From: Fibrobacter sp.
GTDB taxonomy: Bacteria; Fibrobacterota; Fibrobacteria; Fibrobacterales; Fibrobacteraceae
Length of the DNA stretch: 56,079 nt
Assembly (NCBI GenBank): GCA_012523035.1
Contig: JAAYJH010000033.1
Span: 1-56,079 of the forward strand
Reading direction: 5' to 3'
A program made the translations under genes and the position numbers. This document shows positions 1 through 56,079 of the stretch, in pieces. The notes beneath the pieces are model-generated. The model saw only the letters and a program-made list of their open reading frames with translations, had not been told where the DNA came from and did not search any database. Position 1 is the stretch's first letter; the number at the start of each line of letters is the position of its first letter.

Positions 1-212
1 CTATAAAAGAATAAATAGCATGAAACGAGAAGATTAACAAGAAAAACAGCTGTTTTTGGGCATGAGACCAGTCATTTCTTCATAAAAACACATTGCAAAA
101 GCAATTAAAATAACAAACACTCCATTTTTACTCATAAAAGTTTTTTTTGAATGCTTTTAACAAATTTTATTTTCTATTATATAAATATAAAAGTGGCAAG
201 TGGGGATACAGG

Positions 213-848
213 ATGATTTTACCAGAGTGGATACTTAAATTAGAACAAAAAGCGGCTTGGTTGCGAATCCCGTTTTTGGGTTATTTGTTGATATTGGCCC
301 AACTTTTGGGTTTGTTTTTAATTTATAAAAATCCAGATTTAGAAATTCGATTTTATTTAGATCCTAAGGCCGTATTTCAAGGTGAAATTTGGCGAGTTTT
401 CACTTTTATGTTTATTCCGCTCACCAAAGATTTTTTAAGCATATTTTTATGGTGGTTTTTATATTATATTTTAAAATCCTTAAAAAAACAGTGGGGGAAC
501 TTTAAATTAAGTCTTTATTTTTTGATAGGTTGGTTGGGAGTTGTTTTAAGTTCATTAATTTTAGGGGTCAAAGTCGATAGTTTTTTATTGCTCCTAAGTA
601 CTTTCTTTTTTGCAATAGCGAGTTTGAATCAAACTTACGAAGTCTTATTTTTCTTTATATTGCCTATTAAAATCAAATGGATCGCCATTTTCTTTGCCAT
701 TGTCCTTTTTTTACAACAGACTTTTTTTGGTTCTTGGCTATATACTTTTCACTTGTTGATTTCTTGCTCCAACTATTTTCTTTTTTTTGGTCCCAGTATA
801 TTTCGTTTTTTAAAAAGAGAAGTACAATCTCGTCGTCAAGGGGTATAA
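213..848 (+). CDS. Rhomboid-fold (derlin-like) membrane protein, probably not a protease
   Basis: An integral membrane protein of about 211 residues with some six hydrophobic segments. Near the N-terminus it has the GEIWRVFTFMF pattern seen in the L1/TM2 region of rhomboid and Der1-like proteins, and a late His in FHLLIS resembles the TM6 His of rhomboids. The GxSG motif carrying the catalytic Ser is not visible, so I read it as a pseudoprotease of the rhomboid clan. I chose the ATG at 213 because GTGGGG lies 6-11 bases upstream; an ATG at 147 would add 22 poorly hydrophobic residues without a good ribosome site. Downstream is a GC-rich hairpin element and then tmRNA on the opposite strand, so the gene stands alone. 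The fold is fairly secure; the function is unknown. Confidence 0.7.
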   Translation: MILPEWILKLEQKAAWLRIPFLGYLLILAQLLGLFLIYKNPDLEIRFYLDPKAVFQGEIWRVFTFMFIPLTKDFLSIFLWWFLYYILKSLKKQWGNFKLSLYFLIGWLGVVLSSLILGVKVDSFLLLLSTFFFAIASLNQTYEVLFFFILPIKIKWIAIFFAIVLFLQQTFFGSWLYTFHLLISCSNYFLFFGPSIFRFLKREVQSRRQGV

Positions 849-871
849 TTCTTGTTTTTAATGGCTAAAGA

Positions 872-928
872 GGGGAAAGCCTTCCCCTGTCTTCGACCCC
901 TGCGGGTTCTCCGCCACCCCTTCTAAAC
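872..928. repeat. GC-rich hairpin-forming intergenic element
   Basis: A short block that is much richer in G+C than its surroundings. It contains a 6-bp perfect stem (GGGGAA at 872-877, TTCCCC at 882-887) with a 4-base loop, followed by C-rich segments (CCCC-TGCGGG, then CCGCCACCCC). It does not look coding. Composition and position between converging genes suggest a dispersed REP-like repeat, but I saw no second copy in this window, so repeat status is inference. Confidence 0.4.
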
Positions 929-956
929 CCTTAGAGAATTTCCATAGCAAAACAAA

Positions 957-985
957 AAAATCACCCTTATTCAAAGAGTGATTTT
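957..985. terminator. Bidirectional hairpin terminator after the rhomboid-like gene
   Basis: An imperfect inverted repeat: AAAATCAC at the left pairs with GTGATTTT at the right, and CTT/AAG pairs further in. The left arm starts with a run of A and the right arm ends in TTTT, so it could work on both strands. It lies between the plus-strand rhomboid-like gene and the minus-strand tmRNA. Confidence 0.55.
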
Positions 986-1013
986 CAGTAAAATTAAAAA
1001 TCAGAAGATTTTA

Positions 1014-1052
1014 TAAAAAAACTTAAGCCTAAAATTTAACAATTCTAGGCTT
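1014..1052 (-). terminator. Rho-independent terminator of tmRNA
   Basis: Read on the minus strand, AAGCCTA and TAGGCTT form the base of a stem that continues through AATT/AAATT-type pairing around a short loop. AAG and a run of seven T follow immediately. It lies about 55 bases after the mature tmRNA 3' end, where a transcript terminator is expected. Confidence 0.8.
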
Positions 1053-1106
1053 CTATACAGTTTTGTAGTAGTTTTAGCCAAATCATCGGCTTTTTCCTTT
1101 GATAAA

Positions 1107-1457
1107 TGGAGGTGAGGAGAGTCGAACTCCTGTCCAAAATCACATCCCTGTACGCTCCTACATGCTTTTCCTTTGTATTTGAGTTTCGATTTATAAACGC
1201 CCTAGAAGGCTGGCGAATTAGAAATCTAGTTTAGTAAACTTAGAGTGTTGCCCTAAACATACAATCACTCAAAGCTCGGTTTAATGAGCGAAACAGTCTC
1301 CCTCCGAGCTGGGGATCAGTCCCGCCGTAGCTTTAATTAAGCTGCGAGTGCGTAATTTTCGTTTGCACTTGTGTTTTTCCGGTTTTTTTACGAGGCCAAC
1401 CAGACCCTCGGCATGCAACTAACACTTCAGTAACCCTGTCGAAACCAGAGCACCCCC
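1107..1457 (-). ncRNA. ssrA: tmRNA (transfer-messenger RNA), tag ANENYALAA
   Basis: The minus strand reads GGGGGTGCTCTGGTTTCGAC at the 5' end, the hallmark of bacterial tmRNA. At the 3' end a T-arm (GTTCGACTC-type) runs into CACCTCC plus a discriminator A, which pairs with the 5' GGGGGTG to form the acceptor stem. The tag reading frame lies at 1337-1366: GCA resume codon, then ANENYALAA and TAA. The C-terminal ALAA is the usual degradation signal. CCA is not encoded after the discriminator (TTT follows), so it must be added by the CCA-adding enzyme. The RNA rescues stalled ribosomes together with SmpB, which is not in this window. The promoter lies just upstream and the terminator just downstream, so this is a single-gene transcript. 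The length of about 351 nt is normal for a one-piece tmRNA. Confidence 0.97.
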
Positions 1458-1466
1458 AAAGTTACT

Positions 1467-1498
1467 ATTATAATAGAAAATAAATCATAAAAAAGCAA
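1467..1498 (-). promoter_or_regulatory. Predicted sigma-70-type promoter of tmRNA
   Basis: On the minus strand a TTGCTT hexamer (1493-1498) is followed by overlapping -10 candidates: TATTAT (1470-1475) at 17-base spacing, and TATAAT (1467-1472) at 20. The start would fall just before the GGGGGTG of tmRNA. Confidence 0.6.
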
Positions 1499-2002
1499 TG
1501 GACTTTGAATTTCATCAGTGAGAAAATAGATTTTTTAAAAACCAGGCGTGTGTGAGACTTCAAAATCAATAAAAAAACTTTTTTTGTAGTTTTTATCCAT
1601 TATTTTTCTTGGAGAATTTTCTCTTTCAATTAGGGTGTTTTTATTAGAATAAAACTCAGGATTTCAGCATTGAATGCATCTATGGACAACGAATTTAAAA
1701 AACTTGATTTTCACAATCTAAAGCTTTTCTTGGAGGATTATTTCTTTTTTTTAACTTATTTTATTGGAATAGAGGGCTTGAATTTTGTGAGTTTTTTGCA
1801 AGATTCCTACAAAATATACCTGGTGATGGTGGAGAAATAAGTTGTTGTTTCTAAAATGTACCGTTTTGATGTTCTTTTTTTTAGGAATGGCAGTGGAATA
1901 AGCTGTGTTTGTTTTAAATTGTAAAAAAAGTGTGTAAAAACATCGTTTTTTCTTTTTTAGTGTATATTTAAATAGTATGATTTTTCTTTTTATGGAGTGC
2001 TC
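1499..2002. other. Intergenic stretch without a convincing gene
   Basis: About 500 A+T-rich bases between the tmRNA promoter and the lipoprotein start. A 52-codon frame at 1682-1840 (plus, starting MDNEFKKLDF) is open but has no ribosome site and is rich in Phe/Leu, so I do not call it a gene. No tRNA cloverleaf or riboswitch-like structure was recognised. The last 60 bases presumably hold the lipoprotein promoter. Confidence 0.5.
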
Positions 2003-2497
2003 ATGAAAAACTCTTTTTTATTGTTGGTGTTTTCAATCCTATTTTTGAATGCCTGTTCAGAGAATGTTTCAGCCGCCGATCAATTGAAAAAAGATTGTGA
2101 GAATGGCATTACAGAATCTTGCCTTGTAGGTGAATGGCATTTGATGGGTTTATACGATGTAAATTATCAAGGCGATTATACAGATTATTTATTTCCGCCC
2201 TACAGTCCTCCAAGCGTGTTGACATTCAACAAAGACAACACTTTTGAATATCAATTTTCTAGTACCTATAGCGATAAAGCTTGCCCGGCTCCTCAAGGAG
2301 GAAACTGGAGTTTAAATGGAAAAGTATTAGTTTTAAGCCCTCGAAGAGGAGATTGTATTCCTACGGGTGATATTAAATTAGTGCCCTCTATTACTCGTAC
2401 TGACTACTTAGACTTAAACGACAGGCCTTTTCACGATACAGAGATTTATCAAGTGGGCTTTAATAAAAAAATGGTAGAGATTTATCAACGACAGTAA
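2003..2497 (+). CDS. Hypothetical lipoprotein with a lipocalin-like small domain
   Basis: The protein has a signal peptide of about 18 residues ending in the lipobox LNAC, so it should be lipidated on Cys and envelope-anchored. The mature part begins with a Ser/Asp/Cys-rich stretch (C-x5-C pattern). A compact domain then starts at VGEWHL with features typical of small lipocalin-like beta-barrels: GEW, a TFNKDNTFEY strand and GNWSLNGKVLVL. Family membership is only suggested by this rhythm. I used ATG 2003 because GGAG lies five bases upstream; a GTG two codons earlier is possible. It has no close neighbour on its strand. Function unknown. Confidence 0.75.
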   Translation: MKNSFLLLVFSILFLNACSENVSAADQLKKDCENGITESCLVGEWHLMGLYDVNYQGDYTDYLFPPYSPPSVLTFNKDNTFEYQFSSTYSDKACPAPQGGNWSLNGKVLVLSPRRGDCIPTGDIKLVPSITRTDYLDLNDRPFHDTEIYQVGFNKKMVEIYQRQ

Positions 2498-2636
2498 AAT
2501 CTTTGCTTTTGTATAGGCCGCTTCTGCTGATCATCATCCATCATTTTATTGCTTTTTTATAGGCTTCTCAACACCTTGTGATTGAAACTTTTCTTAGGAT
2601 TTTCTAAGTTATTGGTAGTTTATTGAAAGAGGTGTT

Positions 2637-4895
2637 ATGTTATTTGATTTAGAGATGATCCAATCCGTTTATTCCAAAATCCCTGCCCGTGTAGATGAAG
2701 CCAGAAACATATTGAAGCGACCTTTAACGCTTTCAGAAAAAATTATTTATTCTCATTTGATTGATGGGACTCAAAATAAAATATACGAACGAGGCCACGA
2801 TTTTGCAGAGTTCCACCCCGATCGAGTGGCTATGCAAGACGCTACGGCTCAAATGGCTTTGTTACAGTTTATCACAGCCAAAAAGCCAAAAACAGCGGTG
2901 CCTTCTTCGGTGCATTGCGATCATTTGATTGTAGCAAAAGATGGGGTCGAGGCCGATTTGCCCGCCGCTATTCGAGACAATAAAGAAGTTTATGATTTTT
3001 TATCTTCGGTTTCTGCTAAATATGGGATTGATTTTTGGAAACCAGGAGCAGGCATTATCCATCAAGTGATTTTAGAAAATTATGCCTTTCCTGGTGGATT
3101 GATGATTGGTACCGATTCACATACGGTGAATGCTGGTGGGCTTGGGATGCTAGCTATTGGTGTGGGTGGAGCAGATGCGGTAGATGCAATGGTGGGCTTG
3201 CCTTGGGAGTTAAAATACCCAAAACTAATTGGGGTGCATCTCAAAGGTTCTTTACAAGGTTTCACTACTCCCAAAGATATTATTTTGGCTTTGGCAGGGA
3301 TTTTGACCGTGAAGGGCGGCACCAATGCGATCATTGAGTATTTTGGTGAAGGGGCCAGGCAAATTTCTGCAACAGGTAAAGCTACGATTGCTAATATGGG
3401 TGCAGAGGTGGGAGCCACTTGCTCTACTTTTGGTTACGATGAGTCTATGGCCCGTTATTTGCGTGCTACAGGGCGAGAAGCTGTGGCAGATGCCGCCGAT
3501 AGAATTGCCAAAGATTTAAGTGCAGACAAAGAAATAGAAGAAAATCCAGAACTTTATTTTGATAGAGTAATAGAAATCGACTTGTCCACTCTAAAGCCTC
3601 ATTATAATGGTCCTTTTAGCCCAGATCGAGCTTTTCCGGTTTCTGAAATGAGTGAGTCCCTTGCAGAGTTTGAGTCTTTTGATAAAGTGAGCGCGGCTTT
3701 AATTGGGAGTTGCACCAACTCTAGTTACGAAGACCTATACCAAGCTGCAGAGCTTATCCAACAAGCTTTGTCAAAAGGCTTGGAGCCCAAAGCCCCTCTA
3801 TTGATCAATCCAGGTTCTGAACAAGTGCGATACACTGCAGAGCGAGACGGTTTGATGGATATATTCAAGCAGTTTGGTGCTGTGATTATGACCAATGCTT
3901 GCGGTCCTTGTATTGGGATGTGGGATAGGCCCGGTGCAAAATCTCAAGAAAAAAATACTATTGTGCATTCTTTTAATCGAAATTTTGCTAAGCGAGCCGA
4001 TGGAAACCCCAATACGCACGCTTTTGTTTCTAGTCCACAAATGGCTGTGATGGCAGCTCTGAGTGGTACGCTTTTATTTGATCCAGAAAGAGACACTCTT
4101 TTGAATTTAGAGGGGCAAGAGGTCCGTTTAGAGGCTCCTCAATCCATGGAGTTACCTCCTAATGGTTTTGAAGTTAAAGAGCCAGGCTATGTGGCACCAT
4201 CTAGCAATCCAGATTCTATTGCTGTGGTGGTTTCAGAGACAAGTGATCGTTTGCAGCTTTTAAAAGCTTTCCCTGCGTGGGACAACAAAGACATTCAAAG
4301 CTGTCCTTTGCTTATTAAAGTCAAAGGAAAATGCACTACAGACCATATTTCTATGGCGGGTCCATGGCTAAAATATCGAGGTCATTTAGAAAATATTTCT
4401 AACAATATGCTTATTGGAGCGGTGAATTATTTTAATAATGAAACCAATAAAGTGAAGTCTAAAGACAATGTGGATATGGAAGTTCCTGCCCTGGCTAAAC
4501 AGTATCGTGATCAAGGTTTGGGTTCTATTGTTATCGGTGATGAAAACTACGGAGAAGGTTCTAGTCGAGAGCATGCTGCTATGGAGCCTAGATTTTTAGG
4601 TGTGAAAGCGGTGATTGTAAAAAGTTTTGCTCGAATCCATGAGACTAATCTTAAAAAACAAGGGATGCTTGCCTTGACTTTTGCAGATCCTATGGATTAT
4701 GATAAAATTCAAGAATCGGATTCCTTTGACATTGTTGGTTTGGAGAACTTTAGTCCAGATTCTTCCTTCACTTTGGTAGCACACCATGCCGATGGTAGTA
4801 TTGATAAAATTTCACTCAATCATACTTATAATGAGCAACAATGGAGTTGGTTTAAAGCGGGAAGCGCTTTGAATCTGATTTCTGCAAACAAATGA
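2637..4895 (+). CDS. acn: Aconitate hydratase (mitochondrial-type aconitase)
   Basis: Interconverts citrate and isocitrate through cis-aconitate in the TCA cycle, in the cytoplasm. The 752-residue length and sequence match the mitochondrial-type aconitase found in Bacteroidota and related phyla rather than E. coli AcnA or AcnB. The three Cys ligands of the [4Fe-4S] cluster are visible: Cys359 in GSCTNSS, and Cys422 and Cys425 in ACGPCIG. Substrate-binding blocks such as GTDSHT and the swivel-domain [10 protein letters not shown] are intact. The start has an excellent AAAGAGGTG ribosome site. No other TCA gene is adjacent; succinate dehydrogenase is 37 kb away. A weak TTGAAA/TAAGTT promoter-like pair lies near 2583-2610. 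Confidence 0.95.
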
Positions 4896-4901
4896 AGATG
4901 T

Positions 4902-4975
4902 GCTTCACTTATAATTTTTAGATTTTGAATGCTTTTTAACTCAAGTGTGGATTGTAAATTATAAGTGAGGCTTTT
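4902..4975 (+). terminator. Long-stem, large-loop hairpin after aconitase
   Basis: A 13-base perfect inverted repeat (4905-4917 and 4956-4968) is extended by a G-T wobble and two GC pairs to 4902 and 4971, with a loop of 38 bases and TTTT directly after the stem. Placed 7 bases after the aconitase stop, it probably ends that transcript or protects its 3' end. The loop is longer than in a typical intrinsic terminator. Confidence 0.5.
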
Positions 4976-5104
4976 ACAATGATCTTTTAGTGGTTTTCAT
5001 TTTCTAAAGCTTTGAAAAGACACTTTTTATTTGTTTCTGTAAATATTTTTTTAACAAATTCAAAAAGAGCAGTCAAGTCAGGAGATTTAGTTTAAATTAA
5101 CTTT

Positions 5105-5848
5105 ATGAGTTTTGTTTTTAAAAGTATAGTCAAGACTGTTTTTATAATCGGCTTTGTTTTTGTATGGCCAATTTTGGCTCATGATCGTGTGCTTTCTAAT
5201 CAAATGCTTTATACTGGAGAGGGTTTGGTCGCTGGTTTAGGGGCAGGCATTTTTCATCCAGAAGGAGAAGAGTGCAATTATATTGGAATTTGGCAGGCTC
5301 ATGTAGATTATTTTTACCACCCTTTATTCAGTGTGGGGATGGGCTTTCGTTTTTATGGTGGAAATATTGATTCCAAAAGTATGTTGCTTTACCAACGATA
5401 TAGTATTCAATCCTTATATTTTGCAGTATTAACTCCAAGATTTTTGCTTGCCCTTGGCCCAGAAGTGGGTTTTGAAAATACAAATTTAAAAAAAATCCAA
5501 AAGCGAATCTCGAATGACCTTCACGACGAAGTCTCAAAGGATTCTTTAGATTGTATGTGTACAGCTGCATACACTTTGGGGGACTTTTCTATAGGGTTAA
5601 ATATGTCTTCTTCATTTGTTTTAAACCAAAGTTTTTCTTTTTTATATTCTTTTTTATATGAATATGATTTTACTAGAGTTCATTATAGGACCTATACCGT
5701 AGGATTAGCTTTTAACATTCGAAATTATTGGAAAAAACTAGAGCATTCTATGCTTTCTAGCTGGATATCTTTGGAGTTAAAAGTGGAGCGATTCTCTAAA
5801 AATCTTGCTGCAGAAACTTTATTGTTGGGGTGGAGTTTTGGTCTTTAA
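5105..5848 (+). CDS. Hypothetical exported protein, possible small outer-membrane barrel
   Basis: I do not recognise a family. The 247-residue product starts with a signal peptide of about 25 residues (hydrophobic core FIIGFVFVWPILA). The rest consists of alternating amphipathic segments rich in Tyr, Phe and Gly with short polar turns, for example FSVGMGFRFYGG, YTLGDFSIGLNMSSSF and YRTYTVGLAFNIR, and ends in LLLGWSFGL. This is the look of an 8- to 10-stranded outer-membrane beta-barrel. Start ATG 5105 has no strong Shine-Dalgarno sequence. It lies just upstream of the rpsF promoter and is probably transcribed separately. Confidence 0.6.
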   Translation: MSFVFKSIVKTVFIIGFVFVWPILAHDRVLSNQMLYTGEGLVAGLGAGIFHPEGEECNYIGIWQAHVDYFYHPLFSVGMGFRFYGGNIDSKSMLLYQRYSIQSLYFAVLTPRFLLALGPEVGFENTNLKKIQKRISNDLHDEVSKDSLDCMCTAAYTLGDFSIGLNMSSSFVLNQSFSFLYSFLYEYDFTRVHYRTYTVGLAFNIRNYWKKLEHSMLSSWISLELKVERFSKNLAAETLLLGWSFGL

Positions 5849-5854
5849 AGAGCT

Positions 5855-5883
5855 TTGACAAATCTTCTGTTTTATTTTATATT
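5855..5883 (+). promoter_or_regulatory. Strong sigma-70-type promoter of the rpsF operon
   Basis: TTGACA (5855-5860) and TATATT (5878-5883) are separated by exactly 17 bases. The predicted start, near 5890, would give a leader of about 80 nt before rpsF. Confidence 0.8.
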
Positions 5884-5888
5884 TAAGC

Positions 5889-5947
5889 TTGTTCATTTAA
5901 GAAGACTCTAATTGAACAAACCCTCTTAAAACCATGGTGGTTTTGAG
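5889..5947 (+). promoter_or_regulatory. Leader hairpins of rpsF, possible S6:S18 autoregulatory site
   Basis: Two consecutive stems lie in the leader. TTGTTCA (5889-5895) pairs with TGAACAA (5913-5919). CTTAAAACCA (5925-5934) pairs with TGGTTTTGAG (5938-5947) around a TGG loop. Many bacteria control rpsF by S6:S18 binding to the mRNA leader; whether this one matches the known binding motif was not tested. Confidence 0.4.
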
Positions 5948-5969
5948 CTAAAGTCCAAAGGGAAATACT

Positions 5970-6341
5970 ATGAGACAATACGAAACGATGGTTATCATCG
6001 ATGCTATGATCTCTGACGAAGCTATAGACGCTGAAGTCGAGTCCATGGTGAGTATTATTTCGGCTGGAGGTGAAATCCTTCGTCGAGATGATTGGGGTAA
6101 GCGTAAATTGGCTTATTCTATTAACAAAAAAACACATGGCTACTATGTGATATTTTATTATAAAGCAGAAGTTTCTGTGATCAATGCATTGGAACAGTCT
6201 TTAAAACACAATAACAACATTCTTCGTCGAATGACTCTTGTCGATTATCCAATGACAGAAATAATTTACGATAAAAATACTGTTCAATCTAGTAGTGATT
6301 CTATTCCACACGATGATATGACTGATGGGGAGGACGAATAA
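5970..6341 (+). CDS. rpsF: 30S ribosomal protein S6
   Basis: S6 binds S18 and 16S rRNA in the platform of the small subunit. The product has the usual start ([13 protein letters not shown]), the [17 protein letters not shown] block and [10 protein letters not shown], and reaches 123 residues with an acidic C-terminal tail (DGEDE), as in other S6 proteins. It is the first gene of rpsF-rpsR-rplI, and its stop overlaps the rpsR start by one base. The clear promoter and hairpin leader precede it. No ssb gene lies between rpsF and rpsR, unlike in Bacillus. Confidence 0.97.
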
Positions 6342-6589
6342 TGTTAGAAGAAAAAAAATATGGATCACGAGTTCGTCGCAAAAGATCTTGCTGGTTTACC
6401 GAAAACAATATTCAATTTATTGATTATAAAGATGAAAAACTGCTCCGTCGCTTTATAACAGAACGCGGTAAAATTATTCCTCGTCGTATTTCGGGTACTA
6501 GTGCTAAGTATCAACGAATGCTCAATGTGGCTGTTAAACGCGCCCGTCAAATGGCTATTTTACCTTTCGTTGCTGAAAGTATTCGTTAA
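6341..6589 (+). CDS. rpsR: 30S ribosomal protein S18
   Basis: S18 partners S6 on the 30S platform. The 82-residue basic protein has the expected core: [15 protein letters not shown], then [16 protein letters not shown] and the helix [14 protein letters not shown]. The start overlaps the rpsF stop (TAATG), implying translational coupling that would help keep S6 and S18 equimolar. It is followed by rplI after nine bases. No anomalies. Confidence 0.97.
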
Positions 6590-6598
6590 GGAGAAATC

Positions 6599-7045
6599 AT
6601 GGAAGTTATTTTAAAAGCCCCCGTTGCTAAATTAGGCGAAATGCTTGATATCGTACAGGTAAAAGATGGCTATGCTCGTAACTATCTTTTTCCAAAAAGA
6701 CTCGCTATTCGTGCAACTAAAGAAGCAAAGCTTGAGATTGAAAAAAATCGTGAAGCAATAGAAGCTCAATTTCGAAAAGAACTGGCTGCTGCTGGTGATT
6801 TAGCGGCTAAGTTGTCAGAAGTTTCTATCCATTTGACTCGTCGAGTGGTAGAAGATGAGCGATTGTATGGTTCTGTGACTGCAGCTGATATTGCAGAAGC
6901 CATCACCATGCAAGGCGTTAAAGTGCAACGAAATCAAGTCCTTCTTGAAGAGCCAATCAAACAGTTAGGCGTTTATTCTGTCGCTGTAAATGTTTTTGGT
7001 AATGTTGAAGCTACAGTTAAAGTCTGGGTTGTAAAAGAAGATTAA
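6599..7045 (+). CDS. rplI: 50S ribosomal protein L9
   Basis: L9 binds 23S rRNA at the base of the L1 stalk and influences frame maintenance. The 148 residues show the N-terminal domain (MEVILKAPVAKLGEMLDIVQVKDGYARNYLFP pattern, with the conserved Gly-Tyr-Ala-Arg-Asn-Tyr-Leu), a long connecting helix, and the C-terminal domain with RLYGSVTAADIAEAI. An AAGGAGAA ribosome site precedes ATG 6599. It is the last gene of the operon and is followed by a strong terminator. Confidence 0.97.
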   Translation: MEVILKAPVAKLGEMLDIVQVKDGYARNYLFPKRLAIRATKEAKLEIEKNREAIEAQFRKELAAAGDLAAKLSEVSIHLTRRVVEDERLYGSVTAADIAEAITMQGVKVQRNQVLLEEPIKQLGVYSVAVNVFGNVEATVKVWVVKED

Positions 7046-7070
7046 ACTCAAACCAAGTTTTATTCCTTAA

Positions 7071-7097
7071 AACCGTTTCTTTTAGAGACGGTTTTTT
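7071..7097 (+). terminator. Rho-independent terminator of the rpsF-rpsR-rplI operon
   Basis: A 9-bp stem, AACCGTTTC (7071-7079) with GAGACGGTT (7085-7093) including one T-G wobble, has a 5-base loop and runs directly into a run of T ending at 7097. Confidence 0.9.
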
Positions 7098-7111
7098 GTT
7101 ACATTTACATT

Positions 7112-8227
7112 ATGGTGTATCGTTTACTTATACTTTTAGTTTTTCTTTTGAGTCTTGAAGCTTTTGCACAAGTGAGAGACTTGTTTGCAGAGTTTGAAGC
7201 AGAAACCGCCCCTGCCTCCTCGGCAAGCCTTCCTGTAGATTCTTCCAAAGCAGCCCCTGCCTCCTCGGCAAGCCTTCCCGCAGATTCTTCCAAAACCGCC
7301 CCTGCCTCCTCTAATGAGTCTTCGTTTTCTCGTAGAGAACTTTTAGGCCCCATTAAAGTATCTAAAATTCGTGGGATAAACGAAATTAAAGGCTCTTATA
7401 AAAACCCTAGAAAGGCTTTGTTTTTCTCGTTGGTTTTACCAGGCGCAGGGCAAATTTATGTAGGGACATCGAACTGGAACTACATTCGTGGAGCTTTTTA
7501 TTTAGCAGCAGAAACTGCATTATGGACTTCGTGGTATTATTTTTCTGTGAATAAGTATAACAAACAAGTGACTAGATACAAAAGTTTTGCCAATGAGCAT
7601 TTTTCTATTGGTCAATATGAGCAAAGCATGCATAATATATATCGCCTACTAGACGATGCTTCTGAAGAAAGTTTATTTCAACAGCGTTACTTGAATAGCC
7701 GAGAATCTTATTGTAAATCTATTTATGGTACAGCAAGCACCAATAATTGCTACCAATCTAAAGTATTTGAAAATGACTCTAGGCACACAGATGCTTTTCG
7801 AGATGAACCACTGTCTAAAACACTAAAGTCAAAGTCTTTTTACGACGAAAATCAATTTTATCAGTTACTTTCTAACCCTTCTTATATTTTAGGGTGGGAT
7901 GATGTGAGAGAAAGAGCTTCTTACCAAGAGTTAAACTTGTCTAATATAGATTCAGAAACAATTCCTTTGGCTAAATCCATACATTTAGAAGATTATAAGT
8001 CGATGCGGAAAAAAGCAAATTCTTATGCTTCTATGCAAGCGTGGTTTTTCGGTGCTTTGATAGTGAATCATGTAGTATCTGCTGTGGATGCGGCTCTTTT
8101 TGCTAATGCACACAATAAACTCTTATATGAAGAAAAGCTCTCTTGGATTGAAAGGACGCGATTCGAAACTTCATTGAATATTATAGACAATCCAGGGGTT
8201 TCTATCCATGCTTTTTGGGAATTTTAA
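7112..8227 (+). CDS. Exported DUF5683-like protein with an Ala/Ser/Pro repeat linker
   Basis: A secreted or membrane-associated protein of 371 residues: a signal peptide of about 19 residues (cleavage near AFA-Q), a low-complexity linker made of two and a third 15-residue repeats, then a domain opening with RKALFFSLVLPGAGQIYVG and one or two hydrophobic helices. The LPGAGQ-Y-G motif recalls the DUF5683/TM2-like proteins of Bacteroidota and Fibrobacterota. The C-terminus (VSIHAFWEF) resembles that of the next gene, so the two are probably diverged duplicates. The ATG is only 14 bases after the rplI terminator and has no ribosome site, so the true start or a leaderless message deserves checking. 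Its stop overlaps the next start (TAATG). Function unknown. Confidence 0.65.
   Translation: MVYRLLILLVFLLSLEAFAQVRDLFAEFEAETAPASSASLPVDSSKAAPASSASLPADSSKTAPASSNESSFSRRELLGPIKVSKIRGINEIKGSYKNPRKALFFSLVLPGAGQIYVGTSNWNYIRGAFYLAAETALWTSWYYFSVNKYNKQVTRYKSFANEHFSIGQYEQSMHNIYRLLDDASEESLFQQRYLNSRESYCKSIYGTASTNNCYQSKVFENDSRHTDAFRDEPLSKTLKSKSFYDENQFYQLLSNPSYILGWDDVRERASYQELNLSNIDSETIPLAKSIHLEDYKSMRKKANSYASMQAWFFGALIVNHVVSAVDAALFANAHNKLLYEEKLSWIERTRFETSLNIIDNPGVSIHAFWEF
7208..7312 (+). repeat. 45-bp in-frame tandem repeat, about 2.3 copies
   Basis: Copies begin at 7208, 7253 and 7298. Each encodes APASSASLPxDSSKx. The units are nearly identical at the DNA level and richer in G+C than the surrounding gene, which suggests recent duplication. 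They form the flexible linker after the signal peptide. Confidence 0.9.
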
Positions 8228-8946
8228 TGACTAGAGTTTTAATTTTAATTTTTATAGCCTCTTCTTGTCTTTTTGCTCAAAGAGTGATTTCTGTTGATGA
8301 ATCTGTGTCCAGAAATCAAGACAAAAGCATTGTCACTGCTATAGCTTTTTCTTTACTGATTCCAGGTTCGGGAGAGTATTATTTAGGAGAAACTTCTTTT
8401 TATAAGCCTTTTTTATGGACCGATTTAGCTTTTTGGTTCACCACTGTAGCGACTTATCAAATGGCAGAAAAACAATTGAGCACCGCACATGCTAAAGCAA
8501 CAAAAAATGCAGGACTTTCTATAAAGCGAAAAGATATTGATTTTTTAAATCTTATAGGAGATTACCGAAGTCGAGGTGGCGTAGCAGGGCAAAATTCAAA
8601 CCCAGATATGAACGAAGATTACAACCAAGCGATGCTACGATCTGGTAAGGCCATAGACGAAGAATATCCAAATACAGCAGAATACAGTTGGGATTGGGGC
8701 TCTAGTGATAATCCTCAAACTACAGAGAACATCAAAAGCTATAAAAAGTCTTTGAAAAATTATCGTTTATTTAAGATTGCTTTTCAAGCGTCGGTGGGGG
8801 TACTCATTTTTGATAGAGTGCTTTCTTCTTTAAATGTGCTTCGAATTTACAAAGCAACTTCCTCTAAGTCCATGGCAAGTCAGTGGAAGCTTGTACCTCT
8901 TTGGTCTCCAGACAGCTATGGGACTTGTCTTTTTTACGAATTTTAA
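8227..8946 (+). CDS. DUF5683-like exported protein, paralogue of the preceding gene
   Basis: A 239-residue product with a signal peptide (LILIFIASSCLFA-Q) and the motif LLIPGSGEYYLGE, equivalent to LVLPGAGQIYVG in its upstream neighbour. A hydrophobic helix (WTDLAFWFTTVATY) and a charged central part follow, then a second helix, FQASVGVLIFDRVLSSLNVLR. The end (CLFYEF) matches the FWEF end of the neighbour. I use ATG 8227, which overlaps the upstream stop; a TTG at 8215 is less likely. The stop codon overlaps the stop of the convergent metalloprotease. The pair probably works together at the envelope, but no function can be assigned. Confidence 0.65.
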   Translation: MTRVLILIFIASSCLFAQRVISVDESVSRNQDKSIVTAIAFSLLIPGSGEYYLGETSFYKPFLWTDLAFWFTTVATYQMAEKQLSTAHAKATKNAGLSIKRKDIDFLNLIGDYRSRGGVAGQNSNPDMNEDYNQAMLRSGKAIDEEYPNTAEYSWDWGSSDNPQTTENIKSYKKSLKNYRLFKIAFQASVGVLIFDRVLSSLNVLRIYKATSSKSMASQWKLVPLWSPDSYGTCLFYEF

Positions 8947-10559
8947 TAAACAATTAAAAAAGCTTTTGTCTTTCCTTGATGATCCACTCTATAATAGTAA
9001 AGCGAAGGGCTTAGCTTTTCTTTGACATCCTTTTCGCTAAGGCAGTGGGTGGAATTATTGGTATTTATTTGCCATACAAGTTGTCCTATTCGATTGCGAA
9101 TTTCTATGGTGTTTTGCTTAGAAAGTCCTGTGAAACAAAGCGAGCCACCTTGCCATGGATTAGGGTAAAGTATGGGCTTTTGTTTTGGTTTTTCTTCTAT
9201 GTTTTTGGACTTTTCTTTTAAAAGACTCAAGATATACACCGCAGAGTCGGATTTTTGAATTTGGTTTTTCCAGTCTTGTTGATTTTGAATAGGAGATACT
9301 GTAGTTTTCTTATCTATATTCCAATACACTAAAGAAATTTCTTCATTGGAGGAAAATAAATCGATGCTCGTGCTTTTGGCATCGATAAAATCAAAGCTCA
9401 AAGCTGGTAATGGAGTGTATTTTTTTTGTCGTATGCGAGGAGTCTCCCAATCAGGTGAGTCTAAATAAAGAGCTTTGTAAGAAGAGCTTCTATTTCCAAT
9501 GTGGAACAAAGATAAAGCAAAATCATGGAATAAAGAGTCTGTATTTTGCTTAGAAAAAGCTGTGCTAAAAGCTTCAATAAAGGAGGCTTTTGGATTTTTA
9601 GAATAAAACTCCCATATTTTTTGATCAAAAGCAGCTCCAAAATTTTGAAACAAATAAAGGTAAAGAATACATGCTCCATAATCTTCTCTTAAAGCACTTA
9701 AAGGAGTCCCAATATTTTCTAAAAAATTAGGGATGTAATTCCAATAGTCATCGATGTCAGGAGCATTCACCTCTTCTACACCCACAGCAGAGGCTTCAAG
9801 CCAAAAGGTAGGCGTAGTTAGAATATTCAAGTATCGAAGTTGTGAAGCGTGGTATAGTTCGTGAAAAGCAGTGATTTGAATGCCTTTATTAGGAAATTCA
9901 GCGTATGAATAGGAATCTTTTGTGTTTTTTAATTCTTCACTAGCATAGGGGTATTTGCAATTTTCACCTTCATTGTTTTGAGTATTCAAAAAAGTGTTCG
10001 AAGTGCTTGGGCTATATTTAAAATCATTGTCGATGAGTATTTGACTCGCTTCTGGGTCTAGTGGATCAGAAGGGTAGGTCAATCCAAAACAACCATGACA
10101 GGCCCCTCCCATCAAATACTGAGTGTCTCTGAGCAAATCAATGTCGATCACTTCAATCGCATAAAGGCCTGATTCATTGTTTTGTTGATAATGGTAGGTT
10201 TTTTTTGTGGCTTTGGGGGCTTTGAGCTTTGCAATTTGAGTATTAAAAGTCCAAGCTTTTTCAAAATAATGCACCAGTGTGTCTAAAAAGTGAGTGGTGG
10301 TGGCGTGAGGGCCTTCTAGGGTGTAATAAAAAATAAAATGTGAACTTTTTAAACTTTTGACTTCGTTATAATAAGATTCTGATGGACAATTTGTCAGTGT
10401 TTTGGCAAGTGTTTTAGAGAAGACAGCTTCTTTTAAATGTTTGGAATGTTCTATGAGTTTTTGGGTGCCACAAGTGTAAGACTTTGCCACTAGGGAACTT
10501 TGTAACACCATAAAAATAATAATACTTGCTTTAGAGACTGTAAATAATCGATGGATCAT
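8943..10559 (-). CDS. Secreted zinc metalloprotease-like protein with a type IX-like C-terminal sorting domain
   Basis: A 538-residue exported protein: a signal peptide in the first 25 residues, then a catalytic-type domain with an HELYH zinc motif at His233-Glu234-x-x-His237. A downstream WLEASAVGVEEV segment could supply the third ligand, as in MXAN_6640-like peptidases. Residues from about 460 look like a type A sorting domain of the type IX secretion system: YPNPW, an IEIRNRIGQLVW strand, then SLYYYRV and GKTKAFLIVY at the very end. Such cargo is cut at the domain and placed on the surface or released. It is the last gene of a minus-strand run, 14 bases after ubiD. Substrate unknown; the protease call rests on the motif. 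Confidence 0.75.
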   Translation of the reverse strand: MIHRLFTVSKASIIIFMVLQSSLVAKSYTCGTQKLIEHSKHLKEAVFSKTLAKTLTNCPSESYYNEVKSLKSSHFIFYYTLEGPHATTTHFLDTLVHYFEKAWTFNTQIAKLKAPKATKKTYHYQQNNESGLYAIEVIDIDLLRDTQYLMGGACHGCFGLTYPSDPLDPEASQILIDNDFKYSPSTSNTFLNTQNNEGENCKYPYASEELKNTKDSYSYAEFPNKGIQITAFHELYHASQLRYLNILTTPTFWLEASAVGVEEVNAPDIDDYWNYIPNFLENIGTPLSALREDYGACILYLYLFQNFGAAFDQKIWEFYSKNPKASFIEAFSTAFSKQNTDSLFHDFALSLFHIGNRSSSYKALYLDSPDWETPRIRQKKYTPLPALSFDFIDAKSTSIDLFSSNEEISLVYWNIDKKTTVSPIQNQQDWKNQIQKSDSAVYILSLLKEKSKNIEEKPKQKPILYPNPWQGGSLCFTGLSKQNTIEIRNRIGQLVWQINTNNSTHCLSEKDVKEKLSPSLYYYRVDHQGKTKAFLIVY

Positions 10560-10573
10560 AAAAAAGTCATCTC

Positions 10574-12382
10574 TTAAAGAGAGAAATTGAATGTGGCGTT
10601 GGCTAATTTTTCTTTGGCTTTTGCTTCTATTATAGGGTTTTCAATCAATGCTTCTTGGTGGTGTTTTTTACTCCTGGCATCGACTACCAGGGGGGCTTCA
10701 CATGCATAGTGTTTTTGGTGAATTTTGGAGTGGATTCCATAAACATCTTGTGCTGGATCAGAGCGAGTGAAAGTGACCCACAACCAATTGTCTAAGTTTT
10801 TAGAGGCAAAAACAGCGTCATCGACAAGACTAATCCACGGGTAAAGCTCTCTGTGTTCCCAGGTAGATAAAGATTCCAGAAATAAATCCATTGAAGCGTC
10901 TTGACTTGCTGTGACACATAGCACTCCAGGCATCACCCAGTAAGCTTTTGAAAAATCTTCTATAAGAGGAAAATCTTCTAAAAACTCTCCTTTTCCAAGT
11001 TGTCTTTTGACTTTACCGGCTGCAGCGAGTACTAGTTTGGAGCCGTGGTTTAGAGAAGTCCCTGTGTAATCCAAAGTATCGATGGTGGTAGAAGTTTGAA
11101 AGTGCAAATCCCTAGAAAAATCGATTCGAGATAAACAATGTTCAAAAAAAGAAGCAATTTTAGAAGTACTGAGTTGAGAGTCATCTTGAATTGCTGCTAT
11201 CCATAAATATTTAGCCAGAGCTGCTTGATTAAAACCTAAAATAGCATTGGCAATTTTTAAGAGTTGCATAGGTTCTCGAGCCTCGTATGGTAAAAAAGAC
11301 TCGTTCCCTATAGCTAAAAGCAAGGGGTGGACTCCTGCGGCATCTACAGCATGCATTTCTATTAGATTGGCTACAGATGCTGGGACCATAGGTGCCGTGA
11401 TTTGATGGATCAAGGCTCCAAACTGTGTGTCTTCTTGAGGAGGCCTTCCTACCACAGTAAAAGGATATATGGCGTTCTTTCGATGAAAGACTTTGTGTAT
11501 TTTAATGAAAGGAAAAGGATGTTTCCCAGAGTAATAGCCCAAATGGTCTCCAAAGGGGCCTTCTTCTTTTAAATGAGGGTCTATTTCTCCTAATATGCAA
11601 AAATCTGCCTCCGAAGAGATTATCCAGTCTTTATATTTAGAATATCGAAAGGCACGACCATTCAATAGTCCGGCCATGAACAATTCAGAAAGATTTTCTG
11701 GCATGGGCATCACAGCTGCGACTGTATGGGCGGGTGGGCCACCTATAAAAATACTCACTTTGAGTGGTTTATTGAGCTGGATGGCCTTTTCATGGTGTTT
11801 TGCTATATCTCTGTTGATTTGATAGTGCAGTCCACACTCTTGGTCTTTTTCATAGTCATTCCCTGTGATTTGAATACGATACATCCCTATGTTGGTCTTG
11901 AGTATAGAAGGAGTGTCTGGTGAAAGACTACACACTTGTGGCAAGGTTATAAAAGCACCTCCGTCTTTGGGCCAGGAATGCAAAAGAGGGATATCAGTTA
12001 AGCGGCATTCTTTAAATAGCACGGGATTAAAAAGACTGAATCTAGGTAGAGCGTGTAAAGCTGCAAAAGGCAAACGAAAGAGACTAGATGGTTTTTTGAG
12101 ACTTTGAAGGGGATTTGATTTAAAGTCAATAGCGTGCTTTAGTAATTTAAGTTTTTTTTTGAATAATATTTGAATTCTTTCTTCGCTTCCAAATAAGTTG
12201 CACACCGCTCTAAAAGGTGAGCCTTTTACATTTTCAAAAAGAATGGCGGGGGATTTCTGAGCGTATGCTTGCCTGGCAATTGCTGCCATTTCTAAATAGG
12301 GGTCCACTTCTTCTTGAATGGATATTAAAAGATTATTTTTCTTTAATTCTTTAAGGGCATCTTCCAAAGAACGATAAGGCAT
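10574..12382 (-). CDS. ubiD: UbiD-family decarboxylase, probably in quinone biosynthesis
   Basis: A prenylated-FMN-dependent aromatic acid decarboxylase. The 602-residue length fits the long UbiD homologues of Bacteroidota and similar phyla. Recognisable blocks are YRIQITGND, HYQINRDIAKHH (the N-R pair used for prFMN binding), the IFIGGPPAHTVAAVMPMPE segment, and EEGPFGDHLGYYSGKHPFP with the acidic active-site residues. It probably decarboxylates a menaquinone intermediate (futalosine-type pathway) rather than a ubiquinone precursor, because the SDH/FRD here is of the menaquinone-using kind; this is inference. UbiX, which makes prFMN, is not in the window. There is no clear ribosome site; the start lies 14 bases after the SRPBCC stop, so coupled translation is likely. 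Confidence 0.88.
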   Translation of the reverse strand: MPYRSLEDALKELKKNNLLISIQEEVDPYLEMAAIARQAYAQKSPAILFENVKGSPFRAVCNLFGSEERIQILFKKKLKLLKHAIDFKSNPLQSLKKPSSLFRLPFAALHALPRFSLFNPVLFKECRLTDIPLLHSWPKDGGAFITLPQVCSLSPDTPSILKTNIGMYRIQITGNDYEKDQECGLHYQINRDIAKHHEKAIQLNKPLKVSIFIGGPPAHTVAAVMPMPENLSELFMAGLLNGRAFRYSKYKDWIISSEADFCILGEIDPHLKEEGPFGDHLGYYSGKHPFPFIKIHKVFHRKNAIYPFTVVGRPPQEDTQFGALIHQITAPMVPASVANLIEMHAVDAAGVHPLLLAIGNESFLPYEAREPMQLLKIANAILGFNQAALAKYLWIAAIQDDSQLSTSKIASFFEHCLSRIDFSRDLHFQTSTTIDTLDYTGTSLNHGSKLVLAAAGKVKRQLGKGEFLEDFPLIEDFSKAYWVMPGVLCVTASQDASMDLFLESLSTWEHRELYPWISLVDDAVFASKNLDNWLWVTFTRSDPAQDVYGIHSKIHQKHYACEAPLVVDARSKKHHQEALIENPIIEAKAKEKLANATFNFSL

Positions 12383-12396
12383 TTTGATTTAGTAAC

Positions 12397-12882
12397 TCAA
12401 CCGGCAGACATGCCACCTAAGGAGTCTAGTGCTTGAAAAGACTTTGTGTTTTTTGCTGTTTCGTATTTCAAAAGAGCATCTAGTGTTTGTTGTCGCTCTT
12501 GGAGAGCATAACAAATTTTAGCTTTTTGTATTTCTAAAAGAAAGTGTTCGGACTCTCCTTGAAATGAAAGCTCTTCAATGCAAATTGAAACTCCGTCTTC
12601 GTTTTCAAAGTGGTGCTTTGCATTAAAGCCTCTAAAAGGTCCTTTAAGTAAACGAGTTTGAATCAAAGAACCTTTGACAGATGAAATACTAGCAGACCAA
12701 GAAATTCGATTAAAACCAGAAATTAAGTGATAAAAAACAGTAGAGCCAGCCACCAAATTTTCGGGAGCATGGTAGTGTATTAAGTTTTGAGAAGCCTCTA
12801 AACGAATAGGGGGTGTTCGAAGCAATTGAATGATTGCATCTGTGGGGTGTTCTAACCATGATGTTTGTGTTAAAGTGACCAT
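12397..12882 (-). CDS. SRPBCC (START-like) ligand-binding family protein
   Basis: A 161-residue soluble protein whose middle follows the SRPBCC pattern of the cyclase/dehydrase-like group: AGSTVFYHL, ISWSASISSVKGSLIQTRLLKGPFRGFNAKHHFENEDG. This is the phrase in which such proteins switch between strands around the hydrophobic pocket. These folds bind hydrophobic ligands or act as coenzyme-Q-binding chaperones. Its position immediately before ubiD suggests a partner in handling a quinone precursor, which is inference. The C-terminus ends in a Gly/Ser-rich tail. Confidence 0.65.
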   Translation of the reverse strand: MVTLTQTSWLEHPTDAIIQLLRTPPIRLEASQNLIHYHAPENLVAGSTVFYHLISGFNRISWSASISSVKGSLIQTRLLKGPFRGFNAKHHFENEDGVSICIEELSFQGESEHFLLEIQKAKICYALQERQQTLDALLKYETAKNTKSFQALDSLGGMSAG

Positions 12883-12964
12883 ATATAGTATAAAGATACC
12901 TTTATAAATACAAATTGTCCACTAGTTTTAATGAGAATCAAAAAATTAAAAGTGGATTTAATGC

Positions 12965-13267
12965 TTATATTTCATAATCGACAACACTTCGACTGCTCAC
13001 CACTTCTTTAATAAAATCCCCAACTTTAATGTGTTCAGGGTGTTTTTGATAGTTATTCAAATCCTCTATGCTTTTGAATTGGGAAAAGAGTGCGACATCC
13101 CATGCTGCAGCAGATCTATTAAAATCAATGCCTGCTTCCATTTTTACAATCCCAGGGACTTTATTTATTAAGTCATTGAGCATTTCTACCATTTGGGTGC
13201 CGTTTTCGATAGCATCTTTACCCACAGCTTTTTCTTTGAGTTTCCAAAAAACAATGTGATTAATCAT
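12965..13267 (-). CDS. Dabb (stress-responsive alpha/beta-barrel) domain protein
   Basis: A 100-residue single-domain protein with the standard Dabb opening (MINHIVFWKLKE), a central VPGIVKMEAGIDF strand, then WDVALFSQFKSIEDLNNYQKHPEHIKVGDFIKEV ending in SVVDYE. Dabb proteins form dimeric ferredoxin-like barrels; most bacterial ones have no known substrate. The start overlaps the end of the upstream GT4 gene by eight bases, so it belongs to the same operon. Family identity is secure, role unknown. Confidence 0.88.
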   Translation of the reverse strand: MINHIVFWKLKEKAVGKDAIENGTQMVEMLNDLINKVPGIVKMEAGIDFNRSAAAWDVALFSQFKSIEDLNNYQKHPEHIKVGDFIKEVVSSRSVVDYEI

Positions 13268-14432
13268 ATTTTCCTCGATTAGAATATAAATGGAGTTGAG
13301 TTGTAAAACAATGTTCCCAAGTGAAGCTTTCTGCGTATCGTCTAGCTTCCTTTTTTTCTTCTTTTAAGTCTAGATTACAGATGTGTTCGATTAAATCGGC
13401 CAGAGCTTCTGCAGAATAGTCTTTTAAAATAAAACCTGTTTTTGAATGTGTAGCGTGTTCTTTAGCGGCGCCTGCATTTGCTGCAATGAGGATATTTCCA
13501 GATGCCATGCTTTCTAATATTGAAAGTCCAAAGGTTTCAAATCGTGATAAAGCTATCCCTATATCTGCACTTGCATAATAACGAGCCATTTCTTCTTTTG
13601 AATGTATAAAACCTAAAAAATGCAAATGTTTGTGTTTTTTGATTGCGTTTTGTATTAAAAATTGTCGGGGACCAGCTCCAGAAAAAACAATTGCAGGCAA
13701 TATCACTGATCGTTTACTTAAAATCGAATAGGCATTTAGTAATAAATCTAAGCCTTTTTCTTTACTGAACCGGTGCGGAAAAAAGATGATTTTTCTCTCT
13801 TCTACACCAGATTTTAATTTTTTGACTAAGTCCTCGTCTCGTTTAGATGGATTGAAGCTTTGGATATCGCAACCAAGGGGAATTCTAGCTGAATTTTGAA
13901 AGTATTGCTGGAGTCTTTTTAAAACTTCAAAAGAGGAAGCCTGAATATTATGATAAGCTTTATATTGGTATTTTGCATATGAAAATGCCAGTTCTTTAAG
14001 TAGAGATGCCAAATGTCTTCCCAAAAATGGCCTCAAAGGTCTTTCGATATAAGCCAAAGGGAAATCTGCATGCCAAAAAGCAAAAAGCTTTGCATTTGGA
14101 GAGTGTTTTTTTGCGAGTCTAGCAATAAATTTTGGTAAAAAATAAGGAGAACCGACCTCGATTATATCGGGGTTGTATTTTTTTAGATAAGGGACAACTT
14201 GGGATTTTTTCCAAATAAAACGATAACCTTTGTGGAAAGGAAACTCAAAAGCTTTGACATGCTCAATGATTACAGTTTCAGAAATCACTTCTGTATAAGT
14301 TTGACTGTCGTTCATTATAAAAACCAACTTTTCTAGGTTTCGATTTTTATAGAATTTCAATCGTTCTAAATGATATCGTCGAACGCCACCACCCGATGGA
14401 CTCCAAAAATTATTAAAATCAAGAATCAGCAT
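13260..14432 (-). CDS. Family 4 glycosyltransferase
   Basis: A 390-residue GT-B fold enzyme that should transfer a sugar from a nucleotide-sugar to a lipid or polysaccharide acceptor at the cytoplasmic face. The N-terminal domain has the glycine-rich acceptor loop SPSGGGVRRYH and the DIIEVGSPYFLP segment. The C-terminal donor domain begins near IIFFPHRFSKEKGLDLLLNA and carries the EX7E signature in ETFGLSILESMASG. The sequence resembles alpha-mannosyl or glucosyl GT4 enzymes, but donor and acceptor cannot be stated. Stop and start overlap on both sides (primase-like gene upstream, Dabb downstream), showing a tightly packed operon. Confidence 0.88.
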   Translation of the reverse strand: MLILDFNNFWSPSGGGVRRYHLERLKFYKNRNLEKLVFIMNDSQTYTEVISETVIIEHVKAFEFPFHKGYRFIWKKSQVVPYLKKYNPDIIEVGSPYFLPKFIARLAKKHSPNAKLFAFWHADFPLAYIERPLRPFLGRHLASLLKELAFSYAKYQYKAYHNIQASSFEVLKRLQQYFQNSARIPLGCDIQSFNPSKRDEDLVKKLKSGVEERKIIFFPHRFSKEKGLDLLLNAYSILSKRSVILPAIVFSGAGPRQFLIQNAIKKHKHLHFLGFIHSKEEMARYYASADIGIALSRFETFGLSILESMASGNILIAANAGAAKEHATHSKTGFILKDYSAEALADLIEHICNLDLKEEKKEARRYAESFTWEHCFTTQLHLYSNRGKYD

Positions 14433-16309
14433 TAGGATTCTTTCATTAGAAGTGAAGTAGAGTCTAGTTGGATGGTCCCGTGGTATATTTTTTTGGCCAG
14501 ATTTTTAGAGTCCACAGTTAGAAATAATTCATCTTCTTTGGCTTCTATTCGGTAATTGGCTTCTGAGTCTTTGATATAAGGATTAGATTCTAAAAGACTG
14601 GGTGTGTTTACTTGGTGGTTTCCTCCCAAAAAAACAGGAATATCTAAAGATTTATAAATATCTAACAGAACAGTAGAACGGCGTTCGTGGATGTCAAAAA
14701 TTTCAGACCTATTACTCACTCTTAACTGGTCTATTCCGTCGATAATCAATATTAAATCTGGGCTTTCTTTAAGCATTTCTTTTAAAGTTTGAAGCATCTC
14801 TATATTCTCAAAGCTCAAGTGATCTTCCCAGATTTCTAAGCGGTTTTCTTTCACAAAATGAAGGAGTTTTTTTGTAGCTTCGAGTCGTTTTTGATTGGCT
14901 TCTTCGCATTCGCTTTGTTTTCGAACTTCTAGAATAGACTCTCCAGTGAGTAAAGAAATAATTTGGTCAAATATAATTCGTCTTGGTTTTTTTAAATTAA
15001 TGTATATGACTTTGAGCTCTGTATTAGTGATGACTAAATCCAGAGCAAGATTTATTAAAAATATGGAACTTAAACTCATGGGCTGTGATGAGACAAAAAA
15101 GAGACCAGGTTGAACACCATCTAAAGCCATGCTTAACTTAGAAAATTGGGTCAAGGAGTAGCCTACGGGAGTGTCGGGCGAGCAAAACATAGAAACATCG
15201 AAGTTTTCTTTGATATCTTGCAACATAACAGAACGACGATGTGTGTGGATAGTGTCCTCTTGAGTGTTTTGCAATAAATCTATGAAATAATCTGCCCCTT
15301 TTTCACGAAGGAGTTCATCTAGATTTTGCCCTTCTGGCAATAAGATGGACTTAAATTTTAAATTCAAAGAAGTAGCTAATTTTAGATAGCTTTGAATTAA
15401 AAAAGCCTGTTCTTTTCGATTTTTGGTTCGTCTTAAAACAACAGTGATTGATTCTGCACCGCAAGCTTTTAATTTATAGAGATGGCTTTTATTGAATTCT
15501 TGATAAATTGTAGAAACTACACCCGAAATGCCTGCTAAATCTGCTGTGAGGGTATCAAAAAAACCTTCGACTATAATAGGGTGTTCATTTCTGCTTTGCA
15601 TGTTAAAAGGTATATCTAAGGGACCTGATGCATAAGAAATATAAGGTTCAGATGGGTTTGCCTCTAAACTACGCCCATAAACTGCATGAATGATTCCTTT
15701 CGCGTTTCGTGCAGGAATGGTGACCCTTGCTTCACAAGATGCTTCTAAGTTATCAAGATGACAACTGATTTGATGGCGCTCTATTCCAGAGAGAGCACAG
15801 TAACTCACAAAAGGTTCAAAATCACCAGAATAATAGCCTAAACCATAAAGTTGGGCTTGGGCTATGCTCCAACCTCTGGACTCTAAAAAATCAGATAGGC
15901 TTTTGCTTTTATAAGCAGCCCAATGGCAATAACTCACAAAAAGTTCTAAAACTTTAGACTTCTCACCACCCATTTCTTTGATCCAAGGGTGTTCATTTTG
16001 GAGCTCATCGGGAGCTTTTGTTTCTTGAGCACCAAAAAAATCATAAGCTTGGAGTCGAGCTTCTTTTTCATCTAGCCCATTAAAACGATTCCTCATGACA
16101 AACTCTATTAGATTTCCTTCGCTACCACATTGCAAACAACGATAACGCCAGTAACCCAAGGAATCATAAAAAAACATGGAGTTTTCTTCTGGAGCATGGA
16201 ATGGACAAGCTGCAATTAAATTTCGTCCCCATTGGGTATAAGGTATTCCTAATTGTCTAGGGTGTGTTTTGAGTTTTTTTGACAAAGAAGTCTCGTTTTC
16301 TAATAACAT
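14432..16309 (-). CDS. Degenerate primase-helicase-like fusion (CHC2 zinc finger, TOPRIM, DnaB-like)
   Basis: A 625-residue protein with the layout of a phage T7 gp4/Twinkle-type primase-helicase. Residues 30-75 are a CHC2 zinc ribbon with Cys35, His38, Cys58 and Cys61. Residues 195-235 match the DnaG block before TOPRIM (GIIHAVYGRSLEAN...YISYASGP). TOPRIM follows with Glu248 and Asp252 in VEGFFD, but the DxD metal site (expected near 291-297) reads VLRRTKN. The C-terminal part is DnaB-like: LDGVQPGLFFVSSQP where the P-loop should be, with no GKT/GKS, while the Walker B-like LILIIDGIDQL and DIPVFLGGNHQ sensor are recognisable. It therefore probably binds nucleic acid or a partner without acting as a primase or helicase. 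AGAGGA precedes the ATG. It is the first gene of its operon and lies divergent from ruvC. Confidence 0.78.
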   Translation of the reverse strand: MLLENETSLSKKLKTHPRQLGIPYTQWGRNLIAACPFHAPEENSMFFYDSLGYWRYRCLQCGSEGNLIEFVMRNRFNGLDEKEARLQAYDFFGAQETKAPDELQNEHPWIKEMGGEKSKVLELFVSYCHWAAYKSKSLSDFLESRGWSIAQAQLYGLGYYSGDFEPFVSYCALSGIERHQISCHLDNLEASCEARVTIPARNAKGIIHAVYGRSLEANPSEPYISYASGPLDIPFNMQSRNEHPIIVEGFFDTLTADLAGISGVVSTIYQEFNKSHLYKLKACGAESITVVLRRTKNRKEQAFLIQSYLKLATSLNLKFKSILLPEGQNLDELLREKGADYFIDLLQNTQEDTIHTHRRSVMLQDIKENFDVSMFCSPDTPVGYSLTQFSKLSMALDGVQPGLFFVSSQPMSLSSIFLINLALDLVITNTELKVIYINLKKPRRIIFDQIISLLTGESILEVRKQSECEEANQKRLEATKKLLHFVKENRLEIWEDHLSFENIEMLQTLKEMLKESPDLILIIDGIDQLRVSNRSEIFDIHERRSTVLLDIYKSLDIPVFLGGNHQVNTPSLLESNPYIKDSEANYRIEAKEDELFLTVDSKNLAKKIYHGTIQLDSTSLLMKES

Positions 16310-16515
16310 GAAATTCCTCTTAAAGGAGCCTAAATTTAAAAGATCTAGTTTGAAATAGATGTAAATTCAATAAAACATAATAAGAGCACCTTTTAAAAAT
16401 TTAATAAAGAAAATTAAAAAAAGAGCTATAATGAATTGTTTTTTGCTATATATAAAACTATTAATATTGGAATTTAAGCTTAAAGTGTTTTTGCTTTTGA
16501 TTTGAAGAGAAAAAA

Positions 16516-17070
16516 ATGATTGTTTTAGGAATAGACCCCGGATCTAGAACTACTGGATATGCATTTTTAAAAATAAATGTATCTCCAATTCAAGTGCTAG
16601 AATATGGGGTGATCAAAGCAAATCTACAAAAAACAGCTGAATATCGAATTTTAGACATTGTTTCTGATTTAGAGCTATTAATAAAAAAATACAAGCCCAA
16701 CGCATTGAGTATGGAAGGGATTTTTTACGCCAAAAATGTAAAGACTGCTTTATTATTAGGGCATATTCGAGGAGCAATCTTGTTGACTTGTCTTAAACAA
16801 GGAATGTCTTATCACGAGTATAGCCCTAAATCGGTTAAATTGGCCGTCACTGGTAGAGGTGGGGCTAGCAAAGAGAGTGTAGCCCATATGATTCAAGCTC
16901 ATTTGCAGTTGAAGGAAATTTCAGGTCTTTTAGATGCCTCGGATGCTCTGGCTATAGCATGGACACATGCAAATCCTATCACAGAAATTTTAAAAACAAA
17001 TTCTCCCAAAAAAAATAACAAACAAGAGTGGAAAAAGCTATTATTGAACGCAGGTATTAAAGATGTCTAA
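16516..17070 (+). CDS. ruvC: Holliday junction resolvase RuvC
   Basis: An endonuclease that cuts Holliday junctions during recombination repair, with RuvAB, which is not encoded here. The RNase H-like fold is evident from LGIDPGSRTTGYA. All four acidic catalytic residues are present: Asp7, Glu67 (SMEGIFYAKN), Asp140 and Asp143 (LLDASDALAIAW), matching D7/E66/D138/D141 of E. coli RuvC. The 184-residue length is normal. A TATAAT lies near 16427-16432. The C-terminal end overlaps the start of the M15 peptidase gene by eight bases, so the two are co-translated. GAAGAGA precedes the ATG. Confidence 0.95.
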   Translation: MIVLGIDPGSRTTGYAFLKINVSPIQVLEYGVIKANLQKTAEYRILDIVSDLELLIKKYKPNALSMEGIFYAKNVKTALLLGHIRGAILLTCLKQGMSYHEYSPKSVKLAVTGRGGASKESVAHMIQAHLQLKEISGLLDASDALAIAWTHANPITEILKTNSPKKNNKQEWKKLLLNAGIKDV

Positions 17071-17752
17071 CACAATTTCTCATACTTCACACAAAATAAA
17101 TCCATATGGTTTGGATTCTATAGATTTGATTCGCTTTGAACCTGAGCATTTGTTTTTAAGGCCCAAGGTTGTAAAAGCCCTTGCGGCATTTCGGAAACGA
17201 GGTAAAGAATTAGGTTTTGATTTAAGAGTTGAAAGTGCATATCGTTCTTTTGACAGACAAGTTTCTATATGGAATAGAAAAGCGAAACGAGAATTACCTT
17301 TACTAGATGCAAAAGGACACCTTATCTCTAAAGACATTAAAAATCCAGAAGAATTGGTGAAAACTTTGCTTTTATGGTCCGCATTACCAGGAGCGAGTCG
17401 TCATCATTTTGGGACAGAGATCGATATTGTGGATGCTTCTGCTATTCCTCATGGTTATGCTGTGAAGCTCACTCCAGAAGAATCACATAAAATGTTCAAA
17501 CCATTTCATGACTGGATCACAGAAGAGGCAGAATCTTTTGGTTTTTTAAGAGTTTTTATACCAGGTCGAGGTTCTATACAACCAGAGCCTTGGCATTTGT
17601 CTTATATAGAAGAAGCTAGATTGTTTCAAGAATTATTTGATTTGAAGGAATTAGAAGCGATTTATATGGATTCAGATATTGCCGGTAAATCTGTGCTGCT
17701 AGAAAACTTAGAAGCATTGGCAAAAGATTACATTTACCCGTATTTTTTATAG
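17063..17752 (+). CDS. M15B D-alanyl-D-alanine carboxypeptidase (VanY-like)
   Basis: A zinc peptidase that removes a terminal D-Ala from peptidoglycan peptides. The M15B motifs are complete: the SAYRSF substrate block around residue 58, SxHxxGxxxD as SRHHFGTEID giving zinc ligands His114 and Asp121, and EPWHLSY giving catalytic Glu175 and ligand His178. No signal peptide is visible in the 229 residues, so it may act on recycled peptides in the cytoplasm, in keeping with the murein amidase next to it. It overlaps ruvC and lies 10 bases before the M14 gene. Confidence 0.9.
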   Translation: MSNTISHTSHKINPYGLDSIDLIRFEPEHLFLRPKVVKALAAFRKRGKELGFDLRVESAYRSFDRQVSIWNRKAKRELPLLDAKGHLISKDIKNPEELVKTLLLWSALPGASRHHFGTEIDIVDASAIPHGYAVKLTPEESHKMFKPFHDWITEEAESFGFLRVFIPGRGSIQPEPWHLSYIEEARLFQELFDLKELEAIYMDSDIAGKSVLLENLEALAKDYIYPYFL

Positions 17753-17762
17753 ACTTATTGAG

Positions 17763-18458
17763 ATGTCGCCCTTTCGACCTAACTCGTGTCGTGGGACTAT
17801 TGTCGTTCCCAAAGAAGTTTACGGCTCTTCGGAGTTAGGAGCTCCTCTTTATTACTTTCCTCCTCAAAAAAAATGTTCTCACTTATTTATAGCAGGTATT
17901 CATGGTGAAGAACCAGAAACTACTTTTTTGTTGAGTAGAGTGCTTCGATTTTTTCAAACACCTCCATTGCATGTTGGAGTTGTGTTGTGTGCTAATCCAG
18001 ATGGAATGATTCACGGGACTAGGGGAAATGCAAGGGGAGTGGATTTGAATCGAAATTTCCCAGCATCGAATTGGAGTTCAAAAACAGTGTATTCTAGGCT
18101 ATGTTTAGAATTTCCAAGAGAAACCGCTCTTTCTCCAGGTGAAAAAGCTTTGAGTGAACCCGAAACGATTGCTCTTTGTCATTTAATAAAAAAAATAAAT
18201 CCAGAGTGCGTCGTATCGCTTCATGCTCCTTTGAATTGTATCGATGCCCGCATAAAATCTAAAACTGTGCTTGCTCTTCAACACATATTTGCATTGGATT
18301 GGGTGGAGTCCATAGGCTACGAAACACCTGGGAGTCTCGGCTCTTGGTGTGATGAGACTCAAATAGAGTGTGTGACAGTAGAACTGCCTAGAGTAGACTT
18401 AGAAAGCTTAGAGAAAAACTACGCTTATAGTTTAGCGACTTATATCGCTAATTTATAA
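17763..18458 (+). CDS. mpaA: M14 zinc carboxypeptidase, murein peptide amidase A-like
   Basis: A 231-residue M14 peptidase resembling MpaA, which cuts the gamma-D-Glu-diaminopimelate bond in recycled murein tripeptide. The zinc site is complete: His47 and Glu50 in GIHGEEPE, and His154 in VSLHAPL. Substrate-binding NPDG and RGVDLNRNFP, and the catalytic Glu207 in TVELPR, are present. There is no signal peptide, as expected for a cytoplasmic recycling enzyme. Together with the M15 enzyme upstream it forms a peptidoglycan-peptide trimming pair. It converges on pssA with only two bases between the stop codons. Confidence 0.85.
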   Translation: MSPFRPNSCRGTIVVPKEVYGSSELGAPLYYFPPQKKCSHLFIAGIHGEEPETTFLLSRVLRFFQTPPLHVGVVLCANPDGMIHGTRGNARGVDLNRNFPASNWSSKTVYSRLCLEFPRETALSPGEKALSEPETIALCHLIKKINPECVVSLHAPLNCIDARIKSKTVLALQHIFALDWVESIGYETPGSLGSWCDETQIECVTVELPRVDLESLEKNYAYSLATYIANL

Positions 18459-18460
18459 AA

Positions 18461-19246
18461 TCATTGTTTTTTTAAAATAGATTCTCTACGATAAAGCCCA
18501 TGTCCAAAACCTATGATCACATACCCTAGCATAAGAGCAATCAAAAACTCATGAATGAAAGGCACTGTGGGTGAAATAAACATAAAACCCAGTATGTAGG
18601 TCAGAAAAATCATCACAAATTGAAAAGCATTAAAAAGCTTATTTTTTCTCACTTGAATTTTGGGCAAAAACAAGGGACTCACCATTAAAATGCCGGTGAG
18701 AAGCATAATAAATACGGGAAGGAAAAGTAAGCCCGTTGAAATATCCTCGTTGAATCCACCTTTGTGAATAAAATAAGACAAGAAAACCACATTGATGGCC
18801 CCTGCGAAGGTACTAGGTAAACCAGAAAAATAGTCGCTAAGAAGTTCAGAATCCACTGCGTTATATTTAGCGAGTCTAATGGCTGCGGTTAGAACATATA
18901 CCGAAAAAACAACCAATAATAACACTAAGTTTTTACTGCTCCATTCTTTAGCAAAATGCAGATAAGAAAAAAGAAGCAAAAAAGCAGGAGCCAAACCAAA
19001 AGCAATCAAATCTGCAAGGCTATCAAATTGAGCTCCAAATTCTGAGCTAGCGTTGACTAGTCTTGCTGCAAAACCATCTAATTTGTCTAAAAGAACGCAT
19101 AAGACTACAAAATAAGCACTCATACGGTAGGGGTCTAAAGTAGTAAAATTAGAAAATAGCCCAGTGGCCCAACAAATAGCAAATACGCCAAGTAAAAAAT
19201 TCATGCTAGTAAAGGCATTAGGGAGTATAAAACGACTTTTTTGCAA
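18461..19246 (-). CDS. pssA: CDP-diacylglycerol-serine O-phosphatidyltransferase
   Basis: Makes phosphatidylserine, the precursor of phosphatidylethanolamine, in the inner membrane. The CDP-alcohol phosphotransferase signature is present as DKLDGFAARLVNAS-EFGAQFDSLAD, giving the metal-binding Asp residues. About seven or eight membrane segments follow the typical N-terminus RFILPNAFTSMNFLLG. I chose the TTG at 19246 because TGGAG lies six bases upstream and the protein then starts as PssA proteins usually do; the frame is open from a TTG at 19291, which lacks such a site. psd is not in the window. It is the last gene of the minus-strand run. Confidence 0.88.
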   Translation of the reverse strand: MQKSRFILPNAFTSMNFLLGVFAICWATGLFSNFTTLDPYRMSAYFVVLCVLLDKLDGFAARLVNASSEFGAQFDSLADLIAFGLAPAFLLLFSYLHFAKEWSSKNLVLLLVVFSVYVLTAAIRLAKYNAVDSELLSDYFSGLPSTFAGAINVVFLSYFIHKGGFNEDISTGLLFLPVFIMLLTGILMVSPLFLPKIQVRKNKLFNAFQFVMIFLTYILGFMFISPTVPFIHEFLIALMLGYVIIGFGHGLYRRESILKKQ

Positions 19247-19321
19247 AACAAAGCTCCATGAAAAATACAGTGTAAATTTATAAAAAAACAATTAAAAAAG
19301 CTGTGTTGATTTAAGAATCCT

Positions 19322-21097
19322 CTAATTATTTGGTTTTATATACCACAAGGCTTTAATTCCAGCGCCCACCATTAGATTTTGAGGTGGAGCATAAGGGTTT
19401 TCTTCTGTTGGAAAGTGAGTCCAGTGTTTGGTTGAAAATTGATAGTATTGTGTTGGTCTATACATTAGAGGTAAGACAGGAATTTCAAGCATAAATATTT
19501 TATTCAGTTCATGATAGGCTTGTTTAAGAAGAGCCGTATCTGTAAGCGTGGGGATTAAATTTAAGAGAGAATCTGCTTGAAGATTAGAAAAACGACCTTG
19601 GTTTGAATAGCTTTCGTCTCCAATTTTTTTAAGATTTTTGCTGTTCATGACCTGATTGAAACGAGTCCAAGGGGTAGAGGGAGACAAGGCGGCTGTTTGG
19701 GTTTTCATAATAAGATCAAAGTGACCTAATCTTAAATCTTGCTCCCAAGCTGAATAATCTACAAATTTTTCTTGAGCATCAATACCAAGTTCTTTAAAAG
19801 ATTCCACGACTACCTTGATGACATCTTCCCAGTCAGTCCATCCTTGTGGACATTCGATATTTAAGCTTCGTATTTTTTTTCCATTTTTATCTAATAGCTC
19901 TGCTTTATCATTCCATGAATAACCACCATTTTTTAGGATTTGCCTTGCTGTATCTAAATTAAAATAATACCCAAACTTTTCTGCATCTACAGAACTATAA
20001 AATTTGGCCTCTTCTCCAAATGGCAAAATAAAACCTGGTTGCATGGCAGGAGTATAATTTGAAACAGCTCTAGACTTTATTTTTTCATAGTTAATAGCGT
20101 GAGCTAAAGCCCTTCTAAAGACAATATCATTAAATGGAGGGGTGGGATGTGCTATAAAAAGTGTGGGAATGGAGCCAGGTTCATGGTAGGGTTCTTCTAA
20201 ACTCCAGGCTCTAATTTGATCTCGTTCTTTTTCCCAAATTCTAGGTAAAAAGATGGAGGAAATATCTAGATTTCCTTTGATCATAGCATTATTAAAGTGG
20301 TTGTTTCCATTATAAATAGAGTGGATGATGTATTTAGGACTGGGCTCTTTATTGTATTTGTAATTTGCCCAATAAGTGGGGACTCGTTCCAATACAATTT
20401 TATCTGGAAAAAACTCTTTGAGGTTGTATGGACCAGAAACTAATGGGAGAGAATCGTTTTTAAATTCTAAAATTTTGGCATAATCATAGCCTTGTGGAGT
20501 TTTTGCATTTAGGGTGAGTGGTTCAAATATCTTTTTTGGTAATATTGAAGTTTCTGCTAGGGCACTTAAGATAACCAAAGGATTTTTGTTTTCAGGATTA
20601 AAGTGAAAATAGAGGTCTTCATTTTGAACATCGATGTGAGAAAGGTATTGCCAAATAGCGTGTCTTGGTGTGGGGAATATAGAGTCTAAATAAAACGAAT
20701 AGATCACATCTGCATTAGTGACAGGAGAGGAATCACTCCACTTAGCTAAAGGATCTAAGCTTACAATAATAGCAGAATCGGTTTGAGTATAAGATTTTGC
20801 GAGTAGAGGTTCTAATACAGTAGAGCTTTGATTGTAAGCAAAAAGAGATTCATATAAGAGTTTGATATTGCCATCAATGGGGAAGTTTGGGTCTCCTTCT
20901 AAAGGATTGAATGTAGAGGGTGGAGCCCAATCAAAACCACCAACATATAAAGTTTCTGATCTGGGGTATTGAGTATCTATAGCTTCAATTTTCTTAGGTG
21001 CTTCTTTTTTACAGGCATTAAAAAAAAACAAGTTCATAAAAGAAACTATACAAAAAAAGAGAAGTTTTTTTATGTCTTTAAAACGCCAAAACATCAT
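19322..21097 (-). CDS. Oligopeptide ABC transporter substrate-binding lipoprotein (family 5)
   Basis: A 591-residue solute-binding protein of the SBP_bac_5 (OppA/DppA) family, anchored by a lipobox FNAC after a 29-residue signal. Family features include LEPLLAKSYTQTDSAIIVSLDPLAKWSDSSPVTNADVIYSF, VSGPYNLKEF, and the VFRRALAHAINYEKI region near the middle. The C-terminus (EIPVLPLMYRPTQYY) is also standard. No permease or ATPase gene is next to it, so it is an orphan binding protein or works with transporter parts elsewhere; peptide as ligand is the family default. GGAG precedes the ATG pair at 21097. Confidence 0.85.
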   Translation of the reverse strand: MMFWRFKDIKKLLFFCIVSFMNLFFFNACKKEAPKKIEAIDTQYPRSETLYVGGFDWAPPSTFNPLEGDPNFPIDGNIKLLYESLFAYNQSSTVLEPLLAKSYTQTDSAIIVSLDPLAKWSDSSPVTNADVIYSFYLDSIFPTPRHAIWQYLSHIDVQNEDLYFHFNPENKNPLVILSALAETSILPKKIFEPLTLNAKTPQGYDYAKILEFKNDSLPLVSGPYNLKEFFPDKIVLERVPTYWANYKYNKEPSPKYIIHSIYNGNNHFNNAMIKGNLDISSIFLPRIWEKERDQIRAWSLEEPYHEPGSIPTLFIAHPTPPFNDIVFRRALAHAINYEKIKSRAVSNYTPAMQPGFILPFGEEAKFYSSVDAEKFGYYFNLDTARQILKNGGYSWNDKAELLDKNGKKIRSLNIECPQGWTDWEDVIKVVVESFKELGIDAQEKFVDYSAWEQDLRLGHFDLIMKTQTAALSPSTPWTRFNQVMNSKNLKKIGDESYSNQGRFSNLQADSLLNLIPTLTDTALLKQAYHELNKIFMLEIPVLPLMYRPTQYYQFSTKHWTHFPTEENPYAPPQNLMVGAGIKALWYIKPNN

Positions 21098-21288
21098 ACT
21101 AACTCCATTTGATTTATTAAAAGATATAAAACACCAACATTATAAAAATAATGTTTTTTTTCTAAAAAAGAGAAAAAAAGATGAAATTGTGTAGAAATTC
21201 AGTTTTTAATCCAATAAAACCTATATTGGTTATATTTTTGTCATGAGAAAGCTTTCAAAGTTGGATGCTTTCATTAATAGCTTTCAAT

Positions 21289-23808
21289 TTAATATGGTAT
21301 TTCAAAGGCATACAGCAATTGATTGTCAGAGGCTGTAAAAAGTTTTTTTTCTAAAATAAAAGGAGTGCTTATATTGCTTTGAGTCTTAAATTCGTGTACT
21401 GGATTTCCTGTTTTGAGATCAAGGGCAATCACTTTGTTTTTTTGATCTACCCAAGCTAAGTTTTGATGGACTATTGGGTTTACAAAAATAGAGCCTGTAC
21501 CACTATAAACCCATAGAGGATTACTTTTTATAAGAGAGTATAAAATGATTTGTTGATTGCTAAGTCCCATGAGTATTTCTAAATTGTCCGTGTTTACAAC
21601 TTGAATAGAATTAATCGAAGATGGGACTTGAATTGTTTTTAAGAGTTTGTTGCTCAGAGTTGAAAAAATAAAAACTTTATTATTATTATTGGCGACAATA
21701 AAAAGTGAATCACTGGCTAAAGTATGAGTAATTGTGCTGTGTAGGTGGGTCAAGGTGTCTTGAATGAGACCAGAAGAAGACCAAATCTTGAGCAGCTCTC
21801 CTTCTAGACTCGATAACCATAAGTTTTTGTTTGAATTTGAAAAATGAAAGGGAGTGTTAAAGATTTTTCGAGACCAAGCTAAATTCAATTGAGGTAATAA
21901 AAATTTTTCTAAAAAACCATTCCAAGTAGATATATAAATTGCGTTATGTGTGTATTCAATGTGAAATGGCTTCCCCGATAAATTGAGTTCTTTATGGTAT
22001 CCATTTTTTTGAAGTTCATAAATGTGAGTTTTAAAACCAGAGGCTATGGCAATTTGTGAATCATTGTTTGCCATTACGGGGTTTTTATCTAATTTATCCA
22101 AATTTTTAAACCATCTTTTTTCACCTGTTTCTGGATCTATGTTTTGTAATTGTTGACTTTCTAAGTCTATGGTATAAAGGTTTTTTGAAGATCCAAAAAA
22201 TTGTGGATAAGTGATTTTGGATGAGATGGATAATGGTTTTACATATTGTGCATCGATTATTTTGCTATAACGAGATAAAACTAGAGGAGCATTTTTTTTG
22301 TCTCCATTTACTAGCTGTATGGCTTTTGCCCATATGCTTTGTTTTAGTTTTTCGGACTGATGAGTTTCTTCTATTAAAAGTGCTTTTAAAAACCAAGCGT
22401 CTAAACTTCCTGCTTCTATTTGAATTAAGGTGTCTAAAACAATAGAGAGTTCTTCCCACTGCTTTTTATTGGCTAATTGGTGAGCTTTGGCGGCTAGTAT
22501 AGTGGATTGAAGGGGCTTTTTGCCGTAATGCATTGCATTGAGTAACACTAAGGAGTCATTTAGTGAAAGGCAAAGAGAGGTGTTATTAATAAAAGGTTTA
22601 AATTTTAGGGGCTTTCCCAGATTGAAAGACCATAATGGAGTTAAAGCTGTGTCTAGGGCAGAGATGTTTCCGCTTTTAGAAAATGAACCTAAAAGTCCGG
22701 GGGCCATTTCTAAAATCCAAGTAGCTTCAGAATTTATAGAGTTTTGTAAGAGTCCAGATTTTTTTTCAATCAGTTTTAGCTTTCCTGAGTGCTCTAAAAG
22801 GACCAAGTGTTTAGAAAAAACGATAAAATCTTTTATTGAGGTGTTGGAGTGTTTCCAAATAAAAGGTGTGGTTTTGTTAGGAAGATAGTGCCATAGCGTG
22901 TTGTCAGAAAATAAGAAAATAGAATTAGAATCTATAATTATTTTTTCAATGGAATCTAACTGTGAAATAATGAAGTTTTCCGATAGAGAGTTTAAATGAA
23001 TGAAACGGAGTGTGTTGTCGGGACAGTTTAGAATAATATCATCTAAGGCTTTATAAAATCCCGTAATTGTACAGTTTTGATAAGAGTTCTTTAGAGAAAT
23101 AGGAGAGTTGTTGTGAGAAATTAAAAGGGCTTTGTTTTCAGTTAAAACGAATACTTTGTTTTTAGGTAAAAGAATGAAATCTTCAATTTTTGAATCTAAT
23201 GAGTATTTTTGTGTGGCTTCTAGTGCATTTAAAGGTTGAAAGCAAAGTGTGTGAGTAGGGGTGCTATACCAAACACCAAATTCAGAAACAAAGTGTATTT
23301 GAGCATTCACTGGAATGGGTGTTAATACTGGATCTAAATGGTCTGAGTCCATTTGGACTATTTTGGTGTGGTCTAAAACTAAGTAAGAAGTTTCAAAAGA
23401 AGGAAAGACTTTAAGGTCTTTGACTTTTAAAGGGATGTGATTTTGTATTAAAGGCTCTGGCTGAGCTTGTAGTCGGGCTAATTGTTCAGCAATCCAATAA
23501 GCATCACTAGTGTTTTTAAGGTGCATTAAACATTGAGTATAATAAAAAGAGGCTGTAGAAGCATTACCGCTAATATCATAAATTTTCCCTAAATAAAAAT
23601 TGGCACTCACTTGTTCTTCTGGGGAGCCTTTTTGAGACACCTCTTTTAACTTGCTTGTCGCTAAAGAAAACTCACCTTTCAATTCAAATAAATACAAGGC
23701 TTCTTTGATTGTAGAAGTCATTAAAGAAGACCAGCTTGTATTCATCCCAAAAAGAAATAGAAATAGAAACAATAATTTATGTTTAAATGTCGAATTTATA
23801 ACCAGCAC
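21289..23808 (-). CDS. Exported TPR and beta-propeller (PQQ-like) protein
   Basis: A long exported protein of about 839 residues. After a hydrophobic signal (LLFLFLFLFGMNTSWS), residues 45-120 are TPR-like helices (FSLATSKLKEVSQKGSPEEQ..YLGKIYDISGNASTASFYYTQCL). The rest is mostly short strand repeats typical of a PQQ-type propeller, such as IDPETGEKRWFKNL, SGLIQDTLTHLHSTITHT and LDLKTGNPVHEFKT, interrupted near residue 455-530 by a second helical repeat block. Such proteins are scaffolds at the envelope. The start is unsure: the frame is open to an ATG at 23847, but that would overlap the response regulator by 65 bases; I use GTG 23808 (26-base overlap). Probably co-transcribed with the two-component genes. 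Confidence 0.65.
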   Translation of the reverse strand: MLVINSTFKHKLLFLFLFLFGMNTSWSSLMTSTIKEALYLFELKGEFSLATSKLKEVSQKGSPEEQVSANFYLGKIYDISGNASTASFYYTQCLMHLKNTSDAYWIAEQLARLQAQPEPLIQNHIPLKVKDLKVFPSFETSYLVLDHTKIVQMDSDHLDPVLTPIPVNAQIHFVSEFGVWYSTPTHTLCFQPLNALEATQKYSLDSKIEDFILLPKNKVFVLTENKALLISHNNSPISLKNSYQNCTITGFYKALDDIILNCPDNTLRFIHLNSLSENFIISQLDSIEKIIIDSNSIFLFSDNTLWHYLPNKTTPFIWKHSNTSIKDFIVFSKHLVLLEHSGKLKLIEKKSGLLQNSINSEATWILEMAPGLLGSFSKSGNISALDTALTPLWSFNLGKPLKFKPFINNTSLCLSLNDSLVLLNAMHYGKKPLQSTILAAKAHQLANKKQWEELSIVLDTLIQIEAGSLDAWFLKALLIEETHQSEKLKQSIWAKAIQLVNGDKKNAPLVLSRYSKIIDAQYVKPLSISSKITYPQFFGSSKNLYTIDLESQQLQNIDPETGEKRWFKNLDKLDKNPVMANNDSQIAIASGFKTHIYELQKNGYHKELNLSGKPFHIEYTHNAIYISTWNGFLEKFLLPQLNLAWSRKIFNTPFHFSNSNKNLWLSSLEGELLKIWSSSGLIQDTLTHLHSTITHTLASDSLFIVANNNNKVFIFSTLSNKLLKTIQVPSSINSIQVVNTDNLEILMGLSNQQIILYSLIKSNPLWVYSGTGSIFVNPIVHQNLAWVDQKNKVIALDLKTGNPVHEFKTQSNISTPFILEKKLFTASDNQLLYAFEIPY

Positions 23809-24493
23809 CTCGAATAGAAAGGATGAGTTTAGGGTTGGCTTGGTCATCTTCTAGTTTTTTTCTAAGGTTTACAATATGATTGTCTATGGTTCTAGTAGAA
23901 GGCATGTTTTCTGGTGTGTAGCCCCATATATTTTGAAGTAAGTCTTCTCTGTAAACCACTTCTCCTCGCCTTTGCCAAAAATACCTAAGCACTTGAAATT
24001 CCCTAGCAGACATTTCAATGCTTTGATTGTTTTTAAAAGCTTCATATTTTTTAAAGTCTAGTTTTATATTATAAAATTCAACAACATCAGGTGTTTTTAG
24101 CGTAGAATCTTCAGAGCTTTTTAAATTGTTGGCTCTTCGTAGAGAAGATTTTACTCTAGCTAATAATTCAATAATAGAAAAAGGTTTGGTGACATAGTCG
24201 TCGGCTCCCATTTCTAGGCCAGCCACTTTACTAGTTTCTTCTGTTTTGGCGGTGAGCATGATAATGAAAGTGTGTGGGTGTTTTTTTCGTATGACTCTAC
24301 AAACCTCGAAGCCGCTCTTTTTAGGTAGCATTAAATCTAAAATAACCAAATCGGGCTTAAACTCATCTGCTTTAATGATGGCTTCTTCTCCGTCAGAGGC
24401 GGTTTCCACTATGTAGTTTTCTAACTCAAAATTATCTTTGAGTCCTAATCGAATAATTTCTTCATCTTCTACTATAAGTATTTTGCTTTCCAT
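23783..24493 (-). CDS. OmpR/PhoB-family response regulator
   Basis: A 236-residue transcription factor: a receiver domain with the acidic pair in IVEDEE, phospho-acceptor Asp53 in LVILDLMLPKKSG, and the conserved Lys in TKPFSIIELLARV. A winged-helix DNA-binding domain follows from about residue 135 (FQVLRYFWQRRGEVVYREDLLQNIWG...TRTIDNHIVNLRKKLEDDQANPKLILSIRGAGYKF). It starts one base after the sensor kinase stop, so the pair is translationally coupled. Targets are unknown; the linked TPR/propeller and LysM genes are candidates. Confidence 0.95.
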   Translation of the reverse strand: MESKILIVEDEEIIRLGLKDNFELENYIVETASDGEEAIIKADEFKPDLVILDLMLPKKSGFEVCRVIRKKHPHTFIIMLTAKTEETSKVAGLEMGADDYVTKPFSIIELLARVKSSLRRANNLKSSEDSTLKTPDVVEFYNIKLDFKKYEAFKNNQSIEMSAREFQVLRYFWQRRGEVVYREDLLQNIWGYTPENMPSTRTIDNHIVNLRKKLEDDQANPKLILSIRGAGYKFDI

Positions 24494-24494
24494 A

Positions 24495-26537
24495 TTACCT
24501 TACCTTTTTGAATCTAACAGTGAATGTAGAGCCCTTACCTACACGACTTTGTAAAGAGATTGAAGCTTTGTGGGTTTCGACGACTCTTTTGACGATAGCA
24601 AGACCAAGTCCTGAACCTTTTGTACTTCTAGTCATTTCATCTCCAACTCTATAAAAATCATTAAAAATGTTTTTTTGTTCAGACATAGGGATTCCTATTC
24701 CAGTGTCTATAACAGAAAATATAATTTTTTCGTCTTCTTCGTATATTTCTACAAAAATACTTCCCGGTGGATTAGTGTATTTAATAGCATTTTCTATTAA
24801 ATTTTGAACTAAACTATAGAGAGATGTGAAGTCTCCCATTATAAATAAGCTTTTTTTAATGTGAGAATCAATATTTAATTTTTTTTCAATCGCAATATCT
24901 AGCATGGAATTGTATATGTGTTCAACACATAGTCCCAAATCTATGACTTCCCACTTAAATGCTGCAGAACCATGCTCCATGCGTGTATAGTTTAATATAG
25001 CTCCAATTAAATTTTCTAGACGAGTGGATTCTTTGCCAATTAAGGTAGAATATTCTTGAATTTTTTCTGTTTTTTGCACTCTTCCTTTGGCCATCATTTC
25101 AGAAAACATTTTAATAGAAGTTAAGGGGGTTTTTAGTTCGTGTGATACACTTGATAAAAAGTTGGATTTCATGGTTAAAAGCTTTTGTTCTTGGAGTAAA
25201 AAACGAAGCATAAAAAAAGACCCAAAAATGACAGTGAGTAGAGAAAATGCAATTAAACCATATAGTAAAATCTTTTTTTGTAAGCCTTCTTTGTTGAATT
25301 CTTTTTGGTTTTTTTGATACAGATTCAATGTCCAGTTGAGGCCTGCTTCTAAAAAATGTTTTTCGAAAATGATCTCACCTGGAGGTAGTACTCCCGATAA
25401 GATAGAATCATTAGCATTTGTGATGGTATAGTGTATAGACTTCCATTCTTTGGAGATGTTTTTTACTTTAGATAAGATTCGATTTTGATATTTATCCAAG
25501 TCTATTTGAGCAATTAAAACTTGATCTCCAAAAAGCCAAGGGTACGACATTTTAAAGTACAAATCATCACCATCAAATCGGTACAACAAGCCTTCATCTG
25601 AATTTTGTTTGTCGTGAATTAAATTTTGAAGGAAATCTAGTTTGTTGTAAAGCTTTTCACTGTGGATTAATTGACGACTTAAATTTTCACGAATATTCCA
25701 AAATGTTTCTCTTTTTTCTTTTTCTAAGTTTTCGATAGAAAGAATTTGATTGAAAATGGACTCGAAAAAGAAACGAGTGCTGCTGATATCTGTTATTTGA
25801 GGCCGTTTTAGGAAGTAGTTTAATTCGTTTAAACTTAAATTTTGTGCTTCATTGTATTTCTTTTGTTCCATTAAAATCTCGAATCGTAACAATTGTAGAG
25901 ATTCTTTTAATTTGTTGTTTAAAAATCCTTGCTGTTCTGGCTGTTCCTGAAGCATAGAAATCAGTTGAAGAGCTTCTTCATAATTTTTGGATCGATAGTG
26001 TTCGCGGATAATTCCTAGTGTATTTTGTGTGCGTTCAGATTGTGTTTGAAAAGGTTGGATGAAGCGTATAGAACGAGTGGCTTTTACTTCATGGATTGAT
26101 TTGTTGGTTTTTTCATTAATAAAAAGATGCTGTTCTAAAGAAGTATAAGTGCTATGCGAGAATTGAGGTGTTTCGTAATAAAAATGAGAGATGATATTGG
26201 GATAAATTATTTTTTTATTATTGAACAAAAAAAAAGCATTAACTCCTTCAACAGACATATAAGAAGAAGTTTTACTATAGTCTAATAAGTTTTTTGGTTG
26301 TTCATATAAAAAAGCAGAAGCAGCTTTAGATTCTTGCAATATTTTCAATTCTTCGTCGAGTACACCCTCAGTGATTTCCTTTTTAAAGGAGGTGATGTTT
26401 TCTTCAAAGTTTTTTTTGGCTAAAAAAGTTTCATTTTGAATGTTTCTAAAACTTAAAACTGAGAGTATAGTCGTTGGAAGGATTATCCCTACAAAAAAAA
26501 AGGCGATAATAAAAGGGTTGTTTTTAGAAAACTTCAT
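24495..26537 (-). CDS. Membrane sensor histidine kinase with a large periplasmic helical domain
   Basis: A 680-residue kinase that should phosphorylate the adjacent response regulator. TM1 is at about 9-30 and TM2 at 422-447; the 390 residues between are periplasmic. Residues about 170-245 of that region look like TPR helices (EHYRSKNYEEALQLISMLQEQ...EILMEQKKYNEAQNLSLNELN), an unusual sensor. The HisKA box has His466 in SSVSHELKTPLTS. The ATPase domain has the N box (ENAIKYT), DTGIGIP and GSGLGLAIV. There is no HAMP domain between TM2 and HisKA. The start follows the LysM gene stop by nine bases. Confidence 0.93.
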   Translation of the reverse strand: MKFSKNNPFIIAFFFVGIILPTTILSVLSFRNIQNETFLAKKNFEENITSFKKEITEGVLDEELKILQESKAASAFLYEQPKNLLDYSKTSSYMSVEGVNAFFLFNNKKIIYPNIISHFYYETPQFSHSTYTSLEQHLFINEKTNKSIHEVKATRSIRFIQPFQTQSERTQNTLGIIREHYRSKNYEEALQLISMLQEQPEQQGFLNNKLKESLQLLRFEILMEQKKYNEAQNLSLNELNYFLKRPQITDISSTRFFFESIFNQILSIENLEKEKRETFWNIRENLSRQLIHSEKLYNKLDFLQNLIHDKQNSDEGLLYRFDGDDLYFKMSYPWLFGDQVLIAQIDLDKYQNRILSKVKNISKEWKSIHYTITNANDSILSGVLPPGEIIFEKHFLEAGLNWTLNLYQKNQKEFNKEGLQKKILLYGLIAFSLLTVIFGSFFMLRFLLQEQKLLTMKSNFLSSVSHELKTPLTSIKMFSEMMAKGRVQKTEKIQEYSTLIGKESTRLENLIGAILNYTRMEHGSAAFKWEVIDLGLCVEHIYNSMLDIAIEKKLNIDSHIKKSLFIMGDFTSLYSLVQNLIENAIKYTNPPGSIFVEIYEEDEKIIFSVIDTGIGIPMSEQKNIFNDFYRVGDEMTRSTKGSGLGLAIVKRVVETHKASISLQSRVGKGSTFTVRFKKVR

Positions 26538-26546
26538 TGAGGAGTG

Positions 26547-27716
26547 TTAGTGATTTTGAGTAGAAATGATATTCGCTTTGTGAGTTAAAGATACCCTATG
26601 TCCTAATTTTATACGACGATTATTGGAATAAAGTTCGCGAATTAAAATGGTGGATTGTTCTTTTTTTGATCTAGAAATAATACCTCTACCCAGTAATCGA
26701 GGGGCAATCCCAGAGTCTGAAATATCTTCTTCCCAAATAGCCACACCGTCTCCAGTATTAAAGCCATGATTTTCTCCTTTATTCACGATCAAGTAAGAGT
26801 ATGAACCAATGACTAAGGATGGGTCTATGGCATAAAGCACATACCCCATGTTTTTAATATCTGTTTCTGAGATTGCTGTGTACCCGTTTACATTAATTGG
26901 ATTAAGACTTTCTTTTAATTTTGCTTTACTTTTATCTATATTGATTTCTTTGAAACTTTGAACTAAAGTTGCTCTAGATAGACTGTCTCCAACGGCTGTG
27001 ATTTTAGCATAACCAGACAATTGAAGTAATGCGTGTTCCGAAGAGTTTTTAGCATTAGAATCTAGTATATCAATTTTTTTTGCTTGCCAAACTTCTACAA
27101 GGTCGCCCTTTTTTAGATTTGAATTGAGTTTTCGACCAATTCCAACAACAATTTCTGTTTCGGGTAGATGCAATAAAGGTGTTTTCCCCTCTCCGGATCG
27201 AATTGAAAACCACCGAGGGTCATTACTTAACTCTTGGAGCTCATAAATGTTTGGAGAAAGTGTTTGATAATAGGCGTTAAAAATTTTGGCTTCGGGTCTT
27301 TTTTTATAGAAATACTCGTCAGGGTTTTTTAGTTTTTTTTGAACTTTAGATTTACTCCTTAAATTTCCAAGCATGTTTTCGAAATGATCGTTTCGAGAAT
27401 CTGTGGGGTCACAGCCCGCTACTTTTACACCATTAGGTAAGCTGGAGTCAGCTGCACCATCGCAGTCTATTTTCTTAGAAACAGATGCTTGAGTGGTGGA
27501 TGTGTCTAGCTCACCTATATATATGGAGTCTCCAGGATAAATCCAATGTGGATCTTCAATGTGTCGATTGCTTTCCCAAAGGTCGGGCCAAAAGAAAGGA
27601 TCATTAAAAAAGCTTTCACTTAAATCCCATAAAGTATCACCTTTTTTAACTATATATGCCCCCGCTATAAAAACAAAAGTGCCTAAAAATAGAATTAAAT
27701 ATTTGATTTTATTCAT
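26547..27716 (-). CDS. LysM-domain exported protein
   Basis: A 389-residue protein with an N-terminal hydrophobic signal or anchor (YLILFLGTFVFIAGA) and directly after it a LysM peptidoglycan-binding domain: VKKGDTLWDLSESFFNDPFFWPDLWESNRHIEDPHWIYPGDSIYI. The W-rich version of the motif (WPDLWE, PHWIYPGD) is the kind often seen in Bacteroidota/Fibrobacterota/delta-proteobacterial LysM proteins. The remainder holds beta-rich segments resembling FlgA/SAF-like turns (VVGIGRKLNSNLKKGDLVEVW, YLIVNKGENHGFNTGDGVAIW). I use the inner ATG at 27716 because AAAGG lies eight bases before it. Same operon direction as the two-component genes. Confidence 0.85.
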   Translation of the reverse strand: MNKIKYLILFLGTFVFIAGAYIVKKGDTLWDLSESFFNDPFFWPDLWESNRHIEDPHWIYPGDSIYIGELDTSTTQASVSKKIDCDGAADSSLPNGVKVAGCDPTDSRNDHFENMLGNLRSKSKVQKKLKNPDEYFYKKRPEAKIFNAYYQTLSPNIYELQELSNDPRWFSIRSGEGKTPLLHLPETEIVVGIGRKLNSNLKKGDLVEVWQAKKIDILDSNAKNSSEHALLQLSGYAKITAVGDSLSRATLVQSFKEINIDKSKAKLKESLNPINVNGYTAISETDIKNMGYVLYAIDPSLVIGSYSYLIVNKGENHGFNTGDGVAIWEEDISDSGIAPRLLGRGIISRSKKEQSTILIRELYSNNRRIKLGHRVSLTHKANIISTQNH

Positions 27717-27854
27717 TGCTACTACCTTTGTAAGCATAAGTAAAATGCTGTGAATTGTACTTCATTTAGTGTCGAACTCCTTTTAATTTAATTTTTTCTA
27801 ATGAAATAGGGGAATAGTTTTTGTGAAAAAGAGTTTTAGTGGTGTTTTTTTTAA

Positions 27855-28931
27855 TCATCCTTGTTTTAATTTGACTTTTCCAAGCAAGTTTGCTCTGTCA
27901 GGTACAAATAAAAAAGCCAATTCGAAGTGATTTGAGTTTGGATTTGTGTCTATGGGCAGTGTTTTTCGAAGCATAAAACCCTCTTGTCTAAATGCTTTGA
28001 TGTTTTTGGAGGCACTTTCTAAGTCTCCCGTGATCAGAAGAATCCTTTCTGGTCTGCATCCGACAAGGATGGAGATGATTTTTCTATTGAGTCTTTGTGT
28101 GGTAGGAGGATTTAATAAGATGGTCCATTTGCTTTCACCAATTTGTTTACTAAAGAAGTTTTGTAAAAATTTTTCATTGAGCACTTCTTGGTGTACATAG
28201 AGAGATTTTATTTTGCTTGCATTTTTTTGTGCAGAAATTTTGGAATACTCAAATGAATCTACTGTATCCACACTTTTAAAATATGGAGCAAGGCTCGCAC
28301 CAATATAGGCACTTGCTGCATGAAATTCTAGCAAACAGTCGTCTTTGGAGGGGTGTATGAAGTTTTTAATCCGTTCTGGTAACTTTAACCATGTGCTTTT
28401 ACAATACGGAGTCCAGTCTAAAATATGAAAATAAAAGGGAGAACCCGCCAAAGGGAGCAGTGTGGGGCCATAATCTAACTTTAGGCGAGCCTTATAAGGA
28501 TTAGAGGGGTCAAAAAGTGTCGCAGATTGGACTCGATGACAACAAAGTATTTCTGGATGTGTTTTCTTTAAAAAGAATAAAAAAGATTTGTAGGCTTTGG
28601 CGATAAGAGAGGTGTTGATGTTGGCTTGGATTAATAATGCGTAAGAGCCTTCACCAATAGCTCTAAACCAAATTTGAGAAATAGAGTTTCTTAAAACTTG
28701 CAAATGTTCTTTTCGGAGCTGTTCATAAATGTCGAGCACTACTACAGGAGGACTGATCTTAGGTACAGTAGCTTCGATGGAAAGCATTTTTTTGGATCCC
28801 CGTTGGACTTGAATCAATCGAAAATCACATAGCTGAGGGTCTAAAGGAATAGAAAACCAAGCTTGAACTTTACCTGGAATGCGTTCTTTATGGATCCAAT
28901 CTTGTAGAAAGCTTTTTTTTTGTGTGAGCAT
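27855..28931 (-). CDS. TrmA/RlmD-family RNA methyltransferase homologue lacking catalytic motifs
   Basis: The 358 residues follow the layout of uracil-C5 RNA methyltransferases without the N-terminal TRAM domain. The central RNA-binding-like region ends in GPTLLPLAGSPFYFHI, the position of the family's Q-motif. The SAM-binding motif, normally DLYCGxG, reads EFHAASA (residues 202-208). The DPPRxG motif reads LNPPTTQ. The catalytic loop, normally SCxPxTL, reads TGDLESA, placing Gly302 where the Cys nucleophile belongs. The closing HFEL (His335, Glu337) is retained. So it is probably a pseudo-enzyme. It sits between the AEP/RepA-like gene upstream and the LysM gene downstream on the same strand. 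The alignment was done by eye. Confidence 0.65.
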   Translation of the reverse strand: MLTQKKSFLQDWIHKERIPGKVQAWFSIPLDPQLCDFRLIQVQRGSKKMLSIEATVPKISPPVVVLDIYEQLRKEHLQVLRNSISQIWFRAIGEGSYALLIQANINTSLIAKAYKSFLFFLKKTHPEILCCHRVQSATLFDPSNPYKARLKLDYGPTLLPLAGSPFYFHILDWTPYCKSTWLKLPERIKNFIHPSKDDCLLEFHAASAYIGASLAPYFKSVDTVDSFEYSKISAQKNASKIKSLYVHQEVLNEKFLQNFFSKQIGESKWTILLNPPTTQRLNRKIISILVGCRPERILLITGDLESASKNIKAFRQEGFMLRKTLPIDTNPNSNHFELAFLFVPDRANLLGKVKLKQG

Positions 28932-29055
28932 AAATCATTTTCTCATTTGTTTAGTGGCACAAAATTACTAATTAAAATTGATTTTAGTTTTTTATTTATG
29001 TACCGAGGGCATTAAACTCATTAGCAATTCTTTTTAAGAACGAGTGTATCCTAGA

Positions 29056-30780
29056 TTAAACAATGAACCTTGGGAAAATCCATGAGCATTCTTTTGAAAT
29101 AAATGGGGGGTAGTTTTTAAAGTTACCGTGAATTTGAAACATATTGGGAGCCCCTTCCACAGGTTTTAAGTGGATGGTGTTGTCTGATCGTAGCTCTAAA
29201 TAAGGAAATTCATCTGTGTTGGTGGCTGCAATCACAGCACAACCTGTTAATGCGATAATAGTGTCTATCATTTGCATTAATATTTGATGATTTTCGCTGT
29301 TTCGAATGGCTTTGGGGTTGTGTAAAACAGAGGTGATGGGGTCGATAATGACGACTTTGTAATCATGATCTTCTAATTTTTGAGAGCCTTGGATTCGTTT
29401 GACGATTAACTGTGCTATTTCTAAAGGAGATAAGTTGAGTCCTCTTAAATTTAAAAAACCTAATTTAGAGCTTGTGGCTGAAACCCCTTTTGCTGCTCCT
29501 ATTAAATGAAGACGATTTAAAAAGCTTGCTTTGGTAAACTCAAAGTTGATAAACAGTACATCGTTTTTACTAGTGCCTGAGCCTAACCACTCATCACTGT
29601 AACAAATGGATAAAGCTAAATCCAATAAAGCAAAGGATTTCCCTGATTTTTGAGGTGCGGTGAGCAATAAAAATTCTCCTGCACTACACATGTCGTTAAT
29701 TATAGGTGTGTCTTTTGTTGGAGGAGTTTCGTTATCGCTAGCAAGTTCTATGAGTGGTTTTCCATCTAAACTATATTCAACCCATTCTTTCCATTCTAAA
29801 AAGTTTTTTGCACCTTGATTGAGGCCTATTAAATATTGTTGTTTCCCGTTTCGAAGTACGCCTGGCATTCGAACCATTTGATTGGAGCTTTTGTTGGAAT
29901 CGCTGACCGGAAAACCTTGTTCTTCTAAAGTAGAAAACAAAAAATCGACTCTTTCGTTATACTCTTCTATATTCGAAGCTAATATTTTAATCCAGGCTTG
30001 TACAGAATTTGCACCAGTGTTGATGAGGGCTAAACTGGGTAAATTTAAGGCTTTATAGTAGGCGAGTTGTTTGGCTAAACTCATTTTTGGGTTATCGACA
30101 ACTACATATCGATATTTATAAGATTCGTCGTTTATTTCTGTAGAGTTTATAGAATTAATCCCAATTAAAGCCCCTTCTTTTCCATCTAGACTTTTCATGA
30201 TTTTTTTGATGGCATCGGATTGAAGTGAGATGGTGGAAACTTTTTCTGTGCTACTTTCTGGAGTATTAGATATTTTAAATTCTATGGTTTCTTCGGGTTT
30301 AAAGGCGATTTCAACTAGTTTGACTAAATCTTTTCTCCAGTCTGTTGAAGGCCATGGTATGGATAAAGCCTCTGGATCGATGCGATGATTTTGAAGTAAT
30401 TCTATAGATTGATTGTCTAGGCCCATGGCTAGGATTTGATCTAAAGAAAGCATGCCGGTGTTAAAGTTTTGAGGAACAGGAGAGGCGGTGTATTGGGTTG
30501 GGCTCGGTGAGTGTGGTTGCGAGTCTACGGATGGTTTATGGTCGGTGCTTCTTTCTTTGACTCGTTTTTCAGAAGCAAAAGCCCTTCGGATGATAGCTTC
30601 TGCATCACTCTCCAATAAGCCTGTTTCTTTTGCTTTGCCACCTAATTGGAAGGCTGTTTCCATATAAGTCCAGCCTTCATTTAAAGCGGCTTCGGCCGCT
30701 TTAAATAGAGTGTCTTTGATGGTATTGACGTTGTGTGTTTTAGTTAAAAATTCGTTGATTATCTTTTTTGAGTTTTCCAT
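29056..30780 (-). CDS. AEP primase-like plus RepA-type RecA-fold ATPase
   Basis: A 574-residue protein of plasmid-replication style. Residues 20-75 form a helical PriCT-like segment, followed by a Pro/Ser linker (80-105). Residues 222-335 resemble the core of an archaeo-eukaryotic primase/prim-pol domain: RYVVVDNPK, then SLALINTGANSVQAWIKI and SSNQMVRMPGVLRNGKQQYLIG. The usual His after the Gly-rich turn is Gln261. Residues 365-570 are a RepA/AAA_25-type ATPase with an intact Walker A (375-382, APQKSGKS), FINFEF, Walker B KVVIIDPITSVL and a sensor CAVIAATNTD. I use ATG 30780 because AAAGG lies nearby; an upstream ATG would add 14 residues. No integrase, partition gene or iterons are seen, so it looks chromosomal. 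Role unknown. Confidence 0.7.
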   Translation of the reverse strand: MENSKKIINEFLTKTHNVNTIKDTLFKAAEAALNEGWTYMETAFQLGGKAKETGLLESDAEAIIRRAFASEKRVKERSTDHKPSVDSQPHSPSPTQYTASPVPQNFNTGMLSLDQILAMGLDNQSIELLQNHRIDPEALSIPWPSTDWRKDLVKLVEIAFKPEETIEFKISNTPESSTEKVSTISLQSDAIKKIMKSLDGKEGALIGINSINSTEINDESYKYRYVVVDNPKMSLAKQLAYYKALNLPSLALINTGANSVQAWIKILASNIEEYNERVDFLFSTLEEQGFPVSDSNKSSNQMVRMPGVLRNGKQQYLIGLNQGAKNFLEWKEWVEYSLDGKPLIELASDNETPPTKDTPIINDMCSAGEFLLLTAPQKSGKSFALLDLALSICYSDEWLGSGTSKNDVLFINFEFTKASFLNRLHLIGAAKGVSATSSKLGFLNLRGLNLSPLEIAQLIVKRIQGSQKLEDHDYKVVIIDPITSVLHNPKAIRNSENHQILMQMIDTIIALTGCAVIAATNTDEFPYLELRSDNTIHLKPVEGAPNMFQIHGNFKNYPPFISKECSWIFPRFIV

Positions 30781-31130
30781 ATTAAACCTTTTTTTGACAT
30801 CCAAATGAAGGATCCAATTCAATGGAGCCAGGCGCTTCTGAAACTTCTATATTATTATAACAATTTTTATTTGTATTTATTAAAAATTACAGTATTTATT
30901 TTGGATTGGGTGTGAAATATCGTGTTTTTTTGAAATAAGTGTTTAATCAATGGAATGAATGTCTTGCTCTTTTTAATTAAAATGTTTTGGAACAAAAAAT
31001 GAAACTATTTATATGAAGTCTTTGTTTGGAGCTGATTTGCGTTTAAGTGCGTTTTCAAATAGAATTTACTATCTTTGAGAAAGAATTTGTGTTTATCATT
31101 GTGATATAAAAGTTGATGAGGAGTATTTGT
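30781..31130. other. Divergent intergenic region between the RepA-like gene and ettA
   Basis: About 350 A+T-rich bases that hold the promoters of both genes. A minus-strand TATAAT lies near 30855-30865 and the ettA promoter is listed separately. I saw no RNA gene or conserved leader structure. Confidence 0.5.
31037..31065 (+). promoter_or_regulatory. Predicted sigma-70-type promoter of ettA
   Basis: TTGCGT (31037-31042) and TAGAAT (31060-31065) with 17-base spacing lie about 65 bases before the ettA ATG at 31131. Confidence 0.55.
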
Positions 31131-32816
31131 ATGTCTGGAAAAGCCGAAAAATTTGTTTTTTATATGCATCGTATGACTAAACTTTATCCGCCTTCTAAAG
31201 AAGTGTTGAAGGATATTTCTTTGAGTTTTTATTATGGAGCAAAAATTGGAATTATTGGCCCCAATGGTTCTGGAAAGTCTACTTTGCTTCGCATTATGGC
31301 CGGAATCGATAAAGAATTTCAGGGTGAGGCATGGATTGAGCCGGGCCGTACCGCCGGTTATTTGCCCCAAGAGCCTGTTTTGGAAGCTAATTTGACTGTA
31401 AAAGAAAATGTGATGCTGGCAGTGCAAAAAAAACAAGCGGTTTTAGATAGATTCAATGAAATTGCAATGGAATTTGCAGAAGAGATGAGCGATGAAAAAA
31501 TGAATGCTCTTTTGGAAGAGCAAGGCCAGTTGCAAGATGTGATCGATGCAGAAGATTTGTGGAGTTTAGAGCGAAATATAGAAATTGCGATGGATGCTTT
31601 GCGATGCCCTCCTGGTGATGCAGGAGTGGAACACCTTTCTGGTGGTGAAAAAAGACGAGTGGCTTTGTGTAAACTTTTGCTAGAAGAGCCCGATTTGTTG
31701 CTTTTAGATGAACCTACTAACCACTTAGACGCAGAATCTGTGGCGTGGCTAGAAAGACACTTGAGAGAATATAAGGGTTCTGTGATTTTGGTGACTCATG
31801 ATCGTTATTTTTTGGATAATGTGACCAATTGGATTTTAGAGATAGATAGAGGACGCGGTATTCCATGGCAAGGGAATTATGCGGAGTGGCTCGATCAAAA
31901 GTTAGAACGATTGCGTACCGAAGAAAAAGGGGAGTCCGATCGTCAAAAACGCTTGAGTCAAGAACAAGAGTGGGTCAAACAAAGCCCCAAAGCTAGACAA
32001 GCTAAAAGCAAAGCAAGGCTCAAAGCCTATGAAGAATTGCTTGCAGCAGAAGAAAATGAAAAGATTAAAGTGGCTCAAATTTATATTCCTACTGGAAAAC
32101 GATTGGGCGATCGAGTGATTGAAGCCAAAGGACTTCGAAAAGCTTTTGGTGAAAAGTTGCTTTTTGAGGATTTGTCTTTTACTTTGCCGCGATCTGGAAT
32201 TGTTGGGATTATAGGCCCCAATGGCGCAGGAAAAACGACTCTATTTAAGATGATCACAGGGACTGAAACCGCAGATGCTGGAGAACTGGTGATTGGAGAT
32301 ACCGTTGAAATTATTTCTATGGAACAAGGACGCGATACATTGGATGATTCTAAAACAGTTTGGGAGACGATTACAGGTGGTTTAGATGAAGTCGTTTTGG
32401 GTGAAAAGAAAATGAATAGCCGTGCTTATTGTGGACTCTTTAACTTCACTGGTGCAGACCAACAGAAAAAGCTTTCTGTGCTTTCTGGCGGAGAACGAAA
32501 TAGAGTTTTAATGGCAAGAAACCTACAAAAATCGGGTAACTTGCTTTTTTTAGATGAACCTACGAATGATTTGGATATCGAAACTTTACAAGCTTTGGAG
32601 CAAGCTGTGCTTCGATTTGCAGGCTGTGCTGTGATTATTTCTCATGATCGTTGGTTTTTGGATCGGATTGCAACGCATATTTTGGCTTTTGAAGGGGATT
32701 CAAAAGTGGTATGGTTCGAAGGAAATTGGTCTGAATATGAGCTTGATCGTAGAAAACGGTTAGGAGAAGATGCTCAAAATCCTAAGCCTATCCGTTATAA
32801 AACTTTATCTCGTTGA
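31131..32816 (+). CDS. ettA: Energy-dependent translational throttle protein EttA (ABC-F)
   Basis: A soluble ABC-F ATPase that binds the ribosomal E site and gates elongation by ATP/ADP level. Two complete nucleotide-binding domains are present: Walker A GPNGSGKST (43-51) and GPNGAGKTT, signatures HLSGGEKRRVALCKLL and VLSGGERNRVLMARNL, and two DEPTNHLD/DEPTNDLD Walker B sites. The interdomain arm has the EttA-type P-site tRNA interaction motif region (KQSPKARQAKSKARLKAYEELL). The 561-residue length and the opening YMHRMTKLYPPSKEVLKDIS match EttA specifically rather than Uup or YheS. ATG 31131 has a GAGGAG site; an ATG 18 bases earlier is not supported. It converges on tamA with three bases between stops. 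Confidence 0.95.
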   Translation: MSGKAEKFVFYMHRMTKLYPPSKEVLKDISLSFYYGAKIGIIGPNGSGKSTLLRIMAGIDKEFQGEAWIEPGRTAGYLPQEPVLEANLTVKENVMLAVQKKQAVLDRFNEIAMEFAEEMSDEKMNALLEEQGQLQDVIDAEDLWSLERNIEIAMDALRCPPGDAGVEHLSGGEKRRVALCKLLLEEPDLLLLDEPTNHLDAESVAWLERHLREYKGSVILVTHDRYFLDNVTNWILEIDRGRGIPWQGNYAEWLDQKLERLRTEEKGESDRQKRLSQEQEWVKQSPKARQAKSKARLKAYEELLAAEENEKIKVAQIYIPTGKRLGDRVIEAKGLRKAFGEKLLFEDLSFTLPRSGIVGIIGPNGAGKTTLFKMITGTETADAGELVIGDTVEIISMEQGRDTLDDSKTVWETITGGLDEVVLGEKKMNSRAYCGLFNFTGADQQKKLSVLSGGERNRVLMARNLQKSGNLLFLDEPTNDLDIETLQALEQAVLRFAGCAVIISHDRWFLDRIATHILAFEGDSKVVWFEGNWSEYELDRRKRLGEDAQNPKPIRYKTLSR

Positions 32817-32819
32817 AGT

Positions 32820-34694
32820 TTAAAAAGCTTGTGATAAGTCTAGGTGTACTCGATCAAAATGGTAGGGCTCAAGTAAAGAAGCGTCACTGAAATCTTTTTT
32901 TAGAGCGTAATCTAAGCGAATGGTCAAAAATTGCCAGTGATATCGAAGTCCTAGCCCTAGACTTGCAGCTAGGCTTTCTTGATATTTTTTGTTTTTGTCA
33001 GAAACTTGACTTAAATCATAAAATTGAACGATTTGCCATTTTTTATAGTTTTTTAGTGGCAAGTTGTATCGTAGTTCTTGGTTTATCCTCCAATATCGTG
33101 GAGTGAGCCCTGTATGGATAATGCTTAGGGTGTCTTCTTGAGTTTCATAGCTAGCGTAAATACTTCTGAATCGGTAGCCTCTGACACTTCTGGAACCACC
33201 TTGATAAAAGGAACGGGCATCGTCTTCTAAAGCTTCGTTGATAAAAGCTCCACCACTCAGGCTTATGGCACCGTATAAGGAGTGTATAAAGCGAATGGGA
33301 AAGTATAGGTTAGTGGTGAGTTCACCATAATAGTAAGTGTCTTCAAATTTTGATTGAATTAAGTTTTTTCCTATTCCTAATGTAGGTTTAAGATAAACTC
33401 CTTTTTGTGGATTAAAAAAGTCATCTGTAAAATTAAAATGCAATGAGTATTCATTTTTAAACTTTAAAGCGTTTTTTGAGTTTTTATTTTGGTATCGAAA
33501 GTCCAGAAGACTTCTAAAATTGATTTTGGAGGTCAATCCAAAAGAAATGTTAGCACGGTTAATGAGCTCTGTCTGTTCCTCGACACTATCTGGATATGCG
33601 GGGGGAGTCGATTCTTCATGATTAAAGGAGATTTTGTCATCAAAACGAATGGCTGTTGGAATAAAGTGTATTTGAGTTCCAAAAACCAATGGATGTGCAT
33701 AGCCTAAACTAAGTTCTTGTTTTTTTTCTGCTACAAACATCCCTGCAGAAAGTTCATGAAAAGAACCGAAAGGGTTTTTATGTTTGATTTTAGCACTCCC
33801 TCCAAAACCATATTCTTCTTCAAAAAATATAGAGTAAACCACTTCTCCGGGAACTCTTTCAATGACTTGAAGGTGGATGTCTGATAAACCATCGGTCCTT
33901 AGAGAATCTTCTAGCTTCACTTGTGTGAATAATTGAGTGGAGTAAAGTTTTGTCTTAAATGAATGGAATTGATTTCCATCAATAGACTCCCCTTTAGGAG
34001 TTTTCCATAGGCCATTCAAAACTTTTGTTTCAGAAAGTCCTTTTTTTTGTGTTAAATCATTGTTTTTTATACTTAAAGGTTGGAAGGCTTTACTTTTGAT
34101 GTCTCCCATGATTACTTTAGTGTTGGGTTCTATAAAAACATTTAAGATCACTCGACGATTTGAATGATCTATTTGCCGACTGGATTGAATAACAGCATGT
34201 AAAAAACCTTGTTTGTAAAATTTTTTCCGAATATATTCGATATCATTACTAATTAAAGCTTCGTTGTAGTTTTGGTTCTTGTTGGATTTTAACTGATCAT
34301 AGTCAGTCAACAGATCGGCGTGTTTATTCTGTATGAATATGGCAACAGAATCTAAGGTGTATATTTGATTTTCTTGAATAGAAAAGAAATAAGATCGTTC
34401 TTCTTGTTCTAAAGAAATAAATTCTTTTTGAATGTCTAGTTGTATCTCTACCCCAAAATAACCTTTGCTATGATAGAGATCTATTAAATTCATCCTGATG
34501 ACTTCTTGCATCAAAAAATCTTGTTTGTTGACTTCAAATTGATTGAAATCGTCAAAGATGTTGGTGTATTCTCTTAATTCAGCACTAGTAAAGACTTTGT
34601 TGCCAGAAAAATGAATGCTTATAGAGGCTTTTGAAGCTTCATTGGCTATTAACATTTGAAAACAGAGTAAAAGAAAGACTAAAGTTTTTGGCAT
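32820..34694 (-). CDS. tamA: Omp85-family outer-membrane protein, TamA-like
   Basis: A 624-residue protein with a signal peptide (FLLLCFQMLIA), two or three POTRA domains in residues 25-250 (ISIHFSGNKVFTSAELREY, and a second block containing FYKQGFLHAVIQ), and a C-terminal 16-stranded barrel. The barrel carries the Omp85 lid-loop motif GGSRSVRGYRF and ends in Phe (LDLSQAF), the recognition signal for the BAM complex. It lies directly after tamB, overlapping by one base, so it is the outer-membrane partner of the translocation and assembly module rather than BamA itself. The module moves phospholipids or substrates between membranes. Confidence 0.88.
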   Translation of the reverse strand: MPKTLVFLLLCFQMLIANEASKASISIHFSGNKVFTSAELREYTNIFDDFNQFEVNKQDFLMQEVIRMNLIDLYHSKGYFGVEIQLDIQKEFISLEQEERSYFFSIQENQIYTLDSVAIFIQNKHADLLTDYDQLKSNKNQNYNEALISNDIEYIRKKFYKQGFLHAVIQSSRQIDHSNRRVILNVFIEPNTKVIMGDIKSKAFQPLSIKNNDLTQKKGLSETKVLNGLWKTPKGESIDGNQFHSFKTKLYSTQLFTQVKLEDSLRTDGLSDIHLQVIERVPGEVVYSIFFEEEYGFGGSAKIKHKNPFGSFHELSAGMFVAEKKQELSLGYAHPLVFGTQIHFIPTAIRFDDKISFNHEESTPPAYPDSVEEQTELINRANISFGLTSKINFRSLLDFRYQNKNSKNALKFKNEYSLHFNFTDDFFNPQKGVYLKPTLGIGKNLIQSKFEDTYYYGELTTNLYFPIRFIHSLYGAISLSGGAFINEALEDDARSFYQGGSRSVRGYRFRSIYASYETQEDTLSIIHTGLTPRYWRINQELRYNLPLKNYKKWQIVQFYDLSQVSDKNKKYQESLAASLGLGLRYHWQFLTIRLDYALKKDFSDASLLEPYHFDRVHLDLSQAF

Positions 34695-37600
34695 TATTTC
34701 TCCCCTTTTCTACTTGGATCATGTGTTTCTCGACATTTTCCAAAGCCTAATACACACGGACTCCAAAATCCGTATCGATAAGTAAACCCAATGTTTTTTT
34801 CGAGACGAGAGGTGGAGTTTGAAGTTTCTGTATTAGATAAATAAGTTTTATCTACAAGAGAAGTGTTAGCTGTTAATTGTGGATTTAAGTGATCGTCGTT
34901 GACATAAAGAGTGTCTTCTGGAAGAGTAAAAGTATAGTTTAATCCTATTTCTTTGGAGTTTTCATAGGTGGGGTTCACACTTTGATCTTGAGTATAACCC
35001 ACGACTAAATTTAAGTTTTTAATCCATTGATCTAATGAGATAGGGATTCTTACATAGCTGGTGTCTTGCTCCAAATTTTCATTAGAATTAAATATATTGA
35101 CTTTCATATCAATATTTCCAATGTAATCTCCACCCAAACGCTTGTTAAATTCAGAGCTAATAGTTTTTCCAAAAAACTTGCTCACTAATTTATTCCAATT
35201 GGTGACATTTGAAGTGTTTTCATCTGCAATGCAGCCCGCAAAGATGTTGTAATATACAGCAGCACTGGTGGATTCTCCACCACATGAAGATTCTGGTATG
35301 ATTTGAGGATTAGCAATGTTCCCCTTAATGGTAAGGTGAACAGGACAAGTTTCATCTTGTTGATTAGAGGTGTTTGAACAATAAGGAAGTTCTTGTATGT
35401 TGACTATATCAAAAACGCCCTGATCCCAAGGCACATTTTGCCATTCTATTCTAAAAGTGTTTAACTCAAATTCAAATAAATCTTCTACACCAAAGAAACC
35501 ATTTCCAGAGTTGGTGATATCTCCGCTAAGAATGGGATGGTGTGTATTTCCAATGATGAGTAAATCGGTGGTGAATGGAAAATGAATTGTATTGGTGAGT
35601 ACCATCATAGAATCTTGCTGAGAGTCGCTCAGTCGTATTCGTAAATTAGTAGGTCGACTTCCCGAGACACTGCTTTTCTCTATTTTTGGCTTTCTTAATT
35701 CTTGAAAATACTTTTTAATCGCTTCTAAATAGCGGTCTAAATGCATAGGAGAAATATCAATATCAAAGTTTTGCTTATAGACAGCTTTATTGATGGATAA
35801 ATTAGCTTCTATAGAGGTGTTGTCTATGATTTGTTCTTGATGATGGGGGATTTCAAAAATAACATTTCCTATTGAATTTAGTCTAAGCTCTCCCATTTTG
35901 GGTGAATTTAAAATGTAGTTCAGATCAAAAGAATTGGAGTGAATAGAAACAGTTTCTTGATGATTTGTGACACCTACAGACAAGTTTTTGACTTGAATCC
36001 AATGAATACTATCGTACTTTAATGAGTATTGTGGCGTATAAAAATGAATGTCTTTTAATTGATTGCTATCTAAATTAAAAAGAGCAGAACCTTGGATTTT
36101 TTCATTGAGATTGTTTTCTGTTTTAATATTTTCAATGTGGAGTTGATTGTTTTCTAAAGATCCGTGAAGGCTAATAGGAATGTTAATGTTAAAAGAGAGG
36201 GGTTTATAATGTGTTGAATTTGTTTTGAATTGAGCGTTTAAATCATGAAGGCCTTTTTTGAGATTAGAAGAAAAATGAATACCCAGGTCCGTTTCGGTTA
36301 TTTCACCAGCATTATAGGGTAAAAACCAAAAACCTTCAAATTGAGCGTCTCCTATGATATCTAATTCTTTATTGATAAGAGCTTCTACCGAAAAATCTCC
36401 ACCATTTTTTGCGTGATGAGATAATTTAAGGTGTTTCTCTGATTTAAATATATCATTCAGTGTAAGTTCTGCTTGTCCGTCCCACGCTCCATTTCCAATC
36501 AATAAATCAGCATCTAATTTTGCACTTTCTTTTTCTGCTGAAAGAGTCACTTTTTTTATTTGTAGTTTTTTTGAAGGGATAGAATTAAAGGTTATATTTT
36601 TAAATGAAACATCTCCTTGAAGACCGGATTCTTTTTCATAGTTCATATACCCATTAAAAAAAGCTGTTTCAAAAATGTTTTTTTCTAGAGGTTCAAGCAA
36701 AACGGGTATATTAAAATTGTCAGAAGAAATTGATGTTTTTAGTATTTCAATCGGTAGAGGATGTGTTTTGGCTGTAGAAGGATCAGAAATAATAAATGCA
36801 AGATCACCCTTAATTTTATTGTTTTTATGTTGAATTACAGCTTCAGAAATAAAAATTGTGTCTTTATTGTGTGTTAAATCAAAATCTCCTTCGAGCAAGA
36901 ACCGATCTAAAAATATTTTAATGCTTCCTTGAGCTTTGCTTTTATTAGAGCTTGCATTGTAACTCCATTCACCTGTAGCTTCTCCTTTTATCTTTTCTAA
37001 TGTAGAGGGTTTCGCTAGAGGAATTGTAGAAGTTTCGATGTTATTTATCTTTAAATCTACTTTGATGCTATCTTCTATGTCAATCCAAGCGCTAGCGGAT
37101 CCTTTTTGACCTTGCTTTAACTCCCAGGCTGTATGTGGCAATGAATCGTGCCACATGACTTCTCCAGATCCTGTATAGAGCTCTTTTGGAGTATGGATTT
37201 CGATGTCAGAAAAAGAAATACCCTTGCTATTTAGTATTAAGTTTGTTTTAACAGAATCCGCTTTCATAGCATAAGCATATGGGACAGATTCAATAGTTGT
37301 AGAAGCGTGTAATTTTTCATCCTCATAAAACCCGCGAATTAAAAAATCGTTTTCTAAAAGGAGTTGTCCTTCGGACCAATCTAATGCCCATGGTTCTATA
37401 TGGGTGATGTTTGCTAAAAAATCTATACGAGGTTTAGAAGGAAAGTCTAGTACGGTGGCGTTTATTTTAGAGCCCATTCGGGTTTCAACATTTATAAAAA
37501 CACTATCCTTTTTTTTGATAATAGAGTTGATTTTTAAGTCCATAGGCATCATTTGTGGTCCAAATTCAGCGCTCATATCTTGAACAGATCCACTGAGAGA

Positions 37601-38569
37601 AAAATCTAAATCAGAGTTCAAATGACCATTTAAAAAGATTTTACCACCTTCATCATTTTTAGAAGAAACATTTGCTTTTAATTCTTTATGGCTTCCAGAG
37701 ACGCTGATTTCGTGGTTCAAAGCTTTTAAAGGCCATATTTCATCAGTGTCAAAAAATATTTTTGCCTCGTACAAGGGGATTTTATTGGAGTCATTGTGTT
37801 TCAGTTTTGTGTGGAGTTTTAGGTTAGTTATAGAGGGGATAGACTGAGGAATCAAATGAGTAGGAAGCCAGGCTTTCGGGTTTTGAATCTTTGCGTCTAT
37901 ATCGAGATTATACTCTTTTATAATTAAAGGATTTGTTTGGAGGTTTATGTTTAAAAAATCATTCACATTATTCAAATTCAATGAAAGTAGACTTTCTTTT
38001 TCATTTAAAATTAAAGAAGCTTCTAAAGACAGAGAGTGTTGTAAAAAAGAACCATGGAGATAAGGACTTTGTATATGAATGTTTTGTTTAGAAGTGTTGG
38101 TGAGCTCTATATTTTGAATATTCCAATAAAGTGTGTCTAATGTAATGTCAGAAGAGTCGATTTGGATAAAAATAGGGAATGCTAAAGAAAAGTGAGGGAT
38201 TGTAATAGAATCAAGCGAAAAAGCAGAGGAGTCTTTGGAGGGATGGACTTGAAAATTCAATTGTTTGACTGCAAGATAAGCGTGCCGTCTGTGACTGAGT
38301 AAATCGTAGAAATTCAGATGAGTGTTTTTTAGTTTTAAGGAAAAAGACTCGCTCGAGATAGCGATAGAGTCCCATTGGTGTGATAGAAAGTTGTTTCTTG
38401 AATACCCATAAGGTCGAACAGAAATGCTTCCGTATTGTTGATGTTCTGTAAATATATATTGAATGAATTGGTAAAAAGACCAAGCAGCGAAGCTTAAGCT
38501 ACTTAGAAAAAAAGCAAAAAATGCAAATGCAATTAGTTTTCTAGTGGTACTACTTTTTTTTAATGGCAA
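34694..38569 (-). CDS. tamB: TamB-like inter-membrane bridge protein (AsmA/TamB superfamily)
   Basis: A 1291-residue protein with one N-terminal membrane helix (AFAFFAFFLSSLSFAAWSFYQFI) and then a very long beta-rich body of repeating short strands, the groove-forming Taco fold that carries lipids across the periplasm. The C-terminal conserved TamB domain is recognised by PHIS-type elements such as SGDITNSGNGFFGVEDLFEFELNTFRIEW and GNIANPQIIPES, followed by KFFGKTISSEFNKRLGGDY and VVGYTQDQSVNPTYENSKEIGLNYTF. It precedes tamA in the operon (tamB-tamA order). It lies divergent from the foldase lipoprotein gene. The length is normal for TamB. Confidence 0.88.
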   Translation of the reverse strand: MPLKKSSTTRKLIAFAFFAFFLSSLSFAAWSFYQFIQYIFTEHQQYGSISVRPYGYSRNNFLSHQWDSIAISSESFSLKLKNTHLNFYDLLSHRRHAYLAVKQLNFQVHPSKDSSAFSLDSITIPHFSLAFPIFIQIDSSDITLDTLYWNIQNIELTNTSKQNIHIQSPYLHGSFLQHSLSLEASLILNEKESLLSLNLNNVNDFLNINLQTNPLIIKEYNLDIDAKIQNPKAWLPTHLIPQSIPSITNLKLHTKLKHNDSNKIPLYEAKIFFDTDEIWPLKALNHEISVSGSHKELKANVSSKNDEGGKIFLNGHLNSDLDFSLSGSVQDMSAEFGPQMMPMDLKINSIIKKKDSVFINVETRMGSKINATVLDFPSKPRIDFLANITHIEPWALDWSEGQLLLENDFLIRGFYEDEKLHASTTIESVPYAYAMKADSVKTNLILNSKGISFSDIEIHTPKELYTGSGEVMWHDSLPHTAWELKQGQKGSASAWIDIEDSIKVDLKINNIETSTIPLAKPSTLEKIKGEATGEWSYNASSNKSKAQGSIKIFLDRFLLEGDFDLTHNKDTIFISEAVIQHKNNKIKGDLAFIISDPSTAKTHPLPIEILKTSISSDNFNIPVLLEPLEKNIFETAFFNGYMNYEKESGLQGDVSFKNITFNSIPSKKLQIKKVTLSAEKESAKLDADLLIGNGAWDGQAELTLNDIFKSEKHLKLSHHAKNGGDFSVEALINKELDIIGDAQFEGFWFLPYNAGEITETDLGIHFSSNLKKGLHDLNAQFKTNSTHYKPLSFNINIPISLHGSLENNQLHIENIKTENNLNEKIQGSALFNLDSNQLKDIHFYTPQYSLKYDSIHWIQVKNLSVGVTNHQETVSIHSNSFDLNYILNSPKMGELRLNSIGNVIFEIPHHQEQIIDNTSIEANLSINKAVYKQNFDIDISPMHLDRYLEAIKKYFQELRKPKIEKSSVSGSRPTNLRIRLSDSQQDSMMVLTNTIHFPFTTDLLIIGNTHHPILSGDITNSGNGFFGVEDLFEFELNTFRIEWQNVPWDQGVFDIVNIQELPYCSNTSNQQDETCPVHLTIKGNIANPQIIPESSCGGESTSAAVYYNIFAGCIADENTSNVTNWNKLVSKFFGKTISSEFNKRLGGDYIGNIDMKVNIFNSNENLEQDTSYVRIPISLDQWIKNLNLVVGYTQDQSVNPTYENSKEIGLNYTFTLPEDTLYVNDDHLNPQLTANTSLVDKTYLSNTETSNSTSRLEKNIGFTYRYGFWSPCVLGFGKCRETHDPSRKGEK

Positions 38570-38697
38570 TGGTATTCTATTGTTTTTTTTTAACTATGTT
38601 ACAAATATAGATAGAATATGTATATTTGTTTTGAAGATTTTTCTAAAAAAGCTTTTATTTTTTTATATTGTGTTTTTGGTACTATAATGAGGATAAA

Positions 38698-41103
38698 ATG
38701 AGTTTAAAGAAATTTTTTTTGGTGGCTTCTTTTCTTTTCACATTGGTGGCTTGTAATTCTGTTGGCTCTAAAGAGGAACTAGTTGCACGGATTGGAAGTG
38801 AGAAAATTTACATGTCTGACCTTGAATTCCTTCAAAAAAGACAAGCAATTGCTAAAAACACACCTCAATTTGGAGTTCTTTTTAATGAGACTATTTTAGA
38901 TGAGGCAATCGCGGCTTACGCGAAGAGTGTTTACCCTGGTATTACAAAACTAGTTCAAAAAGACATTGAAGATGAAAAAGTTCGTTTTTTAACTATAGTT
39001 TTTCAACAGTTTCATGTGATGGAAAAAATGGGTTTTTCTCAACACGAATTAGAAGAATATTACAAGGCTCATGCAGATGAGTTTACTTTAGATTCAGCCC
39101 AGACATTCAATGATATTCGTAAATCCGTAGCTGAAAAGTTATATTTAGAGCGAAATGCAGATTCTTTGGACAGATACATTCAAAAAGTTCTTCCCACCTA
39201 CTCTACTCCAGAAAAAGTAGAGTTTTTGTATGCAAAAAATCCAAGTTTAGACTTGGCTATTCAGTTAGAAGATCAAATCAAAAAAGCCGAAAATTTAGAA
39301 AAAATCACTTCTCAACTTTCATTGGAAGAAAATTCAAATCACCCACTTTTGCAGATAGACACTATTAAAAAACTTCTTTTCGGTGCAAAAGCTATGGATT
39401 TAAACGCTCCACCTCAAACTGTTTCTATTGGAGATACACTTTATTATACAGTGCAAGTCTTAAATAGAACAAAAAGAGAAGAAGCTGTTCTAGAGCAACA
39501 CAGAGAAACAATCCATAAGGCTTTTATCAACTTGTACTTTCAAGACATGATGCAAAACTCTCTGAATCGACTCAAAGAAAAGTACAAGGTAGAACTTATA
39601 GATATAGACTCCTCACAGCTACAAAAATATTACCAAGAGAATTTAGAGTCTTTTCAAACTTTAGCAGGTTATCAAGTGTATCAAATTGAAAACTCTGACT
39701 CTCTTTTATTACAAAGAGAAGTTGCCTCCAAAACAATGTCATTAGAAGAGTTTCGGGCTAAAGCAGAGCTTTATGATCAAAATACATTCACAAAAAACAA
39801 TAAAGGCTTTGTGGGGCACATCAAAAAAACACATAGTTTACCATATGGAATAGGGCTCTTACCCTCCTTATTTGAAGCATTTGAAGGGAAGCCAGAGGGG
39901 ACTATTTCTCCTGTACTTAAAGCTCCAAATACTAACAAGTTTCATGTTTTTTATTTAGAAAAAGAAATGCCTTCTACGCAAAAGTCTTTTGATCGTGTCA
40001 AAGCAAGCATTAAAAGCACTATTTCTAATGATTTCAATTTTAAATTTGACTCTGCTATGGTAGTAGCCACTGCTAATTCACAAGTATTACTCACAGAAAA
40101 AAACATTCAGCTCTTAAAAAATGAGATTCCCGTCCACCATCAGTCCGCATTCCCTAGGGAGAAGTTAATTCAAATTTTGTTACAATGGGAGCTGTACGCC
40201 AAAGAAGCAAAAGCCTTGAATTTAGATAAATCTTGGGAGTTTAAAGCTTTTGTTCGCCAAGCAAATCGAGAGTATTCGAACAAGTATTATAGAGATTCTT
40301 TAAAACAATATCGTCCAGAGAATAAAGTTGCTTTAGAAAATATATACAATCGTTATGCCTCTTTCATAAAAGAAGGAGCATCATTTGAAGATTTGGCCCC
40401 AGTGCTTTTGGTATTCTTAAAAACCCCCGAAAATGTATTTAAACATGAGTACTATTTGAACCCGAATCGTTACCAATCTTTTGCAAATCTAGAAGATGCC
40501 AAGGGCTTGATTTTCAAAAATATAGCCTCTATTGAAGAAAGAAATCAATGGAAACGCTTACAAAAAGATGTTTGGAATACATACAATATCACCGTGTTTA
40601 AGGAAAATCTCCCCCCCCTCAAAAAAATTGGAGCTTTAGATTCTTTAATTGATGAAGCGGAGTCTTTTTATCAAGATAGAGATTTAGAAAATGCCTTAAC
40701 TAGCTGGGATTTGGTCCGTTCTGTGTATCCAGAAAATGACTCTGCCTTTAAAAATGCTTCCTTTGAAATTGCCTCCATTAAAAATGAATTAGAAAACTAT
40801 GTAGAAGCAGCAGCCGAATTTAGAGTCTTTTACGATATGTGGCCTTCTGACTCTAAAGCTGAAAAAGCGATGTTTAGTCGAGCTTTTATTTTGTCTGAAA
40901 ATCTTAAGCAAGATTCAGCAGCACTTATGCTTTTTAAAGATTTTTCAATTCAATACCCTAATAGTGAACTAAAAGAGTCTGTAGAATGGTTGATCCAAAA
41001 TATAGAGTCTAATGGAAAACTTGCAGAAGATTTGGTCGCGAAAATCAATCAATTAGAAGCAGATACAGTGGGAACTTCTGTACCCAAGGAATCTGAACAA
41101 TAA
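38698..41103 (+). CDS. PpiC/SurA-like parvulin peptidyl-prolyl isomerase lipoprotein
   Basis: An 801-residue envelope foldase. The signal ends in the lipobox LVAC. Two SurA-N-like helical regions with VARIGSEKIYMSDLEF (residues about 27-42) surround a parvulin domain at about residues 315-425: SLEEFRAKAELYDQNTF, KGFVGHIKKTHSLPYGIGLLPSLFEAFEGKPEGTISPVLKAPNTNKFHVFYLEKE. Residues from about 650 to 770 form TPR-like repeats (DLENALTSWDLVRSVYPENDSAFKNASFEIASI), an unusual addition to a PpiC protein. I use ATG 38698 because GAGGA precedes it. It lies upstream of ndk-sdhCAB and divergent from tamB, fitting a role in outer-membrane protein folding. Confidence 0.85.
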   Translation: MSLKKFFLVASFLFTLVACNSVGSKEELVARIGSEKIYMSDLEFLQKRQAIAKNTPQFGVLFNETILDEAIAAYAKSVYPGITKLVQKDIEDEKVRFLTIVFQQFHVMEKMGFSQHELEEYYKAHADEFTLDSAQTFNDIRKSVAEKLYLERNADSLDRYIQKVLPTYSTPEKVEFLYAKNPSLDLAIQLEDQIKKAENLEKITSQLSLEENSNHPLLQIDTIKKLLFGAKAMDLNAPPQTVSIGDTLYYTVQVLNRTKREEAVLEQHRETIHKAFINLYFQDMMQNSLNRLKEKYKVELIDIDSSQLQKYYQENLESFQTLAGYQVYQIENSDSLLLQREVASKTMSLEEFRAKAELYDQNTFTKNNKGFVGHIKKTHSLPYGIGLLPSLFEAFEGKPEGTISPVLKAPNTNKFHVFYLEKEMPSTQKSFDRVKASIKSTISNDFNFKFDSAMVVATANSQVLLTEKNIQLLKNEIPVHHQSAFPREKLIQILLQWELYAKEAKALNLDKSWEFKAFVRQANREYSNKYYRDSLKQYRPENKVALENIYNRYASFIKEGASFEDLAPVLLVFLKTPENVFKHEYYLNPNRYQSFANLEDAKGLIFKNIASIEERNQWKRLQKDVWNTYNITVFKENLPPLKKIGALDSLIDEAESFYQDRDLENALTSWDLVRSVYPENDSAFKNASFEIASIKNELENYVEAAAEFRVFYDMWPSDSKAEKAMFSRAFILSENLKQDSAALMLFKDFSIQYPNSELKESVEWLIQNIESNGKLAEDLVAKINQLEADTVGTSVPKESEQ

Positions 41104-41168
41104 AAACAAAAAGACATACACAATGCTCTTTTTTATTTATATTTGAACAACACAAAAGGTGGTACTTT

Positions 41169-41627
41169 ATGGAAATGACTTTTGCTATGATTAAACCGAA
41201 TGGCGTAAGCTCTGGTTTAATAGGGCGAATCCTAGAACGATACGAAAGCGCACGACTCTCTGTTTGTGCAATTAAACTTCACCAAATGACATCTGACGAT
41301 GCTAAAGGGTTTTATGCAGAACATGTTGAAAAACCTTTTTTTGGTGAATTAGAAGAATATATGACAAAAGGCCCTTCGATTATGGTGGTGTTGGGGGGTA
41401 GCGATGCTATTGCCAAAGTAAGAGCTATAAACGGTGCTACTAATCCTGCAAATGCGGATCCAGGCACTATTCGCCACGATTTTGCACCTTCTATGACAGA
41501 AAATGTGGTGCATAGCTCTGATAGTCCAGAAAGTGCAGAAAGAGAAATTGCTTTCTGGTTTAAAAAAGAAGAACTTTACTCTTACAATGCTGCCTGTCAA
41601 AAAGCAGGCACGGTGATGGATAAATAA
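41169..41627 (+). CDS. ndk: Nucleoside diphosphate kinase
   Basis: Transfers the gamma phosphate between nucleoside triphosphates and diphosphates by a phospho-His intermediate. The active-site His115 is in NVVHSSDSPESAEREI, and the nucleotide-binding GATNPANADPGTIRHDFA block precedes it. The 152-residue length is normal. It lies ten bases before sdhC, so ndk and sdhCAB are probably one transcript. Confidence 0.97.
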   Translation: MEMTFAMIKPNGVSSGLIGRILERYESARLSVCAIKLHQMTSDDAKGFYAEHVEKPFFGELEEYMTKGPSIMVVLGGSDAIAKVRAINGATNPANADPGTIRHDFAPSMTENVVHSSDSPESAEREIAFWFKKEELYSYNAACQKAGTVMDK

Positions 41628-41637
41628 GGGGTTTCAA

Positions 41638-42504
41638 ATGGAATGGATTATTACATACCTTAGATCTTCTATAGGAAAAAAACAAATAATGGGTGCAACT
41701 GGAGCCATCCTAGCCCTTTTCATCTTTGGGCATATGGTTGGAAACATTCAATTGATCAACCTAGACCCTGCTGCAGCCCAAGCAGCTTATAATACTTACA
41801 CTCAGCTGTTGACTGGAAATAAAGCCTTTATTTATGCGGTGGAAGCTGTGATGATTATAGTTTTTGTTTTACATGTGGCATTGGCTATATTGTTAAAACT
41901 TCAAAATAAAAAAGCTCGTGGTGGAATTGATTACGACATCAATGCCCGTAAAGGTCGTCAATCCTTTGCTACTTTTACAATGATTTGGTCTGGTTTGTTT
42001 GTTTTGTTTTTCTTGGTGACTCATTTGATTCAATTGAAATTTGGCGAGTACTATTATTATCAGAACCCTAAGGTTTTCGATGGTAAGATTGTTCGAGATA
42101 TGTGGCTCACTACAGTTATTGCTTTTTCTGATCTGAAAATCGCTGTTTTTTATGTGATCAGTATGTTTATTGTTGGACTGCATTTATTTCATGCTATTTC
42201 CTCTGCTTTTCAAACAATGGGGCTTGCCCATCAAAAGTGGACTCCCTTTATTGAATGGGGCGGGGTGATTTATAGTGTTGTGGTATCTTTGGGTTTTGCT
42301 TTAATTGCAGCTGCTGCTTTTATCTTGGCAAACAAACCAGAAACACAAGCCTTAATAGAAAAGTCCAGAGACCTTAAAAATCAAAAAATGATCGAAGATG
42401 CAAAGAAATTAGAGGAATTAAATAATAGTGTTTTTCTCTTCCCTAACACTATAGAAAACTATACTGTAACTTATGTGTTTGATATTAATGGAGGCCGTTC
42501 ATGA
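41638..42504 (+). CDS. sdhC: Succinate dehydrogenase/fumarate reductase cytochrome b subunit
   Basis: The dihaem membrane anchor of complex II, exchanging electrons with menaquinone. Five membrane helices are seen in 288 residues. The four haem-ligand His of the Wolinella-type FrdC are matched by His32, His79, His129 and His182 (His185 nearby). This single-subunit form is typical of Bacteroidota, Chlorobiota and Fibrobacterota, and in anaerobes the enzyme runs as a fumarate reductase making succinate. The ATG follows an AAGGGG site; the stop overlaps the sdhA start (ATGA). Confidence 0.95.
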
Positions 42505-44414
42505 TTTTAGATTCAAAAATTCCAGGTGGCCCAATAGCCGAAAAATGGACTCGTCATCAATTTGAACTTAAACTAGTCAATCCTGCTAATAAAAGAAAGT
42601 TCACTGTAATTGTGGTAGGCACAGGGCTTGCCGGTGCTTCTGCCGCGGCTTCTTTAGGTGAACTAGGTTATAATGTCAAGGCTTTTACAATACAAGATAG
42701 CCCGCGTCGTGCACACTCCATTGCTGCTCAAGGTGGTATCAACGCCGCCAAAAATTACACCAATGATGGAGATTCTATTTACCGCTTGTTTTATGATACG
42801 GTAAAGGGAGGTGACTATAGGGCTCGTGAAGCCAATGTGCATCGTTTGGCAGAATGTTCCAACTTAATTATTGATCAATGTGTGGCTCAAGGTGTGCCTT
42901 TTGGCCGTGATTATGGTGGACTATTAGACAATCGTTCTTTTGGTGGTGCTCAAGTATCACGTACATTTTATGCTCGTGGTCAAACAGGACAACAACTTTT
43001 GATTGGTGCTTATCAATCTATGATGCGTCAAGTGGCCAACGGGACTGTGAAAATTTATGCTCGTCGTGAAATGCTGGATTTAGTCGTTGTCGATGGAAAA
43101 GCTCGCGGTATCACAGTTCGAAACCTGGTGACAGGAGAGATTGAGAGTCATGAGGCAGATGCAGTTTGCTTGGCTACAGGTGGATACGGTAATGTCTTTT
43201 ATCTATCCACTAATGCTAAAGGCTCCAATGTGACAGCAGCATGGAGGGCACATAAAAAAGGTGCCTTGTTTGCTAATCCTTGTTACACTCAAATTCACCC
43301 TACTTGTATTCCTGTGACAGGAGACTATCAGTCTAAACTGACATTGATGAGTGAATCTTTAAGAAATGATGGGCGTGTATGGGTTCCAAAAAATCCAAAT
43401 GACACTCGTAGTCCCGATCAAATTCCAGAAAACGAACGGTATTATTATCTTGAAGAAAGGTATCCTAGTTTTGGAAACTTAGTCCCTCGCGATGTAGCAA
43501 GTCGTAATGCAAAAATGGTCTGCGATGCTGGAATGGGGGTAGGTCAATCTAAATTAGCTGTTTACTTGGATTTTGCTGATTCTATCAATAGACTAGGTGT
43601 CTCTGGAATTAGTGCCAAGTACGGTAACTTGTTCCAGATGTACGAAAAAATCACAGATGAAAACCCATACAAAACTCCAATGCGCATTTTCCCTGCTGTG
43701 CATTATACAATGGGTGGTTTGTGGGTGGACTATGATTTAATGAGCACCATCCCTGGGTGTTTCGTTTTAGGTGAAGCCAACTTCTCTGACCATGGTGCAA
43801 ACCGTTTAGGTGCCTCGGCTCTGATGCAAGGACTTGCTGATGGTTATTTTGTACTTCCCTACACTATTGGTGGTTATTTTGCTTCTACAAAATTAGACAA
43901 AGTCTCTTCTGCAGATAAAGATTTCGAAGACACCAAAAAAGAATCTTCAGAACGAATTCAAAAGTTACTTCAAGTCAAAGGGAAACGCACTGTTACAGAA
44001 TTTCATCGAGAACTAGGCCATATCATGTGGGAAAATGTCGGGATGGCTCGTAACAAAAAAGGACTTGAAAAAGCCTTAGCAGAAATTCCTGCTTTAAGAG
44101 ACGAATTCTGGAAAAATGTAAATGTATTGGGAAGCGAAGGCTCTTTCAATCAAAATCTAGAACACGCCGGTCGTCTTGCAGACTTCTTAGAGTTTGCTGA
44201 GCTAATGGCCCTCGACGCTCTTCATCGTGAAGAATCTTGTGGTGGTCACTTTCGAGAAGAAAGTCAAACTGAAGACGGCGAAGCCAAACGAGATGACGAA
44301 AACTTCTGCTATGTGGGTGCTTGGGACTACAAAGGTGTAGGCCAAAAACCAGAGCTTAGCAAAGAAAACCTCACATTTGATAATGTTCACCTTGAGACAC
44401 GGAGTTATAAATAA
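42501..44414 (+). CDS. sdhA: Succinate dehydrogenase/fumarate reductase flavoprotein subunit
   Basis: The 637-residue catalytic subunit that oxidises succinate or reduces fumarate. The Rossmann FAD motif [19 protein letters not shown] and the covalent-FAD His72 in [15 protein letters not shown] are present, as are HPTCIP and [12 protein letters not shown], which line the substrate site, and the capping-domain region. It has the length and style of the Bacteroidota-type enzyme. Coupled to sdhC and sdhB by overlapping codons. Depends on flavin, for which the riboflavin operon lies directly downstream. Confidence 0.97.
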
Positions 44415-45196
44415 TGAGTGAAAATATGAATTTAACTCTAAAAATTTGGCGTCAAGATAATGCTACTACCAAAGGGCATTTTGAGACCATGAAGTTAAAA
44501 GATATATCTCCAGATATGTCTTTCCTCGAAATGTTAGATGTATTGAATGAACAATTGATGAACGAAGGCAAAGAAGCATTTGCTTTTGACCACGACTGTA
44601 GAGAAGGCATTTGCGGAATGTGTTCCTTAGTCATCAATGGTTTGCCTCATGGTCCAGATCATGCTATAACCACTTGCCAATTGCACATGCGTAAATTCAA
44701 AGACGGGGACACTATTGTGGTTGAACCATGGCGTGCCTCTGCTTTCCCTGTAATTAGAGATGCGGTGGTCGATCGTTCTGCTTTTGATCGCATTATCCAA
44801 GCAGGTGGGTTTATTAGTGTGAACACTGGTTCTGCTCCAGATGCGGCGACTATTGCTGTTCCCAAAGACCAATCGGATCGAGCTTTTGATGCTGCGGCTT
44901 GTGTTGGCTGTGGGGCTTGTGTTGCAGCCTGTAAAAACTCATCGGCAATGCTTTTTGTTGCTGCCAAAGTGAGCCACCTTAGCTATTTGCCTCAAGGTAA
45001 AATAGAAGCTAAAAAAAGAGTGCTTGCAATGGTGTCTCAAATGGACAAAGAGGGTTTTGGCAATTGCTCTAACCTATACGAGTGTGAAGCAGCATGCCCT
45101 AAGAGTATTACAGTTGATTTTATTGCAAAAATGAATCGTGAATATTTAGGAGCCACTGCGACTTACGCCGAAAAGGTTTACGGCGAAGAGATGTAA
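44414..45196 (+). CDS. sdhB: Succinate dehydrogenase/fumarate reductase iron-sulfur subunit
   Basis: A 260-residue electron-transfer subunit. The [2Fe-2S] ligands are Cys62, Cys67, Cys70 and Cys88. The first cluster group is Cys163, Cys166, Cys169 and Cys173 in [13 protein letters not shown] (Lys rather than Pro after the fourth Cys). The second is Cys218, Cys224 and Cys228 in [13 protein letters not shown]. Together they give the [4Fe-4S] and [3Fe-4S] centres of complex II. It overlaps the sdhA stop by one base and ends the operon just before a strong terminator. Confidence 0.97.
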
Positions 45197-45217
45197 TAGC
45201 TTAGTATTTTATTATAA

Positions 45218-45245
45218 GACTTGGTTTAAAAACCAAGTCTTTTTT
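45218..45245 (+). terminator. Rho-independent terminator of ndk-sdhCAB
   Basis: GACTTGGTTT and AAACCAAGTC form a perfect 10-bp stem around a 2-base AA centre (45218-45239), followed by six T. It lies 22 bases after the sdhB stop. Confidence 0.92.
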
Positions 45246-45310
45246 GTTTTTTACATGCTTTTTAATTAATTTTGTCTTTTACAGGTATTAATTTTCTAAA
45301 TATGGTAGGT

Positions 45311-45919
45311 ATGTTTACAGGAATTATTCAAAATACCGGAAAAATAATCAGTTTAACACCTCGAGGTGATGCACTGACTATGAAGCTTTTTGCCCCTCAG
45401 TTTTTTTTGAACTCTAAAGCAGGTGATAGCGTTGCTAACAATGGAGTTTGCTTGACTATTGAGGAGTGTGGTCCAGATGAAGCCACTTTTTGTCTTATAC
45501 ATCAAACAGTACAAAACACCGCATTTGCACAAGCAAAAGAAGGAGACTTGGTCAATTTAGAATTGCCTTGTACTCCTCAAAGCTTGATGGGCGGGCATTT
45601 TGTAATGGGGCATGTGGATTCAACAGCACAAGTGGTGTCTTTACAAGATCGCGAGACGGGTGTAGAAGTGGGGATAGAGCTTCCAGAAAATTTAAAACGC
45701 TATGTCATTCACAGAGGCTCTGTCACATTAAATGGAATTAGTCTTACGGTAGCAGAAATCATAGATTCTATTATAGTGGTTGCTATTATTCCAGAGACTC
45801 TCACCAAAACAAACTTGTCTTTGTGGAATATCGGGACTTTGGTCAATGTAGAAGTGGACATGATTGGAAAATATGTCGAAAACTTCTTGAAAGGGGCAAA
45901 AATTGCTGAATACAATTGA
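45311..45919 (+). CDS. ribE: Riboflavin synthase, alpha subunit
   Basis: Dismutates two 6,7-dimethyl-8-ribityllumazines to riboflavin. Two lumazine-binding barrels are seen, one opening [12 protein letters not shown] and the second at about residue 98 with [23 protein letters not shown] (here [10 protein letters not shown]) and [11 protein letters not shown] are the matching repeats. I chose ATG 45311, giving the conserved MFTGI start; in-frame ATG 45302 is an alternative and neither has a strong ribosome site. First gene of the rib operon. The stop overlaps the ribBA start by 17 bases. No FMN riboswitch precedes it. Confidence 0.93.
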
Positions 45920-47117
45920 AGAAGCTATAGAAGATTTTAAAGCAGGTAAGTTTTTAATTGTTGTAGATGATGAAGATCGTGAAAATGAAGGCGACTTTGT
46001 CATTGCAGCAGAAAAAATCACCCCCGAATCTGTGAATTTTATGTTGAAAGAAGGTCGTGGAGTACTTTGTGCGGCTTTACCTCTTTCTTTATGTAAAACT
46101 TTGGGTTTAACTCCTCAAACAGAAGAAAATACATCCATCTTAGGGACTCCTTTTACTGTGATGGTGGATAAGATAGAGGGCTGCACTACAGGTGTTTCAG
46201 CGTCTGATCGAGCAGCTACTATACAAGCTTTAGCCGATCCAAGCTCTATTCCAGAAACTTTTGGGAAACCTGGGCACATTTCTCCACTCTATGCTCAAGA
46301 AGATGGGGTACTTCGTAGGGCTGGTCACACCGAAGCTGCCGTAGATTTAGCTAAGCTCTCTTCTTTGCGTCCTGTTTCTGCTTTAATTGAGATCATGAAC
46401 GAAGATGGCTCTATGGCCAGACTCCCTGACTTAGAAGTGATTGCGAAAAAATTTAATTTAAAGATTATTTCCATTCAAGATTTGATTGCTTATCGATTAC
46501 GAACAGAAAAATTAGTCGAAAGACTGGCTAGTCCTGATATCCCCACTAAATACGGAGATTTTAAAGTACACGGTTATCGAAGTATCACTGATGGAGTAGA
46601 GCACACCGCTTGGGTGAGTGGAGACTTAGACTTTTCTAAGCCAGTTTATGTACGAGTGCACAGTGAGTGTTTAACAGGTGATGTTTTTGGGTCCAAACGC
46701 TGTGATTGTGGCGAACAATTAGAGGCTTCTATGCGTTTTATTGCCAAAAATGGAGGTGTGTTTCTTTATATGCGTGGTCACGAGGGGCGTGGAATCGGTT
46801 TATGCAATAAATTAAAAGCATACGAATTGCAACAAGAAGGTTTTGATACAGTCGAGGCCAATTTAAAATTAGGTTTTAAATCAGATCTTCGTGATTACGG
46901 TATTGGGGCACAAATATTAGCCGATATCGGTATTCGACAAATCAATTTATTGACCAATAATCCAACCAAAGTGGCAGGGATAGAAGGCTATGGACTAAAA
47001 ATAGTGGATCGAGTTCCTATAGAAGTAGCACCCTCAGAAAACAACCGTTTTTATTTAGAAACCAAAAAAAATAAAATGGGGCATATTTTGAAATTTTCAA
47101 AAAATGGAGAAAAATAA
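45903..47117 (+). CDS. ribBA: Bifunctional 3,4-dihydroxy-2-butanone-4-phosphate synthase / GTP cyclohydrolase II
   Basis: Supplies both precursors of riboflavin. The RibB domain (about 1-200) has [16 protein letters not shown], the [11 protein letters not shown] substrate block and [11 protein letters not shown]. The RibA domain (about 205-404) has the zinc ligands Cys256, Cys267 and Cys269, followed by [20 protein letters not shown] and [12 protein letters not shown]. The start is a TTG with GGGG upstream and lies inside the ribE end, so translation is coupled. It overlaps ribH by one base. The domain order is the usual one for this fusion. Confidence 0.95.
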
Positions 47118-47608
47118 TGCAGACTATTTTTACAAATAACAATGTTAAACTTATAGAAGGGGTTCTTGACGGGAAAACTGCGAAAATAGCCATAGTGGTT
47201 TCTCGTTTCAATGAAACTGTAACCAATGCATTATTAACTGCAGCTCTTAATAAATTTGTTTCGATGGGAGTGGATTCTAAAAACATCAGTATTGTTAGAG
47301 TTCCTGGTGCTTTTGAAATTCCAGGGACAGCTCGTCAATTGATAAATTCATCTGAAAAATATGATGCTATCCTTACTTTGGGAGCCATTATTCGAGGAGA
47401 AACTTCGCACTACGATGTGGTGGTGAACGCTGTTTCGAGTGGTGTAGCGTCTTTAGCTGCACAGAGTGATGTTCCTGTTGTTTTTGGGGTGCTCACTACA
47501 GATACAGTAGATCAAGCTATGAATCGCTCTGGGTTAAAACATGGAAATACCGGAGCTAGTTCAGCAGAGACAACCATCGAAATGATAAACTTGTATAAGC
47601 GGATATAA
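47117..47608 (+). CDS. ribH: 6,7-dimethyl-8-ribityllumazine synthase
   Basis: Condenses the products of RibB and the pyrimidine branch into lumazine. The 163 residues show the family motifs VVSRFNETVTNALL, VPGAFEIPGTARQL, LGAIIRGETSHYD and FGVLTTDTVDQAMNRSG, including the catalytic His of ETSHYD. The start overlaps the ribBA stop (TAATG). Followed without a gap by nusB. ribD is not in the window. Confidence 0.97.
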   Translation: MQTIFTNNNVKLIEGVLDGKTAKIAIVVSRFNETVTNALLTAALNKFVSMGVDSKNISIVRVPGAFEIPGTARQLINSSEKYDAILTLGAIIRGETSHYDVVVNAVSSGVASLAAQSDVPVVFGVLTTDTVDQAMNRSGLKHGNTGASSAETTIEMINLYKRI

Positions 47609-48043
47609 ATGAGCAGTGTATCAAGAAGAGCGTCCCGTGTGTTTGCCATGCAAGTTTTATACGCCATGGAAGTCACAGCTTCAAGTCCAGGAGAAGTTTT
47701 GCCAGGAGTTTTGAATAGTATGCCTATTCAAGACGAATTGAAAAATTATGGAATGTCGTTGGTGGATCTGGCACTAGAACATCGTGAAGAGCTTTTAGAA
47801 ATTATAAATTCTCTTTCACATGAATGGAGTCTGGATCGTATGCCCATACTAGATAAAACACTCCTAAAAATAGCATTTGTAGAGTTCCTTTATAAAACAG
47901 AAGTTCCAACAAAAGTTATTATTAGTGAAGCTGTTCAAATAGCAAATAAATATAGCACTAGTGATTCTGCTCGTTTCATCAACGGAATTTTAGATGCTTA
48001 TGCAAAAAATAAAAAAATGATACCTAATCAAGATGAGGACTAA
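47609..48043 (+). CDS. nusB: Transcription antitermination factor NusB
   Basis: A 144-residue helical RNA-binding protein that, with NusE/S10, binds boxA RNA and prevents early termination in rRNA operons. The sequence opens VSRRASRVFAMQVLYAMEV and ends with the family's KVIISEAVQIANKYSTSDSARFINGILDAYAK. The start follows the ribH stop directly (TAA then ATG), and ribH-nusB adjacency is common in bacteria. Confidence 0.96.
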   Translation: MSSVSRRASRVFAMQVLYAMEVTASSPGEVLPGVLNSMPIQDELKNYGMSLVDLALEHREELLEIINSLSHEWSLDRMPILDKTLLKIAFVEFLYKTEVPTKVIISEAVQIANKYSTSDSARFINGILDAYAKNKKMIPNQDED

Positions 48044-48046
48044 TTC

Positions 48047-51000
48047 GTGTTAAAAAATGAAAAATGGTTAAAACATATTGTAGCTGCTTCTACTGCTTTA
48101 GTAGCTTTTATCGTTTATGCTATGACTATGGCTCCCACTGTTAGTTTTTGGGATTGTGGTGAGTTTATAGCATGTGCAAACACACTTGGAATACCTCATC
48201 CTCCAGGTACACCTTTTTTTGTATTCTTCTCTAGAGTGGTGATTTTATTTTTACCTTTTGTAGAAGAAATAGCCAAAAGAGTGAATTATATATCTGTAGT
48301 GAGTTCTGCAGCCACTGTGTATCTAGTCTCTTTATTTGCTTGGGATTTATTAGCCAAAATTTTAACTAAAGACAAAGTTTTTCCAAACCTCTCTAAATTC
48401 ACTAAAAACATGGTATTAGTAACTTCGGGGCTTGTCGCTGGTTTTTTATTGACCTTCTCTGATACTTTTTGGTTCAATGCTGTAGAGGCCGAAGTCTATG
48501 GTTTTGCAATGTTTATTTTGGTGTTGGTTTCTTATTTAGGCTTGCTTTGGTACGACCGTCGAGATAAAGAAATTGGGGATCGTATTTTAGTCTTTATATG
48601 CTATATCGCATTTTTAGGAGTAGGGGCACACTTATATACCATGCTTACTATTCCGGCTGTTTTTATATTAATGTTGATAGCCGATCCTAAAAAAATCAAA
48701 GAAAGAATTCCAATTTGGATCACAGGCACCCTACTTTGCTCTGTTATCTATATGGTGTCTGGATTTATTTGGATTTCTATTATTACACTTATTGTTTTAG
48801 TGCTTTTAGATTGGAGTAAAATACTTTCTTCACCAGCGGTGAGGCATAATGTCCGCTTGTCGTGGATTTTTGCATTGGTCGCCTTAATCGGTTTTAGCAC
48901 ACATTTGTACATCCCTATCCGTTCAGAATTAAACCCAATTATAGATGAAAATGATCCAGAAATTAACATTAGAGATGATCAAGGAAATTTACAATTAGGC
49001 AATCTTTTTAAATCCGAAAATTGGGAGGCCTTCAACAATTTTATAGAAAGAAAACAGTATGGTTCAGAAAGCATGATCCAACGCGCTTTTTATCGTCGTG
49101 CTCGTCTTTCTCATCAATTTTTAAGCTTTCCTCATATGGGTTATGGTGGCTATCAGATAGCACAATATTTACCATTTAGTGTTGGTGGAGTCAGTTCTTC
49201 CAGAGGTTTATATTCTTTTGAAGCTTCAGAAAATCAGCCACAAAAAATTCTAGGCATTTCTTTTCCAACTCAGATGGCCGCCATGGGAGACAATACTGTT
49301 GCACAATTGTTATGGTTTCTTTTGTTCAATGGCTCTATTGTGGCTGTTTGTGTTTTTGCTTACAAAAGGCATAAAAAATTTGGAGTTTATTTAGCAATAT
49401 TGTATTCCTTGACTTCTTTAGGCTTGATTTTTTACATCAACTTTGCGGATGGGACTCGTATGGAAAAACGAGACTACGATTATTGGACCGCTGCAATGTC
49501 AAAAAATGTAATGGATTTAAATCAAAGTGGAGCAGGAATCACTCAGGTACCAAATCCCAATCAACTGATAGATCTCCGTCAAAACATAGAGGCTACTAAA
49601 CAGCGTATCGCCATGTTACAATACAGGGGAGCCACTGCAGAGTTAATAGCCAAAGAAGAGCAAAAATTAAGGGCTTATGAAATGTCCTCTGCTTGGCAAA
49701 ATTGGAAAAAAATGGAGCAGGCTTATGCTCAAATGGGGATTCGAGCACCTTTCCCAGAACCTGTGCATTTAGAGGTTCGTGAAAGGGATTATTTTTATGC
49801 TCCAGCTTATATTTTCATGTCTATGATTTTTGGAATGGGAGCAGGGATATTGGTGTTAATGGTTGCAGCCACTAGTGCTAGTTTAAGCATCCCTGTGGCT
49901 ATAGCCCTTAGTTTAACAGCCTTTGTGGTCCCTTTAGCTGCAAATTACGAAGAACATGACCGTTCTGGTTTGTGGGTTCCTTGGGATTATGCTTACAATT
50001 TATTGCAAAGTTGCAGACCCAATGCTATTTTATTTACCAATGGGGATAACGATACTTTCCCTCTTTGGTTTGCACAAGAAGTCGTGGGTATTCGAAAAGA
50101 TGTTCGTGTAGTCAATTTAAGTCTTGGCAATACAGACTGGTATATCAAGCAAATGTTAGATAATCCACCTGTTCTCAAATTAAGTTATGATAAAGCAGGG
50201 ATCGACAGAGATATGGTGATTAGCTCTTCTGATGACCGCAATCCCAACCATTATGCTCAAACTTGGGTGCATCGAGCCAATGAGCTTTTACCCAATCTTA
50301 AATTAAGAATCGATGAGTTGAATTCTATGGATACACTTAGCTCTGCAGATAGTGTTAAACTCCTAGAGTTTAAAGTAAGGTATCAAGTTTACGATGCATT
50401 CAAGGAATGGCAAGAAAGAACAGGCTCTTCTTTAATGCTCACACAGCATAAACTAGTCATTGATTTGGCCATTCAGAACATGGATAAACCTTTGCATTTT
50501 TCTACAACCGTTGGTTCTTCTAACTTTATGGGGTTAGAGAAATACATGGTGCAAGAAGGCTTGGTGTATAATTTTATAAAAGGAAATTTAGCTTCTAAGA
50601 CTAATGATTTCGATGTGAAACGGACAGCTTATTTGATTGATAGTGTCTATATGTTTCGCGGCTTAGGAGATGGAACTGCTTTTATCAACACAGAAACAGA
50701 AAGGTTGCTTTCTAGTTATACTTCTCTTTATATGCAAATTGCTTTCAAAACCAGAGAAGAAATACTAGATATTATAAAAGAAGCTCCTTATACTGTAGAG
50801 AAAAAGGCGACAATAGATGAAAAAGTAAATTTTGCGATTCATTATTTAGAAAAAGGAATGTATCAATTTCCACACGAGTGGCGTTCTTATTGGGCAGCAG
50901 GTTTCGTGTTAGAAGCAGCAGGTCAAAATTCTAGAGCCAAAGAATACTTTGAAAAAGGTTTAGAGATGACTCCAGATTATGATATTCAAGCAAAAGAACG

Positions 51001-51136
51001 CTTAAAAGTCAGCTTGCAATCTGTGAGTATGAACCCCGATCTCCAGCCAGTAGAAGTAGAAAAAGACGAGGCTAATCTAGACTCTTCGAGTGATGATGCA
51101 TTGGATTCAACTACCAAAGAAATGGAGTCTGAATAG
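48047..51136 (+). CDS. DUF2723/GT117-family membrane O-glycosyltransferase
   Basis: A 1029-residue membrane protein with a GT-C-like N-terminal half of about ten helices. The family's catalytic loop is clear near residues 28-55: APTVSFWDCGEFIACANTLGIPHPPGTPFF, with the Asp and Glu expected of a GT-C enzyme. The latter half has KRDYDYWTAAM, a further membrane section, a WVPWDYAYNLLQSCRPNAILFTNGDNDTFPLWFAQE block and a TPR-like C-terminus (YWAAGFVLEAAGQNSRAKEYFEKGLEM). Members are protein O-glycosyltransferases in Bacteroidota-type phyla that use a polyprenol-phosphate sugar, which the polyprenol-phosphate synthases following could supply. A GTG start with GAGGA upstream. Confidence 0.85.
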   Translation: MLKNEKWLKHIVAASTALVAFIVYAMTMAPTVSFWDCGEFIACANTLGIPHPPGTPFFVFFSRVVILFLPFVEEIAKRVNYISVVSSAATVYLVSLFAWDLLAKILTKDKVFPNLSKFTKNMVLVTSGLVAGFLLTFSDTFWFNAVEAEVYGFAMFILVLVSYLGLLWYDRRDKEIGDRILVFICYIAFLGVGAHLYTMLTIPAVFILMLIADPKKIKERIPIWITGTLLCSVIYMVSGFIWISIITLIVLVLLDWSKILSSPAVRHNVRLSWIFALVALIGFSTHLYIPIRSELNPIIDENDPEINIRDDQGNLQLGNLFKSENWEAFNNFIERKQYGSESMIQRAFYRRARLSHQFLSFPHMGYGGYQIAQYLPFSVGGVSSSRGLYSFEASENQPQKILGISFPTQMAAMGDNTVAQLLWFLLFNGSIVAVCVFAYKRHKKFGVYLAILYSLTSLGLIFYINFADGTRMEKRDYDYWTAAMSKNVMDLNQSGAGITQVPNPNQLIDLRQNIEATKQRIAMLQYRGATAELIAKEEQKLRAYEMSSAWQNWKKMEQAYAQMGIRAPFPEPVHLEVRERDYFYAPAYIFMSMIFGMGAGILVLMVAATSASLSIPVAIALSLTAFVVPLAANYEEHDRSGLWVPWDYAYNLLQSCRPNAILFTNGDNDTFPLWFAQEVVGIRKDVRVVNLSLGNTDWYIKQMLDNPPVLKLSYDKAGIDRDMVISSSDDRNPNHYAQTWVHRANELLPNLKLRIDELNSMDTLSSADSVKLLEFKVRYQVYDAFKEWQERTGSSLMLTQHKLVIDLAIQNMDKPLHFSTTVGSSNFMGLEKYMVQEGLVYNFIKGNLASKTNDFDVKRTAYLIDSVYMFRGLGDGTAFINTETERLLSSYTSLYMQIAFKTREEILDIIKEAPYTVEKKATIDEKVNFAIHYLEKGMYQFPHEWRSYWAAGFVLEAAGQNSRAKEYFEKGLEMTPDYDIQAKERLKVSLQSVSMNPDLQPVEVEKDEANLDSSSDDALDSTTKEMESE

Positions 51137-51141
51137 AGTTT

Positions 51142-52077
51142 ATGGATTTAAGTGTAGTTGTTCCAATTAAAGATGAAGCAGACAATCTCGCTGCGCTTGT
51201 TGCAGAAATAAATTCTGCATTAGAGTCTAGCTATTCCTATGAAATTCTATTTATAGATGATGGTAGTCGCGATCAATCTTGGGAAGAAATACGACACTTA
51301 GTCCAAAAACATACATTTATTAGAGCCTATCGATTTCAATTCAATTGTGGTAAGGCGAGTGCTCTCTCTCTAGGTTTTAGCAAGGCCAGAGGACGCTTTG
51401 TGGTCACTCTAGATGGTGATTTGCAAGATGACCCTCAAGAAATCCCTAAAATGATACAATTGATAGATTCTGGTTATGATTTGGTTTCTGGATGGAAAAA
51501 AAATCGTCAAGATCCATGGCACAAAACCTGGCCTTCTAAACTTTTTAATCTGACCGTTTCTATTGTCGCTGGGCAGAGGTTGCATGATTTTAACTGTGGT
51601 TTAAAGGTTTATAAGAGTTCGGTGCTTCGATTTATCCCTTTGTATGGAGATTTTCATCGTTTTATTCCAGTCATGGCCAGATGGCAGGGATTTAAAATCA
51701 CAGAAATGCCTGTGTCTCATCGAGCTCGAATACACGGGGTCTCTAAGTATGGAGTGTCTCGCTTAGTTTCTGGTTTTTTAGATTTACTGACGCTTCTTTT
51801 TTTAAGAAGTTTTGGCTCCAAGCCTCTTCATTTTTTTGGTTTAATAGGACTTTTCTTCGTGTTTTCTGGAGTTGGCATTTTGGGTTACTTTGGTGTGGAA
51901 TGGCTTATGGTTGGTGCACTTCGAGTGAGGCCTTTACTTTTAATGGGTGGATTTTCTCTGATTATGGGGATTCAATTTATTTCTTTGGGATTGCTTGGAG
52001 AAATGATGAATCAAAACAAAGAGGTTATATACCCGATAGCCGAAGAACTTTCTTATAAAAACATAGAGGAGCAATAA
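51142..52077 (+). CDS. Polyprenyl-phosphate glycosyltransferase (GT2, ArnC/GtrB-like)
   Basis: A 311-residue GT2 enzyme with two C-terminal membrane helices, the layout of GtrB/ArnC enzymes that load a sugar onto undecaprenyl phosphate. The GT-A core has SVVVPIKDEADNL, FIDDGSRDQSWE and the metal-binding region LDGDLQDDPQEIP, then a membrane-facing HRARIHGVSKYGVSRL. The sugar is not known. It lies six bases after the GT117 gene and overlaps the next gene by one base. Confidence 0.9.
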   Translation: MDLSVVVPIKDEADNLAALVAEINSALESSYSYEILFIDDGSRDQSWEEIRHLVQKHTFIRAYRFQFNCGKASALSLGFSKARGRFVVTLDGDLQDDPQEIPKMIQLIDSGYDLVSGWKKNRQDPWHKTWPSKLFNLTVSIVAGQRLHDFNCGLKVYKSSVLRFIPLYGDFHRFIPVMARWQGFKITEMPVSHRARIHGVSKYGVSRLVSGFLDLLTLLFLRSFGSKPLHFFGLIGLFFVFSGVGILGYFGVEWLMVGALRVRPLLLMGGFSLIMGIQFISLGLLGEMMNQNKEVIYPIAEELSYKNIEEQ

Positions 52078-52790
52078 TGGACTTTCCGAAAAGTTTAGTG
52101 ATTATTCCTACTTACAACGAAAAAGAAAACATCACTCTCATTATAACGGAGGTTTTATCACAAAACTCATGTTTAGAAGTTTTAGTGGTCGATGATAATT
52201 CTCCAGATGGCACGGGTGCAATAGTCCAAGACTTGGTAAACGAAAATGCAAAAGTACATCTTTTAACCAGACAAGAGAAATTGGGGTTAGGTTCTGCTTA
52301 TGTCTTAGGTTTTGAGTGGGCACTTGCTCGAGATTATCAAAGAATTTTTGAAATGGACGCGGATTTCAGTCACTCTCCAAAAGATTTAATTCGTTTTTTA
52401 GAAAAAGCAGAAACTCATGACTTAGTTTTAGGGAGTCGTTATTTGGATACTAAAATCAGTGTGATCAATTGGGATATGAAGAGACTTATTTTAAGTTATG
52501 CCGCCAACTTGTACACTCGTTTTGTGACTCGTTTGCCAGTAAGTGATGCTACCGGTGGCTTTAAGTGTTTTCGTCGAGAGGCTTTAGAAGCCATTGATTT
52601 GTCCAAAATGAAAAGTGATGGGTATTGCTTTCAAATAGAAACTACTTTTAAAATTTGGAAAAAAGGCTTAAAAGTGGCAGAGATCCCTATTGTATTTACA
52701 GACCGCACCCGAGGGACATCTAAAATGAGTGGTGGTATAATTTCTGAAGCATTTTTCCTTGTATTAAAGCTTCGATTAGGTTTAGCTTAA
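52077..52790 (+). CDS. Polyprenol monophosphomannose synthase-like GT2 (Dpm1 type)
   Basis: A 237-residue soluble GT2 enzyme of the Dpm1 type without membrane helices. Family blocks are VIIPTYNEKENI, VVDDNSPDGTGAI, FEMDADFSHSPKDL (metal-binding DAD), LVLGSRYL and VSDATGGFKCFRREAL. It probably makes the polyprenol-phosphate-mannose donor for the GT117 protein two genes upstream; the identity of the sugar is inferred from the family. Confidence 0.9.
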   Translation: MDFPKSLVIIPTYNEKENITLIITEVLSQNSCLEVLVVDDNSPDGTGAIVQDLVNENAKVHLLTRQEKLGLGSAYVLGFEWALARDYQRIFEMDADFSHSPKDLIRFLEKAETHDLVLGSRYLDTKISVINWDMKRLILSYAANLYTRFVTRLPVSDATGGFKCFRREALEAIDLSKMKSDGYCFQIETTFKIWKKGLKVAEIPIVFTDRTRGTSKMSGGIISEAFFLVLKLRLGLA

Positions 52791-54301
52791 TGTCTTGTTC
52801 TGTTATCATTGTTGCTTACAATTCAAAAGATTTTATTTCTTCCTGTTTGTTTTCTGTCGAAAATGCCCTTCAAGATCTTGATTCTGAAATCATTGTTTTA
52901 GATAATGGATCTCCTTCGCCTATTACTCGAGACATCAAAGAAAGCTTTCCAAGAGTCCACTGGGTAGAATCTAAGGAAAACCTTGGCTTTGGAAAAGCTT
53001 GCAACTTGCTTGCCTCGAAAGCGACTAAACCTTATTTGTTCTTTTTAAATCCTGACACCATTGTGTCCAAAAATGTTTTTATAAATACATTGCGTTTTAT
53101 AAAAAACACAGAAAACTCTGGTTTGGTTGGCTGTCGGATCTTAAATGAAGATGGTAGCCTTCAATGGTCTTGTCGCCGTTCTTTTCCGTCGCCTTTATCA
53201 GCTGTTTTTAAAACTATTGGTCTTTCAGCTTTATTTCCAAAAAATAAGTTTTTTGCTTCTTATAATATGACCTATTTGGATCCAAATATAGTGACTGAAG
53301 TGGATGCCATTAGTGGGTCTTTTTTTGGTGTGGAAGCGAGTTTTTATAAAGAATTGGGTGGTTTTGATGAAGATTTTTTTATGTATGGTGAAGATTTAGA
53401 CCTATGCTTTCGAGCCAAAAAGAAAGGTCGAAAAAATTACTACTATCCAGACTCCAGTATTATTCACTTTAGAGGAAGGAGCAGTAAAACTAGGCGTTTT
53501 AAATCTTATATAGATTTTTATAGTGCCATGCGTATTTTTAATAGAAAGCACAAACAATTTAATATACCTCATTTTTTAGTGAGTCTAGGGATTTTTTTCG
53601 CTTCTTTGGTGGGAGTGTTTTCTAGACTCATCCCTCAATTTTGGAAGATGTTCATAGATGTATTGATTGTTCTTTCTTGTTCTTATTTTATTTCGCCTTG
53701 GTTCAGTGTGTTACTAGGTTTAGGGGTAGGGCTTCCTTTATTGTTTGTAGGAGAATATTCTACTCCGAATTTGAATTTAAAATATCATTTAAAAACTCTT
53801 TTTCCATTTAGTGTTTTAGCCTCTTTCTTTTTTAGTTTCTACTTTGATAAACCACTACTTTTGACTTTATCGACTTCTTTTATTGCTTTATTAGGAGTGT
53901 TTTTTTGGCGTCGTTTTTTGTTTTGGTTCATTTATTTTTACCAAGTTTTCTCAAAAAAAAGAAAAAGAAGTATTATTCTTGGAGGCACTCAAGATTCTTT
54001 AGCAGACTGGTTTGATTTGTATGATATGCTTCCTAAACAAGAGGTTTTGGGTTGTGTGAGTCACTATGTGGATCAAATATCCGAAAGCAATCGAAAACAT
54101 TTATTAGGAAGTGTTAAAAACATAGAGTCTATAGTCCAGCGAACTGGTGCAAAAGAATTGTTGGTGTATTCTAATTATTTAGGTTTTAGAGAGCAAATTC
54201 GAGAAAGCTTGGTTCAAAAATTGTCTTTAAATGCTTTTTTATTGATTAATTGTAGGGAAAACGATGATATTGCCCTTGTTAAGCTTTCTTTTTTAGATTA
54301 A
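52790..54301 (+). CDS. Three-part GT2 (rhamnosyltransferase-like), membrane and Rossmann-like protein
   Basis: A 503-residue fusion. Residues 1-250 are a GT2 domain of the WbbL/rhamnosyltransferase kind: SVIIVAYNSKDFISSCL, LDNGSPSP, FLNPDTIVSK (metal site) and FMYGEDLDLCFRAKKKG. Residues about 258-385 hold several membrane helices. From about residue 395 (RSIILGGTQDSLADWFDL..VLGCVSHYVDQ..LLGSVKNIESIVQRTGAKELLVY) is a Rossmann-like nucleotide-sensing domain, as found in the middle of WbaP/WcaJ-type sugar-phosphate transferases, but without a catalytic phosphotransferase module. It overlaps its upstream neighbour by one base and ends the glycosylation cluster. Confidence 0.75.
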   Translation: MSCSVIIVAYNSKDFISSCLFSVENALQDLDSEIIVLDNGSPSPITRDIKESFPRVHWVESKENLGFGKACNLLASKATKPYLFFLNPDTIVSKNVFINTLRFIKNTENSGLVGCRILNEDGSLQWSCRRSFPSPLSAVFKTIGLSALFPKNKFFASYNMTYLDPNIVTEVDAISGSFFGVEASFYKELGGFDEDFFMYGEDLDLCFRAKKKGRKNYYYPDSSIIHFRGRSSKTRRFKSYIDFYSAMRIFNRKHKQFNIPHFLVSLGIFFASLVGVFSRLIPQFWKMFIDVLIVLSCSYFISPWFSVLLGLGVGLPLLFVGEYSTPNLNLKYHLKTLFPFSVLASFFFSFYFDKPLLLTLSTSFIALLGVFFWRRFLFWFIYFYQVFSKKRKRSIILGGTQDSLADWFDLYDMLPKQEVLGCVSHYVDQISESNRKHLLGSVKNIESIVQRTGAKELLVYSNYLGFREQIRESLVQKLSLNAFLLINCRENDDIALVKLSFLD

Positions 54302-54399
54302 AGTGTGCTTTTAAAAAAAATAAAATTATTTTAAGATGAGTTGTTTTTAAATAACATAGTGTATTTTTGTTTACCTTAACTTATGATGAAAAAGGTTTT

Positions 54400-54648
54400 A
54401 TGATTAGTCCAGATTTATTACAAATGTTGTGTTGTCCCCATTCTAAACTTCCTTTATTAGAGGCAGATGATTCTTTAATTCAAGATTTGAATGAAAAAAT
54501 AGAAGCTGGTCATTTAAAAAATGCAGGGGATTCTCTAATAAAAACTAAAATTGAGTTTTTGTTGGTCACTTCTGATTTTTCAAGAGCATATCCTGTAATC
54601 AATGGTATTCCAGTCTTACTGATTGATGAGTCCATTCTTCTTAAATAG
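54400..54648 (+). CDS. Trm112/UPF0434-like small protein
   Basis: An 82-residue protein with the shape of the Trm112/YcaR family: LLQMLCCPHSKLPLL at the N-terminus, a variable insert, and FSRAYPVINGIPVLLIDES at the end, the standard close of these proteins. Family members activate methyltransferases or accompany glycan enzymes; the zinc Cys set is incomplete here (only the C-C pair at residues 9-10 is obvious). I use ATG 54400, with AAAAAGG just upstream, and not the ATG-less extension before it. It lies 12 bases before the TPR gene. Confidence 0.75.
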   Translation: MISPDLLQMLCCPHSKLPLLEADDSLIQDLNEKIEAGHLKNAGDSLIKTKIEFLLVTSDFSRAYPVINGIPVLLIDESILLK

Positions 54649-54659
54649 CAGAGGTTTTT

Positions 54660-56079
54660 ATGCAAGTTACTCCTGATAGTTTAAAAAAAATGATTGGAAA
54701 GAAAACGAGTTCTTTAGCTTTCGCTTGGCTAGCGGATTTAGAACGCCAAATGGGGAAGCTAGACGATGCTCTGAATACAGTGAATAAAGGTTTATCTAAT
54801 CTTTACAATTATCAACCTGCCTTGTTAGTTCGTTCTTTAATTTATTTTGATTTAGAACGCTTTGAAGAGGTGATAGAGTCTTGCGAACAGATTTTAAAAA
54901 AAGACCCTTTTTGTATTGCTGCATGGCGTCAAAAAGGAGAGGCTCATCATCAATTAAATCAAGTGAATGAAAGAAATCATGCATACCAAATGGTGCACGA
55001 TATGGACCCTTTAGATCCTTTTTGGAAAGAAGAGTATGCTTATATCACTGCAGACGAAGCCCCTTCTTTTACAGAGGAAAATGCGGATGAATTGTTAGAA
55101 ACCTCTAGTGATAAAGATGCTGAAATGAACTTGACCACGACAGAAGAAGAGCTTGAAAGCAACACTGAAGTTTCTGACCCTGTGGCTGAAGATCCATTTT
55201 CTGATTTAGCAATGATTTTAAATTTAGAGGATGCTGCGGAAGAAGATTCCTCGGTGCATGCCCTAGAGGGTTCTTTGGATTCGGTAATGGAAGGTTTAGC
55301 CACAGTGGAAGACTCTGAGCCAGAAACTTTAGAAGACAATGCTATTTCTGGAGAAGACCTTTCTTTTGCTTTTTCTAGTATTTTTGGTATAGAAGAAGAC
55401 ACCTCCAATGATAAAAACGCATCTCCTTTTGCACAGTCCGAAGTTTCTCCTTTGGAGGATTTCGAAGAGAAGCAAAAAGATGATTTAAAGCAAGATTCAA
55501 ATCGTGTAGATGAGGACACAGCCCAAAGTTTAGATACAGCATTTGATTCTATTTTTGGAGAGGACGAACTTCCCGAAGAAGGTGTGGATTTTACTTTAAG
55601 TGACGATGCTCCTACTTTTGAGAAGTCAGCCGAGCCTTTGGATATGAGTCTTAGCGAAGAGGATTTAGACCTTAGTTTAAGTGACGATGCTCCTACTTTT
55701 GAGAAGTCAGCCGAGCCTTTGGATGTGAGTCTTAGTGAAGAGGATTTAGACTTTACTTTAAGTGACGATGCTCCTACTTTTGAGAAGTCTGCCGAGCCTT
55801 TGGATGTGAGTCTTAGCGAAGGGGATTTAGACTTTACTTTAAGTGACGATGCTCCTGCTTTTAAGAAGTCTGCCGAGCCTTTGGATGTGAATCTTAGTGA
55901 AGAGGATTTAGACCTTAGTTTAAGTGACGATGCTCCTGCTTTTGAGAAGTCAGCCGAGCCTTTGGAAGATGAGTCCGAGGACGATTCTTTGGAAAGCGAG
56001 ATTTCAAGTTCATTTGCTTCTTTGTTTGGCGAAGAAGATGAGGACTTAGAGGTTTTAGAAGAAGAACTTAAAAGCACTA
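54660..56079 (+). CDS. TPR protein with an acidic tandem-repeat tail (partial, runs off the window)
   Basis: The frame is open from ATG 54660 (GAGG upstream) to the window end, at least 473 codons. Residues 1-135 are TPR-like helices: SLAFAWLADLERQMGKLDDALNTVNKGL, YQPALLVRSLIYFDLERFEEVIESCEQILKKDPFCIAAWRQKGEAHHQL and YQMVHDMDPLDPFW. From about residue 140 it is extremely acidic and Ser-rich with few basic residues, then five 27-residue repeats (TLSDDAPTFEKSAEPLD...). The tail is probably disordered. The TPR part may dock partner proteins. I do not recognise the family, and the C-terminus is missing. Confidence 0.8.
   Translation, partial: MQVTPDSLKKMIGKKTSSLAFAWLADLERQMGKLDDALNTVNKGLSNLYNYQPALLVRSLIYFDLERFEEVIESCEQILKKDPFCIAAWRQKGEAHHQLNQVNERNHAYQMVHDMDPLDPFWKEEYAYITADEAPSFTEENADELLETSSDKDAEMNLTTTEEELESNTEVSDPVAEDPFSDLAMILNLEDAAEEDSSVHALEGSLDSVMEGLATVEDSEPETLEDNAISGEDLSFAFSSIFGIEEDTSNDKNASPFAQSEVSPLEDFEEKQKDDLKQDSNRVDEDTAQSLDTAFDSIFGEDELPEEGVDFTLSDDAPTFEKSAEPLDMSLSEEDLDLSLSDDAPTFEKSAEPLDVSLSEEDLDFTLSDDAPTFEKSAEPLDVSLSEGDLDFTLSDDAPAFKKSAEPLDVNLSEEDLDLSLSDDAPAFEKSAEPLEDESEDDSLESEISSSFASLFGEEDEDLEVLEEELKST
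55595..55966 (+). repeat. 81-bp in-frame tandem repeat, about 4.6 copies
   Basis: Copies begin at 55595, 55676, 55757, 55838 and 55919 with an exact 81-base period. Each unit encodes 27 residues opening LSDDAPxFEKSAEPLD and closing SLSEEDLDxx. Differences are mostly single substitutions, so the array is young and likely to vary in copy number between strains. Confidence 0.95.

Follow-up and report, generated by a model that had tools for sequence, protein, structure and literature searches.

Genomic Locus and Domain Architecture

The window, a stretch of 56,079 nucleotides from a Fibrobacter sp. contig (JAAYJH010000033.1), carries on its minus strand a full-length open reading frame of 625 amino acids (14432..16309) encoding a DnaG-DnaB pseudo-primase-helicase, referred to here as the pseudo-primase. 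The start of a GT4 glycosyltransferase gene on the same strand (13260..14432) overlaps its stop. All parts of the pseudo-primase described below have minus-strand coordinates. The N-terminal half begins with a CHC2 zinc ribbon (residues 14-92; 16034..16270), which matches the Zn_ribbon_DnaG family (Pfam PF01807) above the cut-off at E 9e-8, followed by the N-terminal part of a DnaG-type RNA polymerase domain (residues 118-240; 15590..15958), for which the PF08275 match is weak and the assignment comes from hhalign comparison with DnaG, and by a TOPRIM domain (residues 241-350; 15260..15589), placed by alignment to DnaG and by Foldseek with an AlphaFold model of the N half. An interdomain helix with the pattern HTHRRS..LQDIKENFD (residues 354-374; 15188..15250), present in both structure models and near-invariant among 41 sequences, leads to a DnaB-type RecA domain (residues 386-604; 14498..15154).

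The relationship to DnaG is found along most of the N-terminal half. The NCBIfam dnaG model matches residues 26-357 at E 7e-23, with a score of 81.1 bits that is below the curated cut-off of TIGR01391 (283.6), and the pseudo-primase family aligns with the DnaG of the same genome over columns 22-348 (hhalign probability 98.8%, E 6e-17). For the C-terminal half, DnaB_C of Pfam matches nine of ten family members, although the window protein by itself gives no match, and replicative helicases of the PDB match the family profile at 2e-6. No match to the DnaB N-terminal domain (PF00772) was found in the window protein or the other family members examined. The full-length AlphaFold model is confident for the RecA part (pLDDT about 90) and unusable for the N half; with the RecA half as the Foldseek query, the first match was DnaB, and the G40P ATPase domain was matched at a target TM of 0.74. 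A second model, of residues 1-375, has a mean pLDDT of 82 and solved DnaG cores as its first matches, although the underlying alignment was padded with phage DnaG rows and the model therefore leans towards the DnaG fold. T7 gp4 reached an hhalign probability of 0.3% against the family and was no more than a weak fold match to the N-half model (ranks 23-30). The order of zinc ribbon, TOPRIM, and DnaB-like domain proposed in the first-pass annotation is therefore retained, but not its assignment to the gp4/Twinkle type: the profile and alignment results identify the protein as a fusion in which a RecA domain of DnaB type follows a core of DnaG type, made up of the zinc ribbon, polymerase domain, and TOPRIM.

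Residues of the Priming and ATPase Sites

The DnaG and DnaB residues considered here are important for catalysis. They were counted in 71 homologues, some of which represent the same genome in two collections, and the DnaG positions are given in E. coli numbering unless the window protein is named. The zinc ligands, described earlier as all kept, are present in the window protein as C35, H38, C58, and C61 and are invariant (71/71), as is R146 (71/71). The TOPRIM Glu and first Asp, also reported as kept, correspond to E248 and D252 of the window protein, and E265 is Glu in 61 and Gln in eight of the homologues. D347 likewise persists as Asp (68/71) or Glu (3/71). In contrast to DnaG, D345 is absent from all 71 homologues, Lys is found in none of them at either active-site position K229 or K241, and D309 has become Arg in 68, Asp remaining in one. 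D311 is Glu or Asp in 67/71 and Thr in the window protein. The columns of the DnaG DxD align with R293-R294-T295 (15425..15433), where most relatives have RR[E/D], which bears out the reported replacement of this motif by basic residues. The window protein contains no D-x-D or GK[ST] anywhere along its length. Since the damage to the priming site is family-wide, the death of this site is placed in the common ancestor of the family.

The ATPase site shows a different distribution of losses. The GKT of DnaB aligns with L413-S414-S415 of the window protein, in an altered Walker A with the residues SQPMSLSS (residues 408-415; 15065..15088) that reads SxPFGLK[TS] in relatives. None of the 71 homologues retains the Gly of GK[T/S] (Leu 59, Phe 5, Tyr 3, His 2, and Asp 2), and the Arg preceding the P-loop Pro (R232 of E. 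coli DnaB) is also lost. The Walker A Lys is kept in 70/71, the sole exception being the Ser of the window protein, and the following Thr/Ser in 70/71. The catalytic acid of the DnaB SLE motif is Glu in 63 and Asp in seven homologues, and Lys only in the window protein (K440; 14990..14992). The Walker B-like strand (residues 519-525; 14735..14755), reported earlier as remaining, includes D524, and this Asp is universal (71/71). At the position of the K-x-R arginine finger of DnaB (S601-A605; 14495..14509), Arg is found in 62/71 homologues and Asn in the window protein. Loss of GKT/GKS from the P-loop, as first annotated, is therefore correct for the window protein, but the motif is not simply gone from the family, in which 70 of 71 members have the Lys. 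The absence of Lys from the P-loop and the replacement of Glu by Lys at residue 440 appear private to the window species, whereas loss of the P-loop Gly is family-wide, so that the ATPase site is altered across the family and predicted to be dead in the window species, where these substitutions almost certainly rule out ATP hydrolysis. Judged by these residues, a lack of catalysis can be called firm in two cases only, namely priming and the window species. The region corresponding to the DNA-binding loop of DnaB, before SDLRESG, is shortened, which makes ring-type DNA threading by the pseudo-primase doubtful.

The residues retained by most relatives could mean that the P-[FY]-G-L-K-[TS] loop still binds ATP and that the RecA domain changes shape or hydrolyzes slowly, as a nucleotide-driven switch or weak ATPase to which the window species is the exception. 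The conserved Walker A Lys and Thr/Ser, SLE acid, Walker B Asp, and finger Arg, together with the well-folded RecA domain in the model, are consistent with this reading, which we consider possible, if doubtful. Every homologue has Leu, Phe, Tyr, His, or Asp in place of the Gly that precedes the Lys, the Arg ahead of the P-loop Pro is missing, and the window species keeps a full-length gene without the Lys and the Glu, all of which argue against it.

Comparison with Known Primases and Helicases

The pseudo-primase resembles DnaG (TIGR01391; PF01807, PF08275, and TOPRIM) in having a CHC2 zinc ribbon with all ligands followed by the RNA polymerase domain and TOPRIM in order; it differs in lacking D309, D345, K229, and K241, and in that the RecA domain replaces the DnaB-binding C-terminal domain. 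With DnaB (PF03796) it shares the RecA-fold C domain and the Walker B Asp, and its relatives have the P-loop Lys and the SLE acid as well and, for the most part, the finger Arg. Unlike DnaB, it has neither the N-terminal domain nor the P-loop Gly, and the loop before SDLRESG is shortened. As in phage T7 gp4 and mitochondrial Twinkle, a primase half is followed by a helicase half in one chain, and as in Twinkle the primase half is dead. However, Twinkle lost three of its four zinc ligands and kept its helicase, whereas the pseudo-primase keeps the ligands and has damage in both catalytic sites.

Twinkle retains its dead primase half (PMC7231222), and archaeal DnaG binds RNA in the exosome through its N-terminal domain and TOPRIM (PMC4227792). 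Both precedents show that domains derived from a primase may persist in the absence of priming or alongside it. The archaeal exosome protein is a DnaG/TOPRIM protein used outside priming in a binding role, and it differs from the pseudo-primase in having an RNA-binding N-terminal domain instead of the DnaG zinc ribbon and in lacking a RecA domain. A protein of RNA metabolism, in which TOPRIM and the zinc ribbon bind RNA with no part in replication, would be compatible with this precedent and with retention in 61/71 homologues of the TOPRIM Glu, which is relevant to RNA binding in archaeal DnaG. Such a role is nevertheless unlikely: the presence of a DnaB-type domain favors the primosome, the N-terminal domain of archaeal DnaG is a different one, and no RNA-processing genes were found near the pseudo-primase loci examined.

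Distribution and Selection

A profile search of 168 Fibrobacterota genomes identified a full-length pseudo-primase, with an uninterrupted frame, in 97 of the 111 Fibrobacteraceae genomes. The 14 genomes without the gene comprise 12 of genus g5, the single g8 genome (73%-complete), and one g3 genome (71%-complete). No pseudo-primase was detected by this search in the 57 Fibrobacterota genomes outside Fibrobacteraceae, which gave only partial matches of DnaG or DnaB type. A scan of all bacterial genomes with exact peptide patterns, whose reach is limited to close relatives, returned named homologues from Fibrobacter and Fibrobacteraceae records. In trees of both halves, the family is a single clade on a very long branch, a position that would fit an origin from the genome's own DnaG/DnaB or from another source. 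No publications on the family were found in the open-licence literature.

Whole-gene dN/dS is 0.013-0.056 in unsaturated close pairs and low in every domain. Within the core clade, conservation of the pseudo-primase is on a par with that of DnaB, at 57-62% to the copies in genomes G002 and G001 compared with 58-60% for DnaB of the same genomes. Invariant columns amount to 16-22% of the DnaG-like half versus 8% of the RecA half. The first-pass annotation had read the selective catalytic loss within an intact frame as repurposing, and had proposed a homologue alignment with a selection analysis as the check; the alignment and dN/dS values agree with repurposing, since the non-catalytic residues of the DxD columns are conserved in relatives and every domain is under purifying selection. 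None of the 71 was a close homologue in which DxD and GKT are intact, the result named there as refuting. Losses shared across the family, together with strong purifying selection, indicate that the pseudo-primase has a retained function without priming. In the window lineage, whose genus is represented by one genome, the pseudo-primase evolves clearly faster than among the relatives: this lineage forms a long branch in the RecA-half tree and is alone in its changes at 34 columns that are otherwise invariant (0.054 per column), compared with 0-0.023 per column for seven neighbor genes by the same measure. Owing to this fast evolution, the role of the window copy itself could be weakening.

Primase-helicase fusions are typical of phages, and a primase-helicase left behind by a phage or plasmid and now decaying would account for such a fusion and for the accelerated window branch. 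This explanation is very unlikely and is disfavored by the selection results, with whole-gene dN/dS of at most about 0.06 in close pairs and intact frames in 97 genomes. In addition, GC and GC3 of the gene match those of its neighbors, and no full-length relatives were found among IMG/VR, the INPHARED phages, or the PLSDB plasmids; with no full-length match in these three mobile-element collections, phage origin was rejected.

Genome Context and Coexisting Genes

The same genome encodes an intact DnaG (VEGYFD and FDSD), an intact DnaB (GRPGMGKT, SLEM, and KHRNG) with its PF00772 N-terminal domain, and RadA. A third DnaG-like protein of 353 amino acids (L004:1495-2556, on genome contig C112) has a TOPRIM with its DQD intact and lacks a helicase-binding part; it is kept across Fibrobacteraceae, including g5, which is without the pseudo-primase, and occurs in one genome of another family.

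The GT4 glycosyltransferase gene lies 3' of the pseudo-primase in every genus inspected, with its start overlapping or nearly meeting the stop. The ruvC gene is divergent and adjacent in the window, in 45/45 Fibrobacter-type loci examined, and in G016. Two deep members, G010 and G005, have the pseudo-primase elsewhere, and their ruvC adjoins other genes. Adjacency to ruvC is therefore not ancestral, and the GT4 gene is the constant neighbor. The previously suggested repair factor next to ruvC, that is, a DNA-repair protein functionally tied to it, draws on this divergent arrangement, but with the gene away from ruvC in the two deep members and the GT4 gene as the constant partner it is highly improbable. 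Nothing found pointed to a link with the ribosome, as the suggested ribosome-binding decoy would have. That the protein is an ordinary primase-helicase, misaligned or mis-assembled, is hardly credible and, for the family-wide changes, is refuted by loss of the same residues in 70 homologues from many assemblies and by the lack of any other GK[ST] or DxD in the protein.

Genus g5 (L139, L140, and L141) has the GT4 gene, but the place of the pseudo-primase directly upstream of it is taken by an RNase HI that carries a viroplasmin-like domain. Displacement by this RNase H was rejected, as genomes with the pseudo-primase carry an RNase HI with the viroplasmin-like domain elsewhere. Replacement of a helicase loader was rejected as well, DciA being found in genomes with and without the pseudo-primase, and so was a defense role, the PADLOC matches being only to the DnaG-like part of reverse-transcriptase systems. 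Elsewhere in the window, 8943-10559 encodes a putative metalloprotease domain of the MXAN_6640 type together with a sorting tail for type IX secretion. Between a gene for a Dabb protein and a UbiD-like gene, 12397-12882 encodes a 161-amino-acid protein with no Pfam or NCBIfam match, which is 35-52% conserved among the Fibrobacter loci found to contain it.

Proposed Role and Implications

Dead enzymes often prove to be regulators or scaffolds. With moderate confidence, the pseudo-primase is interpreted as a lineage-specific pseudoenzyme in which a fused DnaG core and DnaB motor domain act by binding, as a non-catalytic scaffold for nucleic acid or the primosome. A new role in the handling of DNA, other than as an enzyme, is probable, because a protein with lost catalytic residues is kept under strong selection beside an intact primase and helicase. 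The invariant zinc ligands and the better-conserved DnaG-like half point to nucleic-acid binding, with single-stranded DNA (or RNA) expected to be held at the zinc ribbon and the DnaG-like face. The DnaB-type domain suggests that the RecA part may self-assemble or dock onto the DnaB-DnaG primosome. Once bound, and with no catalysis of its own, the pseudo-primase could tune priming, the activity of the helicase, or the stability of the fork. Nucleotide binding as a switch may persist in the RecA domain of most relatives and would have been given up in the window lineage. Against this interpretation as a scaffold, the conserved neighbor is a glycosyltransferase gene and not a replication gene. 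Only tentatively, the protein could be an extra non-catalytic primosome component, on or in the active DnaB-DnaG complex, with control in trans over priming or the progress of the fork.

If this interpretation is true, a replisome-level pseudoenzyme of this kind would be undescribed in bacteria, as far as the open-licence literature shows. A primase-helicase that is damaged at both sites and yet persists in almost an entire bacterial family would be an unusual replisome-derived pseudoenzyme, and the family offers a natural series of step-wise loss, with the priming site predicted to be dead in all members, the ATPase altered in most, and fully dead in the window species. Fibrobacter succinogenes, a major cellulose degrader of the rumen, belongs to Fibrobacteraceae, so the role of this candidate replication or nucleic-acid factor would be open to genetic and pull-down tests.
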